A DNA stretch of 64,000 nt from an uncultured Pelagibacteraceae bacterium (GTDB taxonomy: Bacteria; Pseudomonadota; Alphaproteobacteria; Pelagibacterales; Pelagibacteraceae), in NCBI GenBank assembly GCA_902556855.1, contig CACDXJ010000002.1, positions 1 to 64,000 of the forward strand, read 5' to 3'. Positions within the stretch are counted from its first letter, which is position 1, and each line of letters begins with the position of its first letter. Under the pieces are notes generated by a model. The model had not been told where the DNA came from. It was given only the letters and a program-made list of their open reading frames with translations, and ran no database searches. A program made the position numbers and the translations under genes. Of this stretch, positions 1 through 64,000 are shown piece after piece.

Positions 1-461
1 TCATTTATATCTTTATCCATTTCACCAGAGTATTTTTTACAAAAACTATTTTGAGCCTCCTTACAATTCCTCATAAATGTAGAAAATCCTTTTAATGCAA
101 GATTATGATATGCAGATTTTTTGTCTCTTAAAAAATGGTTATATAAGGAAATTGATCGATCTACAGGATTTCTTAAAATTGTACAATATATAGGTTTAGG
201 AGATGTTTCAGCTATTGAAATACCATAATGTCCAAAATATTTAATTCTTACTCCTTTTTTTTCAACCTCCTTAAGTATCTGAACGAAAGATGTTCCTCCT
301 GTTTTCATTACGTGTATAAATATTAAATCTAAATTAGATATAGCATAGTCATTTCTGTCAAATATTTTTGAGTCTTGCGATATAAGTCTAGAGTATAAAG
401 TTGTATTCAACAGAAAATCTAAATATCTTAAAATTGGCTTTAATATTTCTTTTTTAATCAT
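1..461 (-). CDS. Sulfotransferase-family-like protein, truncated by window edge (C-terminus missing)
   Basis: Manual reverse translation from the ATG at 461: MIKKEILKPILRYLDFLLNTTLYSRLISQDSKIFDRNDYAISNLDLIFIHVMKTGGTSFVQIL...YCTILRNPVDRSISLYNHFL. The 'FIHVMKTGGTSF' (PAPS 5'-phosphosulfate loop-like) and 'LRNPVDRSISLY' motifs are typical of sulfotransferases. Confidence 0.75.
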   Translation of the reverse strand, partial: MIKKEILKPILRYLDFLLNTTLYSRLISQDSKIFDRNDYAISNLDLIFIHVMKTGGTSFVQILKEVEKKGVRIKYFGHYGISIAETSPKPIYCTILRNPVDRSISLYNHFLRDKKSAYHNLALKGFSTFMRNCKEAQNSFCKKYSGEMDKDIN

Positions 462-548
462 CTACCTAGCCCCTTTTTGTAAGATGATATATAACATATT
501 TTTTTTTTAAATTTCATATATTTGATAATTATAGATATATATCAGATT

Positions 549-820
549 TCAAGATCTATTAAGTTTAAAATCTAGGTATAAGGCAGCAGACCATGAAAAG
601 TTATTAGCGCCCATTACTAAACCTGATTTGCAACTATAATATTCTCGAAATTTTTTTTTTCGACCAAATTAATAGTCTTTTTTCTTATAATTTTTGCAAG
701 ATTTTTATCTTTGTTTTTTAAACCTTGATAAATAATCCAATTACAATTGATCCATACAGGTCCTCTCCTATATCTCTCTTCCTCGAAAGATTTATGTTTA
801 GATTTTATAGACGGAAAAAG
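549..820 (-). pseudogene. Remnant of the C-terminal part of a GH63/mannosylglycerate-hydrolase-like glycosidase, frameshifted at a 10-bp homopolymer
   Basis: Minus-strand translation: PSIKSKHKSFEEERYRRGPVWINCNWIIYQGLKNKDKN...LVEKK, then in another frame FREYYSCKSGLVMGANNFSWSAALYLDFKLNRS*. The frame break falls at the T10 run (651-660). No N-terminal portion is present. Confidence 0.7.
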
Positions 821-1134
821 ATATTATCAATAAAAATACATTAAAATTCTTAAATAAAGATATTCAATTTGAAAATTTAAATTTTAATAATGAGGTTTAT
901 ATTGGAATAAGACCTGAAGATATTTCATTAGAAAACAAAAGTGAAATCACAGCTAAAGTTAAGATAGATCTTATTGAAAATTTGGGATCTGAGAAAATCA
1001 TTTACACACACATAAATGGATCAGAAATTAGAATAAAAAGCACTCAAAATATCAAAGATGAGAATATTACAATTTACTTACCGAAAAATAAGATATATTT
1101 ATTCGATGAAAATAAAAATAGATTAAAAGTGTGA
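811..1134 (+). pseudogene. C-terminal (TOBE-domain) fragment of a MalK/UgpC-type sugar ABC transporter ATP-binding protein
   Basis: Open frame without a start: TEKDIINKNTLKFLNKDIQFENLNFNNEVYIGIRPEDISLENKSEITAKVKIDLIENLGSEKIIYTHINGSEIRIKSTQ...LFDENKNRLKV*. 'IGIRPEDI' and the terminal 'LFDENKNRL' are hallmarks of this family; the nucleotide-binding domain is absent. Confidence 0.75.
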
Positions 1135-1161
1135 TTTTAATTATCCTTTAATCTAAAGATT

Positions 1162-1235
1162 GGCCACGTGGCGGAATGGTTACGCAGAGGATTGCAAATC
1201 CTTTTATCCCAGTTCGATTCTGGGCGTGGCCTCCA
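1162..1235 (+). tRNA. tRNA-Cys (GCA)
   Basis: GGCCACGTGGCGGAATGGTTACGCAGAGGATTGCAAATCC...CAGTTCGATTCTGGGCGTGGCCTCCA; cloverleaf, anticodon GCA, encoded CCA. Confidence 0.95.
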
Positions 1236-1282
1236 AAAAAATAAGTTGTTTTATCAATCCAAAAAAAGTATGTTGCGATTAT

Positions 1283-1358
1283 TCCTCGGTAGCTCAGTTG
1301 GTAGAGCAGTTGACTGTTAATCAATTGGTCGCAGGTTCGAGTCCTGCCCGAGGAGCCA
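1283..1358 (+). tRNA. tRNA-Asn (GTT)
   Basis: TCCTCGGTAGCTCAGTTGGTAGAGCAGTTGACTGTTAATCAATTGGTCGCAGGTTCGAGTCCTGCCCGAGGAGCCA; anticodon GTT, encoded CCA. Confidence 0.95.
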
Positions 1359-1359
1359 A

Positions 1360-1725
1360 TTAACCTACTTTTTCAAACTTAGATGTATTATTTAAAATCT
1401 GTAAAATCTTCTCTTTCTGATCTCTTGATAGTGATGAGAAAGTTCTGCTTAAAAAAGAATAATTTAAATCATCATTATTCTCTTCGCTCAGATTTGCATC
1501 TTTAAACTCTTTATAATCCTCAAAGAAATATATAATTGGCACTTTTAAAAACTGTGATAATTGCATTAGTCGATTGGAACTTACACCATTTGTGCCTTTT
1601 TCATATTTTTGTATTTGTTGAAATGTGACGTTTATTGCTTGTGCTACTTTTGTTTGTGTAAGTCCTAATGATAATCTACGCATTCGTAATTTTTTACCTA
1701 AGTGAATATTGAAATTTTCTTCCAT
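1360..1725 (-). CDS. XRE-family helix-turn-helix transcriptional regulator
   Basis: GKKLRMRRLSLGLTQTKVAQAINVTFQQIQKYEKGTNGVSSNRLMQLSQFLKVP is a classic Cro/C1 HTH. Confidence 0.9.
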   Translation of the reverse strand: MEENFNIHLGKKLRMRRLSLGLTQTKVAQAINVTFQQIQKYEKGTNGVSSNRLMQLSQFLKVPIIYFFEDYKEFKDANLSEENNDDLNYSFLSRTFSSLSRDQKEKILQILNNTSKFEKVG

Positions 1726-1868
1726 AGAACTCCCTAATTTTTAATAATAAAACCTCAAAACGGACAATTTGGCAATACATATAATTTTTTTTTTTAGGGT
1801 CCAAAAAGCTTAAAAAAAGTAAATTTTTAGTATTGACTATTAGGTTAAAATAAAGTGCCAAAATAAAA

Positions 1869-2552
1869 TTATTCGACTTTTTTAAGCCTATATTCCCAAT
1901 AACCTGTCTTATCAAATGCTGCTTTAACCCAAAGATATGTATCTTCTTCATACCAGATATCTGTATTCAGTTTTTTATCTTTTGATAAACTCGGATCAGA
2001 AGAGCTAAAATTAAATCTTAATGTTTTATAAACTTTATCTCCAATTGTAATTTCCTCTTTCCCAATAAATTTAACTTTTTGCTCAATAATTCTTCCTGAA
2101 ACAGCACTAATCTGCGCTTTTTTTTGAGCTATTTCATGATTCCACCATGTGCCAATAATCATTTCTTTGTTTGCTTTACCTTTAAAAGACGAACCGTCAA
2201 TTATTAAGTTTTTATCTTTTGGGTCTATAGATATATTCACGTATTTATCTTTTTTATTTTGATTAGTTTTTGAAGTAAATCCAGAAAAAACACCATTTTT
2301 ATAACTTTCGATTCCTTTTGCATAATAGCTATAAAGTTTCACTCCAAGTTTAGTTATGGTAAAGCTAACTTCATTACTTATCTCTAAATTTTTGTTATTT
2401 CTTTTAAAAATATATTTGTGAAACCCTATTGATTTATTGTTTCTAAATAGTTCATATTCTAAATAATTATATTTTGAGTAGTGATCTACATGGGCATTTA
2501 TATGAGTGGCTAAAAAGAATATTAAAGCAATTGAAAGTAAAAAGTTTTTCAT
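1869..2552 (-). CDS. Secreted protein of unknown function (DUF6134-like)
   Basis: N-terminal signal peptide MKNFLLSIALIFFLATHINA; beta-rich remainder. Confidence 0.5.
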   Translation of the reverse strand: MKNFLLSIALIFFLATHINAHVDHYSKYNYLEYELFRNNKSIGFHKYIFKRNNKNLEISNEVSFTITKLGVKLYSYYAKGIESYKNGVFSGFTSKTNQNKKDKYVNISIDPKDKNLIIDGSSFKGKANKEMIIGTWWNHEIAQKKAQISAVSGRIIEQKVKFIGKEEITIGDKVYKTLRFNFSSSDPSLSKDKKLNTDIWYEEDTYLWVKAAFDKTGYWEYRLKKVE

Positions 2553-2564
2553 ATATTTTATGAT

Positions 2565-3560
2565 ATGGAGAGTAATTCGATTATATCACAAATTGGAAAT
2601 ACACCATTAATTAAGTTAAAACAAGCCTCAGAATTGACTGATTGTAATATTTATGGAAAAGCAGAATATTTTAATCCAGGAGAGTCTGTAAAAGATAGAG
2701 CTGCCTTATTTATTGTACAGGATGCAATAAAAAGAAAATTAATTTCAAAAGGTGGCACAATAGTAGAGGGAACTGCTGGTAATACAGGGATTGGTTTAGC
2801 GATAGTTTGTAAAGAATATGATTTAAAACTTAAAATAGTAATTCCAAATACTCAATCAATTGAAAAGAAAGAAACTCTAAAAAAATTAGGAGCAGAATTA
2901 ATCGAGGTTGATGCTGTGCCTTACTCGAACCCTAAAAATTATATTAAACAATCCAAACAAATTGCTGAAGATTTAAATAAGAAAAGCAAAAATGGAGTTT
3001 ATTGGGCTAATCAATTTGACAACATAATTAATACTGAAGCCCATATAAAGACTACTGCTGAAGAGATATGGAGTCAAACAGCAGGAACAGTTGATGGCTT
3101 TACATGCGCAGTTGGCACAGGAGGCACTTTAGCCGGAGTATCAATAGGTCTGAAAAATAAAAATAAAAACATAAAAATAGCATTATCTGATCCAATGGGA
3201 TCATCTTTATATTCATATATAAATAATAAAGAGCTGAAAAGTATTGGAAATTCAATAACAGAAGGTATCGGGACTGCCAGAATTACTAAAAATTTTGATA
3301 AAGCATTAATCGACTATGCCTTTCAAACAGATGATACAGAAGCTTTAAATTTAGTTTATGATTTAATAGAAGATCAAAGAATAGTGCTGGGAGGTTCATC
3401 AGGTATCAATATAGCTGGTGCAATAAAACTTGCAAAAAAAATGGGTCCAGGAAAAACTATTGTAACTATACTTTGTGATCACGGAAAAAGATATGCTAGT
3501 AAAATTTTTAATAAAGAATTTCTTAAAAGTAAAAACTTACCTATTCCGAAGTGGTTATAG
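2565..3560 (+). CDS. cysK: Cysteine synthase A
   Basis: [40 protein letters not shown]-fold type II motifs. Confidence 0.88.
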
Positions 3561-4286
3561 TATTTGACTCAAAAATAATTTTGTTCTATCAGACTTTGGA
3601 TTTTCAAAAAATTCTTTAGTCTTAGCTTTTTCGACTATTTTTCCCTCATCCATAAAAATCATGCAATCCGCAACTTCTTTAGCAAATCCCATTTCATGAG
3701 TTACAACAATCATAGTCATACCACCTTTAGCTAAATCAACCATTACATCTAAAACTTCTTTTATCATTTCAGGATCAAGAGCAGATGTGGGTTCATCGAA
3801 TAACATTATTTTAGGTTCCATGCAGAGAGCTCTAGCAATAGCAGCTCGTTGCTGTTGTCCTCCAGAAAGTTGACCAGGAAATTTTAGAGCTTGATCATCG
3901 ATCTGTACTCTTGTTAAATTTTTCATAGCTAATTCTTCAGCTTCTTTTTTCGGAAGTTTTTTTACCCAGATAGGAGCTAATGTGCAATTATCTAATATTG
4001 ATAAGTGGGGAAATAAATTAAATTGCTGAAAAACCATTCCAACTTCAGCTCTTATTTTTTCTATATTTTTTGTGTTTTCAGCAAGCTCCGTGCCATCAAC
4101 AATTATATTTCCCTCTTGATGCTCTTCTAGTCTATTAATGCACCTAATTAAAGTTGATTTACCTGAACCAGACGGTCCGCAAATAACTATTTTTTCTTGT
4201 GGAGCAACATCAAGATCTATATCTTTTAAAACTTGAAATTTATCGAACCATTTGTTTACTTTTTTTAATTCTATTATTTTTCCCAT
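3555..4286 (-). CDS. aapP: General L-amino acid ABC transporter, ATP-binding protein
   Basis: [37 protein letters not shown]; operon with aapM/Q/J. Confidence 0.9.
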
Positions 4287-4288
4287 TT

Positions 4289-5542
4289 TTATCTCTCAGT
4301 GCTCAATTTTTTTTCTAAATTTTGACTGTATCTACTCATTGCATAACATATTATCCAGAAAACTAAACCTGCAAAAACATAGCCTTCCATAGCCATACCT
4401 AACCATTTAGGGTTAGTTTTTGCTAAGCCTATCATACCTGCTAATTCCATCAACCCTACAACGAAAATTAATGGCGTATCTTTTACTAAAGCTAAAAGAG
4501 TATTTGCTATTCCAGGTATCACTAATTTAAGTGCTTGAGGCAATATTATGAGAGCATTCATTCTCCAATAACCCATTCCTAAAGATTTAGCAGCTTCATA
4601 TTGACCTTTTGGTAAAGCTTGTAATCCTCCTCTAACAACTTCCGCCATATATGCAGCTTCAAATAATGTAATTGCAATTAAAACTCTTATTAATTTATCA
4701 ATAAAAGTTCCGTCAGGTAGAAACATGGGAAACATTACAGCAGACATAAATAAGACAGTAATTAGAGGAACTCCTCTCCAAAGTTCTATAAAACCTATAG
4801 AAATATATTTTATTGCTGGCAAAGAAGATCTTCTTCCTAGGGCTAAAATTACTCCAATAGGAAAACAAAAAAGTATTGCAAAAGCAGAAATAATAAAAGT
4901 TAATGAAAGACCGCCCCAAGCTGCACTTTCAACATACTCAAGCCCAAAACTCCCGCCAGAAATAAGCTTAATTCCTAAGAATGGAAAAACAAAAACAAGA
5001 AACAAGATAAAATATTTTTTAAGTCTTTCAGCTACAAAAAATGAAACTCCCACTACAGTAAATAAGATTAAAAATGCTGTATTTATTCTCCATTGTTCTG
5101 CGTTAGGATACAGACCATACATAAACCTGTTAAACCAAACTTTTATAAAAACCCAACAAGCACCATCACCTGTACAATCATCTTTTGAATTACCTACAAA
5201 ATTAGCCTCTAAAATAAACCAGTCCAACATTGGAGGAATTGATTTTATGATAATAAAAATTGTGAAAAGTGTTAATACAGCATTAAAATTATTGGAATTT
5301 ATATTTTTATTTAAAATATCTAAGGAACGTACACCACTAAATTCAATTCTTATAAGGTAGAAACCAATAAAACCTAATATTAATGGTAAAAGATAGCTTA
5401 ATTGAGAAGGCAAAAATGCCATTAAATTTAAATTAAAGAATGCATTCGCAAATACATCTAAAATACTTAAAGAAACAAGTGAAAAACCTATTGGAACATA
5501 AGTTTTAATATTCTCTTTAGAGGGTTTAGCAATTAAATTCAT
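4289..5542 (-). CDS. aapM: General L-amino acid ABC transporter permease
   Basis: Polar amino-acid permease with [29 protein letters not shown] motif; long N-terminal extension as in AapM. Confidence 0.88.
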
Positions 5543-6717
5543 TATTTTTCCTTTATTGCCATTTTTTTATTGTACCAATTCATAAATATTGAAATTGAGA
5601 TACTTAAAGTTAAGTATGTAAGCATCGTTATAGAAATTATTTCGATTGCCCTTCCCGTTTGCATTAAAGCAGTTCCCGCAAAAACTAATACTATATCTGG
5701 ATAAGCAATTGCGGCCGCTAATGAAGAATTTTTTGTTAGATTTAAATATTGATTTGTAGTTGGTGGAATAATTATTCTCAATGCTTGAGGCATCACCACG
5801 AGTTTTAAAATTTGATTTTTATTTAATCCTATGCTTGCTGCAGCTTCTTTTTGACCTTTACCCACTCCCAAAATTCCAGCTCTTACATTTTCTGCGATGA
5901 AAGTTGCTGTGTACATTGATAAAGCTAAAGCAAGTGCAATTAATTCTGGAATGATGCTAACACCACCTGCATAAGTAAAAACTGTTGGGGAAAGTTGTTT
6001 TAAAACAGGGTATTCAAAAGTAAGAGATACTCCGAGAAAAAAAAATGTAATTAAAGGTAGTAATATTAATGTTGCAAAAGAAATTATTGTTGTTGGTATT
6101 TGTTTTCCAAATTGTTCTCTTTGTTTAGTTGCATAAGAATTAACAAAATAAATCGCTATAAACGCTGCTATTACTGATAAAAGAAAAATATTAAAATTTG
6201 TCCATATAAATTTTGGAACATACCAACCTTTAATTGTTAAAAATGAAATGTCATAAAAGTTTATACCATTTTCAGGTAATGGTAACGCTCTTAATGCTGC
6301 GAAGTACCAGAAAAAAATTTGCAAAATTAAAGGAATATTTCTAAAAATTTCTACATACCACTCTGCTACTTTAGCGATTAAGTAATTATCTGATAATCTG
6401 GATATACCTACTATCACTCCCAAAATTGTTGCAAAAAATATTCCAATTACTGAGACTAAAATTGTATTTAATAAGCCTACTAAAAATGCTCTCCCGTATG
6501 AATGTGAACCATCATATTCAATCATTGAAAATGTAATATCAAATGATGCTTCTTGATTTAGAAAACCAAATCCAAAAGATATTCCTCTGTTGCCCATGTT
6601 GATTTGAGCATTAGTAGCAAAATAAATAATTACAGATAGTAAAGCTAAAACAGTTATTGCTTGAGGAATTAAATCTCTCGCTTTTTTGTTTTCAATGTTG
6701 AATTTTTTAAAAATCAT
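5542..6717 (-). CDS. aapQ: General L-amino acid ABC transporter permease
   Basis: YTATFIAENVRAGILGVGKGQKEAAASIGL permease motif; position in operon. Confidence 0.88.
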   Translation of the reverse strand: MIFKKFNIENKKARDLIPQAITVLALLSVIIYFATNAQINMGNRGISFGFGFLNQEASFDITFSMIEYDGSHSYGRAFLVGLLNTILVSVIGIFFATILGVIVGISRLSDNYLIAKVAEWYVEIFRNIPLILQIFFWYFAALRALPLPENGINFYDISFLTIKGWYVPKFIWTNFNIFLLSVIAAFIAIYFVNSYATKQREQFGKQIPTTIISFATLILLPLITFFFLGVSLTFEYPVLKQLSPTVFTYAGGVSIIPELIALALALSMYTATFIAENVRAGILGVGKGQKEAAASIGLNKNQILKLVVMPQALRIIIPPTTNQYLNLTKNSSLAAAIAYPDIVLVFAGTALMQTGRAIEIISITMLTYLTLSISISIFMNWYNKKMAIKEK

Positions 6718-6731
6718 TATTTTGAGAGTAA

Positions 6732-6761
6732 AAAAAGGGCCAGATAAAACCAGCCCTTTTT
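6732..6761 (-). terminator. Hairpin plus T-run in the aapJ-aapQ gap (partial terminator or RNA-stabilising stem)
   Basis: On the minus strand: AAAAGGGCTGG-TTTTAT-CTGGCCCTTTTTTT, located just after the aapJ stop and before aapQ. Confidence 0.7.
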
Positions 6762-6775
6762 AATTTTATTAGCAA

Positions 6776-7822
6776 TTATCTTGCTGGTGGTACGTAAAGA
6801 ATTCCACCTTTAGTCCATAATTGATTTGGACCTCTATTAGGTAAAATTCCAGTATCAGCTATGTGTTTTTTATAGCTTTCACCGTAATTACCAACTTGCT
6901 CGATAATTCTTAAGCTCCAGTCATTATCTAGACCGAAAGCAGCACCTAATTCACCTTCAGCACCAACTAGTCTCTTGATAGCTGGGTTCTCAGAGTCTTT
7001 TAGGCTAGAAGCGTTAGATGAATTAACACCATATTCCTCTGCTTCGATCATAGTATTTAAAGACCATCTCACGATATCTTCCCATACTGCATCCCCTTGT
7101 CTTACAACAGGACCTAGCGGTTCTTTAGAGATCGTTTCAGGTAATACTTTGTGCTCATCTGGGTTTGACATTTTAGTTCTTTGTGCCGCTAAACCAGATT
7201 TATCAGTAGTGTAAGTATCACATCTTCCTGCATCATAAGCTGCAACAACTTCGTCTGCTTTTTCAAACGCAATTGGTTCGTAACTTATATTTTTAGAATT
7301 AAAGAAGTCTCTCATGTTAAGCTCAGTAGTCGTACCTGTATTTGTACAAGCAGAAATACCGTTTTTGAAATCATTCACAGAATTAATTCCTGAATTTTTT
7401 CTTACCATGAAGCCTTGACCATCATAAAAGTTTACACCAACAAAAGTTAAACCAATGTCAGCATCTCTTGATAATGTCCAAGTAGTGTTACGTGCAAGTA
7501 CATCGATTTCGCCTGATGTTAATGCCGTAAATCTTTCTTTAGCACTTAACGGAGTATATTTAACTTTGTCTGCATCACCTAATACAGCTGCAGCAACAGC
7601 TCTACATACATCTACGTCAATACCAGACCAATTTCCTGCTTCATCTGCATTAGAGAAACCAGGTAGACCTTGTGAAACTCCACATTTCACAAAACCAGCT
7701 TTCTTAGTATTTTCTAAAGTTTTAGATTTTTTTGAACCTGCTCCTCCTCCACCTTGGCCGCAAGCGACTAAAAGCAAAGACGCAAATCCAACTAAAATCC
7801 AAGTTTTGATAGATTTTATCAT
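6776..7822 (-). CDS. aapJ: General L-amino acid ABC transporter substrate-binding protein (predicted lipoprotein)
   Basis: Family motifs (GFVKCGVSQGLPGFS, WSGIDVDVCRAVAAAVLGD); N-terminus MIKSIKTWILVGFASLLLVACGQGGGG contains a lipobox LVAC. Confidence 0.9.
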   Translation of the reverse strand: MIKSIKTWILVGFASLLLVACGQGGGGAGSKKSKTLENTKKAGFVKCGVSQGLPGFSNADEAGNWSGIDVDVCRAVAAAVLGDADKVKYTPLSAKERFTALTSGEIDVLARNTTWTLSRDADIGLTFVGVNFYDGQGFMVRKNSGINSVNDFKNGISACTNTGTTTELNMRDFFNSKNISYEPIAFEKADEVVAAYDAGRCDTYTTDKSGLAAQRTKMSNPDEHKVLPETISKEPLGPVVRQGDAVWEDIVRWSLNTMIEAEEYGVNSSNASSLKDSENPAIKRLVGAEGELGAAFGLDNDWSLRIIEQVGNYGESYKKHIADTGILPNRGPNQLWTKGGILYVPPAR

Positions 7823-7981
7823 TTAAGATTTCCTTTTTTTTATTGTTAACAATATTTTTGAATTAAGAATTCAAAACAGAATTAATATAATTTTATTTTT
7901 TTCTTACTTCAATTTTATGATAGTCAACATATAGATTTATATTAATGATTGTTTACTAAATATGTATATTTACAACCAAAA

Positions 7982-9040
7982 CTAAGAATATTTTGACATA
8001 GTCATTTCGTGAAGTCTACTCGTGGTTCTTTTAAAAATCTCAGAATGTTTTTTTGAAGTTCCAATTTTACTTAGGTCTGACTCCATTGAGAGTGTGAGGC
8101 TTATTTTTTTTTCATAAAGAATATCTATTAATGTAATAAATCTTAATTGTTGATTAGAATTATATTCACCAAATACCGGCACCTCATAGATAAAGATATG
8201 ATTACAAATCTGAGAAATGTTTAGATAATCTTCAGCTCCTAAATTTTGATCACATAATTCTTTAAAATGAAATCTGGCTAAACCATCATAATAATCATTA
8301 ATTTTAAAAACTCTTCCTTTGGTATTTACTGATTTTTCTTCTTTTTTTAAATTTTTTGTAAATATCCTAAACTTTTGATTAATCTTAAATAAAGTTTTTT
8401 CATTTAAAGGGTAAAAAATTCTCTGATTATTGTCCTGACCCTGTATCCTATAATCATCATCCAAAAATAATTCTTTTTGTACTGACTTTTTTTCGATTAA
8501 ACTGATAAAAGGGATAAATTGTTCTCTTTGTAAACCATCTTTATATAAATCATTTAATCTAGTATTTGTCGTAATTAGAATCTTTACATCATTTAAAAAA
8601 ATATTTTCAAATAATTTCCCTAAAATCATCGCATCAACAATGTTTGTAACCTGAAATTCATCTAAATATATAAAATCAAATTTTTGTTTAAGATTTTTCA
8701 CAAATTTAGAGATGGTATTATCATCTTTTTTTTTATGTCTAAAATCGTGAAATTTAATCATGAATTCATTAAAATGAAATTTAGTTTTTTTAATATTTAT
8801 TTTTTTGTAAACAAAATTAGCTATCATAGTTTTTCCGACTCCAACATTTCCATGAAGGTAGAAACAACTAAGGTCTTCTTTTTTTGAAAAAAAATTAAGT
8901 AATTTATTTCTTGGGAAAATAAATTTTTCAAGACTGTTTAATATTTCTATTTGCTTTTTATTTATTTCGAATTTATTTTTATTACAAAATTCACTAAAAG
9001 AGTTTTGTAGACTCGATGACATTATTGTCTTTTTTCCCAA
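7982..9040 (-). CDS. zapE: AFG1/ZapE-family ATPase
   Basis: FYLHGNVGVGKTMIANFVY Walker A, FIYLDEFQVTNIVDAMILGKLF Walker B region typical of AFG1. Confidence 0.85.
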   Translation of the reverse strand: MGKKTIMSSSLQNSFSEFCNKNKFEINKKQIEILNSLEKFIFPRNKLLNFFSKKEDLSCFYLHGNVGVGKTMIANFVYKKINIKKTKFHFNEFMIKFHDFRHKKKDDNTISKFVKNLKQKFDFIYLDEFQVTNIVDAMILGKLFENIFLNDVKILITTNTRLNDLYKDGLQREQFIPFISLIEKKSVQKELFLDDDYRIQGQDNNQRIFYPLNEKTLFKINQKFRIFTKNLKKEEKSVNTKGRVFKINDYYDGLARFHFKELCDQNLGAEDYLNISQICNHIFIYEVPVFGEYNSNQQLRFITLIDILYEKKISLTLSMESDLSKIGTSKKHSEIFKRTTSRLHEMTMSKYS

Positions 9041-9993
9041 TTTATACAGCTTTTGACTATTGTATATAAGTTATTAAATTTTGGTCTCCATTTAATAAAC
9101 TTCTTTAACTTGTTATTCGAGGCAATAATTTTCACTAAATCACCTTTTCTCCTTTTTGAAACCAAAATTTCTACTTTTTTAGAAGTTTGCTTTTTAAATG
9201 CTTTTGCAACCTCAAGAACTGAAATGCCTTTGTTGTAACCGCAATTAAGAATTTTTGAAACATTTGACTTATTTATTTTTTTTAAAACTTTGTAATGAAT
9301 TTCTGCTATGTCACAAACGTGGATAAAATCTCTTATACAAGATCCATCATTTGTATCATAATTATCTCCATAAATTTTTAGAGTAGGTCTTTTTTTTATA
9401 ATTTCTCTTGAAAAATTTTTGAATAGGTGATCGCTTTTGTTTATTAATCCAATTTTTCCAGTAGAGCTTGAGCCTGCAATATTAAAATATCTAAGAATAC
9501 AGTAATTAATCTTATTTCTTTTACAAAATCGTTTAATAATTTTTTCAGCTTTAATTTTTGTCTTTCCGTAAACACTTTTTGGTTTAATAGCAGAATTTTC
9601 ATTTACTTTATATTGACCATCCTTATAAACGGCTGCTGTTGAGGAAAAAACAAAGTTTTTTATTCCTGTATTTTTACATGCTTCTAATAAATTTTTAGTT
9701 CCTAAAACGTTGTTTTTAAAATATTTTTTTGGGTATTTTTCCCCTTCACCAATTATTAAATTTGCAGCCAGATGAATAACAGAGTCTATTTTGTTTTTTA
9801 AAATAATATCCTTAATTTTTTTATTTTCATGAATATCTACTTTAAAGAATTTAGCTTTTTTATTAATAAGTCTTCTATAACCAGTAGACAAATTGTCTAC
9901 TATAAAAATTTTTTTTTTATTTTTAATTAAAACTTCTGAAATATGTGAACCTATGTAACCAGCTCCTCCAGTAATAAGAATGTTTTTAATCAT
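9022..9993 (-). CDS. galE: UDP-glucose 4-epimerase
   Basis: ILITGGAGYIGSHISEVLI, SSTAAVYK, YGKTKIKAEKII, LRYFNIAGS; extended SDR. Confidence 0.88.
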   Translation of the reverse strand: MIKNILITGGAGYIGSHISEVLIKNKKKIFIVDNLSTGYRRLINKKAKFFKVDIHENKKIKDIILKNKIDSVIHLAANLIIGEGEKYPKKYFKNNVLGTKNLLEACKNTGIKNFVFSSTAAVYKDGQYKVNENSAIKPKSVYGKTKIKAEKIIKRFCKRNKINYCILRYFNIAGSSSTGKIGLINKSDHLFKNFSREIIKKRPTLKIYGDNYDTNDGSCIRDFIHVCDIAEIHYKVLKKINKSNVSKILNCGYNKGISVLEVAKAFKKQTSKKVEILVSKRRKGDLVKIIASNNKLKKFIKWRPKFNNLYTIVKSCINWEKRQ

Positions 9994-10002
9994 AGTATTG
10001 AA

Positions 10003-10079
10003 TGGCGCGCCCTGAAGGATTCGAACCTACGACCCTCGGTTTAGAAAACCGATGCTCTATCCAGCTGAGCTAAGGGCGC
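10003..10079 (-). tRNA. tRNA-Arg (TCT)
   Basis: Minus strand GCGCCCTTAGCTCAGCTGGATAGAGCATCGGTTTTCTAAACCGAGGGTCGTAGGTTCGAATCCTTCAGGGCGCGCCA; anticodon TCT. Confidence 0.95.
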
Positions 10080-10096
10080 TAAATGGTTATATTTAC

Positions 10097-11167
10097 TTAA
10101 AAACATACTAAGTGGTCAATATAAATCGGAGACTTAACACCGAATTGTTCTGACTTCTCGTGCTGATGTATGTGATGTGAGTGGACAAATACAGGCAAAT
10201 ACTCACCTTTTTTTGTCTTAAGAGTATAAATAAAATTAGTTCCTCTGAATTTTCTATCCACTACTTCTAATTTTAACTTACTTTGGTCGTCATGAATCAA
10301 ATCCTCAGGTTGCAAAAGAAGCTTTACTTTTGATCCTGAAGGAAAGTTATTAGACAATTTGCCTCTAATCTCCCCCAACTCCTCATGTTTTAACCTGTGA
10401 ACAGCACATTCACTATCTACTACTTTGACATCTATAAATATCCCTTTGTTTAGAAAATTGGCTACAGCTATTGAATTAGGTTCATGGTGAACATTATAAG
10501 GAACGTCATACTGTTTTAGTTCTTGGTTTAAAATAATACCACACTTATCGGCCATTGAAAAAGCTTCGTACGAGTCATGTGTTACGATGATGGTTGTTAA
10601 ATTTATTCTTTTTAAAAGCTTTTTAACAGACACTTGAATTTCTTCCTTTAAACTTTGATCTATATTTGAGAAAGGTTCATCTAATAGTAATAGATCGGGT
10701 TTAGACATTAAAGATCTAGCTAATGAAACCCGTTGAGCCTCTCCAGCGCTGATTTGATGAGGATATTTTTCTAATATAGGTTCAATTCTTAATAATTTAA
10801 TTATTTCTTTAACATCTATATTCGACCCATGGCCATTAGATCTTTTTATACCAAAGTTTATATTATCAATAACTTTATAATTTGGAAAAAGAGAATTATC
10901 TTGAAAAGAAAGAGCCACATTTCTTTTTTCTGGCTCAATATGAATTTCGTCAGAGGCTAAAATTGTATCTCTAAGTTTAATTTTACCTCCGCTAAGTTTT
11001 TGCAAACCAGCAATTGTTCTTAGTATAGTGGTTTTGCCGATTCCAGAAGGACCCAACAAAGAAATAATCTCACCCTGTTTTTCTATACCGAGATTTACAT
11101 TATTTACTTTATTTTTTTCACTTGCAGTAAAGTTGCCATTTTGAATCTCAAAAAAATTATTAGCCAT
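10097..11167 (-). CDS. fbpC: Fe(III) ABC transporter ATP-binding protein
   Basis: LGPSGIGKTTILRTIAGL, ISAGEAQRVSLARSL, LLLLDEPFSNID; TOBE-like C-terminus; operon with permease and FbpA-like protein. Confidence 0.82.
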   Translation of the reverse strand: MANNFFEIQNGNFTASEKNKVNNVNLGIEKQGEIISLLGPSGIGKTTILRTIAGLQKLSGGKIKLRDTILASDEIHIEPEKRNVALSFQDNSLFPNYKVIDNINFGIKRSNGHGSNIDVKEIIKLLRIEPILEKYPHQISAGEAQRVSLARSLMSKPDLLLLDEPFSNIDQSLKEEIQVSVKKLLKRINLTTIIVTHDSYEAFSMADKCGIILNQELKQYDVPYNVHHEPNSIAVANFLNKGIFIDVKVVDSECAVHRLKHEELGEIRGKLSNNFPSGSKVKLLLQPEDLIHDDQSKLKLEVVDRKFRGTNFIYTLKTKKGEYLPVFVHSHHIHQHEKSEQFGVKSPIYIDHLVCF

Positions 11168-11180
11168 TCATTTGATTATA

Positions 11181-12797
11181 TTAATTTTTTTTTGAAAGTA
11201 TATATTTAGATGAGAGAAGTATTAAAATTGTAGACCAAAATATTAAAAAAAGCGAAGGTAAAGCAGCTGCTTCTAGCAGATCTTGAGAGGCATATATATA
11301 AGCCTGAGTAGCGAATGTTTCGAAATTAAAAGGTCTTAAAATCATTGTCATGGGTAATTCTTTAATTACCTCCAGAGAAATCAATAAAATTATCAAAATT
11401 ATATTTGTGCTTAAATATGGAATATGGATTTTTAAAAATGTATTAATTTTAGAATAACCAAGAAGATAAGCGCTCTCGTCAATGGAATTATTAATTTTTT
11501 CATAACTTGATTTTATTCCATTAAAAGATAGGGAGAAAAATCTTATAAAGTACGCCAATAAAAGTCCAAAAATAGACCCTATGAATAAACTCTTTGAACT
11601 TTTTAAATGAAAATGATTTGTAAAAAAATCACTTAAATTTGAAAAAAATGTAATAAAAGCAACTGCTAGAATAACTCCTGGTATTGCATAACCAGAAATT
11701 GAAAAAATTGTAAGGTAATTTAGAATTTTGCTTTTTGATATTCTGCTACCATAATTTATAAATAGAGAAACAATTACAATCAAGACACTAGCTAATCCCA
11801 CTAGCATCAAAGTATTAAAATTAATTTTAAATATATCAATGTCTTGAATGTATTTTGGAAATTTTATTGTCCAGTAAATCATTTGAGAAACTGGAAAAAT
11901 AAAACTTAATAAAAAGATCAAAGAACAAATAGCAACTGGAATTATAGACTTTTTTCCAGTTAATTTAATTTTAGTAATTGACTTAAAACCCCGACCTGGT
12001 TGATGATATTTTGCCTCTTGTCTTGAGTAAATTTCTATTGAAAAAAGTAAGAGGATAAAAATAAGTAATATAAAGGATATCTGATTGGCTGTATTTAAGT
12101 CATCAAAAGACAGCCACGAATTATAAATTCCAGTGGTCAACGTATTTACACTAAAAAATGATACAGTTCCAAAATCTGACAAGCATTCCATTGATACTAA
12201 AGCTAAACCTGCAATGATCGCCGGTCGTGCTGACGGTAAAACTATTTTTAAAAAAGTTTTCTTTGACGAAAGACCAAGATTTTTTCCTACTTCGATATAA
12301 TTATTTGATTGATAATAAAATGATGCTCTCGTTAATACATAAACATACGGAAACAAAGAAAACGATATTGATATTATAGCCCCAATTAATCCGTCTATTT
12401 TTGGAATAATAGGATTGTAATTATTTTCACCAAAAAGAAATGTTAATAATGAAAAAGCTGTGCCATAATTTTCAAAAAACGCAATTATTGAAAATGCATA
12501 AATATAACCTGGAACTGCGAACGATAAGATTAGCGCCCAACTAAAAAAATTGGATAAAGGAAAATCGTAAAAAGATACAAAGTATGCAGAAAAAATCCCA
12601 AGAATAAAAGTAAAAAATATTACAAATAATAAGATTGTTATTGAGTTAAAAATATAATCAAACAAAAAAGTTTCTTTTAATATATAGAAATAATTACTTG
12701 TTTCGTTAAAAAAGCCAAAAAAAACTGTAATGATAGGCATAGCAACTACTGCAGCTACAATTAGTGATCCAAAAAACCATATATTATATTTTGTCAT
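11181..12797 (-). CDS. fbpB: Fe(III) ABC transporter permease (fused double-domain)
   Basis: 538 aa with two permease domains, each with an EAA-type loop (YIEVGKNLGLSSKKTFLKIVLP and IDESAYLLGYSKINTFLKIHIP). Confidence 0.85.
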   Translation of the reverse strand: MTKYNIWFFGSLIVAAVVAMPIITVFFGFFNETSNYFYILKETFLFDYIFNSITILLFVIFFTFILGIFSAYFVSFYDFPLSNFFSWALILSFAVPGYIYAFSIIAFFENYGTAFSLLTFLFGENNYNPIIPKIDGLIGAIISISFSLFPYVYVLTRASFYYQSNNYIEVGKNLGLSSKKTFLKIVLPSARPAIIAGLALVSMECLSDFGTVSFFSVNTLTTGIYNSWLSFDDLNTANQISFILLIFILLLFSIEIYSRQEAKYHQPGRGFKSITKIKLTGKKSIIPVAICSLIFLLSFIFPVSQMIYWTIKFPKYIQDIDIFKINFNTLMLVGLASVLIVIVSLFINYGSRISKSKILNYLTIFSISGYAIPGVILAVAFITFFSNLSDFFTNHFHLKSSKSLFIGSIFGLLLAYFIRFFSLSFNGIKSSYEKINNSIDESAYLLGYSKINTFLKIHIPYLSTNIILIILLISLEVIKELPMTMILRPFNFETFATQAYIYASQDLLEAAALPSLFLIFWSTILILLSSKYILSKKN

Positions 12798-12864
12798 TAA
12801 TGAATTTTGTTATCATATAAAGTTCTCTGGCTAAAGCGGCTTGAGTGTAGAATATAGCTAACAT
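12784..12864 (-). CDS. Possible 26-aa small ORF overlapping the fbpB start
   Basis: Minus strand: MLAIFYTQAALARELYMITKFINDKI*; stop lies inside fbpB codons 1-5 in another frame. Not in the supplied track (too short). Confidence 0.3.
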   Translation of the reverse strand: MLAIFYTQAALARELYMITKFINDKI

Positions 12865-12893
12865 TTGAATCCAGAGAAATTGACGTCAAAGTT

Positions 12894-13085
12894 TTAATCT
12901 TTTTTAAACATTGAGGAAACAATTGTTTTTACTTCCTCAATTTTAATTTCAGAAACCTTTCTATTGGAGATTTTCTGCTCCATTTTTTTAGCTTCTGACA
13001 TACAAGGCGAACAAACCGATTTTAACTTATTCAAGTTAATTTCTTTTTTTATTGTTCGACTCATATTATTAACAACTATTTCCAA
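12894..13085 (-). CDS. Small hypothetical protein with a CxxC motif inside the iron-transport operon
   Basis: MSRTIKKEINLNKLKSVCSPCMSEAKKMEQK...; overlaps the fbpA stop region by 10 bp, so translational coupling is plausible. The start may be the internal Met of MSRTIKK. Confidence 0.6.
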   Translation of the reverse strand: MEIVVNNMSRTIKKEINLNKLKSVCSPCMSEAKKMEQKISNRKVSEIKIEEVKTIVSSMFKKD

Positions 13086-14095
13086 CCTGCTGATGTCATT
13101 ACTTCTAAAGCATCTGCTTGTCTTTTTCCGTAATTGACAACTTTTGTTTTTAGATCTTGTTTAAAATCTAATCCCATATTTACAACAAGTGGATGTGGAG
13201 ACACACCTTTTATCATTGGATATTCAAAAGTATTATTTACAATATGATTTTGAGCTTCCTCACTTAATAAGAACTCAACCAATTTTATTGCATTAGCTTT
13301 ATTTGGAGCACCTTTTACAAGTCCAGCACCACTAATATTCATATGAGTTCCTCTTCCATCTTGATTTGGAAAGAAGGGTTTTACTTTTTTGGCTGCTGCT
13401 TGTTGTTCTGGTCCTTTTTTTCCAGATAACATTAGCGCTAGGTAATAAGTGTTAGCTACTGCTATATCAGCTTCTCCTGCTGCAACAGCAAGTATCTGAG
13501 CTCTATCATTACCTTTAGGCGATCTAGCCATATTCAAAACCATACCTTTTGACCAATCAGCTATTTTACCTTTTCCATTATTTTTAATTAATGAAGCCAC
13601 AAGTGATTGATTGTAAATATTGTTTGAAGCTCTAATTACTAGTCTGCCTTTCCATTTTGGATCAGCTAAACTTTCATAAGTTAAACCAGCTAACTCTGCA
13701 CCGCTTACTCTTTCTGGAGCAAAATATACAATTCTTGCTCTCTTCGCTATTCCAGTCCATTTTGATGTTCTAAAGTTACTTGGTACAGCAGATTTTATAG
13801 CTGCACTAGTAAGTCCCCCTTGGAGGTTAGCTTCAAAAGCACCTAATCTTCCAGCGTCTGCTGTAATATACAGATCAGCTTGGCTATCAGCTCCCTCTTC
13901 GATTATCCTTTTTTCTAAAGCACCCGATTTTCCTGATACAACGTTTACTTTAATTCCTGTTTTAGCAGTGAACTTCTCGTATAGTTGAACATCAGAGTCG
14001 TAATGCCTTGCGCTAAATATATTTACTTCATTTGCAAATAGAGTTCCTGCAAATGCAACTAAAAATAGATAGGTTATTATTATAGTTTTTTTCAT
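13076..14095 (-). CDS. fbpA: Fe(III) ABC transporter substrate-binding protein
   Basis: Signal peptide MKKTIIITYLFLVAFAGTLFA then EVNIFSARHYDSDVQLYEKFTAKTGIKVNVV (Fbp/FutA family). Confidence 0.88.
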   Translation of the reverse strand: MKKTIIITYLFLVAFAGTLFANEVNIFSARHYDSDVQLYEKFTAKTGIKVNVVSGKSGALEKRIIEEGADSQADLYITADAGRLGAFEANLQGGLTSAAIKSAVPSNFRTSKWTGIAKRARIVYFAPERVSGAELAGLTYESLADPKWKGRLVIRASNNIYNQSLVASLIKNNGKGKIADWSKGMVLNMARSPKGNDRAQILAVAAGEADIAVANTYYLALMLSGKKGPEQQAAAKKVKPFFPNQDGRGTHMNISGAGLVKGAPNKANAIKLVEFLLSEEAQNHIVNNTFEYPMIKGVSPHPLVVNMGLDFKQDLKTKVVNYGKRQADALEVMTSAGWK

Positions 14096-14111
14096 TATTT
14101 CACTACTTTAT

Positions 14112-14157
14112 TGATAATGATTATCATTTACAATGTATTGATAATGATTATCATTTG
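14112..14157. promoter_or_regulatory. Two tandem Fur-box-like operators
   Basis: TGATAATGATTATCA occurs twice (starting 14112 and 14139), each a perfect 7-1-7 inverted repeat matching the classical Fur box; directly upstream of fbpA. Confidence 0.85.
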
Positions 14158-14224
14158 CATAATTGACGCACTATAAAGTGGTATAATCTGTTGATAACTT
14201 AGGAAAAATGGAGTTAATAGAATT

Positions 14225-14440
14225 ATGCTACAAATAAATCCTAAAAAATTTAAACATATTCAAAATAAGACAATTCCATCCCCTCTAAGACCAAAATTCA
14301 GAAACAAGGCTGAGACTAATATATATTTTCTTTCAAAAAGAAAAATGTTGGGAGAAAAAAAGGCTTCCCAAGTAAAAAATCTAAAATTAATCTCAATAGT
14401 ACTAATTATCGTTTTTGGTGGTTATTTATTGTCTAACTAA
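14225..14440 (+). CDS. Small hypothetical membrane protein
   Basis: 71 aa with C-terminal TM helix LKLISIVLIIVFGGYLLSN; divergent from fbpA across the Fur-box region. Confidence 0.5.
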   Translation: MLQINPKKFKHIQNKTIPSPLRPKFRNKAETNIYFLSKRKMLGEKKASQVKNLKLISIVLIIVFGGYLLSN

Positions 14441-15209
14441 TTTTAGTTTTCACAATTCCAAGCTTGTCAATTTTTCCTTTGTAAATACCTTTACCAAGAA
14501 TGGGCACCACACCAACTGATGAACCAGTAAAGACATAAAAATCTTTATCATGTTTAATTTTATCTTTCTGTAGTTTTTTTAAAACAAACAATAAAGAATT
14601 CATAGGATTTATATAAACAGTATTGGTATTTCCATTCACAGATTGTTTTGTCTTTGGATTAGAAATATTGGTTCTTAAATTTTTTACATTATTATTTCTA
14701 AATTTCTTTTTTGGGCCAATAATAAATTTCACATTTGCTCCAAAATCAGAGCATAAGTCTCCAAAACTTTTTATACCTCTTTTCTTTTGTCTATAGCCGA
14801 CTACTTCAATACACGGAGCGATGTAATTAATAAATTTTTTAATATTATTTTTTGATATTTTTTTTTTAAAATTAAAAAAATCTTTTTTAAGTATATAACA
14901 AACCTCAAGTTCAATTCCTAAAGTATATTTATTAATTTTTACAGATTTATTATTTTTTAAAACGTTATGTTTATATACAGAGGCATAGAAAGGCTCTTTT
15001 TCTTTTAGTTTTTTTATAACAGGTATCCCCGTTCCCCCTGCTTTAAATCCTACGATTGGTTTTTTAATTTTACTTTCACATAATTTTCTTAATTTATTAG
15101 CATTAGAAAGTTTTTTCGTGTATATATTTGATATCGGATCTATAATCTTATTTTTGAGAAATGCATTTACAAGTTTATTTGCCACTAAATTTAAATTTTT
15201 ATCTTTCAT
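14433..15209 (-). CDS. 2-keto-4-pentenoate hydratase/fumarylacetoacetase-like protein
   Basis: IVGFKAGGTG, LGIELEVCYIL, PCIEVVGYR, FGANVKFIIGP motifs of the MhpD/hydratase family. Confidence 0.7.
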   Translation of the reverse strand: MKDKNLNLVANKLVNAFLKNKIIDPISNIYTKKLSNANKLRKLCESKIKKPIVGFKAGGTGIPVIKKLKEKEPFYASVYKHNVLKNNKSVKINKYTLGIELEVCYILKKDFFNFKKKISKNNIKKFINYIAPCIEVVGYRQKKRGIKSFGDLCSDFGANVKFIIGPKKKFRNNNVKNLRTNISNPKTKQSVNGNTNTVYINPMNSLLFVLKKLQKDKIKHDKDFYVFTGSSVGVVPILGKGIYKGKIDKLGIVKTKIS

Positions 15210-16297
15210 TAAACATCATCTCCTAAATAAATTCCCAATGATAGGGCTGTTTCAACTAAAGAGTCTTTCCTTTCTACATTTTTATATGTTTTTATACCTT
15301 CATCAATAGGTACATCTACCACTCTTCTATCTCTCCATGCAACCATTCGATCAAATTTTTTCTGATTTAATAAATCAACTGCGTAAACACCGAAAGCGCT
15401 AGCTAATATTCTGTCACTCGCTGTTGGAGGTGCCCCTCTTTGAACGTGACCAAGTGATGTTACTCTGCATTCAACATCTGTTTTCTTCATTAATTCCTGG
15501 GCTATATAATCTCCTATGCCGCCAAGTCTTTGTTCGCCATCCATATATTTATGGACTACTCGAGATCCATCTTCTTTTTTTACCGCTTCAGCAACTACTA
15601 TCAAAGAATGCTGGATATCATTTTTTTTCATAGAATTAAGTTTATTAATTATACCCTCTATTGAATATTTTATTTCTGGAATTAAAATAATATCTGCGCC
15701 ACCTGCTATGCCGGCATTAAGCGCAATATGTCCTGCATCTCGCCCCATAACTTCAAGAATCATGGATCTTCTGTGGCTAGCTGCTGTAGATTGTAAATTA
15801 TCCAATGCTTGTGTTGCAACATCTACCGCTGTATGAAAACCTATAGAACTTTCTGTCGCTCCAACATCGTTATCTATTGTTTTTGGAATGGCAACAATTT
15901 TCATATCACCGTCTTTGGCTAACTTTTTTAGAATTTGCATACTGCCATCTCCGCCGATAATTATTAAACCATCAAGTTTCATCGAATGATATCCTTCGAT
16001 TATTTCTTTTGATTTATCGACATGTTTGCCGTTGCCTGTTGGGATTTTAAAAGGATTCCCTTTATTTGTTGATCCTAAAAAGGTTCCACCTTGTCTTAAT
16101 AAATATCCTCCGAAAGTTTTATGTGTTAGTTGCATAACATCTACTGGTCGTTTAATAAGGCCAGCTGTTCCGTCTCTTATTCCATATACATCCATCTTAT
16201 ATTTATTTTTCGCTCTATAAAAAATTGATCTAATAGCTGCGTTGAGGCCTCCGCAATCTCCACCACTTGTTAAAATTCCTATTTTTTTATTGCTCAT
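15209..16297 (-). CDS. 6-phosphofructokinase (PfkA superfamily)
   Basis: GILTSGGDCGGLNAAIR, IIGGDGSM, IPKTIDNDV, VMGRDAGHIAL, LGHVQRGAPPTASDRILAS. Confidence 0.9.
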   Translation of the reverse strand: MSNKKIGILTSGGDCGGLNAAIRSIFYRAKNKYKMDVYGIRDGTAGLIKRPVDVMQLTHKTFGGYLLRQGGTFLGSTNKGNPFKIPTGNGKHVDKSKEIIEGYHSMKLDGLIIIGGDGSMQILKKLAKDGDMKIVAIPKTIDNDVGATESSIGFHTAVDVATQALDNLQSTAASHRRSMILEVMGRDAGHIALNAGIAGGADIILIPEIKYSIEGIINKLNSMKKNDIQHSLIVVAEAVKKEDGSRVVHKYMDGEQRLGGIGDYIAQELMKKTDVECRVTSLGHVQRGAPPTASDRILASAFGVYAVDLLNQKKFDRMVAWRDRRVVDVPIDEGIKTYKNVERKDSLVETALSLGIYLGDDV

Positions 16298-16361
16298 TTA
16301 AATTATTTTTCTTTAATATTCTTTTTTAAGAGAAGTGGTGTTATAACATAAAAACGTCTTA

Positions 16362-17774
16362 ATGGAAAAAAAAGCAAAAATTATAGCTACTCTTGGTCCA
16401 GCGATTTTTAGCGAAAATAAGTTAAAAAAGCTTGTAGATCTTGGTGTTGATGCATTTAGAATTAATTTTAGTCATAACACAAATGGGATTAATAAAATAA
16501 TTTCAAGAATAAGAAAAGTAGAGAAAAAAAATGGAAAAAAATTATCTTTAATAGCTGATCTACAAGGTGTGAAACTTAGAATAGGCAAAGTAATAAATGA
16601 TAATCAAAAAATTGGTTTTAACCAAATATTTATATTTGATAATAAAAAGTATCCCGGTGACTCAAAAAGAGTAAATTTTCCTTATCCGAAAATTTTAAAA
16701 AAGTTAAAAAAAGGAAATAAGATTTTAATCGATGACGGAAAGTTTCTGTTCACAGTAATTGGGAAAAAAGAAAATACGGTAGTAACGAAATGTCGAAGTC
16801 AAAATTGTATTATAAAAAGTAATAAGAGTTTTCATATTCCGAACTTAGATATAGCTTTTAATAAATTAACTCAAAAAGATAAAAAAGATATAAAAACTGC
16901 AATTAAACTTGGTTGTAATTGGATAGCTTTATCTTATTTACAAAATGAGAAGTTGATTCTTGAAACAAGAAAATTAATTAAAAAAGATATGGGTATTATA
17001 TCGAAAATTGAAAATAAACACGCGCTTAAAAATATAAAAAAAATTATTCAAGCTACGGACTCAATTATGATTGCACGAGGCGATTTAGCTATTGATATTG
17101 GTCATAGTGAAGTGCCAAAAGTACAGTTAAGTTTAATAAAAAAATGTTCTCAATTTTCAAAATCTGTAATTGTTGCCACTCAAATGTTAGAAAGTATGAT
17201 TGAGAATAACACGGCAACACGAGCTGAAATAAATGATATCGCTACAGCAATTTTTCAAGGTGCGGATACTGTAATGTTATCAGCTGAAGCAGCAATAGGT
17301 AAATTTCCTACACAAGCTGTATCTACAATGACAGAAACTATACTTTCAACTGAAAAATATAAAAGAGAACATATAGAAGATTTTAAAAATTCTATTATTG
17401 CAAATAAAGATCCGGTTAAGTCAATTCTTCTATCTGTAAAAGACATGGCATACAATTCGAATGTTAAAGCTATAATAGTATTTTCTAATTCTGGAAAGTC
17501 AGCTAAGCTTGTTTCAGCTATGCGTCCTGCAGCAAAAATAGTGACGATTTCCCCTAACATAAATGTCAGTAGACAAGTTTCACTTCTTTGGGGTGTTCAA
17601 TCTATTAATAGTAGAGATGCAAATGGATGGAAAGATATGATGTCGATTTCAAAAGAAATTATAAAAAGGTTAAAATTCATTAAAAAGAATGATTTTGTAG
17701 TCATCACAGCAGGTTTGCCTTTTGGTAAAGCTGGCATGACTAATATGGTTAGGCTTTATAAAGTGGGTTCTTAA
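16362..17774 (+). CDS. pyk: Pyruvate kinase
   Basis: KIIATLGPAIFS, FRINFSHN, LIADLQGVKLRIG, IMIARGDLAIDIG, ATQMLESMIENNTATRAEINDIATAIFQGADTVMLSAE. Confidence 0.93.
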   Translation: MEKKAKIIATLGPAIFSENKLKKLVDLGVDAFRINFSHNTNGINKIISRIRKVEKKNGKKLSLIADLQGVKLRIGKVINDNQKIGFNQIFIFDNKKYPGDSKRVNFPYPKILKKLKKGNKILIDDGKFLFTVIGKKENTVVTKCRSQNCIIKSNKSFHIPNLDIAFNKLTQKDKKDIKTAIKLGCNWIALSYLQNEKLILETRKLIKKDMGIISKIENKHALKNIKKIIQATDSIMIARGDLAIDIGHSEVPKVQLSLIKKCSQFSKSVIVATQMLESMIENNTATRAEINDIATAIFQGADTVMLSAEAAIGKFPTQAVSTMTETILSTEKYKREHIEDFKNSIIANKDPVKSILLSVKDMAYNSNVKAIIVFSNSGKSAKLVSAMRPAAKIVTISPNINVSRQVSLLWGVQSINSRDANGWKDMMSISKEIIKRLKFIKKNDFVVITAGLPFGKAGMTNMVRLYKVGS

Positions 17775-17947
17775 TGGAAGATAATTATAGTATCGATGAA
17801 ATTTTATCAGCTGTTAATGATCTTCAAAATTTAAATAAAGATAAAAATCAAAAAATTTCAAAAGAACCATCGATTAAATCTGATGACTCAAATATTCCTA
17901 AAAATACACTTAGATTAATTGAAGAAGCTGAGAAATCTAAAAATTAA
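17774..17947 (+). CDS. 57-aa small hypothetical protein coupled to pyk
   Basis: ATG overlaps the pyk stop (TAATG): MEDNYSIDEILSAVNDLQNLNKDKNQKISKEPSIKSDDSNIPKNTLRLIEEAEKSKN*. Below the ORF-track length cutoff. Confidence 0.6.
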   Translation: MEDNYSIDEILSAVNDLQNLNKDKNQKISKEPSIKSDDSNIPKNTLRLIEEAEKSKN

Positions 17948-18948
17948 AATAAGCCAGATATTTGAATAGCTGTATCGCACATTCTATTAGAAAATCCCCA
18001 TTCGTTATCATACCAAGAAAGAACTCTGCTAAATTTTCCTTTTATAACTTGAGTCTGTGTTAAATCAAAAATCGAACTATGGGGGTTATGATTAAAATCT
18101 TTTGAAACTAATGGAGCTGAATTAGTTGCTAATATTCCTTTTAAAGGTCCATTAGCTGCTTTACTCATAGCATCATTTATATCTTCAGATGTAACTTCTT
18201 TATTAGGTACGAACGTAAGATCAATTAAAGAAACATTTGGTGTTGGTACTCTTATAGCAGTACCATCAAGTTTTCCCTTTAAACTTGGTAATACTAAGCT
18301 CATAGCTTTAGCTGCACCAGTTGAAGTTGGTATCATAGCATCGCCCGATGCTCTGGCTCTTCTTAAGTCTTTATGAAGTGTGTCTAAAAGTTTTTGATCT
18401 CCTGTGTAACTATGAATAGTGGTCATATACCCATATTCAATACCAAAAGAGTTTTCTAAAACCATGGCAACTGGTGCTAAACAGTTTGTAGTACAAGAGC
18501 CATTAGAAATTATATTATGTTCTTTTTTCAAATCTTTACTGTTTACTCCTTGAACAACAGTAAAATCTACTTCCTTTGCTGGGGCAGAAATTATTACTTT
18601 TTTAGCGCCAGCCTCTATGTGTTTACCAGCTGATTTTTTATCTAAAAAGAAACCTGTGCATTCTAAAACAACATCAGCTCCAATTTTACCCCAAGGTAAT
18701 TTAGACGGATCTCTTTCAGCAAAAACTTTGATATTTTGATCTCCTATTTGAAATCCCTCTTTAGTTGTCTTTATATCATGATTTAATGTACCATGTGTGC
18801 TATCAAATTTTATTAGATGAGCGTTAGCTTCTATAGAACCAAGATCATTAATTCCTACTACTTGAATTTTGCCTTCATAGTTTTCTAGTAAAGCCCTTAA
18901 GATAAGGCGCCCTATTCTACCAAAACCATTAATTCCCACTTTGACCAT
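17944..18948 (-). CDS. gap: Glyceraldehyde-3-phosphate dehydrogenase, type I
   Basis: VGINGFGRIGRLILRA, SNGSCTTNCLAPVA, SWYDNEWGFSNRM. Confidence 0.95.
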   Translation of the reverse strand: MVKVGINGFGRIGRLILRALLENYEGKIQVVGINDLGSIEANAHLIKFDSTHGTLNHDIKTTKEGFQIGDQNIKVFAERDPSKLPWGKIGADVVLECTGFFLDKKSAGKHIEAGAKKVIISAPAKEVDFTVVQGVNSKDLKKEHNIISNGSCTTNCLAPVAMVLENSFGIEYGYMTTIHSYTGDQKLLDTLHKDLRRARASGDAMIPTSTGAAKAMSLVLPSLKGKLDGTAIRVPTPNVSLIDLTFVPNKEVTSEDINDAMSKAANGPLKGILATNSAPLVSKDFNHNPHSSIFDLTQTQVIKGKFSRVLSWYDNEWGFSNRMCDTAIQISGLF

Positions 18949-18951
18949 TTG

Positions 18952-19305
18952 TTATACGTATTTAAATACAACAATAAAATAAGCAACACAAATAATTGAT
19001 GCTATCCACAAGAGACTGCCAACTAGACCTAACCATGCTAAATGAATAAACGCACTGCCTAACAAAGATACAAACAGTCTATCACCTCTAGTTGTATCTA
19101 AACCTAAAATACCTTTTCTTGGAGAACCTCCAGGTACTTTTTTTTCCCAAATAAGCATTACAATTATACATAAAGCTATAAAAATGAAAAAAGCAGCCGT
19201 TTGCCAAGTCCAAGCCATCCATGAAAATAAATCAAAATCAAAAAAACCTTTTTCTTTTGCTTTACCAACGTCACCCCATGTGGCTGCATATAATTTTGTA
19301 AACAT
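18952..19305 (-). CDS. glpU: DUF2160-family small membrane protein of glycerol ABC transporter (GlpU-like)
   Basis: WMAWTWQTAAFFIFIALCIIVMLIWEKKVPGGSPRKGILGLDTTRGDRLFVSLLG; position downstream of the permeases. Confidence 0.8.
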   Translation of the reverse strand: MFTKLYAATWGDVGKAKEKGFFDFDLFSWMAWTWQTAAFFIFIALCIIVMLIWEKKVPGGSPRKGILGLDTTRGDRLFVSLLGSAFIHLAWLGLVGSLLWIASIICVAYFIVVFKYV

Positions 19306-20105
19306 TAAACCCTCCCCATCGCAAATCCTTTAGCAATATAATTTTTAACAAAGTAAATTACAATTGCTCCTGGAATTATTGTTAAAGTTCCCGCTGCTGC
19401 TAATAAACCAAGTTCATACCCAGATGTGCTAGCCGTTCTTGTCATGGTAGCTGCTATTGGTTTTGCAGCTGTTGCTGTTAGTGTTTTAGCTAATAAAAGC
19501 TCAACCCATGAGAACATAAAGCAGAAAAACATAGTTATACCTATTCCAGCTGCAATGGTTGGAACAAATATTTTAAAGAAAAACCTACCAAAAGAGTACC
19601 CATCTACATAAGCTGTTTCATCTAGTTCTTTAGGAACAGCAGACATAAATCCTTCTAATATCCAAACCGCTAGTGGAATATTAAACAAACAGTGAGACAA
19701 AGCTACGGCTATATGAGTATCAAACAAGTTTACTGATGAGTAAAACTGGAAAAAAGGTAATGCAAATACTGCTGGTGGAGCCATTCTGTTAGTTAACAGC
19801 CAAAAGAATAAATGTTTGTCACCTAAAAATTTATATCTAGAAAATGCATACGCTGCCGGTAAAGCAGCTGCAACTGAAATAACTGTATTAAATACTGTAT
19901 ATGTTATTGAATTTACATAACCCATATACCAAGTACTGTCCGTAAATATTTTTACATAATTTTCCAATGTAAATTTTTGTGGCCATAAAGAATATGTATT
20001 TATAATTTCAGTAGTTGTTTTAAATGACATATTTATTAACCAATAGATCGGTAACATTAAAAAAATTATATATAGTGTGGGTACTAACCATTTATATTTT
20101 TTCAT
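19305..20105 (-). CDS. glpQ: Glycerol ABC transporter permease
   Basis: MalG-type permease; DETAYVDGYSFGRFFFKIFVPT EAA loop. Confidence 0.82.
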   Translation of the reverse strand: MKKYKWLVPTLYIIFLMLPIYWLINMSFKTTTEIINTYSLWPQKFTLENYVKIFTDSTWYMGYVNSITYTVFNTVISVAAALPAAYAFSRYKFLGDKHLFFWLLTNRMAPPAVFALPFFQFYSSVNLFDTHIAVALSHCLFNIPLAVWILEGFMSAVPKELDETAYVDGYSFGRFFFKIFVPTIAAGIGITMFFCFMFSWVELLLAKTLTATAAKPIAATMTRTASTSGYELGLLAAAGTLTIIPGAIVIYFVKNYIAKGFAMGRV

Positions 20106-20968
20106 GACTTCGCCTCATTTTTCATCATTAAATTGTAAAATATCCAACAAACTAAAAGTACGATAAAGAAATAGATTAATGACATCGCAGCTGCTGGTCC
20201 TAAATCAAATTGACCCAAAGCCATTTTAACTAAGTCAATAGATAAAAATGCTGTAGTATTTCCTGGCCCACCTCCAGTAAGTACAAATGGTTCAGTGTAA
20301 ATCATAAAGCTATCCATAAATCTTAATAAAATCGCTAAAGTTAAAACCTTTTTCATTTTTGGTAATTCAATATATCTGAAAGTTGCCCACCTACTTGCAC
20401 CATCAATTTCTGCAGCTTGATAGTATGCTGGCTGAATTGAATTTAGTCCTGCATAAGATAAAAGAACAACCAAAGAAGTCCAATGCCAAACATCCATTAG
20501 AATAGTAGTAAACCAGGCATCGCCAGGTTGTTGAGTAAAATTATAATCAAAACCCACTGAGTTTAATGTATGACCAAGAAAACCAATATCTGGAAGTGCA
20601 AAAATATTCCACATGGCGCCAACAACATTCCAAGGTATAAGAAGTGGCATAGACATTAAAATTAAACAAACTGGTACTCCCCAACCTTTTTTTGGCATCG
20701 TCAAAGCAATTGCAATACCTAAAGGTATTTGAATAAGAAGTATAATAAAAGTAAAAGCAAATTGTCTCCCTAATGAAGCATGAAATCTTTCAGATAACAG
20801 AATTTGTTTAAACCATCTTGTGCCCTCCCAAGCAAAAACGTTATTTCCAAAAGTTTCTTGAAATGAATAATTGACTACTGTCATTAAAGGAATAGCTGCA
20901 TTGAATGCAACAAGAACAAATACGGGAATTACAAAATACCAAGCTTTTTGATTAATAGTTTTATTCAT
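20102..20968 (-). CDS. glpP: Glycerol ABC transporter permease
   Basis: UgpA-type permease; YYQAAEIDGASRWATFRYIELP EAA loop. Confidence 0.82.
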   Translation of the reverse strand: MNKTINQKAWYFVIPVFVLVAFNAAIPLMTVVNYSFQETFGNNVFAWEGTRWFKQILLSERFHASLGRQFAFTFIILLIQIPLGIAIALTMPKKGWGVPVCLILMSMPLLIPWNVVGAMWNIFALPDIGFLGHTLNSVGFDYNFTQQPGDAWFTTILMDVWHWTSLVVLLSYAGLNSIQPAYYQAAEIDGASRWATFRYIELPKMKKVLTLAILLRFMDSFMIYTEPFVLTGGGPGNTTAFLSIDLVKMALGQFDLGPAAAMSLIYFFIVLLVCWIFYNLMMKNEAKS

Positions 20969-22032
20969 TATTCTATAATCCAGTTATCTCCATAAATGTA
21001 AGTATATTTTTGATTGAAAGTTATATGAGCGCTTCCACTTGGAATTTGAGTAGAAGCGTTGGATAATATTTTGATATTACCCCCATTACATTCTGTATCA
21101 ACAATTTTATGTCTTCCAGTATTACTTACTCTTTTAATTTTAACTGGAATCCCATCTTTTGAAAAATTTATAAATTCAGGTCTAATACCTATTTGAGTTT
21201 TACTAAAATTTGTTTTTTTTATAGCTTTATGACTTTGTATTTTTTGACCACTAAAATTTATTTCGCCATTTTTAATTTCACATGGAAGTATATTCATTCC
21301 AGGTGATCCGATAAAATGTCCAACGAAAGTATGTTTGGGCTTCTCAAATAATTCAACGGGTGTTCCAGTTTGAACGATTTGACCCTCATGCATAACTACA
21401 ACTTGATCTGCAAAAGTTAAAGCCTCTGTTTGATCATGTGTAACATAAATCATAGTGCGATTAATTTTTTGATGTAGTTCTTTTAGTTTTGATCTTAAAA
21501 CCCACTTTAAATGTGGGTCTATAACAGTTAATGGTTCATCAAACATAATTACATTTACGTCTGATCTAACAAGTCCTCTACCTAATGAGATTTTTTGTTT
21601 TCCATCAGCTGTTAAACCTGATGCTCTGTTATTCAATGTAGATGTCAATTCAAGCATTTCAGCAATTTCTTTAACTTTCGATGCAACTTCTGTGTCTGAA
21701 AGACCTCTATTTTTTAATGGGAAAGCTAAATTATCATATACTGACATAGTGTCGTAAATAACTGGAAACTGAAATATTTGAGCAATGTCTCTTTCAACGG
21801 GATTAAGTGATGTCGTATCTTTATCATCAAATAAAACAATGCCCTTTGTTGGTTTTAATAAGCCTGAAATAATATTTAATAAAGTTGTCTTTCCACAACC
21901 AGATGGGCCTAATAATGCATAAGCACCGCCATCTTTCCAATCAATATTTATATCTCTTAAAACCCAATCAGAATCGTTGTTCTGTTTTTCTAAATAACTA
22001 TGACTTAGATCTTTTAAAGTAATTTTAGCCAT
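20968..22032 (-). CDS. glpT: Glycerol ABC transporter ATP-binding protein
   Basis: LLGPSGCGKTTLLNIISGL, VIMFDEPLTVIDPHLKW; degenerate signature (LTADGKQKISLGRGLV) as in the GlpT subunit. Confidence 0.8.
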   Translation of the reverse strand: MAKITLKDLSHSYLEKQNNDSDWVLRDINIDWKDGGAYALLGPSGCGKTTLLNIISGLLKPTKGIVLFDDKDTTSLNPVERDIAQIFQFPVIYDTMSVYDNLAFPLKNRGLSDTEVASKVKEIAEMLELTSTLNNRASGLTADGKQKISLGRGLVRSDVNVIMFDEPLTVIDPHLKWVLRSKLKELHQKINRTMIYVTHDQTEALTFADQVVVMHEGQIVQTGTPVELFEKPKHTFVGHFIGSPGMNILPCEIKNGEINFSGQKIQSHKAIKKTNFSKTQIGIRPEFINFSKDGIPVKIKRVSNTGRHKIVDTECNGGNIKILSNASTQIPSGSAHITFNQKYTYIYGDNWIIE

Positions 22033-23089
22033 TGTTTACCAATCTGTTATTTTGATCAAAATATAAAAACTCATCTGTGTTCATGTATAATTTAGTATCT
22101 TCTCCAACATTTTTTTGTTGAGTTCCATTAGATAATGAAACCCAGTTTAAATTTCCATTAGTAAAGTGTATTAAACTTTCTGATCCACTAAGCTCAGAAA
22201 TTTGAACTTTACCATTAATTTCAACTGAATTATTTCCCTCTTTATAGGTAGTAATATTATGAGGTCTTATTCCTATTTTATAAGTACCATCTTTAATTTT
22301 TACAGATGATTTCCATTGAACATTATTATCTGTGAATTTACAATTTTCTCCGCTTTTTATTATCTCAGCTATATTCATTGGTGGATCACTAAAAACTTTT
22401 GCTGAAATTAAATTTTCAGGCTTGTTATAAACCTCTAGAGTTTTTCCATATTGAATAACTTTACCTTCTAATAATGTTGCTGTATTTCCACCTATCATTA
22501 ATGCGTCAGAAGGTTCTGTTGTTGCATAAACAACGATACAATCTCTATCTTCAAATAATTTTGGCAGTTCCTCTCTTAATTCTTCTCTTAGTTTAAAATC
22601 TAAATTTGCCAAAGGTTCGTCTAATAAAATTAAGTCTGAATCCTTAACTAAAGCTCTTGCAAGAGCTGTCCTTTGTTGTTGCCCACCAGATAATTCATCA
22701 GGTTTTTTATTTAACATCTCTGATAATTTTAAAAGTTCAGCTACTTTTCCTACTCTTTGTTTAATCTCATCATTTTTAACTCCCGTTATTATTAGCGGAG
22801 AAGCAATATTTTCATAAACTGTATAATTTGGATAATTTATAAATTGCTGATAAACCATAGAACAATTTCTTTTTTGTACTTTCATGCCTGTAACATTTTT
22901 TCCATCAAACCATATCTCACCTGAGGTTGGTTTATCTAACCCTGCCATTATTTGCATTAATGTTGTCTTGCCAGCTAGTGTGGAACCGAGCAGTACATTT
23001 ATGGTATTTTTTTCTAATTTAAGACTTGTAGGATGAATATGAGTATCTATTCCAACTTTTTTTTCTATATTTTTTAGTTCTAGACTCAT
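22025..23089 (-). CDS. glpS: Glycerol ABC transporter ATP-binding protein
   Basis: [59 protein letters not shown]. Confidence 0.8.
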   Translation of the reverse strand: MSLELKNIEKKVGIDTHIHPTSLKLEKNTINVLLGSTLAGKTTLMQIMAGLDKPTSGEIWFDGKNVTGMKVQKRNCSMVYQQFINYPNYTVYENIASPLIITGVKNDEIKQRVGKVAELLKLSEMLNKKPDELSGGQQQRTALARALVKDSDLILLDEPLANLDFKLREELREELPKLFEDRDCIVVYATTEPSDALMIGGNTATLLEGKVIQYGKTLEVYNKPENLISAKVFSDPPMNIAEIIKSGENCKFTDNNVQWKSSVKIKDGTYKIGIRPHNITTYKEGNNSVEINGKVQISELSGSESLIHFTNGNLNWVSLSNGTQQKNVGEDTKLYMNTDEFLYFDQNNRLVNNG

Positions 23090-23110
23090 AATTTAAAATT
23101 TAGTTTTAAA

Positions 23111-23137
23111 AAAAGGGGGCAGCTAGTGCCCCCTTTT
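23111..23137 (-). terminator. Strong hairpin plus T-run between glpV and glpS (intra-operon attenuator)
   Basis: Plus strand AAAAGGGGGC-AGCTAGT-GCCCCCTTTT, perfect 10-bp stem; T7 run on the minus-strand 3' side. Confidence 0.82.
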
Positions 23138-23157
23138 CAATTTAGATTAACCTCTTA

Positions 23158-24888
23158 CTATTTCCAAGCTTTCGCGTATGGAACAGTTTTTCCCTGAGGT
23201 TTCTCATCACGTTTAGCTTTCGGTGAACCTTTCTTATTTAACCAATAAGAAGCTTCTCTTGGTTTATTAAGTCTTGGTCCACATCCACCGTATGCGTTAC
23301 TACCTTTGTCGGCAGCTTCCATACGAGACATAACTAAATCCATCTCTTCTGCAAGACGATCCATAGCTTGTTGTGGAGTAAACGCACCTGAGTTTACATC
23401 TCCAATTTGTTGCCACCAGATTTGTGCAAGTTTCGGATAATCCGGAACATTTACACCTGTTGGTGACCAAATATTTCTGTTGTTTGATCTGTAGAACTCA
23501 ACAAGTCCACCTAAATCACCTGCTCTGTCAGTAAATGATTTATGATCGATTGAACTATCTCTTATAATAGTTAAACCAACGTGACTTTTCTTAAGGTCTA
23601 CTGTTTTTGATACAACGAATTGAGCGTACAACCATGCAGCTTTTCTATTTTTAACTGGTGTAGACTTGAATAAAGTCCATGATCCAGCATCTTGATATCC
23701 AAGCTTCATGCCTTCCTCCCAATAAGGTCCTTTTGGTGATGGACCCATTCTCCATAACGGCTTACCGTTAGCATCAACAACTTTGTTGTTAGGATTTTTT
23801 CCTACTAAAGAAGCTGTAAATGCTGTGTACCAGAATATTTGCTGAGCAACGTTTCCAGAAGATAGTGACGGTAAAGACTGATAGAAGTCCATAGCCGCAG
23901 CACCTGGAGGAGCGTAATTTCTTAACCACTCATCCCATTTTCTGATTGCGTATACAGCAGCAGGACCATTTGCAGCTCCACCTCTTGTTACTGAAGCTCC
24001 AACAGGGTTACAAGAACCTTTTTCCATTCTAATTCCCCACTCGTCAACTGGTATTCCATTAGGTTTTCCTACATCACCTGCTCCAGCCATTGATAACCAC
24101 GCGTCAGTCATTCTCCAACCTAAGTCAGGAGCTCTCTTACCGTAGTCCATGTGACCATAAATTCTAACACCATCAATATTTTTCACATCTTCAGAGAAAT
24201 ATTTAGCGATGTCTTCATAAGCAGACCAATTTAGAGGTACGCCTAAATCGTAGCCGTATTTCTTTTTAAACCCTTTTTTAATTTCAGGTCTGTCAAACCA
24301 ATCTTTTCTAAACCAATATAGGTTAGCAAATTGTTGGTCAGGCAGTTGGTATAAGTCGCCATCTGGACCTGTAGTAAACTGTTTACCAATGAAATCATTT
24401 AAGTCTAAAGTTGGTAAAGTAACGTCTTTACCCTCCCCAGCCATCCATTTCGTTAAATTAACAGCTTGTTGCATTCTAGCGTGAGTACCAATCAAATCTG
24501 AGTCATTGATATAAGCGTCATAAATACTTACGTTAGTTTGCATTTGTGTTTGAACAGCCATTACTACGTCACCTTCACCAAGTAACTGGTGATTAACTTT
24601 AATCCCAGTGATCTCTTCAAAAGCTTTTGTTAAAACTTTTGACTCATACTCGTGCGTTGGAATAGTTTCAGACAATACTTTAATAGACATTCCTTTGAAT
24701 GGCTTTGCAGCATTGTGGAACCACTCTAGTTCTTTCTCTCTTTCTTTTGCAGATAAAGTTGAAAGACTAAATTCTCCATTAGACCATTTCTTGATTGCAG
24801 CCATATGACCGTCTGCAAACGCATTAGAAATAGTTACGATTGAAAATGATACAGCAACAGCTAAGAAAGTTTTTAATGTTTTAAACAT
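23158..24888 (-). CDS. glpV: Glycerol ABC transporter substrate-binding protein
   Basis: 576 aa with signal peptide; heads the transporter genes; LSTLSAKEREKELEWFHNAAKPFKGMSIKVLSETIPTHEYESKVL. Confidence 0.82.
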   Translation of the reverse strand: MFKTLKTFLAVAVSFSIVTISNAFADGHMAAIKKWSNGEFSLSTLSAKEREKELEWFHNAAKPFKGMSIKVLSETIPTHEYESKVLTKAFEEITGIKVNHQLLGEGDVVMAVQTQMQTNVSIYDAYINDSDLIGTHARMQQAVNLTKWMAGEGKDVTLPTLDLNDFIGKQFTTGPDGDLYQLPDQQFANLYWFRKDWFDRPEIKKGFKKKYGYDLGVPLNWSAYEDIAKYFSEDVKNIDGVRIYGHMDYGKRAPDLGWRMTDAWLSMAGAGDVGKPNGIPVDEWGIRMEKGSCNPVGASVTRGGAANGPAAVYAIRKWDEWLRNYAPPGAAAMDFYQSLPSLSSGNVAQQIFWYTAFTASLVGKNPNNKVVDANGKPLWRMGPSPKGPYWEEGMKLGYQDAGSWTLFKSTPVKNRKAAWLYAQFVVSKTVDLKKSHVGLTIIRDSSIDHKSFTDRAGDLGGLVEFYRSNNRNIWSPTGVNVPDYPKLAQIWWQQIGDVNSGAFTPQQAMDRLAEEMDLVMSRMEAADKGSNAYGGCGPRLNKPREASYWLNKKGSPKAKRDEKPQGKTVPYAKAWK

Positions 24889-24992
24889 TTTATTATTTCC
24901 CCCATTGTTGTTTTTAAGATGTTATTATTGAACCAAAAATAAACTAAACTGTACAGTGGTTAATTAATTTAAATTTACAACTTGTGAGTGTG

Positions 24993-26474
24993 TTATTCAG
25001 TCAATGTTTTTTTTATTGCAATTGACCAGCCTTTTAAAAGTTTATTTCTTAATGGATTTTTCATTTTTGGAGAAAATTTTTTATCCAAATGCCAATTTTT
25101 TGAGATATCTCTTAATGATTTGTAAACACCAATCTGTAAACCTGCCATGAACGCTGCACCCAGAGCTGTGGTTTCTTGAACTTTAGGTCTAAGAACTTTT
25201 ACATTTACTATGTCTGATAAAAATTGTGAAAACCAATTGTTCATTACCATTCCGCCATCAACTTTCACAATTTTTGGTCTTAAACCATCATGTTTCATAG
25301 CCTCAAATAAATCATATGTTTGATAGGCAACTGCTTCAATTGTAGCTCTCACTATTTCTTTTGGACTCGTATCTCTAGTAATTCCACTTAAGACTCCTCT
25401 TGCATTAGCATCCCAGTAAGGAGCTCCTAGCCCCGTAAAAGCTGGTACTAAATAAATGTTGTTATTATCTTTTAAAGATTTCACAATTTTTTCTGTTTCA
25501 GGGGCTTTCTTAAAAAATTTCATTCTGTCTCTGAGCCATTGAACACCTGCACCTGCTATAAAAATTGATCCTTCCATAGCATATGTTGTCTTACCATTAA
25601 TTTTATATGCTATTGTAGTTAACAATCTATTCTTTGAATAAATTTTTTTACTACCTGTATTAAGTAAAACAAATGCGCCAGTACCATACGTACTTTTTAA
25701 AGAACCTGGCTCGAAACAACATTGACCAATAGTAGCTGATTGCTGATCACCTACTACTCCATTTATTGGTAAAGACTTACCTGTGACCGATGAATGAGTT
25801 TGACCATAATCATCAGCACAGTCTTTAACTACGGGAAGAATATGTTTTTTGATCTTTAATAAATTTAAAATTGTATCATCCCATTTATTTGAACTAATAT
25901 TATAAATCATTGTTCTACTCGCATTTGTGGCATCAGTTGCGTGTATTTTTCCTCGAGTTAATCTCCAAATTAAAAAACTATCAATCGTTCCAAACAATAA
26001 TTGCTTTTTTTTCATCAGGTGTCTAGCTTTAGAGATATTATCCAGTATCCATTTTATTTTCGTTCCTGAAAAATAAGAATCTATTAAAAGACCTGTTTTG
26101 TTGAAGATCATAGTTTCTTTGTTTTGTTTTCTTAATTTTATGCAAAATTCCTCTTGTCTACGATCTTGCCAGACAATTGCATTGTAAACAGGTTTTCCTG
26201 TTTTTTTATCCCACAAAACAGTTGTTTCTCTTTGATTGGTGATACCTATACTTAAAATTTCACCTTTTAATCTTTTAGCTTTTTGAATTACGTCTTTTAA
26301 TGTTTTTAAAGTTGTTCTCCAAATTTCGTCTGGATTATGCTCAACCCATCCACTTTTCGGAAAATACTGAGTAAATTCTTTTTGTGACGAATAAACTGGA
26401 TTCCCTTTTAAATCAAAAAGGATTGATCTATTAGATGTAGTTCCGGCATCAATAGAAATTATAAATTTTTTCAT
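24993..26474 (-). CDS. glpK: Glycerol kinase
   Basis: SIDAGTTSNRSILFD, SIGITNQRETTVLWDKKTGKPVYNAIVWQDRR, GVVGDQQSATIGQ. Confidence 0.95.
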   Translation of the reverse strand: MKKFIISIDAGTTSNRSILFDLKGNPVYSSQKEFTQYFPKSGWVEHNPDEIWRTTLKTLKDVIQKAKRLKGEILSIGITNQRETTVLWDKKTGKPVYNAIVWQDRRQEEFCIKLRKQNKETMIFNKTGLLIDSYFSGTKIKWILDNISKARHLMKKKQLLFGTIDSFLIWRLTRGKIHATDATNASRTMIYNISSNKWDDTILNLLKIKKHILPVVKDCADDYGQTHSSVTGKSLPINGVVGDQQSATIGQCCFEPGSLKSTYGTGAFVLLNTGSKKIYSKNRLLTTIAYKINGKTTYAMEGSIFIAGAGVQWLRDRMKFFKKAPETEKIVKSLKDNNNIYLVPAFTGLGAPYWDANARGVLSGITRDTSPKEIVRATIEAVAYQTYDLFEAMKHDGLRPKIVKVDGGMVMNNWFSQFLSDIVNVKVLRPKVQETTALGAAFMAGLQIGVYKSLRDISKNWHLDKKFSPKMKNPLRNKLLKGWSIAIKKTLTE

Positions 26475-27517
26475 CTAAATGACTCCCAATCTAATTCGAG
26501 CTTCTTATCATCTACAATAGCATTGATCATTCCAAGCATTAAAGGTAATTTTTTTTGATTAAAATCTTCTTTTACCTTTTTTGCAATTTCTTTTGCTAAA
26601 TCTGCTCCTTCAACCGTTACTTTTTCCATCTTAGTTTTCTTAGCTTCAGAAAAAGTTAATCCTTCACCAATATAAGATCCCATTTTTGCATTTCTTCCCC
26701 CGCCAGAACTTACATAAAGATCTCCTAAACCAGCAAGACCTTTTACTGTCTCTTTTTTTCCTTTTAAATGCTCAACAAAAATTTCCATTTCAAAAATAGA
26801 TTGTTTTATTAGTGCTGATGCAGTGTTTAAATAATTCTTTTCTCTAACTTCATCAGAAACATTTTTGCTACATAAGCCTCGTGCCGCTCCTACAGCCATA
26901 GAAAATATATTTTTAATAGCAGCGGAAACTTCTACTCCGTTTAAGTCATCAGAATAAGATGTGTGATAATAATTAGTATTCAACATATCAGCTATTTTTT
27001 TTGCAATTGTTAAATCTTTGTTTGCTATCACAACACTAGTGTGCACTCTATTAGCTAATCCAGCGGCAAGGCAAGGTCCACCTACTGCAGATATATTTGT
27101 TTTAGTAATTCCCTTTTCTACAAATAATCTTTCAAGTTTATCAACTAATAATTCGTACTGATTTTTATGAATACTTAAACCTTTAGTAAGCATTAATAAT
27201 TTAGGCAAATCTTTTTTTTTAAATATTGTACTCAGTTGATCGGAAACCCAATCAATACCTTTTGAGCTAATTCCTAAAACAATTAAATCAACCCTTGTAT
27301 TTAAAATTTCATGAAATTTATCAAACTTTAAAATTTTTACCTCTTTAGGAATTGAAGCATTCAAACCTGGATGAAAATTATTGTTTTCCTTTAAATTATC
27401 TATGAATTCATTTTCTAAATGTGTTCCAACAATATTTATATCATGATTATTATCTAAACAAGGTAATGCAAAAGCAGATCCCATCGCTCCAGCTCCGATA
27501 ATTACAATTTTTGACAT
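26471..27517 (-). CDS. gpsA: NAD(P)-dependent glycerol-3-phosphate dehydrogenase-like
   Basis: IVIIGAGAMGSAFALPCLDN, GVEVSAAIKNIFSMAVGAARGL, GLAGLGDLYVSSGGGRNAKMG. Confidence 0.85.
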   Translation of the reverse strand: MSKIVIIGAGAMGSAFALPCLDNNHDINIVGTHLENEFIDNLKENNNFHPGLNASIPKEVKILKFDKFHEILNTRVDLIVLGISSKGIDWVSDQLSTIFKKKDLPKLLMLTKGLSIHKNQYELLVDKLERLFVEKGITKTNISAVGGPCLAAGLANRVHTSVVIANKDLTIAKKIADMLNTNYYHTSYSDDLNGVEVSAAIKNIFSMAVGAARGLCSKNVSDEVREKNYLNTASALIKQSIFEMEIFVEHLKGKKETVKGLAGLGDLYVSSGGGRNAKMGSYIGEGLTFSEAKKTKMEKVTVEGADLAKEIAKKVKEDFNQKKLPLMLGMINAIVDDKKLELDWESFR

Positions 27518-28930
27518 CTAATCCTTTAATAAAATTTTTTTGAAAACTAAAAAAACAGATATTAACTCAATTTTTCCAATTATCATGAAAATAATTAAAC
27601 TTATTTTTGAGGATGTTAGTAAATTTGCAAAGTTTAAATTTTGCAAACTATACATTTCAGAATTAACAGTGTTCGTTAAAGCTAGAATTGCTAATTTAAA
27701 TGATTTCTCAAAACCTATATTATCTAAAACTAAAAAACTTGATAAAATAAATAAGCTAATAAAAAATGATATAAAAATTAAAAAAGAAATTTTTACATTT
27801 TCATCAGTAATTTTTTTATCAGAATTAAAAATTGTTTTATTTATTATACTGTTAGGACTTATCAATCTGATTATCTCAGCAGAAGTTATTTTAAGTAAAA
27901 TATAAAATCTTCCTAATTTAATTCCAGAAGAATTTGATACGAGCGAACCTCCTATGATGGTAATAAATAAAAAATATAAACTCAAATTATTATCAACTTT
28001 AATCAAAGAAATTCCAGAATTCGCCAAACTACTGATTATGCCTATAAAGATATTTAAGCCATTAAAATTATTGAAATATACTAATAAGATTAACACTAGA
28101 GATAGTACTAAAATATAAATATCCTCTTTATGGTTTTTGACAAAAGTATTCTTATTAAAAATATTGAAAAGGAGATAAAAATTTAGCATTGAGAATATTA
28201 ATATAATTAATAATATTAATTTCTGTAAATTTGTTGAAATAATTTCATTTAAATTATCGGCAGGCAAAAAACCACCATTTGAAACTAATGTCATTGTCAA
28301 GTTTAGAGAGTTAAATAGCCTTACGCCTGAGATATTTAATAATGTTAAAAAGATAATACTTAAAATACTATAAAAAATTATCACTTTAATAGTATTATTT
28401 TTTATACTCTCCTCAGATTTAAAATTACTTTCACCAGAATATGTTAAATTAGTCATTTTAAAATTAAATGATTTATTTGAGAATAAGAAAATCAAAAAAA
28501 TTAGAAAATATAATCCACCTATCCATTGCGATGAAGATCTCCACAAAATTAAAGTAGGATCTAAATATTTTATATTTTTAAAAGTGGAAAAACCAGTTCC
28601 TGTCAGTCCTGAAATAGCCTCAAAAAAAGAGCTTATAAAGTTGACTTGAAAATTACTTAAGTAAAATGGTATAGAAATTAAAAGACCTACAATAAAGTAG
28701 ACAAGAAAAATTAAAATTAATTGATCAATAAAATTTATTTTTTTATCTGCATTCTTTCCTAGATAGAAAAATCCAAAACCAAAAATCAAAGAAGCTATTA
28801 AAGTAGTAAAATAAGACTCTATACTTAAAAAGTAATCAAAATAGGAAGAATATAATATATTTATAAAAGCAAGTAGACTAATGGGAAAACAAAATAAACT
28901 TAAATAAAAGCTTATATTTCTAAAATTCAT
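27518..28930 (-). CDS. trkH: Trk-type potassium uptake membrane subunit
   Basis: FFEAISGLTGTGFSTF, LWRSSSQWIGGLYFLI (TrkH selectivity-filter regions); next to trkA. Confidence 0.85.
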   Translation of the reverse strand: MNFRNISFYLSLFCFPISLLAFINILYSSYFDYFLSIESYFTTLIASLIFGFGFFYLGKNADKKINFIDQLILIFLVYFIVGLLISIPFYLSNFQVNFISSFFEAISGLTGTGFSTFKNIKYLDPTLILWRSSSQWIGGLYFLIFLIFLFSNKSFNFKMTNLTYSGESNFKSEESIKNNTIKVIIFYSILSIIFLTLLNISGVRLFNSLNLTMTLVSNGGFLPADNLNEIISTNLQKLILLIILIFSMLNFYLLFNIFNKNTFVKNHKEDIYILVLSLVLILLVYFNNFNGLNIFIGIISSLANSGISLIKVDNNLSLYFLFITIIGGSLVSNSSGIKLGRFYILLKITSAEIIRLISPNSIINKTIFNSDKKITDENVKISFLIFISFFISLFILSSFLVLDNIGFEKSFKLAILALTNTVNSEMYSLQNLNFANLLTSSKISLIIFMIIGKIELISVFLVFKKILLKD

Positions 28931-28936
28931 CTATGA

Positions 28937-30310
28937 TTAAATAGAACCAACGCTAAAAATACTTTCAACGGCTTTTAGCTGTTCTCTTTTTGCAAGAAAT
29001 ACTACCAAATCGTCTTTTTCAAAAATAAAATTTGATCTTGGAATTATAACTTTATTTTTTCTTACTATAGCTCCTATTCTAATATCATCTGGTAAATTAG
29101 AATCTCTAATCTTTTTATTTAGAAGCTCTGATTTTTCTAAAATTTTAGCCTCTATAAACTCATATTCACCATCCAAAACAGAATAAACTGTTCCGATAGT
29201 TCCTCTATGAACGTGTTCCATTATTCTAGAAACTGTAGTCATTCTTGGGTCAACGAGATCATCTATATTAAGCGAGTCTTGTAATAAATTATAGTTAGAT
29301 TTATTAACTATTGCTATTGTCCTTTTTTTTAATCCTGATTTTTCTGCTAATACACAAGCCATCATATTGTTCTCATCATCATTAGTCAGCGCAAGAACTG
29401 TTTCTGATCCTTCGAGATTGGCTTCTTTTAAAATTTCTTCGTCTAGTGCATCACCGTTTATTACAATGGAGGAAGATAACTCGTTTGCTATTTCTTCTGC
29501 TCTAATTTTATCTTTTTCAATTATTTTTATTCTTAAGTCTTCAAAATTTTCCTCGAGCATCTTGGCTAAGTTTAAACCGATGTTACCACCGCCAATAATT
29601 AAAACATTTTTTGAAACTTTTTCTTCATGACCAAAGGCTTTTAATATTTGATTTAATTGATCACTACTAATAACCAAATAAATATTATCATCTTCTAAAA
29701 TTTGGTCATTTTTTTTTAGATATATAAATTTATCTTTTCTTAGTGCTCCAACAATGTTTGCTTTAAAATCAGGGAATTTTTCTGTTAGTTTTTTTAGTGG
29801 TATATTTTTAATTGGACAATTTTTTTCTATTGAAATTTCTAACATTTTTACTTTATTATTTCCGAAAGGAACATTATCTAGAGCTCCTGGTGCCTCTAGT
29901 CTTCTATACAAAGATCTAGCTACTTCAATTTCTGGAGAAATAATAACGTCTATTGGGATATTAGATTTATTGAATAATTTTCCCCATTTTCCCTCAAGAA
30001 AATCCTTAGTTCTAATCCTAGCTATTTTTTTAGAAACATTGAACAAAGAGCTAGCTAATTGGCAAACTATCATATTAGTTTCATCATTTCTTGTAACAGC
30101 TATAACCATATCTGCCTGTTCTGCACCTGCGTTTTCTAACACTGTTGGTAGTGAAGCCCTTCCCACTATCCCTTTAACATCCTGAGTTTCATTAATTTTT
30201 TTGATATCTTCAGAAGATTGATCAATTACTGTTACTGAATGCCCTTGTGTTGAGAGTTGTTTGCTAATTGAAAAGCCGACTTTACCAGCTCCACATATAA
30301 TTATATTCAT
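28937..30310 (-). CDS. trkA: Trk system potassium transporter regulatory protein
   Basis: Two RCK/NAD-binding domains: MNIIICGAGKVGFSISKQL and NVLIIGGGNIGLNLAKML. Confidence 0.92.
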   Translation of the reverse strand: MNIIICGAGKVGFSISKQLSTQGHSVTVIDQSSEDIKKINETQDVKGIVGRASLPTVLENAGAEQADMVIAVTRNDETNMIVCQLASSLFNVSKKIARIRTKDFLEGKWGKLFNKSNIPIDVIISPEIEVARSLYRRLEAPGALDNVPFGNNKVKMLEISIEKNCPIKNIPLKKLTEKFPDFKANIVGALRKDKFIYLKKNDQILEDDNIYLVISSDQLNQILKAFGHEEKVSKNVLIIGGGNIGLNLAKMLEENFEDLRIKIIEKDKIRAEEIANELSSSIVINGDALDEEILKEANLEGSETVLALTNDDENNMMACVLAEKSGLKKRTIAIVNKSNYNLLQDSLNIDDLVDPRMTTVSRIMEHVHRGTIGTVYSVLDGEYEFIEAKILEKSELLNKKIRDSNLPDDIRIGAIVRKNKVIIPRSNFIFEKDDLVVFLAKREQLKAVESIFSVGSI

Positions 30311-30311
30311 T

Positions 30312-31679
30312 TTAATTGATACCTTTAATTCCTAAAGATTTTAATTTTCTATGAAGAGCAGATCTTTCCATGCCAATAAAATCTGCTGTTTTTGATATAT
30401 TACCATGGTTTTTTTTAAGTTGGGTAATTAAATATTCTTTTTCAAAATACTCTCTTGCTTCCTTTAAGGGTGATGAAAAAGATTTTTCAAATAAATCATT
30501 ATTTTTATCGTTAAATGAGGAAGGATTTAATATGTCATTAATAAGTTTGTTTATATTATCTTGGCTCTCATTGGCGGATAGTATAGTTATTCGTTCGACC
30601 AAGTTTCTTAACTCCCTTACATTTCCTGGCCAGCTATAAGTATAAAGATTATCATTATTTATATCAATTTTCGCTTGCTGAACTCCATTTATTTCTGAAA
30701 GTTTTTCCTTAAAATATTTTATTAATAAAGGAATATCTTCTGTCCTAGAATTTAAAGGGGTAAGTTCAATAGGCATAACATTTAGCCTATGATACAGATC
30801 TTCTCTAAACTCATTTATTTTAACAAGTTCATTCAATTTTTTAGAGGTACTTGAGATCAGACGTATATTTACCGATATATCTTTAGAGCCATTTAATCTT
30901 TTAAATTTTTGATCTATTAAAACTCTAAGTACATTTGCTTGGGTTTCGTATGGTATTTCAGATACCTCGTCAATCAATAGCGTTCCTTTGTTCGCTCTTT
31001 CGAGAGCTCCAAAAGATATGTTTCCATCATCAAATTCCTCACCAAACAATTCTTTTTCGTATGTTTTTTCCTTAAGTAATGCAGCGTTAATAATTACAAA
31101 TGGCTCTTTTGCTCTAGAAGAATTTTTATGTATTTTTCTTGCTACTAGCTCTTTTCCTGAACCTGTCGGCCCTGAGATTAATACTCTACTATCTGAAGTA
31201 GAGAGCTTATCTATAAATTTTTTAACTTTTGAAATTGCTAGGCTTTTACCGACTAAATCAAATGAATGGAAAAGTTTGTTCTCAATTAATGCCTTTTCTT
31301 TTTTTAGCTCGGAAGACTCAAGACCCCTATTCACATAATTAAGAATTTTTTCTCTAGAAAAAGGTTTTTCAATAAACTCATAAGCACCAATTTTAATTGC
31401 CTCAATCGCTATTTTAACTGTAGCATGTCCTGAGATCATGATTACGGGAGTAGTTTTACTTTTTTTTGTAATAATTTTTAATAGGTCAATACCATCTTTG
31501 TCAGGTTTATCTAGTTTAATATCAACGATTGCTAAATCTGGTAATTTTTTATTTATTTCAAAAATAGCTTGATCATAATTAGCGGCAGTTCTAACTAAAT
31601 AATTTTGGTCTTTAAGTATATTGCTTACTAGAAGCCTTATATCTGGATTATCGTCTATAACTAAAATTTCTTTATGCAT
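30312..31679 (-). CDS. ntrX: Sigma54-type response regulator NtrX
   Basis: Receiver domain (DIRLLVSNIL...VDIKLD), AAA+ domain GPTGSGKELVARKIH, Fis-like HTH at the C-terminus. Confidence 0.9.
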   Translation of the reverse strand: MHKEILVIDDNPDIRLLVSNILKDQNYLVRTAANYDQAIFEINKKLPDLAIVDIKLDKPDKDGIDLLKIITKKSKTTPVIMISGHATVKIAIEAIKIGAYEFIEKPFSREKILNYVNRGLESSELKKEKALIENKLFHSFDLVGKSLAISKVKKFIDKLSTSDSRVLISGPTGSGKELVARKIHKNSSRAKEPFVIINAALLKEKTYEKELFGEEFDDGNISFGALERANKGTLLIDEVSEIPYETQANVLRVLIDQKFKRLNGSKDISVNIRLISSTSKKLNELVKINEFREDLYHRLNVMPIELTPLNSRTEDIPLLIKYFKEKLSEINGVQQAKIDINNDNLYTYSWPGNVRELRNLVERITILSANESQDNINKLINDILNPSSFNDKNNDLFEKSFSSPLKEAREYFEKEYLITQLKKNHGNISKTADFIGMERSALHRKLKSLGIKGIN

Positions 31680-33453
31680 TCAATTTTGGAAATAAAATCT
31701 TTATTAATGTTCCCTCACCTTTAGTTCTATTATTTATTGAAAAGGTACCCGAATGCTCATTAATTATTTTACTTACTATTGGCAAACCTAGACCAGTGCC
31801 TGTTTTCTTTGTTGTAAAATAAGGTGTCATTGCTTTTTTAAGATCAGTAAATCCTAATCCATTATCAGTTAACCTACACACTATATAGTCATTATTTACA
31901 TCAATTTCTATGTCAATATTACCTATGAAATTGGGGTTTTTTTCAGATTTTTCAATAAAAGACTCTTCGGAATTTTTAATCAGATTAATAAATACTCTAT
32001 TTAGTTGGTCTTCATCACCGAGTAAATAAGCGTTATCAATTTTTTTTATTAAATTAATTTTATTTTTTGAAGAAATTTTTATGAAATCAACAGATTTTGA
32101 TATTATGTTAAGAATATTTATTTTTTTTAAAATTGGTCTAGGCATTCTTGCGAAATTAGAAAATTCATTAACAAGTTTTTCGATATCCTTTATCTGTCTG
32201 TTAATTGTTTCTAAATATTTCTCAAACTGCTGACCATCACTTGTAAGCTTATTTTTATATTTATCTCTTAAGCTATCTATGGATAGTTGGATAGGAGTTA
32301 GTGGATTCTTTATTTCATGAGCCAATTTTCGTGCCACCGACTCCCATGCTTCATATCTTTCGTTTATAAGGAGTTTATCTTGTTGTTCCTTGAGTCTTTC
32401 AATCATTGAATTAAAATTTTTATTTAATTGTTTAAACTCTTCATCTGTTTCAAGTTCTGGAACTTTAACATCTAATGCACCCTTACTTATAGAGTCTGAA
32501 GCTCCAATCAAATTTACTATAGGTTTAGTTAATCTTGAAGCAAATGTAATTGCTATTGATGTCGATAAAAACAACAATAATGTTACAACAATTATATAAA
32601 TAATAGCAAATGTGATTTTTATTCCTGTCTGACTATTTTCAACTGAGTAATAAAAACTTACTGCTTCCTCTGTTTCATTTAAATATCTTAAAATTTCTGG
32701 ATCTATATTTCGGGAGATATATAGATAGGTATCTACTAGAGATGTCAGTTTTGTCATCACGGTAGTTTTATTTTCCAGGTTATTTGAAACAAAAACTGGC
32801 TTACCTTGCAAAACTTGATCGTAATCCTCATCTGAAGGTATTACAAATTCTTCACTAATATCTGTAACATCTGAAAGGAGTACATTTCCTAAACTATCAA
32901 TTAGATAAACATCATCAATTCTTCTTAATAATTTTTCTGCTCTCATAATATTTCTAAACCGATTGGGATTTGAGTAATACTCATTCGATGCACGGTTCAA
33001 ACCAACGCTCATTAATATTACATCAGATAAAACATTATCTTTACTTTCGTCTAGATAATTTTTTGCTACGTCATAGGAATTATTTACAGCTTTTGTGATT
33101 TGTTTATCAAAATAATTTTGTATTCCAAAATTAAAGATAAATAATGAAAAAATTGCTACTACTAAAGATGGTATAACAGTGAAAAGTGAGAATACAGAAA
33201 TATATTTAAGATTAGTTTGAGATCCTTTTTTATTTTTTTTTCCAGTATAGTAAAATCTGTAAAAATTTTTAAATATTAATCCAAAAAAAGTAAGTAATAA
33301 AATTATATCAATAACTAATAAAGTCTGTAGATTTTTATCTGTAAGTTTTACGAAACCTTCATTTATGAAGGTCAAAAAAGTTACAATCCCCATAAAAATA
33401 CATAAAAATGAGGAAATAATTATCCAATCAAAATTTTTAATAATTTTAAACAT
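31672..33453 (-). CDS. ntrY: Sensor histidine kinase NtrY
   Basis: N-terminal TM helices, HAMP, KLAHEIKNPLTPIQLSIDSLRDKY H-box, N and G boxes; adjacent to ntrX. Confidence 0.9.
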   Translation of the reverse strand: MFKIIKNFDWIIISSFLCIFMGIVTFLTFINEGFVKLTDKNLQTLLVIDIILLLTFFGLIFKNFYRFYYTGKKNKKGSQTNLKYISVFSLFTVIPSLVVAIFSLFIFNFGIQNYFDKQITKAVNNSYDVAKNYLDESKDNVLSDVILMSVGLNRASNEYYSNPNRFRNIMRAEKLLRRIDDVYLIDSLGNVLLSDVTDISEEFVIPSDEDYDQVLQGKPVFVSNNLENKTTVMTKLTSLVDTYLYISRNIDPEILRYLNETEEAVSFYYSVENSQTGIKITFAIIYIIVVTLLLFLSTSIAITFASRLTKPIVNLIGASDSISKGALDVKVPELETDEEFKQLNKNFNSMIERLKEQQDKLLINERYEAWESVARKLAHEIKNPLTPIQLSIDSLRDKYKNKLTSDGQQFEKYLETINRQIKDIEKLVNEFSNFARMPRPILKKINILNIISKSVDFIKISSKNKINLIKKIDNAYLLGDEDQLNRVFINLIKNSEESFIEKSEKNPNFIGNIDIEIDVNNDYIVCRLTDNGLGFTDLKKAMTPYFTTKKTGTGLGLPIVSKIINEHSGTFSINNRTKGEGTLIKILFPKLNA

Positions 33454-33501
33454 CTTAAATAAGCATTAAATATCTGTATAAATATTATATAAGTTTATAC
33501 C

Positions 33502-34647
33502 ATGAGTTTTTGTTTAATAATTCTTGCTGCAGGTAATAGCCATAGATTTAAGTCTAATATTGGCAAACCATATCAAAAAATAGCTGGCAAATCATTAATT
33601 GAAATAAACGTCAATAAAGCTCGTAAATTTAAACAAATTAAAAATATTATTGTCGTTTATAATAAAAAAGACTTAAAAAGAGTCAAATTACTAAAGCTCA
33701 AAAATGTAAAATTAATTACAGGTGGAAGAAGCAGACAAGAATCTACTTTTAATGCTCTTAAGTTTTTAATTAAACAAAATGGAATCTCTAAAGTATTAAT
33801 ACACGATGTAGCAAGACCAAATTTTTCCACAAAACTTTTAAGCACAATATTAAAAAATATAAGAAATGCTAAAGCAGTTGTCCCCAAATTAGAAGTCCAA
33901 GATGCAATTAAACAAATTATAAGTTCAAGTAAAGAAGAGTACATTTTAGGCAAAAAAAGAGAAAATTTGTTTTTGACACAAACACCTCAGGCCTTCAATT
34001 TGAAAGAAATTTATCATTTGCATAAGAATAATTCTGGTAAATATAAAGATGACGATATTTCTTTATATATGGATTTAAATAAAGTTAAGTTTATACAGGG
34101 TGAAAAAAATAACTTTAAAATTACAGATAAATCAGACTTTGAAAACCTTAAAAATATTTATAAATCAAACCAAACTGTTGGAATTGGTTTTGATGTTCAT
34201 AGACTAGTACCTAATAGAAAGCTCTACTTAGCAGGTTTAAAAGTTAGATCTAAACTAGGCACGCTAGGTCATTCTGATGGAGACCCTATTCTTCATTCAA
34301 TAACAGATTCAATTTTAGGAGCTTGCAAAATGGGAGATATCGGCCAAATGTTTTCAGATAAAAATAAAAGATTTAAAAATATTAGATCTACTATTTTACT
34401 AAAATCTGTAATGGACCAAATTAAATCAAGAGGATATTTTATAAATAATATAGATATTAATATTATTACTCAAACTCCAAAAATCAAAAATATCAAAAAT
34501 AAGATGCTTGATAATATTGCTAAACTCTGTGAGATTTCAAAAAATCAAATTAACATCAAAGGTAAAACTACAGAAAAATTAGGTGTTATCGGAAAAGAAA
34601 AAGCAATAGCGTGCGAAGTTATATGTTCTGTAATAAAATATGATTAA
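33502..34647 (+). CDS. ispDF: Bifunctional IspD/IspF
   Basis: N-term IspD (LAAGNSHRF, GGRSRQES, VLIHDVARPN); C-term IspF (GIGFDVHRLVP, LGHSDGDPILHSITDSILG). Confidence 0.93.
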   Translation: MSFCLIILAAGNSHRFKSNIGKPYQKIAGKSLIEINVNKARKFKQIKNIIVVYNKKDLKRVKLLKLKNVKLITGGRSRQESTFNALKFLIKQNGISKVLIHDVARPNFSTKLLSTILKNIRNAKAVVPKLEVQDAIKQIISSSKEEYILGKKRENLFLTQTPQAFNLKEIYHLHKNNSGKYKDDDISLYMDLNKVKFIQGEKNNFKITDKSDFENLKNIYKSNQTVGIGFDVHRLVPNRKLYLAGLKVRSKLGTLGHSDGDPILHSITDSILGACKMGDIGQMFSDKNKRFKNIRSTILLKSVMDQIKSRGYFINNIDINIITQTPKIKNIKNKMLDNIAKLCEISKNQINIKGKTTEKLGVIGKEKAIACEVICSVIKYD

Positions 34648-35143
34648 AAAAATAAACTATTTATTTGTTACATGTTTAGGTATTGGATCCTTTAGATTTG
34701 CTCCAGGAACAATAACTTCTCTAATTACAACTATTTTTTTATATAGTTTATTTCATGTAGTTAATCTATCAAGCAGTATTATTTTATTAATTTTATTTTT
34801 AGTTTTTATATATTCATTTTATGCAATATCTAAATATATAGAATATAATGAAGATAAAGACCCTAAAGAAATTGTTGTAGATGAATTTATTGGCCAGTCT
34901 ATTCCAATTTACCTTTATGAAATCGCGCACGGAACTACGAAAGGTCCACAAGAATCAATTTTATTTTATTTTTATATTTTTATTTTGTTTAGGTATTTTG
35001 ATATCAAAAAACCTTTTCCAGTGAGTTTTTTTGATAAAAAATTTAAAAATAGTTTTGGGGTAGTAATAGACGACGTAGTTGCAGGACTATATGTTGTCCT
35101 TACATTGATAATTTTTATGATAATTAAATCAAAGTTTTTCTAA
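34640..35143 (+). CDS. pgpA: Phosphatidylglycerophosphatase A
   Basis: GIGSFRFAPGTITSL, DPKEIVVDEFIGQ, FRYFDIKKPFPV, GVVIDDVVAGLY. Confidence 0.88.
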   Translation: MIKKINYLFVTCLGIGSFRFAPGTITSLITTIFLYSLFHVVNLSSSIILLILFLVFIYSFYAISKYIEYNEDKDPKEIVVDEFIGQSIPIYLYEIAHGTTKGPQESILFYFYIFILFRYFDIKKPFPVSFFDKKFKNSFGVVIDDVVAGLYVVLTLIIFMIIKSKFF

Positions 35144-35622
35144 TGAGTTTAAATAAAAAAGTAATTTCATTAATTAAAAAAAAAAAGATAAAGCTTGCGA
35201 TTGCTGAGTCTTGTACTGGAGGAATGTTGTCGAGCGCTATTACATCTGTAAGTGGATCATCCAAAATATTCACAATGGGATTAGTCACTTACTCAAATCA
35301 AGCTAAAACAGACTTATTAAAAATTCCAAAAAAAATAATAAAAAAACATGGGGCTGTAAGTGTTCAATGTTGTTTGGCTATGGTTAATAATCTTAGCAAG
35401 ATTAGTAAATCAAAGATCTGTGTTTCAACAACAGGAATAGCTGGTCCTAAAGGAGGATCTAAACAAAAACCAGTTGGCTTGGTGTATATTGGAATTAGGG
35501 TCGGAAAAAAGGTTGTTGTTAATAAATGTAATTTTAAGAATAAAGGAAGAATTTTTATTCAAAAACAAACTGTAAAAAAGACTCTAAATTTATTAGCACA
35601 ACTTATTAAACGGGATAGCTAA
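35143..35622 (+). CDS. pncC: CinA C-terminal domain protein (nicotinamide-nucleotide amidase)
   Basis: LAIAESCTGGMLSSAITSVSGSSKIFTMGLVTYSNQAKTDLL. Confidence 0.88.
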   Translation: MSLNKKVISLIKKKKIKLAIAESCTGGMLSSAITSVSGSSKIFTMGLVTYSNQAKTDLLKIPKKIIKKHGAVSVQCCLAMVNNLSKISKSKICVSTTGIAGPKGGSKQKPVGLVYIGIRVGKKVVVNKCNFKNKGRIFIQKQTVKKTLNLLAQLIKRDS

Positions 35623-35917
35623 ACTCTGGGTTAACAATTAAATCTAAAAGATGAGCAGTAAAACTGTTAAGTAATAAGAAAATACTGAAAGCTATTATAT
35701 AAAGTATAAAAACTAAAAAATTTCTAGCCCTTTTCTTTTGTAATAATTTTTTATCTTCAGGTACCCACTCTTTATTTTTAGATTTGAAGTCATAAGAAAA
35801 CATCCAATAAGTTAGGTTAGTTTCATTCGGATCACCTGTTCTAATTGTTTTGATATACGAGGATAAGAATTTGAAAGTTAAAATAAATAAAATTAGTAAA
35901 GATGATATTGTAAACAT
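35606..35917 (-). CDS. Hypothetical membrane protein
   Basis: Two TM segments; translationally adjacent to the coq10-like gene. Confidence 0.6.
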   Translation of the reverse strand: MFTISSLLILFILTFKFLSSYIKTIRTGDPNETNLTYWMFSYDFKSKNKEWVPEDKKLLQKKRARNFLVFILYIIAFSIFLLLNSFTAHLLDLIVNPEFSYPV

Positions 35918-36360
35918 TATTTATATAATTTAATTGCCCTATCTTCAAAAGCTTTGGCAATTTTATTTAAACCAAGCTCAAAAGATTTTTTCATTATTCC
36001 ATTCAGAATTGGATTTTTCAATTCAAAATCAATAAAAAATTCCAGTTGTGTCGAATTGTTTATCTCTTTAAATTTCCACTCATTTTTAAGATGTTTTAGT
36101 GGACCATCAAGGTTATTGACTATTATGGTGTCTTTTTCTTTATAGTAAGATACATGACTTGAGAAAGTTTCATTTAGGATGCTTTTCCCTACTTTTAAAT
36201 CTCCATTAAACGTAATTAGATCTGCACTTTCATTTCTATCAAAAACTTTACCTTCAATACACCATGGAACAAATTCTGGATATTTTTCAATGTCAAGAAC
36301 CATTTCAACTAATTGATCTTTTTTACAGGGAATAATTTTTTTTATTGATGCGGAAGACAT
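35917..36360 (-). CDS. Coq10/RatA-like START-domain protein
   Basis: [51 protein letters not shown]; next to lipA. Confidence 0.85.
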
Positions 36361-37286
36361 TCAAGCTGTTTATTTCTTGCATCTTGTAATTTTCTAAAAT
36401 CTTCATCTGCGTGATAAGAAGATCTTGTAAGTGGTGATGAAGAAACAAGTAAAAACCCTTTTGTTTTTGCTATTTGCTCGAACTCTTTAAATTCATCGGG
36501 ATGGTAATAACGATTTAGTGGATGATGTTTTGGAGAAGGTTGCAAGTATTGACCTATAGTAATAAAATCAACTTCAGCAGATCTTAGATCATCCATAACT
36601 TGGATTACTTCTTCTTTACTTTCACCTAAGCCAACCATTATTCCAGATTTTGTAAAAACTTTTTTATTAAATTTTTTTGCATTTTTTAAAAGTTCTAATG
36701 ATGCAAAATATCGTGCTCCAGGTCTAACAGTTGTATAAAGTCTTGGTACTGTTTCTATATTATGATTAAATACGTCTAGGTCAGCCTTTAAAACTTTTTT
36801 ATAGGCTTCACCTTTTCTTAAAAAATCGGGAGTTAAAACTTCTATTGACGTTTCTGGATTTTTTTCTCTTGTCGCTTTTACTACTTTGTAAAAATGATCA
36901 GATCCACCATCATCAAGGTCATCTCTATCTACAGAAGTAATTACTACATGTTTTAGATTTAAACTTTTAACAGCTTTAGCAATTTTAGCTGGCTCAAAAA
37001 TATCCAGATCACCTGGTTTTCCGGTTTTAACATCGCAAAACGCACAAGCTCTTGTACAAGTATCCCCCATAATCATAAATGTTGCGTGTTTTTTACTCCA
37101 ACACTCAGTGATATTAGGACAGTTTGCTTCCTGACAAACCGTAACTAAATTATTTTGATTAACAATTTTTTTGGTTTGAAAGAAAATTTGCGAGTCTAAT
37201 ATTTTCGATCTAATCCATTCAGGCTTCTTTTTGATTGGATTAACAGGCTTATTTATTTTTTCTGGATGTCTAGGTTTTTCACTCAT
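36342..37286 (-). CDS. lipA: Lipoyl synthase
   Basis: [39 protein letters not shown]. Confidence 0.95.
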
Positions 37287-37576
37287 TTTAACTTTATAAT
37301 AATCTCATCTTTTGTACCGTATCTAAATTTTTCTCTATAAAGCATATCTAAATAATCAAGGTCATTATTTTTAACTAGTGAAATTTTATGTTCTAAGTCT
37401 TCTAATTCGCTAGTTAGTGCCTTATCCTTAATCTCTAGCTCTTCATGAATTCTCTTTTTATCAAAATAAGAGATTAAGCCCCTTTCGCCTCCAATCAAAT
37501 TTATACTTATATAAAGCGAAAGGAAAATATTAAATAATATAAATTTTTTTCTCTTTAAACTTTCAATAAGTCGCAT
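37283..37576 (-). CDS. ftsB: Septum formation initiator family protein (FtsB-like)
   Basis: Short TM plus coiled coil; between eno and lip[43 protein letters not shown]. Confidence 0.78.
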
Positions 37577-37579
37577 AAG

Positions 37580-38836
37580 TTAGATTCTAGCCATTTTGGC
37601 CTGATTTCCAAGTTCTTCTTCTATGCGTAATAACCTGTTATATTTGGCTACTCTTTCAGATCTCGCCAAAGATCCAGTTTTAATTTGAGAAGACATAGTC
37701 GCGCACGCCAAATCAGCAATAAATGTATCTTCAGTATCCCCTGATCTATGAGAAATGATAGTGTTAAAATTTGCGGCTTTTGCCATTGAAATTACTTCTA
37801 GAGTTTCAGTCAAAGTGCCTATTTGATTTGGTTTTACTAAAATACAATTTGCTGACTTTTCTTTTATTCCTTTACTTAAACGCTTTGCATTTGTAACGAA
37901 TAGATCATCTCCTACAATTTGAATATTTTTACCTATTTCATTTGTAATTTTTTTCCACGATTCCCAGTCCTCTTCAGCAAAAGGATCCTCTATTGATTTT
38001 ATTGGATAGCTAGATGTTAGTTTTTTATAATAGCTAATATTATCTTCAACTGATGTGAAATTTTTGGATCGAATAGAATATTCTCCTTTTTCATTAATTA
38101 ATTCATTGGCTGCTACATCTAAACAAATAACTATATCTTTTCCTGGTTTTAAATTTGACTTTTCAATTGCGTTTACAATTAACTCTAAAGCTTGCTCATT
38201 TGTATTAATTGATGGAGCAAATCCACCTTCGTCTCCCACGTTTGTGAGCATTTTGTTAGATTTCAATAATTTCTTTAAATTTTGAATTACAACATAACAT
38301 TTTTCTATAGCATCCATAAAATTTTTAGCAGAATCAGGCCTAATCATAAATTCTTGGATATTTAAGTCATTGTCAGCATGTGCTCCACCATTAATAATAT
38401 TCATTAAAGGTATGGGTAAACAAAAATTATCTCCTATGTATTTAAATAATGATTTTTTATTTGACAAAGCTGAACATTTTGAATTAGCGAGTGAAACTGC
38501 AAGAGTAGCATTAGCTCCTAAATTTGTTTTATTTTCACTTCCGTCTAAATCTAATAAAGTTTTATCAATTTTTTTTTGGTCTTCTGACTCAAAACCTTTA
38601 AGTTTATCTGAAATTTTATTATTTATATTCTCAACTGCTATATTTACACTTTTACCTAAAAATTTATTATTATTCTGATCTCTTAATTCGTGTGCTTCAA
38701 ATGCACCGGTTGACGCACCTGATGGAGAAATTGCAGTTGCAGAAATATTATTTTCTAAAAAAACTTCTGCTTCTACTGTTGGATTTCCTCTGCTATCAAA
38801 GACTTGTCTGCCTTTTATACTTTTAATTTTTACCAT
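37580..38836 (-). CDS. eno: Enolase
   Basis: GRQVFDSRGNPTVEAEV, SPSGASTGAFEAHELRD, SHRSGDTEDTFIADLA. Confidence 0.96.
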   Translation of the reverse strand: MVKIKSIKGRQVFDSRGNPTVEAEVFLENNISATAISPSGASTGAFEAHELRDQNNNKFLGKSVNIAVENINNKISDKLKGFESEDQKKIDKTLLDLDGSENKTNLGANATLAVSLANSKCSALSNKKSLFKYIGDNFCLPIPLMNIINGGAHADNDLNIQEFMIRPDSAKNFMDAIEKCYVVIQNLKKLLKSNKMLTNVGDEGGFAPSINTNEQALELIVNAIEKSNLKPGKDIVICLDVAANELINEKGEYSIRSKNFTSVEDNISYYKKLTSSYPIKSIEDPFAEEDWESWKKITNEIGKNIQIVGDDLFVTNAKRLSKGIKEKSANCILVKPNQIGTLTETLEVISMAKAANFNTIISHRSGDTEDTFIADLACATMSSQIKTGSLARSERVAKYNRLLRIEEELGNQAKMARI

Positions 38837-38838
38837 TT

Positions 38839-39660
38839 TTATTTTACTATCTTGTCGATTTCGGTAAGTTTTTTTAATAAAGTTTTTACTTCATTTAGAG
38901 GAACCATGTTTGGACCATCTGATGGAGCGTTATCTGGATCTTCATGTGTTTCTATGAAGATTGCTCCTACACCAACAGCAATAGCCGCGCGGGCTAAATA
39001 AGGAACGAACTCTCTTTGCCCACCACTTTTCTCTCCCATACCACCTGGTTGTTGTACTGAATGTGTTGCGTCAAAAACAATTGGAAATCCATATTTAGAC
39101 ATTATAGGTAAAGCTCTCATATCTGAAACAAGAGTATTATAACCAAAACTCGCACCTCTTTCTGTAATTAAAATATTTTTATTCCCAGAATCTTCAATTT
39201 TTTTTATTACATTAGCCATATCCCACGGAGCTAAAAATTGTCCTTTCTTAACATTAATTATTTTACCAGTTTTTGCTGCAGCAATTAATAAATCAGTTTG
39301 TCTACATAAGAATGCCGGAATTTGAAGGACATCAACATGATTAGATACTACAGTGCATTGTTCTGCAGTATGAACGTCGGTTAGAACTGGAACACCAACT
39401 TCTTTTCTAATTTTATCGAAAATGGGAAGTGATTTTTCTAAACCCAAACCTCTTTTTCCTTTTAAACTTGTTCTGTTAGCTTTATCAAAAGAAGTTTTGT
39501 AAACAAGATTAATACCAAGTTCCCTTGTAATTTTTTTAAGTTCGTTTGAAATCTTTATAGCGTGCTCTTCACTCTCTAACTGACAAGGGCCGGCAATTAG
39601 GGTGAATGGTTTATTGTTAGCAATTTCAAAATTAGAGCATTTTACTTTATGATTATTCAT
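38839..39660 (-). CDS. kdsA: 3-deoxy-8-phosphooctulonate synthase
   Basis: [43 protein letters not shown]. Confidence 0.95.
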
Positions 39661-41279
39661 TTTCTAGTATTGATTTTTGCGGCCTTTATAAATGATGAGA
39701 ATAAAGGATGTGGTGATAAAGGTCTAGATTTAAATTCAGGATGAAACTGAACACCAATAAACCAAGGATGGTTTTCCAATTCTATAATTTCTGGTAATTT
39801 ATTGTCTGGAGATAAACCTGAAAAAATCATACCTTTGTTTTCAAAATCTTTTTTATAATTGATATTAACTTCATATCTATGACGATGTCTTTCGTTTATC
39901 TTCATTGCATTGTAAATTTTACTTATTTTTGTGTCTTTTTTAAGTCTTGCTTCATAACTACCTAAACGCATTGTTCCACCTAAATCTTTGTCAGTGCCTT
40001 TCATCAATTTTCCATCTTTTGTCCATTCACTCATAAGTCCAACGACTGACGCTTTAGATGGTCCAAATTCACTAGATGTTGCTTTTTTTATATTTAATTT
40101 ATTTCTAGCAAATTCAATCACTGCCATTTGCATACCAAAACAGATACCAAGGAAAGGAATTTTGTTCAATCTTGCATAATTAATAGCTGCTATTTTTCCC
40201 TCTGTACCTCTTTTACCAAATCCTCCTGGTATCAAAATCCCAGATACTCCTTTAAGTTTATTTTTTATTTCACTTGGTTTTAAAAAGTCAGACTCAATTC
40301 TTATTAAATTCACTTTTAAATTATTTGCTATTCCTCCATGTGTTAAAGCCTCGTCTAAAGATTTATATGCATCTTTAAGTTCAACGTACTTGCCAATTAT
40401 TGCTATGTTTACTTTATTTTTTGTATTCAAAACCAACTGTGTAATTTTTTTCCAAGGAGAAAGATTTACTTTTTTCTTAGATTTGATTTTAAAAAATCTT
40501 AAAACTCTTTCATCTAGTTTCTCTTTGTTAAAACTTATCGGAGCTTCATAGATTGTTTTTACATCCACAGTTTCTATTACATCTTCTATTGCAACGTTAC
40601 AAAATAATGAAATTTTCCTTCTTTGATCTAAAGGTATAGATCTTTCAGATCTGCAAATAATAATATCTGGTTGTATACCTATACTCCTTAATTCTTTGAC
40701 TGAATGTTGTGTTGGTTTTGTTTTTATCTCATCAGAGGCCTTCATGTAGGGAACTAAAGTTAGGTGAATAAATAATGTATTTTTTTTACCTATTTCATTT
40801 GAAAATTGTCTTATAGCTTCTAAAAAAGGTAAGCTTTCGATATCACCGACGGTGCCTCCTATTTCACAAATGACAAAATCTTCTTTAACAACATCATTTT
40901 TAATAAATTCTTTAATTCTATTTGTTATATGTGGGATAACTTGAACGGTTTTTCCTAAATATTTTCCTTGTCGTTCCCTTTTTAAAACATCACTATAAAT
41001 TTTGCCTGTAGTAATATTGTCTGACTTTTTTGCTGATATACCTGAAAATCTTTCATAGTGTCCTAGGTCCAGATCTGTTTCAGCACCATCATCAGTAACA
41101 AAAACTTCACCGTGTTGAAATGGGCTCATAGTTCCAGGATCTACATTTAAATATGGATCAAGTTTTCTAATTCTTACTTTGTAACCTCTTGATTGTAATA
41201 AATAAGCTAATGAAGCTGATGATAGTCCTTTTCCTAAAGATGAAACCACGCCGCCAGTAACGAATATATATCGCGCCAT
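39657..41279 (-). CDS. pyrG: CTP synthase
   Basis: [58 protein letters not shown]. Confidence 0.97.
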
Positions 41280-41323
41280 GGAAGTATGTTATACTTTATT
41301 AATTGATAATTACAAAGTCTTAA

Positions 41324-41623
41324 TTACTCAGATTTTGGAATTTGTGGAAGGTTCGAATTTTCCTCTTCTTCTTTTTCTAAAACAGACTGTGTTTCACGTA
41401 ACTCATCTCTTGATATGGCAACAATTGCAATACTGCAAATTATAAATAAAGTTGCGATTATAGAGGTAAATTTGGTTAAGAAAGTTCCAACTGATCTAGC
41501 TGACGTGAAATTGTCTTGTGAAACACCTAATCCTAATGCACCACCCTCTGATCTTTGTAAAAGAATTACAATGATCAAGATTACAGCAAGAATAATATTA
41601 ACGAATATAAGTAAACTTTCCAT
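41324..41623 (-). CDS. secG: Preprotein translocase subunit SecG
   Basis: VILLQRSEGGALGLG; two TM helices; next to tpiA. Confidence 0.9.
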   Translation of the reverse strand: MESLLIFVNIILAVILIIVILLQRSEGGALGLGVSQDNFTSARSVGTFLTKFTSIIATLFIICSIAIVAISRDELRETQSVLEKEEEENSNLPQIPKSE

Positions 41624-41628
41624 GCTGT

Positions 41629-42372
41629 TTATCTATAGTAATTCTTTATTATATCAATAAATTTTTTGTGGGATTTAGAAGCTCCCCCTATCAAAAAACC
41701 GTCAATTTCTCTTATTTCTTTAAACATCTTAACGTTTTTTCCGTCTACTGATCCTCCATAAAGAACTAATGGCCTTTTTTTCTTATTAATACTTTTTAAA
41801 ATTTTCTTAATATACAATGTTGTTTTAAATAATTCATTTTCAGTGGGTATATTTCCAGTGCCAATTGACCAAATTGGCTCATAAGCAACAATAATATTGT
41901 TTAAATTCATTTTCTTATCTAAAACTTTAGTAATTTGTTTTTTAAGAACACTGAAAGTTTTTTTTTTCTTTTTATCAGCTCTGTTTTCTCCAATACAAAA
42001 TACTACTTTTAAATTATTCTTTAAAGCAAAGTGAACTTTGTTTTTGAGCATAATATTTGTATCTCCCTCCACTCTATTGTCTGAATGACCAACTAAAGTA
42101 TATTTCGCTCCAACACTCCTAATCATAAATGGGCTTATAGCTGCTGTATTTGATGAAAATTGATCTTTCTGGTAACAATTTTGTGAGCCTATTGAGATTT
42201 TTTTACTCTTAAAATGTTTTGAAAACGTCTCAATCAGGGTATATGGAGGAGTAATAATTACTCTGTATTTTTTGCGATTTTTATCTTTTGAATAAAAAGA
42301 ATTAATTTTATTGAGTATATTTATTGATTTTGGAACACCAAACATTTTCCAGTTTCCAATAAAATATCTCAT
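41629..42372 (-). CDS. tpiA: Triosephosphate isomerase
   Basis: FIGNWKMFG, VGHSDNR, AYEPIWSIGTG, LYGGSVDGKN. Confidence 0.93.
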   Translation of the reverse strand: MRYFIGNWKMFGVPKSINILNKINSFYSKDKNRKKYRVIITPPYTLIETFSKHFKSKKISIGSQNCYQKDQFSSNTAAISPFMIRSVGAKYTLVGHSDNRVEGDTNIMLKNKVHFALKNNLKVVFCIGENRADKKKKKTFSVLKKQITKVLDKKMNLNNIIVAYEPIWSIGTGNIPTENELFKTTLYIKKILKSINKKKRPLVLYGGSVDGKNVKMFKEIREIDGFLIGGASKSHKKFIDIIKNYYR

Positions 42373-42437
42373 TATTTGCCTTAATATTAAATTTAATCTA
42401 TAGGTGTATAATTTTAGAAACTTAATAGATTATTATA

Positions 42438-43892
42438 ATGATAACTTCAATAGGAAAATATTCTAAGTCTTTTTTTATCAAGCTCTTAGTAGGAATAATT
42501 ATTCTGCCATTTGTATTTTGGGGTATGGGTGATGTGTTCAGAGGTGGTAATCAAAATGTGATAGCTTCCATAGACTCTGAAAAAGTGAGTACACAAGAAT
42601 TTGTAGACTATCTAAGAACACTAAACTTGAATAATGAGCAAATAAAAAATTTAAATAAAACAGATTTAATAGAAAAGATTTTATCTGAATATATTGGTAA
42701 GAGAGTTATGAATTTAGAAATAGAAAAGTTAGGTATAACTGTTAATGATAATTCGCTAAGAAAAATTATCAAAAATGATGAATTATTTTCTAAAGATAAG
42801 AAATTTTCCAGAACAGAGTATGAAAAATTTTTAATTAAAAGCGGTGTTACAGCCCCAACATTTGAGGCTAATATAGCTGAACAAGAAAAAAGAAGGCAAT
42901 TTTTAAGTTTTCTTTCTAGTGGAATTGTTTTGCCTGAATCATTAGTCAATGAGGAATACAGAAAAGAAAATCAAACAAAAACAATTAAATTTATTGATTT
43001 AAATAATTACCATTTACAAAAAAAACCATCAGAAAAAAGTAAGAAAGAGCTTTATGAGAGAAATAAAAATATTTTTTTTACAGAGTTTAAAACTATTCGT
43101 TATGCTGAAATTTCTCCTGAAAAAATAATTGGTGACAAGGAATATAATGAAAATTTTTTTAAACAGTTAGATATAATTGAAAATAATATATTAGATGGAC
43201 AATCTTTTGAAGAGGTAGTCCAAAATGATAATTTAGATGTAATAATTATTAAAAAAATAGATGCCAACAGAAAAGATCAAAATAAAAATGAGGTAAAAAA
43301 TATTTCTAATAATTTATTTAAAAAGGTATACAACTTGAATTCAGTGAAAGCTCCAGAAATCATCAATCTGGATAATAAATATTTTATAGCAGAAATATCT
43401 GATATTGAAAAAAAGGATAAATCTTTTAGCGATCCACAAGTTCAAGAAGCTTTAGATGCACAATTAAGTTTTAAATATAAAATTGAAAATAATGCATCAA
43501 TTATAAAAGATATAAGTATGGGCGCTTTGGATAAGCAAAAATTTTCCAAATTTGCAATTGAGAATAAATTAGAAGTTAAAGATTATAAAATTAAAAATTT
43601 AAAACAAAATGAAATTTTTTCTGAGGGTATTATAAAAAGAATTTTTTTAATTAAGGATGGAGAAATAGACCTTATAACAAATAACACCCTCTCAAAGAGT
43701 TTTTTGGTATTGGCAATTAAATCTGATTATAAAGACCTCAAAAAGAATAATAATGAATATGAGCAATATGAAGCAAAAGGTCGTTTAAATTTAATAAATA
43801 AAATCTATGAATCTCATGATAATAATCTTAATGAAAAATACAAAGTTGAATTAAATCAAAGAACAATAGATCGAGTTAAAAATTCATTTTAA
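42438..43892 (+). CDS. ppiD: Peptidylprolyl isomerase PpiD-like (SurA_N domain)
   Basis: N-terminal TM then GMGDVFRGGNQNVIASIDSEKVSTQEFVDYL; upstream of trpE as in other alphaproteobacteria. Confidence 0.82.
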   Translation: MITSIGKYSKSFFIKLLVGIIILPFVFWGMGDVFRGGNQNVIASIDSEKVSTQEFVDYLRTLNLNNEQIKNLNKTDLIEKILSEYIGKRVMNLEIEKLGITVNDNSLRKIIKNDELFSKDKKFSRTEYEKFLIKSGVTAPTFEANIAEQEKRRQFLSFLSSGIVLPESLVNEEYRKENQTKTIKFIDLNNYHLQKKPSEKSKKELYERNKNIFFTEFKTIRYAEISPEKIIGDKEYNENFFKQLDIIENNILDGQSFEEVVQNDNLDVIIIKKIDANRKDQNKNEVKNISNNLFKKVYNLNSVKAPEIINLDNKYFIAEISDIEKKDKSFSDPQVQEALDAQLSFKYKIENNASIIKDISMGALDKQKFSKFAIENKLEVKDYKIKNLKQNEIFSEGIIKRIFLIKDGEIDLITNNTLSKSFLVLAIKSDYKDLKKNNNEYEQYEAKGRLNLINKIYESHDNNLNEKYKVELNQRTIDRVKNSF

Positions 43893-45349
43893 TGCGAATA
43901 AACACTAGTTTTAAAGATTTTCGAAAGAGACACTTAAAAAAGACACATCAAATCTTATTCAAATCTTTTAATTGTAAAGATTATTACAAAGTAGAAAACT
44001 TATATAAATTTCTTTTAGCTGAAAAGAATAGTTTTATTTTTGAATCAGTTGAAAAAGGTGTTGTTAGGGGAAGATATACAATTATCGGTCTGAATCCTGA
44101 TAAAATTTGGGATATTAACAATAATGTAGTTACAATAAAGACTAGTGGAAAAAAAATAAAGATAAAAACAAATCCATTAAAGTATTTAAATAAACTTATA
44201 AAAGATTTTAGAATTAAGATTCCAAGTCAATTACCTTCAATGACTTCAATGTTAGTTGGTTATTTTTCTTATGATATAATTCGTTACATTGAAAAAATTC
44301 CTAATAATTGTAGAGATGATTTAAAAATTCCAGACGTGAGACTCTCGCGTCCAAGAAACTTAGTTATCTACGATAATTTAAGAAAAAAGATTCACTACAT
44401 TGAAAATGTTTATGCAGATACTAAAATTAAAGATTACAAAGAAACTTATGAGTCTATTATCAAAAAGTTTGAACTTTTTGAAAATTTTGAAAATATAAAG
44501 CTCCCAGAGCAATTTACATTTAAGCAAAATAAACATTCAATTAAATCGAACATTACAAAAAAAAGATTTCAACAATTAGTTCGAAAAGCAAAAGATTACA
44601 TAAAAAATGGAGACATCTTTCAAGTGGTTTTAAGCCAAAGATTTGAAAGAAAAATAAATAAAAAACCTATAGAAATTTATAATCACTTAAGAAAATCAAA
44701 CCCCTCTCCATTTATGTTTTATTTTAATTATGAAGATTTTAATGTTTTAGGAAGCAGTCCAGAAATTTTAGTGAGACTTAGAAAGGGTGAGATCACAATC
44801 AGACCAATAGCAGGTACAAGACCAAGAGGAGGAACTAAAAAGGAAGATCAAAAATATGTATCTGAGTTACTTAAAGATAAAAAAGAATTAGCTGAACATC
44901 TTATGCTGCTAGATCTAGGGAGAAACGACGTAGGAAAAGTTGCCAAAATTAACACCGTAAAAGTTACTGAAAAATTTAAAATAGAAAAATATTCTCATGT
45001 AATGCACATAGTTTCCAATGTAATTGGGAAGTTCAACGGTCAAAACTCTATTTTTGAAACACTTCTATCAGGTTTTCCTGCAGGCACAGTAAGTGGTGCC
45101 CCAAAAATCAGAGCTATGGAAATAATTGACGAACTTGAGAAAAATAAAAGAAAACTTTATGCAGGTGGGATCGGCTATTTCACTCCAAATAATGAATTTG
45201 ATACCTGTATTGCTTTGAGAACAGCTATAATTAAAAAAGATAAGTTTTATGTTCAAGCGGGAGCAGGAATTGTAGCTGACAGCAGGCCTGAAAAAGAATA
45301 CGCTGAAACAGTTAATAAAGCTAAAGCTCTACTAAAGGCAGTGGATTAA
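43892..45349 (+). CDS. trpE: Anthranilate synthase component I
   Basis: GDIFQVVLSQRF, NPSPFMFY, RPIAGTRPRG, LDLGRNDVGKV, FPAGTVSGAPKIRAMEII. Confidence 0.94.
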   Translation: MRINTSFKDFRKRHLKKTHQILFKSFNCKDYYKVENLYKFLLAEKNSFIFESVEKGVVRGRYTIIGLNPDKIWDINNNVVTIKTSGKKIKIKTNPLKYLNKLIKDFRIKIPSQLPSMTSMLVGYFSYDIIRYIEKIPNNCRDDLKIPDVRLSRPRNLVIYDNLRKKIHYIENVYADTKIKDYKETYESIIKKFELFENFENIKLPEQFTFKQNKHSIKSNITKKRFQQLVRKAKDYIKNGDIFQVVLSQRFERKINKKPIEIYNHLRKSNPSPFMFYFNYEDFNVLGSSPEILVRLRKGEITIRPIAGTRPRGGTKKEDQKYVSELLKDKKELAEHLMLLDLGRNDVGKVAKINTVKVTEKFKIEKYSHVMHIVSNVIGKFNGQNSIFETLLSGFPAGTVSGAPKIRAMEIIDELEKNKRKLYAGGIGYFTPNNEFDTCIALRTAIIKKDKFYVQAGAGIVADSRPEKEYAETVNKAKALLKAVD

Positions 45350-45916
45350 ATGAAAATTTTATTAATAGATAATTACGATAGTTTTACTTATAACTTGTTT
45401 CATTATATTTCAAAAATTAAGAAAAATGTTGAAGTAATTAGAAATGATAAGATAGATGGGAAAACAGTTCTAAGAAAAAAATATGATAAAATTGTAATAT
45501 CCCCAGGTCCTGGAAACCCTAATCAAGCAGGGAATTGTCTTAAAATTGTGAAAGAAGTTTATAAAAAAATCCCAATTCTTGGAGTTTGTTTAGGACATCA
45601 AATCTTAGGACAAGTTTTTGGTGGAAAGATTATTCACGCTAAGAATTTAATGCACGGCAAAACAAGTAAAATTAAACATACTAAAAAGGGTCTGTTTAAG
45701 AATATTCAAAATAACTTTGAGGCAACTAGATACCACAGTTTAGTAGTCGATCGTAAAAAATTCCCAAAAAAACTATTAATCACTGCTGAGACCAAAAATA
45801 GGACAATAATGGGATTGATGCATAAAGAATATGATATTCATGGGTTTCAATTTCATCCTGAAAGTATAAGTACTAAAGTAGGAATGAAATTAATTAAAAA
45901 CTTTATAAGTAATTAA
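45350..45916 (+). CDS. trpG: Anthranilate synthase component II (glutamine amidotransferase)
   Basis: LLIDNYDSFTYNL, ISPGPGNP, ILGVCLGHQ, FQFHPES. Confidence 0.93.
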   Translation: MKILLIDNYDSFTYNLFHYISKIKKNVEVIRNDKIDGKTVLRKKYDKIVISPGPGNPNQAGNCLKIVKEVYKKIPILGVCLGHQILGQVFGGKIIHAKNLMHGKTSKIKHTKKGLFKNIQNNFEATRYHSLVVDRKKFPKKLLITAETKNRTIMGLMHKEYDIHGFQFHPESISTKVGMKLIKNFISN

Positions 45917-46912
45917 ATGTCTAATTTTGTTGAAAGTTTGAAAAAAGGTCAAAACCTTTCTTTTGAAGAAAGTAAAGCTCTTTTCAATGGGCTAATGGAG
46001 GGTAAATATAATGAAAATTCGATTATAGAAATTTTAGAGTCTCTCGTTAAAAAAGGTGAAACTAAAGATGAGCTAGCTGGGGGGATATTTGTTTTGAGAG
46101 AAAAAGCTACTAAAGTTAAAGCTGAACAAAATACTATAGATACTTGCGGAACAGGAGGAGACGGGCAAAACTCTTTAAATATTTCTACTGCTGCAGCTAT
46201 AGTTTTGGCGAGTATGGGTGTTAAAGTTGCTAAGCACGGTAATAAAGCTGTCTCTTCGAACTGTGGATCTGCGGATGTATTAGAAGCATTAAAAGTAGAT
46301 ATAAATTTGAAAGCAAATGAAGCTGAGGAAAGTATAAAAAAGTTTAATTTTGCTTTTATGTTTGCACCTAATTATCACTCAGCAATGAAACATGTTGGCC
46401 CTGCTAGAAAAAAAATGGGAAAGAAAACGATCTTTAACTTAATTGGTCCCTTAAGTAGTCCTGCACAAGTAAAAAGACAGGTGATAGGAGTATTTGATAA
46501 AAAATGGATGAAACCTTTTGCTGAGGCACTTAAAGAAAACGGAGTTATCCACGCATTCGTCGTTCACAGCGAAGATGGGATGGATGAGATATCACCGTTT
46601 GCAAAAACATATGTGGTAGAACTTAAAGACTCAATAATTAAAGAATTTATAATTGATCCAAAAACTTTAGGAATTAACACTGCAAATAAGGAAAATTTAA
46701 AAGGAAAAAATGCGGAATATAATTCTGAAAAAATTATTGAAATATTTAAAGGAAAAAATAATGAATTCTCTCAATCTGTTGCTCTTAACGTAGCAGCAGG
46801 TTTAATAGTTTCTGGTAAAGAAAGTGATTTTAAGACTTCGTTCGAAAAGGCTACTAAACATTTAAATTCAGGAAAGGTATTTCACCACTTAGTGAAAATT
46901 CAATCAAATTGA
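45917..46912 (+). CDS. trpD: Anthranilate phosphoribosyltransferase
   Basis: DTCGTGGDGQNSLNISTAAA, KHGNKAVSSNCGSADVLEAL. Confidence 0.95.
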   Translation: MSNFVESLKKGQNLSFEESKALFNGLMEGKYNENSIIEILESLVKKGETKDELAGGIFVLREKATKVKAEQNTIDTCGTGGDGQNSLNISTAAAIVLASMGVKVAKHGNKAVSSNCGSADVLEALKVDINLKANEAEESIKKFNFAFMFAPNYHSAMKHVGPARKKMGKKTIFNLIGPLSSPAQVKRQVIGVFDKKWMKPFAEALKENGVIHAFVVHSEDGMDEISPFAKTYVVELKDSIIKEFIIDPKTLGINTANKENLKGKNAEYNSEKIIEIFKGKNNEFSQSVALNVAAGLIVSGKESDFKTSFEKATKHLNSGKVFHHLVKIQSN

Positions 46913-47703
46913 TGACTAATATTTTAGAAAAAATTATCGAGGAAAAAAAATACTCTTTGGACCTGATTAAAAAAGAAAAATCTTTAGATATTTTAGAAAA
47001 AAATATCAAAGAGCAGAGTTTTTTAAATTTCAAAGAAACAATCCAAAAAAATCGGAGTGTTTCTTTAATAACCGAAATCAAAAAAGCTAGCCCATCTGCT
47101 GGTGTTCTTGTAAACAATTTTGATCATTTAGAAATCGCAAAAATGTATGTAAATAATGGCGCTACCTGCCTCTCGGTTTTGACGGAAGAAAATCATTTTT
47201 TGGGAAAATTAGATTATATTCAAGATATAAAAAAACAAATAAAAGTACCAATTTTAGCTAAAGATTTTTTTATAGATCCTTATCAAATTGCATTATCTAA
47301 AAGTTATGGCTGTGATTGTATCTTAATAATAATTGCGGCTCTTAATGGGGCACAAGCTGATGAAATTTATTCTGAAGCTTTAAAACATAATTTATCTGTC
47401 ATAGTAGAAGTACATGATCAGAAAGAAGCTGAAACAGCCTTGAAGTTTGATCAAGCATTAATTGGAATTAATAATAGGAATTTGAAAACACTTGAAGTTT
47501 CTTTAAATAATACTATCTCAATTTTTGAAATTATAAAAACACACAAAGGTCCCATTATTTCTGAGAGTGGGATTAAAAATGCTGATGACGCAAAATATAT
47601 TTATGAAAAAACCGGAATTAAAAATTTTCTTATTGGAGAATCACTTTTAAAATCCGACAAACCTGATGAATTAATGAAAAAATTAATTCAAATTACTCAA
47701 TAA
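46909..47703 (+). CDS. trpC: Indole-3-glycerol phosphate synthase
   Basis: LITEIKKASPSAGVL, VPILAKDFFIDPYQI, GINNRNLKTLEV, ISESGI. Confidence 0.94.
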   Translation: MMTNILEKIIEEKKYSLDLIKKEKSLDILEKNIKEQSFLNFKETIQKNRSVSLITEIKKASPSAGVLVNNFDHLEIAKMYVNNGATCLSVLTEENHFLGKLDYIQDIKKQIKVPILAKDFFIDPYQIALSKSYGCDCILIIIAALNGAQADEIYSEALKHNLSVIVEVHDQKEAETALKFDQALIGINNRNLKTLEVSLNNTISIFEIIKTHKGPIISESGIKNADDAKYIYEKTGIKNFLIGESLLKSDKPDELMKKLIQITQ

Positions 47704-47736
47704 ATAAGCCACTTATTTAGAGTTGTAATTCAAAAA

Positions 47737-47751
47737 GAACTTTTGTAGAAC
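47737..47751. promoter_or_regulatory. Alphaproteobacterial LexA (SOS) box upstream of lexA
   Basis: GAAC-TTTTGTA-GAAC, i.e. reverse complement of GTTC-N7-GTTC, 22 bp upstream of the probable lexA start. Confidence 0.85.
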
Positions 47752-47773
47752 ATTAATGTACAAGGTTTGTTCT

Positions 47774-48448
47774 ATGCTTACAAAAAAACAAAAAAACTTA
47801 TTAATATTCATAAATAAGAAGATAAGATCTTCAGGAATTTCTCCATCTTACGAAGAAATGAAAAATTCACTCAACCTCAAGTCGAAATCAGGAATACATA
47901 GATTAATTTCTGCATTAGAAGAAAGAGGTTTTGTTAAGCGATTAGCACATAAAGCTAGAGCATTAGAGGTAGTAAAATTGCCAGAGAATGCTAGCGCTAA
48001 TGATATATTTAATACTTTCACACCAAGCGTTATCAAAGGTGGATTAGATAAGAATAACAATAAATCTACTGATGTTTCGGTACTAGGAAGTATTGCCGCT
48101 GGTACACCAATTGAAGCTATTCAACAAGAAGTTGATAGAGTTGCTTTACCAGAAGATCTTCAAAATAATGGTGAGCACTATGGTCTTAAAGTAAAAGGTG
48201 ACTCAATGATTGAAGCAGGTATTGCTGACGGTGATACTGTTATTATAAAAAAAGTTTCTAATGTAGATAATGGTCAGATTGCAGTAGTCTTGATAGACGA
48301 TCAGGAAGCTACTTTAAAAAGAGTAAGAAAAAAAGGAAACACTATCGCTCTTGAAGCAGCAAATCGAAACTACGGAACTAAAATTTACGCTGCAAATAGA
48401 ATAAAAATTCAAGGTAAACTTGTTTCTTTATATAGAAACTTTCATTAA
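47774..48448 (+). CDS. lexA: LexA repressor (start chosen at MLTKKQK; the ORF track starts at 47756)
   Basis: MLTKKQKNLLIFINKKIRSSGISPSYEEM; cleavage site SIAAGTPIEA; protease GDSMIEAGIADGDTVII and EATLKRV. Confidence 0.94.
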   Translation: MLTKKQKNLLIFINKKIRSSGISPSYEEMKNSLNLKSKSGIHRLISALEERGFVKRLAHKARALEVVKLPENASANDIFNTFTPSVIKGGLDKNNNKSTDVSVLGSIAAGTPIEAIQQEVDRVALPEDLQNNGEHYGLKVKGDSMIEAGIADGDTVIIKKVSNVDNGQIAVVLIDDQEATLKRVRKKGNTIALEAANRNYGTKIYAANRIKIQGKLVSLYRNFH

Positions 48449-48467
48449 AATAGTCTAATTAATATAA

Positions 48468-49856
48468 ATGTCTTTTAATTGTAGGTTTGCGCCCTCTCCT
48501 ACTGGGCCTCTTCATATTGGTGGAGTTCGGACAGCGTTATTCAATTGGCTTTTGGCTAAAAAAAATAAGGGTAAATATTTTCTAAGGATAGAAGACACTG
48601 ATAAAGAAAGATCTAAAGACGAATTCAAAAAACAAATTATTACATCTTTAGCTTGGCTTGGAATTGAGCACGATGGAGATGAATACATTCAATCTAAAAA
48701 TATATCTAAACACGTTGCAGTTGCAGAGGAATTATTGAAAAAAGGTTTTGCCTACAAATGTTATTGTTCTGAGGAAGAAATTAATGAGCAAAAAGAAAAG
48801 TGTAAAAAACAAGGAATACCATATGTCTACAATAGAAAATGGAGAGATGCCAAAGATTTAAATATTCCAGAAGGAGTAAAACCGGTAATAAGATTTAAAA
48901 GTAAAATATCAGGGAATACAATTATAAAAGATTTAGTTCAAGGGGATAGAAATATTTCAAACTCCACTATAGAGGATTTTGTAATTTTAAGAAAAGATAA
49001 TACCCCAACATACCAGCTCTCAGCCACGGTTGATGATCATGAAATGAAGATAACTCATGTTATTAGAGGAGATGATCATATGATCAATTCTTTTAAACAA
49101 AGACAGATTTATGAAGCAATGGGTTGGGAAGTCCCAAAATTTGCACACATACCTTTAATTCATAGTGAACAAGGAAAAAAATTGTCAAAAAGGGATAATG
49201 CTTCCACTCTTGAAGATTATATTAAAATAGGAGTTATATCAGATGCTTTAAGGAATTATTTATTAAGATTGGGATGGTCTTACAAAGATAAAGAAATTTT
49301 TACTAAGCAAGAAAGTATAGATTTATTTGATTTAGGTGGTGTCGGTAAATCTCCTTCAAAATTAGATATGAACAGAATTTATTCAATTAATGAAACATAC
49401 ATAAAATCTATTGATGAAAAAGATCTTTTCAATTTTTTTAAGGAATATGTTTCAAAATACAAAAAACCTATAGATCAATCAAAAGAAAATATGCTTTTAA
49501 AATCAATGTGCTTTTTAAAGAATAAAGCAAAAACTTTAGAGGATATTTGGAATAATGCCCAATATATTGTTAATGATAAAATTGAAATTGGCACAGATGA
49601 CAAAAAACTTATTGATGATTTATCTAAGAAAGTAATTAAAGACTTTACTAGTGAGTATGAAAAACTATCCGCTTTATCTAGAGAAGCTTTACAGCCTATA
49701 ATCAAGTCTTTGATTGATAAACATAAGACTAATTTTAAAGGTGTGGGTCAACCTATAAGAATAGCACTAGTGGGTTCAAGATTTGGGCCAGGTATATATG
49801 ATGTAATTTTGTCCTTAGATAAATCAGAAGTAATTAAAAGACTTAAACAAATTTAA
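48468..49856 (+). CDS. gltX: Glutamyl-tRNA synthetase
   Basis: RFAPSPTGPLHIGGVRTALFNWL; KKLSKRDNA. Confidence 0.95.
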   Translation: MSFNCRFAPSPTGPLHIGGVRTALFNWLLAKKNKGKYFLRIEDTDKERSKDEFKKQIITSLAWLGIEHDGDEYIQSKNISKHVAVAEELLKKGFAYKCYCSEEEINEQKEKCKKQGIPYVYNRKWRDAKDLNIPEGVKPVIRFKSKISGNTIIKDLVQGDRNISNSTIEDFVILRKDNTPTYQLSATVDDHEMKITHVIRGDDHMINSFKQRQIYEAMGWEVPKFAHIPLIHSEQGKKLSKRDNASTLEDYIKIGVISDALRNYLLRLGWSYKDKEIFTKQESIDLFDLGGVGKSPSKLDMNRIYSINETYIKSIDEKDLFNFFKEYVSKYKKPIDQSKENMLLKSMCFLKNKAKTLEDIWNNAQYIVNDKIEIGTDDKKLIDDLSKKVIKDFTSEYEKLSALSREALQPIIKSLIDKHKTNFKGVGQPIRIALVGSRFGPGIYDVILSLDKSEVIKRLKQI

Positions 49857-50623
49857 TGAAAGACGCTGTATCTTTCAGAACAAGAAAAACTTCTATTTAC
49901 GATAAAAAATCGAATTCTCCTTTTAAAATAAGTAGATCTAAATTTTTTAATTTTATTAGTTGTAAAAGATGCTTCTATTTAGATCGTGTAAAAGGACTAA
50001 AAGAACCTTCAATGCCTGGTTGGGCTTTAAACGTAGCTGTAGATGAACTTTTAAAAAAAGAGTTTGATTTATATAGGAAAGAGCAAAAACCTCATCCTAT
50101 TATGATTAAACATAAACTTAACTTTGTTCCTTATCAGCACAAAGATTTAGATACTTGGAGAAATTCTTTGAAAGGGGGTATTTCATATTTAGATGAAAAT
50201 ACAAACCTTATTATTCATGGAGGAGTCGATGATATTTGGTTTGATTTAACCGAAAAAAAATTAGTAATAGTGGATTATAAAGCTCAATCTTCAAGTTATC
50301 CAGTAACTGTATCATCTTATCTCGATGCTGAATGGCATTCGAGTTATAAATTGCAAATGGACATATATGTTCATATTTTAAGGAAAATGAATTTCAAAGT
50401 TTCAGACCGAACTTTTTTTTATGTTTGTAATGGAGAAAAAACAAATAATAAATTTGATAATAAAATAGATTTTAAAACTACACTAATCCCATACCGAGTA
50501 AATACTGATTGGATAGAGAAAAAATTAATTGAAATGAAAGATGTTCTAAACTTAGATGAGCCACCTAAAATTGAAAAAACTTGCGAAAAGTGTGCTTATC
50601 TTGAAGGTGGAAAGAAATTTTAA
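49856..50623 (+). CDS. PD-(D/E)XK nuclease-like protein with two CxxC pairs (Cas4/RecB-like)
   Basis: GGVDDIWFDLTEKKLVIVDYKAQSS (D...DYK core), N-terminal SCKRCFYLDRVKGL and C-terminal CEKCAYLEGGKKF; overlaps the gltX stop (TAATG). Confidence 0.65.
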   Translation: MKDAVSFRTRKTSIYDKKSNSPFKISRSKFFNFISCKRCFYLDRVKGLKEPSMPGWALNVAVDELLKKEFDLYRKEQKPHPIMIKHKLNFVPYQHKDLDTWRNSLKGGISYLDENTNLIIHGGVDDIWFDLTEKKLVIVDYKAQSSSYPVTVSSYLDAEWHSSYKLQMDIYVHILRKMNFKVSDRTFFYVCNGEKTNNKFDNKIDFKTTLIPYRVNTDWIEKKLIEMKDVLNLDEPPKIEKTCEKCAYLEGGKKF

Positions 50624-50624
50624 T

Positions 50625-51269
50625 TTATCTATTATTATTTTCATCATCATTATTAGATGATTGGTCTGTATTTTCTGGTTGAGTTTCCTCTTGAGTAGTC
50701 TCTTCTGTACGTGTTTCCTCTTGAACTGGTTGTTCAGGTTCTGGCTCAGGTTCAGGAGTTGGTTCCTGTGATTGAGCTCTAGCAATATCTGCTGCAGTTT
50801 GTGGAGTTGGCTCTCTTCTCATAAAGAAATATATTCCGGCAGCAATAACTGCAATAGCACCTAGAATGTACAACATGATATTTACAATACTTAATCCTTC
50901 TTTTTCTTCTTCAATTGGTGTTTCTTCTGTAACTGGTTTCACTTCCTCTTCTTCAGGTTTAGCATCTTGTTCTTGGTTGGCTTCAGCATTTACTTGTTCT
51001 TTTGGCTTTTCAGTTTGAGGAGCTGGTTCTGGTTCTGGCTCCGGTTCTTTAGCTGGTTCTGGTTCTGGCTCAGGTTCTGGTTCTGGTTCTGGCTCAGGTT
51101 CTGGTTCCGGCTCTGGTTCTGGTTCTGGTTCCTTTTTAGGCTCAGGAGCGGGCGTTGAAACTTCAGTTTTAGGTGCTTGGGCTACGTCTTCTTTATTCTT
51201 AATAAGAGGATCTATTGCCCCTGTTACCACAAGAATTATGCCAGCAGCTAAAACTATAATTGGATCCAT
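50625..51269 (-). CDS. Two-TM protein with long Glu-Pro (EPEPEP) repeats
   Basis: N-terminal hydrophobic segment, (PE)n tract, second TM ([26 protein letters not shown]), acidic tail. Confidence 0.65.
51030..51140. repeat. Imperfect hexanucleotide tandem repeat (GGTTCT/GGCTCA/GGTTCC units)
   Basis: Repeated ggttctggctcaggttctggttctggttctggctcaggttctggttccggctctggttctgg, encoding EPEPEP on the minus strand. Confidence 0.9.
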
Positions 51270-51403
51270 GAGTCGGATTCTAAACTTTTGGTTTATTAAA
51301 TCACCTTTTTATGTGAACGATTTGGGTGCTGTGTGAATAAAAAAATACGAAAATATTGATATTTTAATGATTAAATTTACTCAAAATTTGATAAAATCAA
51401 ATA

Positions 51404-51526
51404 ATGAATTCAATTTTTCTATTTTTTTTAACGGCATATATTATTTATTATCTTTTTAGACCTGTCACAAAAAAAGAAATAGAAAAATTTGAAAATCCTG
51501 ATAACTGGTCAAATATGGGTCTTTAA
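51404..51526 (+). CDS. 40-aa small membrane protein
   Basis: MNSIFLFFLTAYIIYYLFRPVTKKEIEKFENPDNWSNMGL*; TM helix plus short tail; below the track cutoff. Confidence 0.5.
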   Translation: MNSIFLFFLTAYIIYYLFRPVTKKEIEKFENPDNWSNMGL

Positions 51527-52438
51527 CCCTTTTAGGTGCTCAATTATACTTTCAGATAAAGCTTGTAAATCATAGCCACCTTCCAGAAAAGAAATTACTC
51601 TTCCTTTTGAATGAATATTAGCAATTTCAATTATTTTTTTTGTAATAGTAAAAAAATCAGAAGATTCTAAATTTATATTTGCTAGAGGGTCTCTTTTATG
51701 GGCATCAAAGCCGGCTGAAATTAAAATAACTTCTGGCTTGAACTTTTCTACAGGAGTTAAAACTTTTTTTTCAAAAATTTCCTGAAATTCTTTACTTTTT
51801 AAACCAGCTTTTAAAGTGGCGTTATAGATATTACCTACACCTGTTTCATTTTCAGCTCCAGTTCCAGGAAATAGAGGAAATTCATGAGAAGATCCGTATG
51901 CAACCGATTTATCCTTATAAAATATCTCTTGTGTTCCATTTCCATGATGAACGTCAAAATCAATAATAGCTACTTTTCCTACTTTGTATTTTTTTTGTAA
52001 ATATCTCGCTGCCACTGCAACATTATTTATGAAACAGAATCCATTCGCTCTTACAGTTTCTGCATGATGCCCTGGAGGTCTAATTGCACAAAAAACTCTC
52101 TCATTATTCTTAATTAGATCATCACAAGCTGCAATTCCTGAACCGCAAGACCTTAGGATTGCATTTTTACTATAAGGACATAACATTGTATCTGCGTAAG
52201 GTTCCTTTTCAACACCAATTATTCCTTCTCTTGGTATATTTGCAAAAATTTCTTCTATATGTTCTTTAGGATGAACTAGAGAAACTGTTCCTAAATCAAC
52301 TTGAGGTGCTTCCTTAAACTTTACTCTTAAATCTGAAGATTTAATAGATCTTAAAATACAGTCTAATCTTTCTTTTCTCTCTGGATGATTAACTCCATTA
52401 AATTTTAGTAAACAGTCTGAATGTGAATAAATAATCAT
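51509..52438 (-). CDS. Histone-deacetylase-family (acetoin-utilization-like) amidohydrolase
   Basis: CAIRPPGHHAE, FCFINNVAVAARYL, VAIIDFDVHHGNGTQEIFY, ISAGFDAHKRDP. Confidence 0.9.
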   Translation of the reverse strand: MIIYSHSDCLLKFNGVNHPERKERLDCILRSIKSSDLRVKFKEAPQVDLGTVSLVHPKEHIEEIFANIPREGIIGVEKEPYADTMLCPYSKNAILRSCGSGIAACDDLIKNNERVFCAIRPPGHHAETVRANGFCFINNVAVAARYLQKKYKVGKVAIIDFDVHHGNGTQEIFYKDKSVAYGSSHEFPLFPGTGAENETGVGNIYNATLKAGLKSKEFQEIFEKKVLTPVEKFKPEVILISAGFDAHKRDPLANINLESSDFFTITKKIIEIANIHSKGRVISFLEGGYDLQALSESIIEHLKGLKTHI

Positions 52439-52512
52439 TTAAAATTCCTCTCTTTTAGCTATGTAATATTCTCATTATAAGTATAATTAATAAAAAGGAA
52501 AGTTTATAAAAA

Positions 52513-52908
52513 GTGAATATTTATTATTTTGCTTATGGAACAAATCTAAATAGAAAAATTTTTTTAAAAAAGTTTAAAGATGCAAAAATTAAAAAAAAAT
52601 ACTATCTAAAAAATTTTAAAGTAGTTTTTAGAACAAACTACAGAGTGCCAGATCTTCAACGAGATAAAAATTCAAAAACTCCTGGACTTATTTATGAAAT
52701 TAATAATGATATTATAAAAAAATTGGATAAATACGAGGACTTTCCAAAATTATATATAAAGAAACATTTTAAATATTATAGAAAAAAAATTATGTATTAC
52801 TGTTTAAAAAAAAAATTTCCTATTAAATATCCTTCTGGTTATTATTTTAAAATAATGAAAAATGGATACCGTCAAAATAAGTTTAAATTTAAAATAAAAA
52901 AATTATAA
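52513..52908 (+). CDS. Gamma-glutamylcyclotransferase (AIG2-like) family protein
   Basis: YYFAYGTNLNRKIF start motif and ...LDKYEDFPKLYIKKHF. Confidence 0.7.
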   Translation: MNIYYFAYGTNLNRKIFLKKFKDAKIKKKYYLKNFKVVFRTNYRVPDLQRDKNSKTPGLIYEINNDIIKKLDKYEDFPKLYIKKHFKYYRKKIMYYCLKKKFPIKYPSGYYFKIMKNGYRQNKFKFKIKKL

Positions 52909-54033
52909 AAATTTAACTATGGCCTTGCTTGCTTTTTCTGATGCTGGGATAGAATTTTTAAATTGACTTAAAATTGATTGAGTTCTTTCGACTTGCTCTT
53001 TAATTTTATTTGGATCTTCTACAAAAGAACTTACACATTTAAATATATTTTCCGATTTACATTTTGACTGAATGAGTTCTGGTATTATTTCCTCTTTAGC
53101 TGCAAAATTTATTATATTTACATATTTAATCTTTACTAGTGCCTTGATTATTAGATAATTGAAAATATTCATTTTATATATGATTACAGAGGGGATTTTA
53201 CATTTGCAAATTTCCAATGAAACTGTTCCTGATTTCGAAACTGCAAAAACTGATTTTTTAAGAGTGTGTAATTTAATTTTATCGTCACTAATAATTTCAC
53301 AATTTTTTGTTCCTTTTGACTCTAAATAAAATTTTATTAAGTCAGTGTGTTGCTTCGTTGAGTGAAAAATGTAAACAAAATCCTCATATTTATTATTCAT
53401 TAACTCTATAAATTCCATTAAGATCGGCATCAAAGTTTTTATCTCTGAAGTTCTGCTTCCAGGAAAAACTGATATTAATGCTTTGTTCTTGTCTATAATT
53501 TGATTGATATCAATTTTACTCTCAGATGTTTCATCTAATAATGGATGACCAACAAATTCATTGCTCATATTTTCTTTTTCAAAATATGGTTTCTCAAATT
53601 TAAATAATAAAAGGATATGATCGATAAATTTTTTGATTTTTTTTACTCTATCTTCCCTCCAAACCCAGACTTGAGGAGCTACATAATGTATTGTCTTAAT
53701 ATTTGAATCTTTATTTTTTACTCTTTCTGCGACCCTTAAAGTGAAATCTGGGCTATCAACAGTAAGTAAAATATCTGGTTTAAAATCTATTATAGCCTTC
53801 ACTGTATCGTTAATTTTTTTATTTATCTTAAAAATGTTTGTTATTACATTTGTGAACCCTGTGTATGTGATTTCATTAAGATTATAAATTGACTTAATAC
53901 CTAAAGACTCTAGGTTCTCTCCTCCTACACATAGATATTCTACCTCTGAAACTTTTTTTTTTAATTCTTTTATTACCTTTGATGCTAGCTTGTCTCCTGA
54001 TGGTTCACCTGTAAGTATAAATATTTTTTTCAT
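52903..54033 (-). CDS. lpxB: Lipid-A-disaccharide synthase
   Basis: ILTGEPSGDKLASKVI, YVAPQVWVWREDRVKKI, FVGHPLLDE, VFPGSRTSEI. Confidence 0.92.
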   Translation of the reverse strand: MKKIFILTGEPSGDKLASKVIKELKKKVSEVEYLCVGGENLESLGIKSIYNLNEITYTGFTNVITNIFKINKKINDTVKAIIDFKPDILLTVDSPDFTLRVAERVKNKDSNIKTIHYVAPQVWVWREDRVKKIKKFIDHILLLFKFEKPYFEKENMSNEFVGHPLLDETSESKIDINQIIDKNKALISVFPGSRTSEIKTLMPILMEFIELMNNKYEDFVYIFHSTKQHTDLIKFYLESKGTKNCEIISDDKIKLHTLKKSVFAVSKSGTVSLEICKCKIPSVIIYKMNIFNYLIIKALVKIKYVNIINFAAKEEIIPELIQSKCKSENIFKCVSSFVEDPNKIKEQVERTQSILSQFKNSIPASEKASKAIVKFL

Positions 54034-55085
54034 TTATACATTCTCCAAAGTTCACCTCTATCTGATAATAAATATAAATCTCCACTACTATGTACTTTTA
54101 TATCTCTAATTCTTCCGATATTTCCTTTAAATAAAATTTTTTCATTAATAAATTTAGAGTTATTAAATTTTATTTTTCTCAAGGATTGATCTTTAAGAGA
54201 TGTTATCAAAGCGTCACCATTCCATTGTTTAAAAGTTTCTCCCTCGTAAATCGTTATTGCACTAACTGCAATTGATGGTACCCAATATTTAATTGCCTTA
54301 GTAAATCCTGGTTTCCATTTTGGCCCAATTTTAGTGCCTGAATAATTAGTTCCGCCCCATCCAAGAATTTTCCATCCGTAATTCTCTCCTAAATTGGCTG
54401 TTCCAAACCAATCTCCACCTTTAGCTCCATGGTTTGTAAGATAAATTTTATTATCAAAAGGTGAAAGTGACATTCCTTGGGGGTTTCTCACTCCAATTTG
54501 GAAAATTTCTGGAAGCCAATTTTTTTTATTTATAAATTTTGGATTATCTATTGGTATAGATCCATCTAAATTTATTCTAATGATGCTTCCAGGATGTTTT
54601 GTGTAATCTTGTGCTATCATACCCTTTCCACGCTCACCGGCACTTATATACAAATGTTTATCTTTAATGACTATTCTTGAACCAAAATGATACCCAGAAT
54701 TAATTGGTGGTTCAGCCCGAAATATATTTTTAAATATCATCTTTTTTTTGTTAAATTTAGCTTTAGCAACCGATGTACTAGACATACCTTTTGATCTATC
54801 CTCTGAATAAGAAATATAAACAAAATTATCTTTATATAGGATATCTAATAGACCTCCCTGGCCATCTTCTAAAATATTAAGGTTATGATTTATATTTATA
54901 GTTTTTTTATCCTTCAGATTAAAAAATTTTATATTCCCAATTTTTTCAGTTATGAGAATTTCTTCGTTATTTATAAAAGATAAACTCCAAGGTTTTTCAA
55001 ATCCTATTTTAATTTTTTCTAATTTGAAATCTTTAGCGTTTAAATTTGAACACAAAAGGAAGAAAATAATAATTTTTTTTATCAT
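54030..55085 (-). CDS. PQQ-dependent soluble aldose sugar dehydrogenase-like protein
   Basis: Signal peptide; beta-propeller motifs FEKPWSLSFI, HFGSRIVI, GVRNPQGMSL, GDWFGTANLGENYGWKI. Confidence 0.8.
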   Translation of the reverse strand: MIKKIIIFFLLCSNLNAKDFKLEKIKIGFEKPWSLSFINNEEILITEKIGNIKFFNLKDKKTININHNLNILEDGQGGLLDILYKDNFVYISYSEDRSKGMSSTSVAKAKFNKKKMIFKNIFRAEPPINSGYHFGSRIVIKDKHLYISAGERGKGMIAQDYTKHPGSIIRINLDGSIPIDNPKFINKKNWLPEIFQIGVRNPQGMSLSPFDNKIYLTNHGAKGGDWFGTANLGENYGWKILGWGGTNYSGTKIGPKWKPGFTKAIKYWVPSIAVSAITIYEGETFKQWNGDALITSLKDQSLRKIKFNNSKFINEKILFKGNIGRIRDIKVHSSGDLYLLSDRGELWRMYK

Positions 55086-55873
55086 TTTACTAAAATAAAT
55101 ATTTTATTTTTATTTGCATATATTATTGATGCTTTCTTATCTAAAAATATATTCTTTTTGTGCTTTAATACTAATCCTTTTAATCCAGCTTTTTTACATT
55201 GTTTAATAGTTTCTAGTCCCACAGTCGGTAAATCTATTCTTAAATCCTGTTTTTTTTTTGGAAATTTAACTAATACACCATTTAAATTATTATTTTTCTT
55301 TTTAATATTTTTTAACATTGCAGCTGTTCCAGTTTTCTTTTCTATCGCAATTACTTTGTTGTTTCTAGAAATAGCTCCTTGACTAAATGAGTAATCTCCT
55401 GAATCATTTATTGCTTTAATTGCATTAACTATATCTATTTTGTCTTTTTCGTTTGGCTTTTGTTTTGTATAAACTCCTTTTTTCAAACTTATTTCTGGAG
55501 TAAATATATTTGAACTAATAGTTTTTATTTTTTCTATTTCAAAAATTTTAATTATTTGTTTAAGTATAGCTGCATCTCCCAATTTTAAAACTTTTAAAAT
55601 TCTAGGAAAATAGTACAAACCTTTAAAATCTAATCTTACTCTAGAAAAATTTGGTTTATTCACTTTTCCAGCAAAGAGGACTTTTTTACATCTATTTCTT
55701 TTTAAAATTGAAATTATTTTTCCAAATTCTCCAATTTTTGCTGGGAAACTATTTTTGTAATTTTTAAAAATATTTTTTTTAGTTAAATCTATTATGATAA
55801 ATTTTTTTTTAAATTTAATTTTTTTATAAATATATTTTGGAAGGTTTGTTTCTCCAAAAATTAAGCCAATCAT
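55082..55873 (-). CDS. lpxI: UDP-2,3-diacylglucosamine pyrophosphatase LpxI
   Basis: DUF1009-type: IGEFGKIISILKRNRCKKVLFAGKVNKPNF, DLPTVGLETIKQCKKAGLKGLVL; between lpxA and lpxB. Confidence 0.85.
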   Translation of the reverse strand: MIGLIFGETNLPKYIYKKIKFKKKFIIIDLTKKNIFKNYKNSFPAKIGEFGKIISILKRNRCKKVLFAGKVNKPNFSRVRLDFKGLYYFPRILKVLKLGDAAILKQIIKIFEIEKIKTISSNIFTPEISLKKGVYTKQKPNEKDKIDIVNAIKAINDSGDYSFSQGAISRNNKVIAIEKKTGTAAMLKNIKKKNNNLNGVLVKFPKKKQDLRIDLPTVGLETIKQCKKAGLKGLVLKHKKNIFLDKKASIIYANKNKIFILVK

Positions 55874-55879
55874 AATATT

Positions 55880-56659
55880 TTAATTATTTGGTAAACAAAT
55901 TGGTCTTTTTTTATCTTTATTAATAAAGTTAATAATTTCTGATACTAAAATGTTATTTTTGTATTTTTCTCTTATTTTATTTAGATTTTGAAGAAGGTTG
56001 CTTGATGAAAATATTTCTTTATAAGCTTTGTTAAGCTCCATAATTTTACTATTATCATATTTTTGTCTCCTTAAACCTATTAAATTTAATCCCTCTAGAT
56101 AATTTCTATGACCTAGGCAAAGTCCAAACGGTATAACATCTTTTGTTACTCCAGTTAGTCCACCTATCATTGCCATTCTTCCAATTCTTGTAAACTGATG
56201 AACAGCTGCGTTTCCTCCAATAATTACAGAGTCTTCTACTAAAACGTGACCACCTAAGGGTACATTATTTGCAATAATAACATTATTTCCAATTTTACAA
56301 TCATGAGCTATATGTGAAGAAATCATAAATAAACAATTATTGCCAATTATAGTTTTCAATCCTCCACCTTCTGTTCCTGGATTGATAGTTACATATTCTC
56401 TAATAGTATTATTTTCTCCTATTACTAAACTATTTTTTTCATTATTGAATTTTAAATCTTGCGGTTGTGTACCAATACTCGCAAACGGGAAAATTTTTGT
56501 CCCTTTTCCAACTGTGGTGTATCCCTCTATATGAACATTAGAAATTAAATTTACATTTTCTTTTAATTCAACATTTGGTCCAACAAAACAAAATGGTCCA
56601 ATATTTGCGGATTTTGAAATTTTAGCTTTTTTGTCAATTATACTCGTATTATGTATCAT
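55880..56659 (-). CDS. lpxA: UDP-N-acetylglucosamine acyltransferase
   Basis: Left-handed beta-helix hexapeptides; IGTQPQDLKF, REYVTINPGT, HIAHDCKIGNNVI. Confidence 0.94.
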   Translation of the reverse strand: MIHNTSIIDKKAKISKSANIGPFCFVGPNVELKENVNLISNVHIEGYTTVGKGTKIFPFASIGTQPQDLKFNNEKNSLVIGENNTIREYVTINPGTEGGGLKTIIGNNCLFMISSHIAHDCKIGNNVIIANNVPLGGHVLVEDSVIIGGNAAVHQFTRIGRMAMIGGLTGVTKDVIPFGLCLGHRNYLEGLNLIGLRRQKYDNSKIMELNKAYKEIFSSSNLLQNLNKIREKYKNNILVSEIINFINKDKKRPICLPNN

Positions 56660-57111
56660 TATTTTCTATCGACTATTGTTGCTGACCATTCTGCATCTGC
56701 CATTCTTTTTCCCTCTACTTTTGCTGTTCCTTTGTATTTCCAAACTCTTCCATGAGTTCTAAGCGCTTCAACTTCTAAATGTAATTCGCAATCAGGTATG
56801 ACTGGATTTCTAAATCTAGCCTTGTCTACTCCCATCAAAAAAACTAACTTATTGTCATAAACCTCTCGATCAATACCATGTGCTGTAAAAGCGGCGGCTG
56901 CTTGACCAAAAGCCTCAACAATAAGTACACCCGGCATAACAGGTTGATTTGGAAAATGACCTTGTACATAGAATCCATTTTTTTTTACATACATTATCCC
57001 TGTGGCTGATTTGAGTGGAACTATATTAATTATTTTATCAATCAGAAGCATGGGCTCTCTATGTGGTAATAAATTTTCTATATCTTTTTTACTTAATGTT
57101 TCCATAATCAT
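56659..57111 (-). CDS. fabZ: 3-hydroxyacyl-ACP dehydratase FabZ
   Basis: LLPHREPMLLIDKI, GHFPNQPVMPGVLIVEAFGQ. Confidence 0.95.
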   Translation of the reverse strand: MIMETLSKKDIENLLPHREPMLLIDKIINIVPLKSATGIMYVKKNGFYVQGHFPNQPVMPGVLIVEAFGQAAAAFTAHGIDREVYDNKLVFLMGVDKARFRNPVIPDCELHLEVEALRTHGRVWKYKGTAKVEGKRMADAEWSATIVDRK

Positions 57112-58076
57112 TTTTTTTTTTGATTTTTTATAAAATCTTTGAAAGAAACTGCAGGATAACCCATTATTATTTTGTTGTCTTCAACGTCATTAACTACCCC
57201 ACTTCCTCCGCCTATTTTTACATTATTACCAATTTTTAAATGGCCTGATACGCCTGCCTGTCCTCCAATTGAAACATTGTTGCCGATTTTTGTACTTCCT
57301 GCAAAACCTACCTGGCCAGCTATCATACAATTAGATCCAATTTTAACATTGTGTGCTATGTGTACTTGATTATCTATATAAGTATTTTTTCCAATTTCAG
57401 TATCGTCAATTGATCCTCTATCAATTGTGCATCCTGATGATATTTCTACATCATTATTGATAATAACTTTACCAATGTGAGGAAATTTTAAGTTTTTTTC
57501 TTTAAGAGGTATAAATCCAAAACCTTTTTGTCCTATTTTACAATTATCTTGAAGCACTACTCTATCTCCTAACAAACAGTTTTTAATAATTACATTTGAT
57601 CCAATAATACAATTAACGCCAATTTTTACGTTTTGTTCAATAATTGTATTAGATCCGATTATAGAATTTTTGCCTATTTTAACCTTTTTACCAATTAAAA
57701 CATTATTTCCAAATTTTACAGAATTGTAACTCTTCTTGCTTGGTGATTTTAAAGATAAATCTGGATAATCAATATCGGCATCTGGATAGATTTTTTTTAA
57801 AGATTTTGCTAATTCAAATAAAACATTTTTTACAATTATTTTGTCAACACTAGAGGGAAGATGATTTTTCAACCTCTCAGTTGTAATACAAGCACTAGCT
57901 TTTGTATTTTTTGCTTCATCTACGTATTTTGCTGAGTCAAAAAAAGTAAGGTCATTTCTTTTTGATTTTTTTAGAGGTTTAATATCATTAATAATAAAAT
58001 TTTTTTTAAAATCAATATTAGGAAAGATTTTATTTATTTTTATATTATTTTTTTTGAAAAAAAAATTTGAATTCAT
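57108..58076 (-). CDS. lpxD: UDP-3-O-acyl-glucosamine N-acyltransferase
   Basis: Hexapeptide repeats; IGQKGFGFIP, STIDRGSIDDTEIG-like (CTIDRGSIDDTEIG), HIAHNVKIGSNCMIAGQVGFAGS. Confidence 0.94.
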   Translation of the reverse strand: MNSNFFFKKNNIKINKIFPNIDFKKNFIINDIKPLKKSKRNDLTFFDSAKYVDEAKNTKASACITTERLKNHLPSSVDKIIVKNVLFELAKSLKKIYPDADIDYPDLSLKSPSKKSYNSVKFGNNVLIGKKVKIGKNSIIGSNTIIEQNVKIGVNCIIGSNVIIKNCLLGDRVVLQDNCKIGQKGFGFIPLKEKNLKFPHIGKVIINNDVEISSGCTIDRGSIDDTEIGKNTYIDNQVHIAHNVKIGSNCMIAGQVGFAGSTKIGNNVSIGGQAGVSGHLKIGNNVKIGGGSGVVNDVEDNKIIMGYPAVSFKDFIKNQKKK

Positions 58077-58082
58077 TCAAAT

Positions 58083-58625
58083 TTAATTTAGCTTAATTGA
58101 TTTTAATTTTTGATTTAATTTTCCCATTATTTCTTTAGTAATATCCAAATTTTCATCTGCTAAGAGAAGATTTTTTTTGTCTATAACCATTCTAATTTTC
58201 TTCTCTTGCATATATTCTCTTATAATTGGATTAAGGTTTTTTAAAAGTTCATTCCTTGCTTTGGCTCTTTCAGTCGCTACAGAATTTAACAGGTTATTTC
58301 TTTCTTTTTGTAAGTTTGAAACTTTTGATCTTAATTCAGTTACTTTTTTTTTATATTCCTCGGGTGAAATAATTTTTTTTTGCTCTATAATTTTCTTTTC
58401 CTCTTCCTGTATATTTTTTTCTTTATTATTTAAACTTTTAATACCTTTATCTAGCTTGTTTTTAAGATATGTTTGAGCTTTTTTACCAGCATTACTCTCA
58501 TTAAGAATAAATTTAAAATCTAGAAAATAAGGCGCATCTGCAAATAAACTATTAGCTGAAAAAAAACTTATAAATAAAATAATTAAAATCTTTCTTAAAA
58601 AGCTCATTTTAAAAAGTTGTTCCAA
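58083..58625 (-). CDS. OmpH/Skp-family periplasmic chaperone
   Basis: Signal peptide, FILNESNAGKKAQTYLKNKLDKGIKSLNNKEKNIQEEEKKI coiled coil; between bamA and lpxD. Confidence 0.85.
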   Translation of the reverse strand: MEQLFKMSFLRKILIILFISFFSANSLFADAPYFLDFKFILNESNAGKKAQTYLKNKLDKGIKSLNNKEKNIQEEEKKIIEQKKIISPEEYKKKVTELRSKVSNLQKERNNLLNSVATERAKARNELLKNLNPIIREYMQEKKIRMVIDKKNLLLADENLDITKEIMGKLNQKLKSIKLN

Positions 58626-60843
58626 GGTTAAAATTAAAACTTTCTGTTACATCTGTGTCTGCTTTTAATAGGTTAGAAGCTAAAGTAAATGTCATCGGGC
58701 CTATAGGTGAGTTCCATCTAGCTGTAAGGCCTGTGGAAGATCTTAATTCATTACTTTGATCTACAGAACTATCGTAATCCACCCCCCATACATTTCCAAA
58801 ATCAAGAAAAAAACTAATGTCAGTATTTGTCGATTCAGGAAGCAAAGACGGCAAATTTGTTTCAAAATTAAAAGCTGCTGAATAATTTCCACCAATATGA
58901 TCGTTTCCATCTTTTGGTCCAATTTTATTTTTTTCAAAACCTCTTAATCTTCTTGAGCTTAAGCTAGTTCTTTTACTCAGTCTTACATTATCCTCTCCAA
59001 CACCAGTAACTGCTGAGGCGTAAAATTTGAATGCACTAACTACATCTGTACTAAAAGAATGATACTTACTTACACTTAAAACATTTGAGATTGACGCGCT
59101 ATCTGAGTAAAAAGGTAAGCTTTGACTAAAACTTATGATCGAACCACTTGTAGGCATAAATGCCCTATTTCTTCTATCGTAACTAAACCCATACCTTCCA
59201 GCTACTTCACTAAAAGTTCCACTCTGTTTTTTTAAAGTATCAGAGGCGTTAGTCTTTGTTTCTAAATCATCATAGCTTCCGCTAAATCCTAATGACGCTG
59301 TAATATTTTTATATTGCTCAAAAGACGTTCCAATACCAGCTGATAAAATCGAGTTTTTATAACCTCTATCTGGAACATCATTATTAGTACTAGATATAGA
59401 ATAATTTAAAGAATTTCCTAAAAAATCATAGTTTGGATCTTCATAGTTTAAAGTTCCCTTAATTCTCTCCTCGTCAACTTCAGCATTAAACCCCACTTTC
59501 TTACCTTGGCCTAACCAATTATTTTCAGAAACATTAAACGCAAAACTACCACCATTCGTACCTACACCTGCACCTGCTGATATTTCCCCAGTAGGCTTTT
59601 CTTCAACATTAATAGTTATAGTTTTTAAATTATTTTTACTTCCGTCTTCTACTTTTGATGTAACATTTTTAAAAATGTTTCTTGATTTTATTTCTGCTAT
59701 TGATTTATCTAAATTAAGTTTTGTAAAAGGGTCGCCTTCGTCTAAAATAAGTTCACTTCTTATAACATCTTCATTAGTTACGTTATTTCCAGTTATTGAA
59801 ATTCTCTCAACTAATACCTTATCTCCTTCAAAAACATTAAATATAATTTTGATAGTATCATCTTCAATTACTTCCTCAACATTATGCTCAACAAATTGTA
59901 AATTTTTGTCTGCAATTAATTCATCAAGGTTTTCTAATAATTTTTTTACCTTAAACGGTGAATAATAACTACCCAAATATTTTTCGTACTCTTTGTTTAA
60001 TGAAAAAAATAGTTTTTTATCAAAAACTGGATCTACATTTGTTGATATTTTTTGAATTACATATCTTATTCCTTCATCAATAGAATAAACTAAATCAGCT
60101 TGACCCGTATCTTGATTAATTTGTGCCATATTAGAGTTTACTTTTACATCATAAAAACCAAGAGATTTATAGTAATTTGATAAAAGTCTTTTATCTAAAT
60201 TAATTAAGTTTTCAGAAAAATTTGTATTTCTCGAAATTATTTTCCAAAATTTATCTTCCTCACTTGCAATAATATCTCGAAGTCTACCTGATCTAATTGA
60301 ATTATTTCCAATAAATTTGATCGAGGATATTTTTGTTTGCTTTCCTCTATCAACTTCAATAACTAAATCTAAATTATCACTATCAACCTCTCTTACTTTT
60401 GCATTAACAGAGCTAAAATTGTAACCTGCAGAAGCGTATAAATCTTTAATCAATTCAATATCTTTAGCTAAATAAGATTTTATAAATGACCTCTTCTCTT
60501 TTAGCTTGATTATTTTTTTTATTTGATCTTTATAATTATTACTCTTTTCACCTAATATAATTAGCTGATTTATAATTGGATACTCTTTTAAAGTAACAGT
60601 AAGAGTGTTGTTAATTAAATTTACACTTACGTTTTCAAAAAAATTAGTTGAATATAAATTTTTTAAGATGTCATCTAAATCGTTATCAGAATAATTTTTA
60701 CCAATACTTATCTCTCCGTATATTTTAACTGTTTCATCAGAAACTCTTTTGTTCCCTTTTATGATTAAGTTGTTTGCCACCTCGGCGTTTAAAGAGGTTA
60801 TTGAAAAAATCGAAATTATCAAAATGATCAAAATATTTTTCAT
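58609..60843 (-). CDS. bamA: Outer membrane protein assembly factor BamA
   Basis: Signal peptide, POTRA domains, surface antigen barrel (GAGVGTNGG, RLRGFEKNKIGP, SPIGPMTFTLASNL) ending in F. Confidence 0.95.
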   Translation of the reverse strand: MKNILIILIISIFSITSLNAEVANNLIIKGNKRVSDETVKIYGEISIGKNYSDNDLDDILKNLYSTNFFENVSVNLINNTLTVTLKEYPIINQLIILGEKSNNYKDQIKKIIKLKEKRSFIKSYLAKDIELIKDLYASAGYNFSSVNAKVREVDSDNLDLVIEVDRGKQTKISSIKFIGNNSIRSGRLRDIIASEEDKFWKIISRNTNFSENLINLDKRLLSNYYKSLGFYDVKVNSNMAQINQDTGQADLVYSIDEGIRYVIQKISTNVDPVFDKKLFFSLNKEYEKYLGSYYSPFKVKKLLENLDELIADKNLQFVEHNVEEVIEDDTIKIIFNVFEGDKVLVERISITGNNVTNEDVIRSELILDEGDPFTKLNLDKSIAEIKSRNIFKNVTSKVEDGSKNNLKTITINVEEKPTGEISAGAGVGTNGGSFAFNVSENNWLGQGKKVGFNAEVDEERIKGTLNYEDPNYDFLGNSLNYSISSTNNDVPDRGYKNSILSAGIGTSFEQYKNITASLGFSGSYDDLETKTNASDTLKKQSGTFSEVAGRYGFSYDRRNRAFMPTSGSIISFSQSLPFYSDSASISNVLSVSKYHSFSTDVVSAFKFYASAVTGVGEDNVRLSKRTSLSSRRLRGFEKNKIGPKDGNDHIGGNYSAAFNFETNLPSLLPESTNTDISFFLDFGNVWGVDYDSSVDQSNELRSSTGLTARWNSPIGPMTFTLASNLLKADTDVTESFNFNLGTTF

Positions 60844-60848
60844 AAGTA

Positions 60849-62006
60849 TTAACTAATTTTCTTTATAGTTGATTTTCTCGCCCAGTTATCAATTTCATAT
60901 ATTTGATTAATATTTTTAGGTCTTCTTATAGCATATTTTTTATAATTTCTATCTTTCAGAATGCTCAAAATGAATTTATTAATGCTGAGAAAAGGTATCT
61001 TTTTTCCTAAAAAATGTTCAACTAATATTTCATTTGCTGCATTAATAATTATAGGAGTAGACGGATATTCATTTGCTCTCTTTTTGAGCTTTATAATTGG
61101 AAATATTTTTTGATCAACTTTTTTAAAGAAAATACTTTTTAAATAATTGCTTTCCTTAATTTTGTAAAATTCTTTAATATTTAGACCTTTATCAAAAATA
61201 GCGTTTGCTAGAGGTATTATCATTGATGTCTCATGATAAACAAATTTAGTTAATCCATTTTTAAATGTTACTATTGCATGTACAAGAGACTCTGGGTGTA
61301 TAACAATTTCAAGTTTACTTTCAGGTAAATTAAATAATTTTTGAGCCTCAATTAATTCAAAAATTTTATTCATTAAAGTTGCAGAATCAATTGAGATCTT
61401 CTTACCCATTTTCCACCTAGGATGTTTTAAAGCATCAGAGGGTTTTATTTTGTTAAGATCATTCACTTTAGTATTTAAAAAAGGGCCTCCTGAGGCCGTA
61501 ATAATTATTTTTTTAATTTCATTAATGTTATGATTTTCTAAAATTTTCATTATTGAAAAATGTTCTGAGTCAATTGGAATAATTTTTGTATTATTTACAG
61601 TTGCAGCTTTTTTAATTATATTCCATCCACATATAACCGACTCCTTGTTTGCAATCAGTATTTTTTTTGAATTTTTAATCATAGAAATAGTAGGCCTTAA
61701 TCCTGCTAATCCAGGAATAGCAGATATAGTTAAATCACTTTTCATAAAAGATTTATGTGACTCAAAATTATTTAAAATTTTAATTTTCTTTTTTTTTAAT
61801 TTATTTTTTATTTTTTTAAATGTTTCAAAATTATTAATAATAAATATTTTTGGTTTATATTTTTTGATTTGATTGAGAATTATCGAGTAATTTTTATTTG
61901 CTGAAAGAATATTTACTTTGAAATGATTTTTTTTTTTATCTATAATTTTTAATGTAGAAAGGCCTATTGAGCCAGTTGATCCAAGAATTGAAATTGATTT
62001 AGTCAT
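60849..62006 (-). CDS. dxr: 1-deoxy-D-xylulose 5-phosphate reductoisomerase
   Basis: ILGSTGSIGLSTLKII, NKESVICGW, PIDSEHFSI, ASGGPF, HPRWKMGKKISIDSATLMNK. Confidence 0.95.
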   Translation of the reverse strand: MTKSISILGSTGSIGLSTLKIIDKKKNHFKVNILSANKNYSIILNQIKKYKPKIFIINNFETFKKIKNKLKKKKIKILNNFESHKSFMKSDLTISAIPGLAGLRPTISMIKNSKKILIANKESVICGWNIIKKAATVNNTKIIPIDSEHFSIMKILENHNINEIKKIIITASGGPFLNTKVNDLNKIKPSDALKHPRWKMGKKISIDSATLMNKIFELIEAQKLFNLPESKLEIVIHPESLVHAIVTFKNGLTKFVYHETSMIIPLANAIFDKGLNIKEFYKIKESNYLKSIFFKKVDQKIFPIIKLKKRANEYPSTPIIINAANEILVEHFLGKKIPFLSINKFILSILKDRNYKKYAIRRPKNINQIYEIDNWARKSTIKKIS

Positions 62007-62644
62007 AGAAAAAATAATAAGAGTCCAGTTGGTAAACCAAAAAGTATACTATCTAACCTGTCAAGAATTCCACCATGACCTGGTAAAAAATTACTTGTAT
62101 CTTTAATTTTTGCTTTTCTTTTTATATATGAAAAAATTAAATCTCCAATTTGGCATGCTATAGAAATTCCGATCGAAAGGAATAAGATGCTTAGGTTTAC
62201 AGTATTAGTATAATAAAAAGTAAGGGACATTATTGTTAAATAAGTAAATACAATAGAACCTATTGCGCCAGAAATTGTTTTATTGGGACTTATCTTTGTA
62301 AGTTTTGGTCCTTTTAAAAAGTTTCCAATAACATATCCTCCAATGTCTGAAGATATACAACCTAATAATATAATTAAAATTAGAATTTTAAGATGAATTA
62401 AATCGGAAAATACCAAAAATAAAAAACAAAAGAAAAACATATAGGTTATAAAAAAGAAATTGAAAAAAAATATGAAAATATTTCTTTTAAATATTTTATT
62501 TATTAAGTTATGAAATTCAAGAAGCGCAATTACGCCTAATACTATTAAACTATATACTAAAAATATTTTTAAGGTAAAAATTAGATATACCATTATTAAC
62601 AAAAATAAAGATGTATAAACTCTGTTTTTAAAATTTTTTTTCAT
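62003..62644 (-). CDS. cdsA: Phosphatidate cytidylyltransferase
   Basis: SDIGGYVIGNFLKGPKLTKISPNKTISG...GDLIFSYIKRKAKIKDTSNFLPGHGGILDRLDS. Confidence 0.93.
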   Translation of the reverse strand: MKKNFKNRVYTSLFLLIMVYLIFTLKIFLVYSLIVLGVIALLEFHNLINKIFKRNIFIFFFNFFFITYMFFFCFLFLVFSDLIHLKILILIILLGCISSDIGGYVIGNFLKGPKLTKISPNKTISGAIGSIVFTYLTIMSLTFYYTNTVNLSILFLSIGISIACQIGDLIFSYIKRKAKIKDTSNFLPGHGGILDRLDSILFGLPTGLLLFFL

Positions 62645-63309
62645 TAAATTTTGCCAAAATTTCTCTTACTTTTTTTATATTTAGATATAATTTTTTTTAA
62701 ATCACTAGAATTAAAATCAGGCCACAATTTTTTTAAGAAAAAAAGTTCAGCATATGCAAGCTGCCAAAGCATAAAATTGCTCAGTCTTTGATGTCCGCCT
62801 GTTCTTACAAGTATTTCTGGGTCAGGCATATTTTTAGTATAAAGATTTTTTTCAAAATTTTTCACATTAGTTTGTTTTGTTTTATTTGCTGCTCTTACTA
62901 TCTCATTTTTTGATCCATAATTGACAGCTAAATTTACAACAATTTTTTTGTTTTTTTTTGTATAACTCAGTGTTTTTTTTAGAATTTGCCTTATATCTGG
63001 AGATAAATTTTTTTGATCGCCTAATATGTTAATTCTTATTCCTGATGAATTGATAATCTTCAACTCTTTAGAAAAGTAACTTTTAATTAGTCTAAATAAA
63101 AAATTTATCTCTGCTCTTGGTCTTTTCCAGTTTTCAGATGAAAAAACATAAAAAGTAACGAATGGTATTTTTAGATTTATTGAGGCTTTAACAATTTTTT
63201 TAACTGTCTCAACTCCTTTAATGTGGCCAAAGTTTCTCCCTTTAGATTTTTTTTTACCCCACCTTCCATTGCCATCCATAATGAAAGCAATATGGTTGAG
63301 CTTGTTCAT
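62644..63309 (-). CDS. uppS: Isoprenyl (undecaprenyl) diphosphate synthase
   Basis: HIAFIMDGNGRWGKKKSKGRNFGHIKGVE, SSENWKRP, RTGGHQRLSNFMLWQLAYAE. Confidence 0.94.
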   Translation of the reverse strand: MNKLNHIAFIMDGNGRWGKKKSKGRNFGHIKGVETVKKIVKASINLKIPFVTFYVFSSENWKRPRAEINFLFRLIKSYFSKELKIINSSGIRINILGDQKNLSPDIRQILKKTLSYTKKNKKIVVNLAVNYGSKNEIVRAANKTKQTNVKNFEKNLYTKNMPDPEILVRTGGHQRLSNFMLWQLAYAELFFLKKLWPDFNSSDLKKIISKYKKSKRNFGKI

Positions 63310-63866
63310 ATTTGTATAATCTCTTTTTCTTTTTCAATTAGTATTTTTTCAATATTTTCAATGTTTGAATCGGTTATTTTTTGTATGTTTTTTTCAAAAT
63401 TTTTATTTTCATCTTCTGATATTTTTTTATCTTTAAGTTTTTTTTTTAAATCTTCGTTAGCTTCTCTTCTGATATTTCTTATTGCGATTTTACTTTTTTC
63501 ACCCATATTTTTTAGAATCTTAATCATCTCTTTTCTTCTTTCCTCCGTAAGGTCTGGAATTCGTAATCTGATTATTTGTCCATCTATTTGTGGATTTATT
63601 CCTAATTCTGATTTTTGTATAGCTGACTCAATAAGGTTTATATTTGCTTTATCCCAAACTTGTATCGAAATCAATCTTGCCTCTGGCACACTTACAGTTC
63701 CAAGTTGTTGTATTGGCATAAATTGTCCGTATACATCGACCTTGATAGTATCCAACATGTTTATATTAGCTCTTCCTGTCCTTAATGTAGATGTATCTTT
63801 TCTGAATGATTGGATGCTCTTTTCCATTTTAATTGAATAGTTTTTCTCGTTAAATTCAGAGCTCAA
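63306..63866 (-). CDS. frr: Ribosome recycling factor (TTG start)
   Basis: MEKSIQSFRKDTSTLRTGRANINMLDTIKVDVYG, LTEERRKEMIKI, AIRNIRREANEDLKKKLKDKKISEDE. The start codon at 63866-63864 reads TTG on the minus strand. Confidence 0.94.
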   Translation of the reverse strand: MSSEFNEKNYSIKMEKSIQSFRKDTSTLRTGRANINMLDTIKVDVYGQFMPIQQLGTVSVPEARLISIQVWDKANINLIESAIQKSELGINPQIDGQIIRLRIPDLTEERRKEMIKILKNMGEKSKIAIRNIRREANEDLKKKLKDKKISEDENKNFEKNIQKITDSNIENIEKILIEKEKEIIQI

Positions 63867-63868
63867 TT

Positions 63869-64000
63869 TTACACTCCTTCACCAACTTTAAATCTTATAA
63901 AATCTTTTATTTTTATTTGACCATTTGAAGAATTCTCTTTAATAACATCAGAGACTTTTTTTTGTGAGTCCATGATCCAAATCTGATTTAAAAGTGAGTT
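63869..64000 (-). CDS. tsf: Elongation factor Ts, C-terminus (truncated by window edge)
   Basis: Manual translation NSLLNQIWIMDSQKKVSDVIKENSSNGQIKIKDFIRFKVGEGV*; the 'IRFKVGEGV' end matches EF-Ts. Confidence 0.85.
   Translation of the reverse strand, partial: NSLLNQIWIMDSQKKVSDVIKENSSNGQIKIKDFIRFKVGEGV

Follow-up and report, generated by a model that had tools for sequence, protein, structure and literature searches.

Wilhelm et al. (2007; PMC2217521) described gene-content polymorphism in SAR11 bacteria, in indels and hypervariable regions that involve transport genes and tRNA-flanked sites. In the SAR11 genus analyzed here, the interval from valS to tRNA-Cys is a variable slot: many species have a five-gene cassette there, of which the window (the whole 64,000-nucleotide stretch analyzed, which opens contig C2, with base 1 at the contig end) carries two fused gene remnants. 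The closest characterized homologs of the cassette hydrolase are TTHA0978 of T. thermophilus and the glucosylglycerate hydrolase GgH of M. hassiacum (MhGgH; PMC6608630). The enzyme of an intact SAR11 relative is homologous to both over its full length (E 1.8e-89 and about 1e-48, respectively) and, in the alignment, keeps the catalytic Asp and Glu (Asp182 and Glu419, MhGgH numbering) as well as the substrate residues listed for MhGgH (PMC6608630). The remaining genes are of the MalK/UgpC (CUT1) type: in intact relatives a MalK-type ATPase, two BPD_transp_1 permeases and an SBP_bac_1/8 binding protein stand together as a CUT1 sugar ABC importer set, whereas the window retains only the regulatory C-terminal part of MalK, without its ATPase domain. 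In the available parts of the literature on mannosylglycerate, glucosylglycerate and glucosylglycerol, no paper describing this SAR11 cassette was found; one paper reports glucosylglycerate synthesis genes in offshore genera.

The intact cassette and its slot

Relatives were identified through the conserved helix-turn-helix gene adjoining the tRNAs, found in 110 of the 169 genomes of the genus (one genome per species), and the flanking regions were retrieved. An intact cassette is present at the same site and in the same orientation in about 42 same-genus genomes, comprising 39 loci (some ended by contig ends before valS) and 3 with only part of MalK on the contig. The gene order is valS, GH63 (420 aa), MalG-like (402), MalF-like (419) and binding protein (440), all on the minus strand, followed by MalK (351, plus strand) and tRNA-Cys, and the cassette measures about 6,237 bp (6.2 kb). 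Every protein matches its family, and the intact MalK passes the cutoff of the NCBIfam UgpC subfamily. The intact GH63 protein scores 279.6 bits against the cutoff of 550 for the NCBIfam equivalog NF047898 (glucosylglycerate hydrolase); we therefore regard it as a homologous and mechanistically similar enzyme with a predicted substrate. By homology, the cassette would import a glycoside and split it inside the cell, with glucosylglycerate or mannosylglycerate as the most likely substrate. The same five genes occur together in other genera, without adjoining valS or tRNA-Cys in the loci fetched, and GH63 is present in 4 of the 14 genera sampled of the family.

Across the genus, amino-acid identity of the binding protein reaches 97–99% (intact loci such as G010 and G034), while MalK of the same cassettes is mostly at about 85%. 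In one otherwise intact cassette (G191, L147) MalF is read in two overlapping frames. A candidate nonsense mutation of MalG in two intact cassettes was rejected, as the stop sits just before the probable true start. Five genomes of other genera (G390, G542, G382, G550, and G305; L209–L213) have GH63 split into two frames beside unbroken transporter genes (all or part found, some ended by contig ends), reflecting either decay of the hydrolase only or homopolymer errors.

In place of the cassette, 50 loci have a conserved intergenic region (97–117 bp in 49, 72 bp in one), which we read as the uninserted allele. That these sites of approximately 100 bp are fully eroded scars was considered and rejected, since their sequence is itself conserved and resembles neither the GH63 nor the MalK end. 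This sequence, running from valS to tRNA-Cys and replaced by the cassette, is strongly conserved genus-wide (TTTATATCA...TAGATTT.GCTTTATT...AAATGATTTAAA) and probably contains the native promoters. For 85 shared genomes, the valS tree requires 6 changes in cassette presence and the downstream tree 12, a pattern from which we infer joint spread of the cassette and valS by homologous recombination. In one genome (G098, L150) valS is cut to 85 aa within a contig, probably an assembly fault.

The slot also accommodates other genes. The sulfotransferase-like gene at the start of the window is an insertion between valS and the cassette site. In the genome of the window (G000) valS lies on a separate contig (C13), adjoining an APS-kinase-like gene, which indicates inserted DNA between valS and the scar. 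Several genomes have APS-kinase-like and/or sulfotransferase-like genes inserted at the valS side of the slot (the window at 3–461 and C13:2-427 of the same genome, L064; also G114, G028 and G153), possibly a small sulfation module reusing the slot. An intact ABC-transporter and GH cluster between the sulfotransferase-like gene and tRNA-Cys, as anticipated in the initial annotation of the window, is present in G153 (valS, sulfotransferase with 71% amino-acid identity to that of the window, intact GH63 to MalK, tRNA-Cys). From its gene order we take this locus to show the parental structure of the one in the window, and the left flank of the scar to be sound. Inserts of 2–11 kb between tRNA-Cys and tRNA-Asn in seven genomes (G015, G141, G145, G072, G083, G169, and G142) make that gap a second insertion hot spot.

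The scar in the window

The source genome comprises 761 kb in 34 contigs, with a completeness of 68%, and the scar lies ~0.5 kb from the end of contig C2. The features of the locus are listed in Table 1. An Rfam search of the locus matched the tRNAs only, and a terminator scan of positions 400–1400 of the window found none.

Table 1. Features at the cassette site of the window.
Feature	Position	Strand	Evidence
Sulfotransferase-like gene, 5′ part, truncated at contig start	3..461	-	Pfam Sulfotransfer_2 1.9e-4; 71% aa identity to complete G153 homolog
GH63 mannosylglycerate/glucosylglycerate-hydrolase-like 3′ remnant (aa about 330–420 of 420; stop at 549–551)	549..823	-	Pfam MGH1-like_GH 4.9e-14; 87–88% DNA identity to intact relatives
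Run of 10 T breaking the GH63 frame, 1 base shorter than in nearest relative	651..660		Sequence and alignment
Deletion junction, microhomology AAAAGATAT(T)	816..825		5,664 bp missing compared with G034
MalK/UgpC-type ABC ATPase 3′ remnant (aa 247–351 of 351), with TOBE/OB region	817..1134	+	Pfam TOBE_2; 87% aa identity over aa 247–351
Conserved nucleotide element within MalK 3′ end; candidate tRNA-Cys promoter region	1065..1107	+	Synonymous-codon identity, alignment, AAG codon use
tRNA-Cys(gca), right boundary of cassette site	1162..1235	+	ARAGORN, Rfam
tRNA-Asn(gtt), conserved neighbor	1283..1358	+	ARAGORN, Rfam

The initial annotation had recognized a C-terminal remnant of a GH63/mannosylglycerate-hydrolase-like protein on the minus strand and one of a MalK/UgpC-type ATPase on the plus strand, both without N-terminal parts and beginning at a shared breakpoint, with the GH63 frame broken at a 10-bp homopolymer. 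The family searches and the intact orthologs bear this out, and the coordinates proved correct to a few bases. Once the frame break is bridged, the GH63 remnant matches Pfam MGH1-like_GH over 86 aa and above the curated cutoff (E 4.9e-14), the 63 aa of the unbridged frame alone do so at 3.1e-8, and the remnant matches PDB 2z07 (TTHA0978) at 5.9e-14. The MalK remnant is just over the cutoff for Pfam TOBE_2 (1.6e-4) and matches PDB entries 4tqu (AlgS, 3.9e-6) and 6yir (MsmX). Compared to the nearest intact relatives, DNA identity is 87–88% over 325 bp on the GH63 side and 88.5–89% over 357–587 bp on the MalK side.

The GH63 stub is now decaying. Unlike the characterized GH63 hydrolases, it consists of about the last 90 residues, without a complete catalytic domain and with the equivalent of Asp182 gone, and it has an arginine in place of the tryptophan equivalent to Trp376 of MhGgH, a substrate-interacting residue (PMC6608630). 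It is changed at 5 of the 54 columns that are invariant in 31 intact copies, where an intact copy averages about 0.5 changes. The frame break amounts to one base within a homopolymer and may be due to a sequencing error. The MalK remnant has no changes at 23 invariant columns and a pN/pS of 0.32, the same as intact copies; this lack of excess amino-acid change points either to a recent deletion or to constraint on the stub. The designation of both genes as fresh pseudogenes thus suits the MalK part, which is free of decay, and not the GH63 part, with its frame break and five changes at invariant columns.

Both remnants are collinear with the intact genes of relatives, at the same site and in the same orientation, and they are fused through the microhomology AAAAGATAT. 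In the alignment to the nearest intact relative (G034, SAG AG-917-F18), positions 503–825 and 816–1172 of the window match places that are 5,664 bp further apart, with AAAAGATAT common to both sides at the join; the chance of at least 9 bp of homology at a random junction is 0.0002. One junction accounts for the whole loss. The window therefore very probably carries the scar of a single deletion of the GH63-to-MalK cassette that left the two outer 3′ ends, in agreement with the earlier proposal that one deletion removed a divergent sugar uptake and hydrolysis cluster: relatives carry the predicted cluster beside tRNA-Cys. The homology at the join suggests a microhomology-mediated mechanism. 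In the proposed course of events, a single such deletion between the outer genes, in the lineage of the window, would have taken about 91% of the cassette and left the 3′ ends fused and directed outward; the GH63 stub would then have decayed, while part of the MalK stub would probably have been kept by selection as an upstream control region of tRNA-Cys. In the genome of the window, a 68% complete assembly, the region does not occur a second time and a binding protein is absent; the missing genes could lie elsewhere, unassembled.

Parallel losses and the retained malK end

Searching the genus with the window scar yielded further scars, all with different breakpoints. GH63 residues 390–418 touch MalK residues 309–351 in G142 (microhomology ATATTCTC); a few GH63 codons are joined to MalK 329–351 in G070 (microhomology ATAAAAG); G184 has GH63 387–420 and MalK 288–346 with about 31 bp of unmatched sequence; and in G107 MalK 310–351 remains, with GH63 gone, its stop included. 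G023 and G155 have MalK ends only. The five clear scars are placed separately on the valS tree, mostly among intact genomes, and together with the different breakpoints this counts for at least five independent deletions. The initial annotation had considered fresh pseudogenes unusual for so compact a genome; this is not borne out, as the cassette was lost independently several times in the genus. The resolved scars removed 91–98% of the cassette, retaining a length that differs in every scar (118–580 bp), and partial cassettes inside contigs were not seen among the loci fetched around the tRNAs in the genus.

Every scar retains at least the last 23 MalK codons. In intact MalK genes, synonymous-codon identity lies between 0.59 and 0.82 through aa 320; for aa 321–352, the final two bins, the values are 0.88 and 0.85, a rise from about 0.65 to 0.88. 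About 55–100 bp upstream of tRNA-Cys lies a conserved stretch, ATTACAATTTACTTACCAAAAAATAAGTTATATTTATTCGAT, which scars adjoining the tRNA keep with few changes (41 intact loci aligned with 6 scar loci), and which is kept although the spacer after the MalK stop varies. A Lys codon within it is AAG in 35 of 37 genomes, compared with 9% in the rest of MalK. The full element is missing from the MalK ends of other genera, which do not adjoin tRNA-Cys. A sigma-70 scan of positions 400–1400 of the window gave promoter-like hits that were not above shuffles, and consensus scans of this type neither back nor rule out a tRNA-Cys promoter in the malK end. Taken from sequence conservation, the MalK stub probably holds the tRNA-Cys promoter; G070, which has a 0.9-kb insert between the tRNA and the MalK stub, is the exception to a requirement for the element. 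The wider proposal, that loss is recurrent and nearly all-or-nothing with the malK end always kept because the tRNA-Cys promoter has moved into the malK coding sequence, is one that we put forward tentatively, as slightly less than an even prospect. If true, a metabolic cassette inserted here would have taken over the promoter of an essential tRNA, with valS and that promoter setting the limits of its loss.

The nucleotide-level constraint on the MalK end and its presence in all scars might also suggest that the whole stub is a functional remnant, e.g., a small RNA or small protein, rather than decaying debris. We consider this very improbable: the constraint spans only about 45–95 bp beside tRNA-Cys, the GH63 part is decaying, the retained length varies from scar to scar, and the tRNAs are the only Rfam matches. 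An origin by recombination, in which the lineage of the window never had the full cassette and received the fragments from an already scarred genome, is unlikely in our judgment. Cassette state follows the valS allele more than the downstream marker, so alleles of the site do seem mobile, but the junction of the window is absent from every other genome of the 169 in the genus (one per species), and such an origin merely shifts the same deletion event to another lineage.

An artifact, with parts of an intact cassette fused by an MDA chimera or an assembly join near the contig end, is rated marginally lower than transfer of a ready-made scar. The named relatives belong to the AG- series, which we take to be single-cell amplified genomes, and MDA would apply if the genome of the window is a single-amplified genome too; the scar is moreover close to a contig end. 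Short homology at the join is typical of MDA chimeras as well, but direct joins of <10 kb are rare among them (11 of 475, with about half of all forms in reversed order; PMC1855051). A consensus contig would require the chimera to be dominant, and a join made in vitro would not produce the decay of the GH63 stub. The scars of G070, G107, G142, and G184, each with another join, sit within contigs of 41–332 kb. Core genes (valS, ilvD, manC) of the same loci are truncated in 1 of ~77 loci, versus 7 of 49 for the cassette (Fisher p 0.006; p 0.029 if only the 5 clear scars are counted). Given the GH63 decay, the rarity of direct MDA joins and the contrast with core-gene truncation, we hold the deletion to be real. 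It is judged fairly recent.

Relation to known gene-content variation in SAR11

At this site gene loss is seen under way in the most streamlined of all free-living bacteria, with intact, freshly broken, eroded and never-inserted states that can be compared at one position. It permits estimates of how often and in what manner SAR11 loses an uptake function, and of whether loss tracks the supply of a picocyanobacterial compatible solute. An overlap of malK with tRNA-Cys control would explain why debris is retained in a streamlined genome. The word "pseudogene" is absent from the SAR11 indel study mentioned above, and its passages on such variation do not mention the cassette (PMC2217521). The slot resembles the gene indels described there, some of which are polymorphic like alleles, and differs from them, as far as those passages go, in that a broken intermediate and its junction are visible and that separate deletions have taken the same cassette in parallel. 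Deletion scars are of a known kind (SAR11 gene indels, PMC2217521); what makes this one useful is the parallel near-complete loss, which merits further attention along with the constrained stub.
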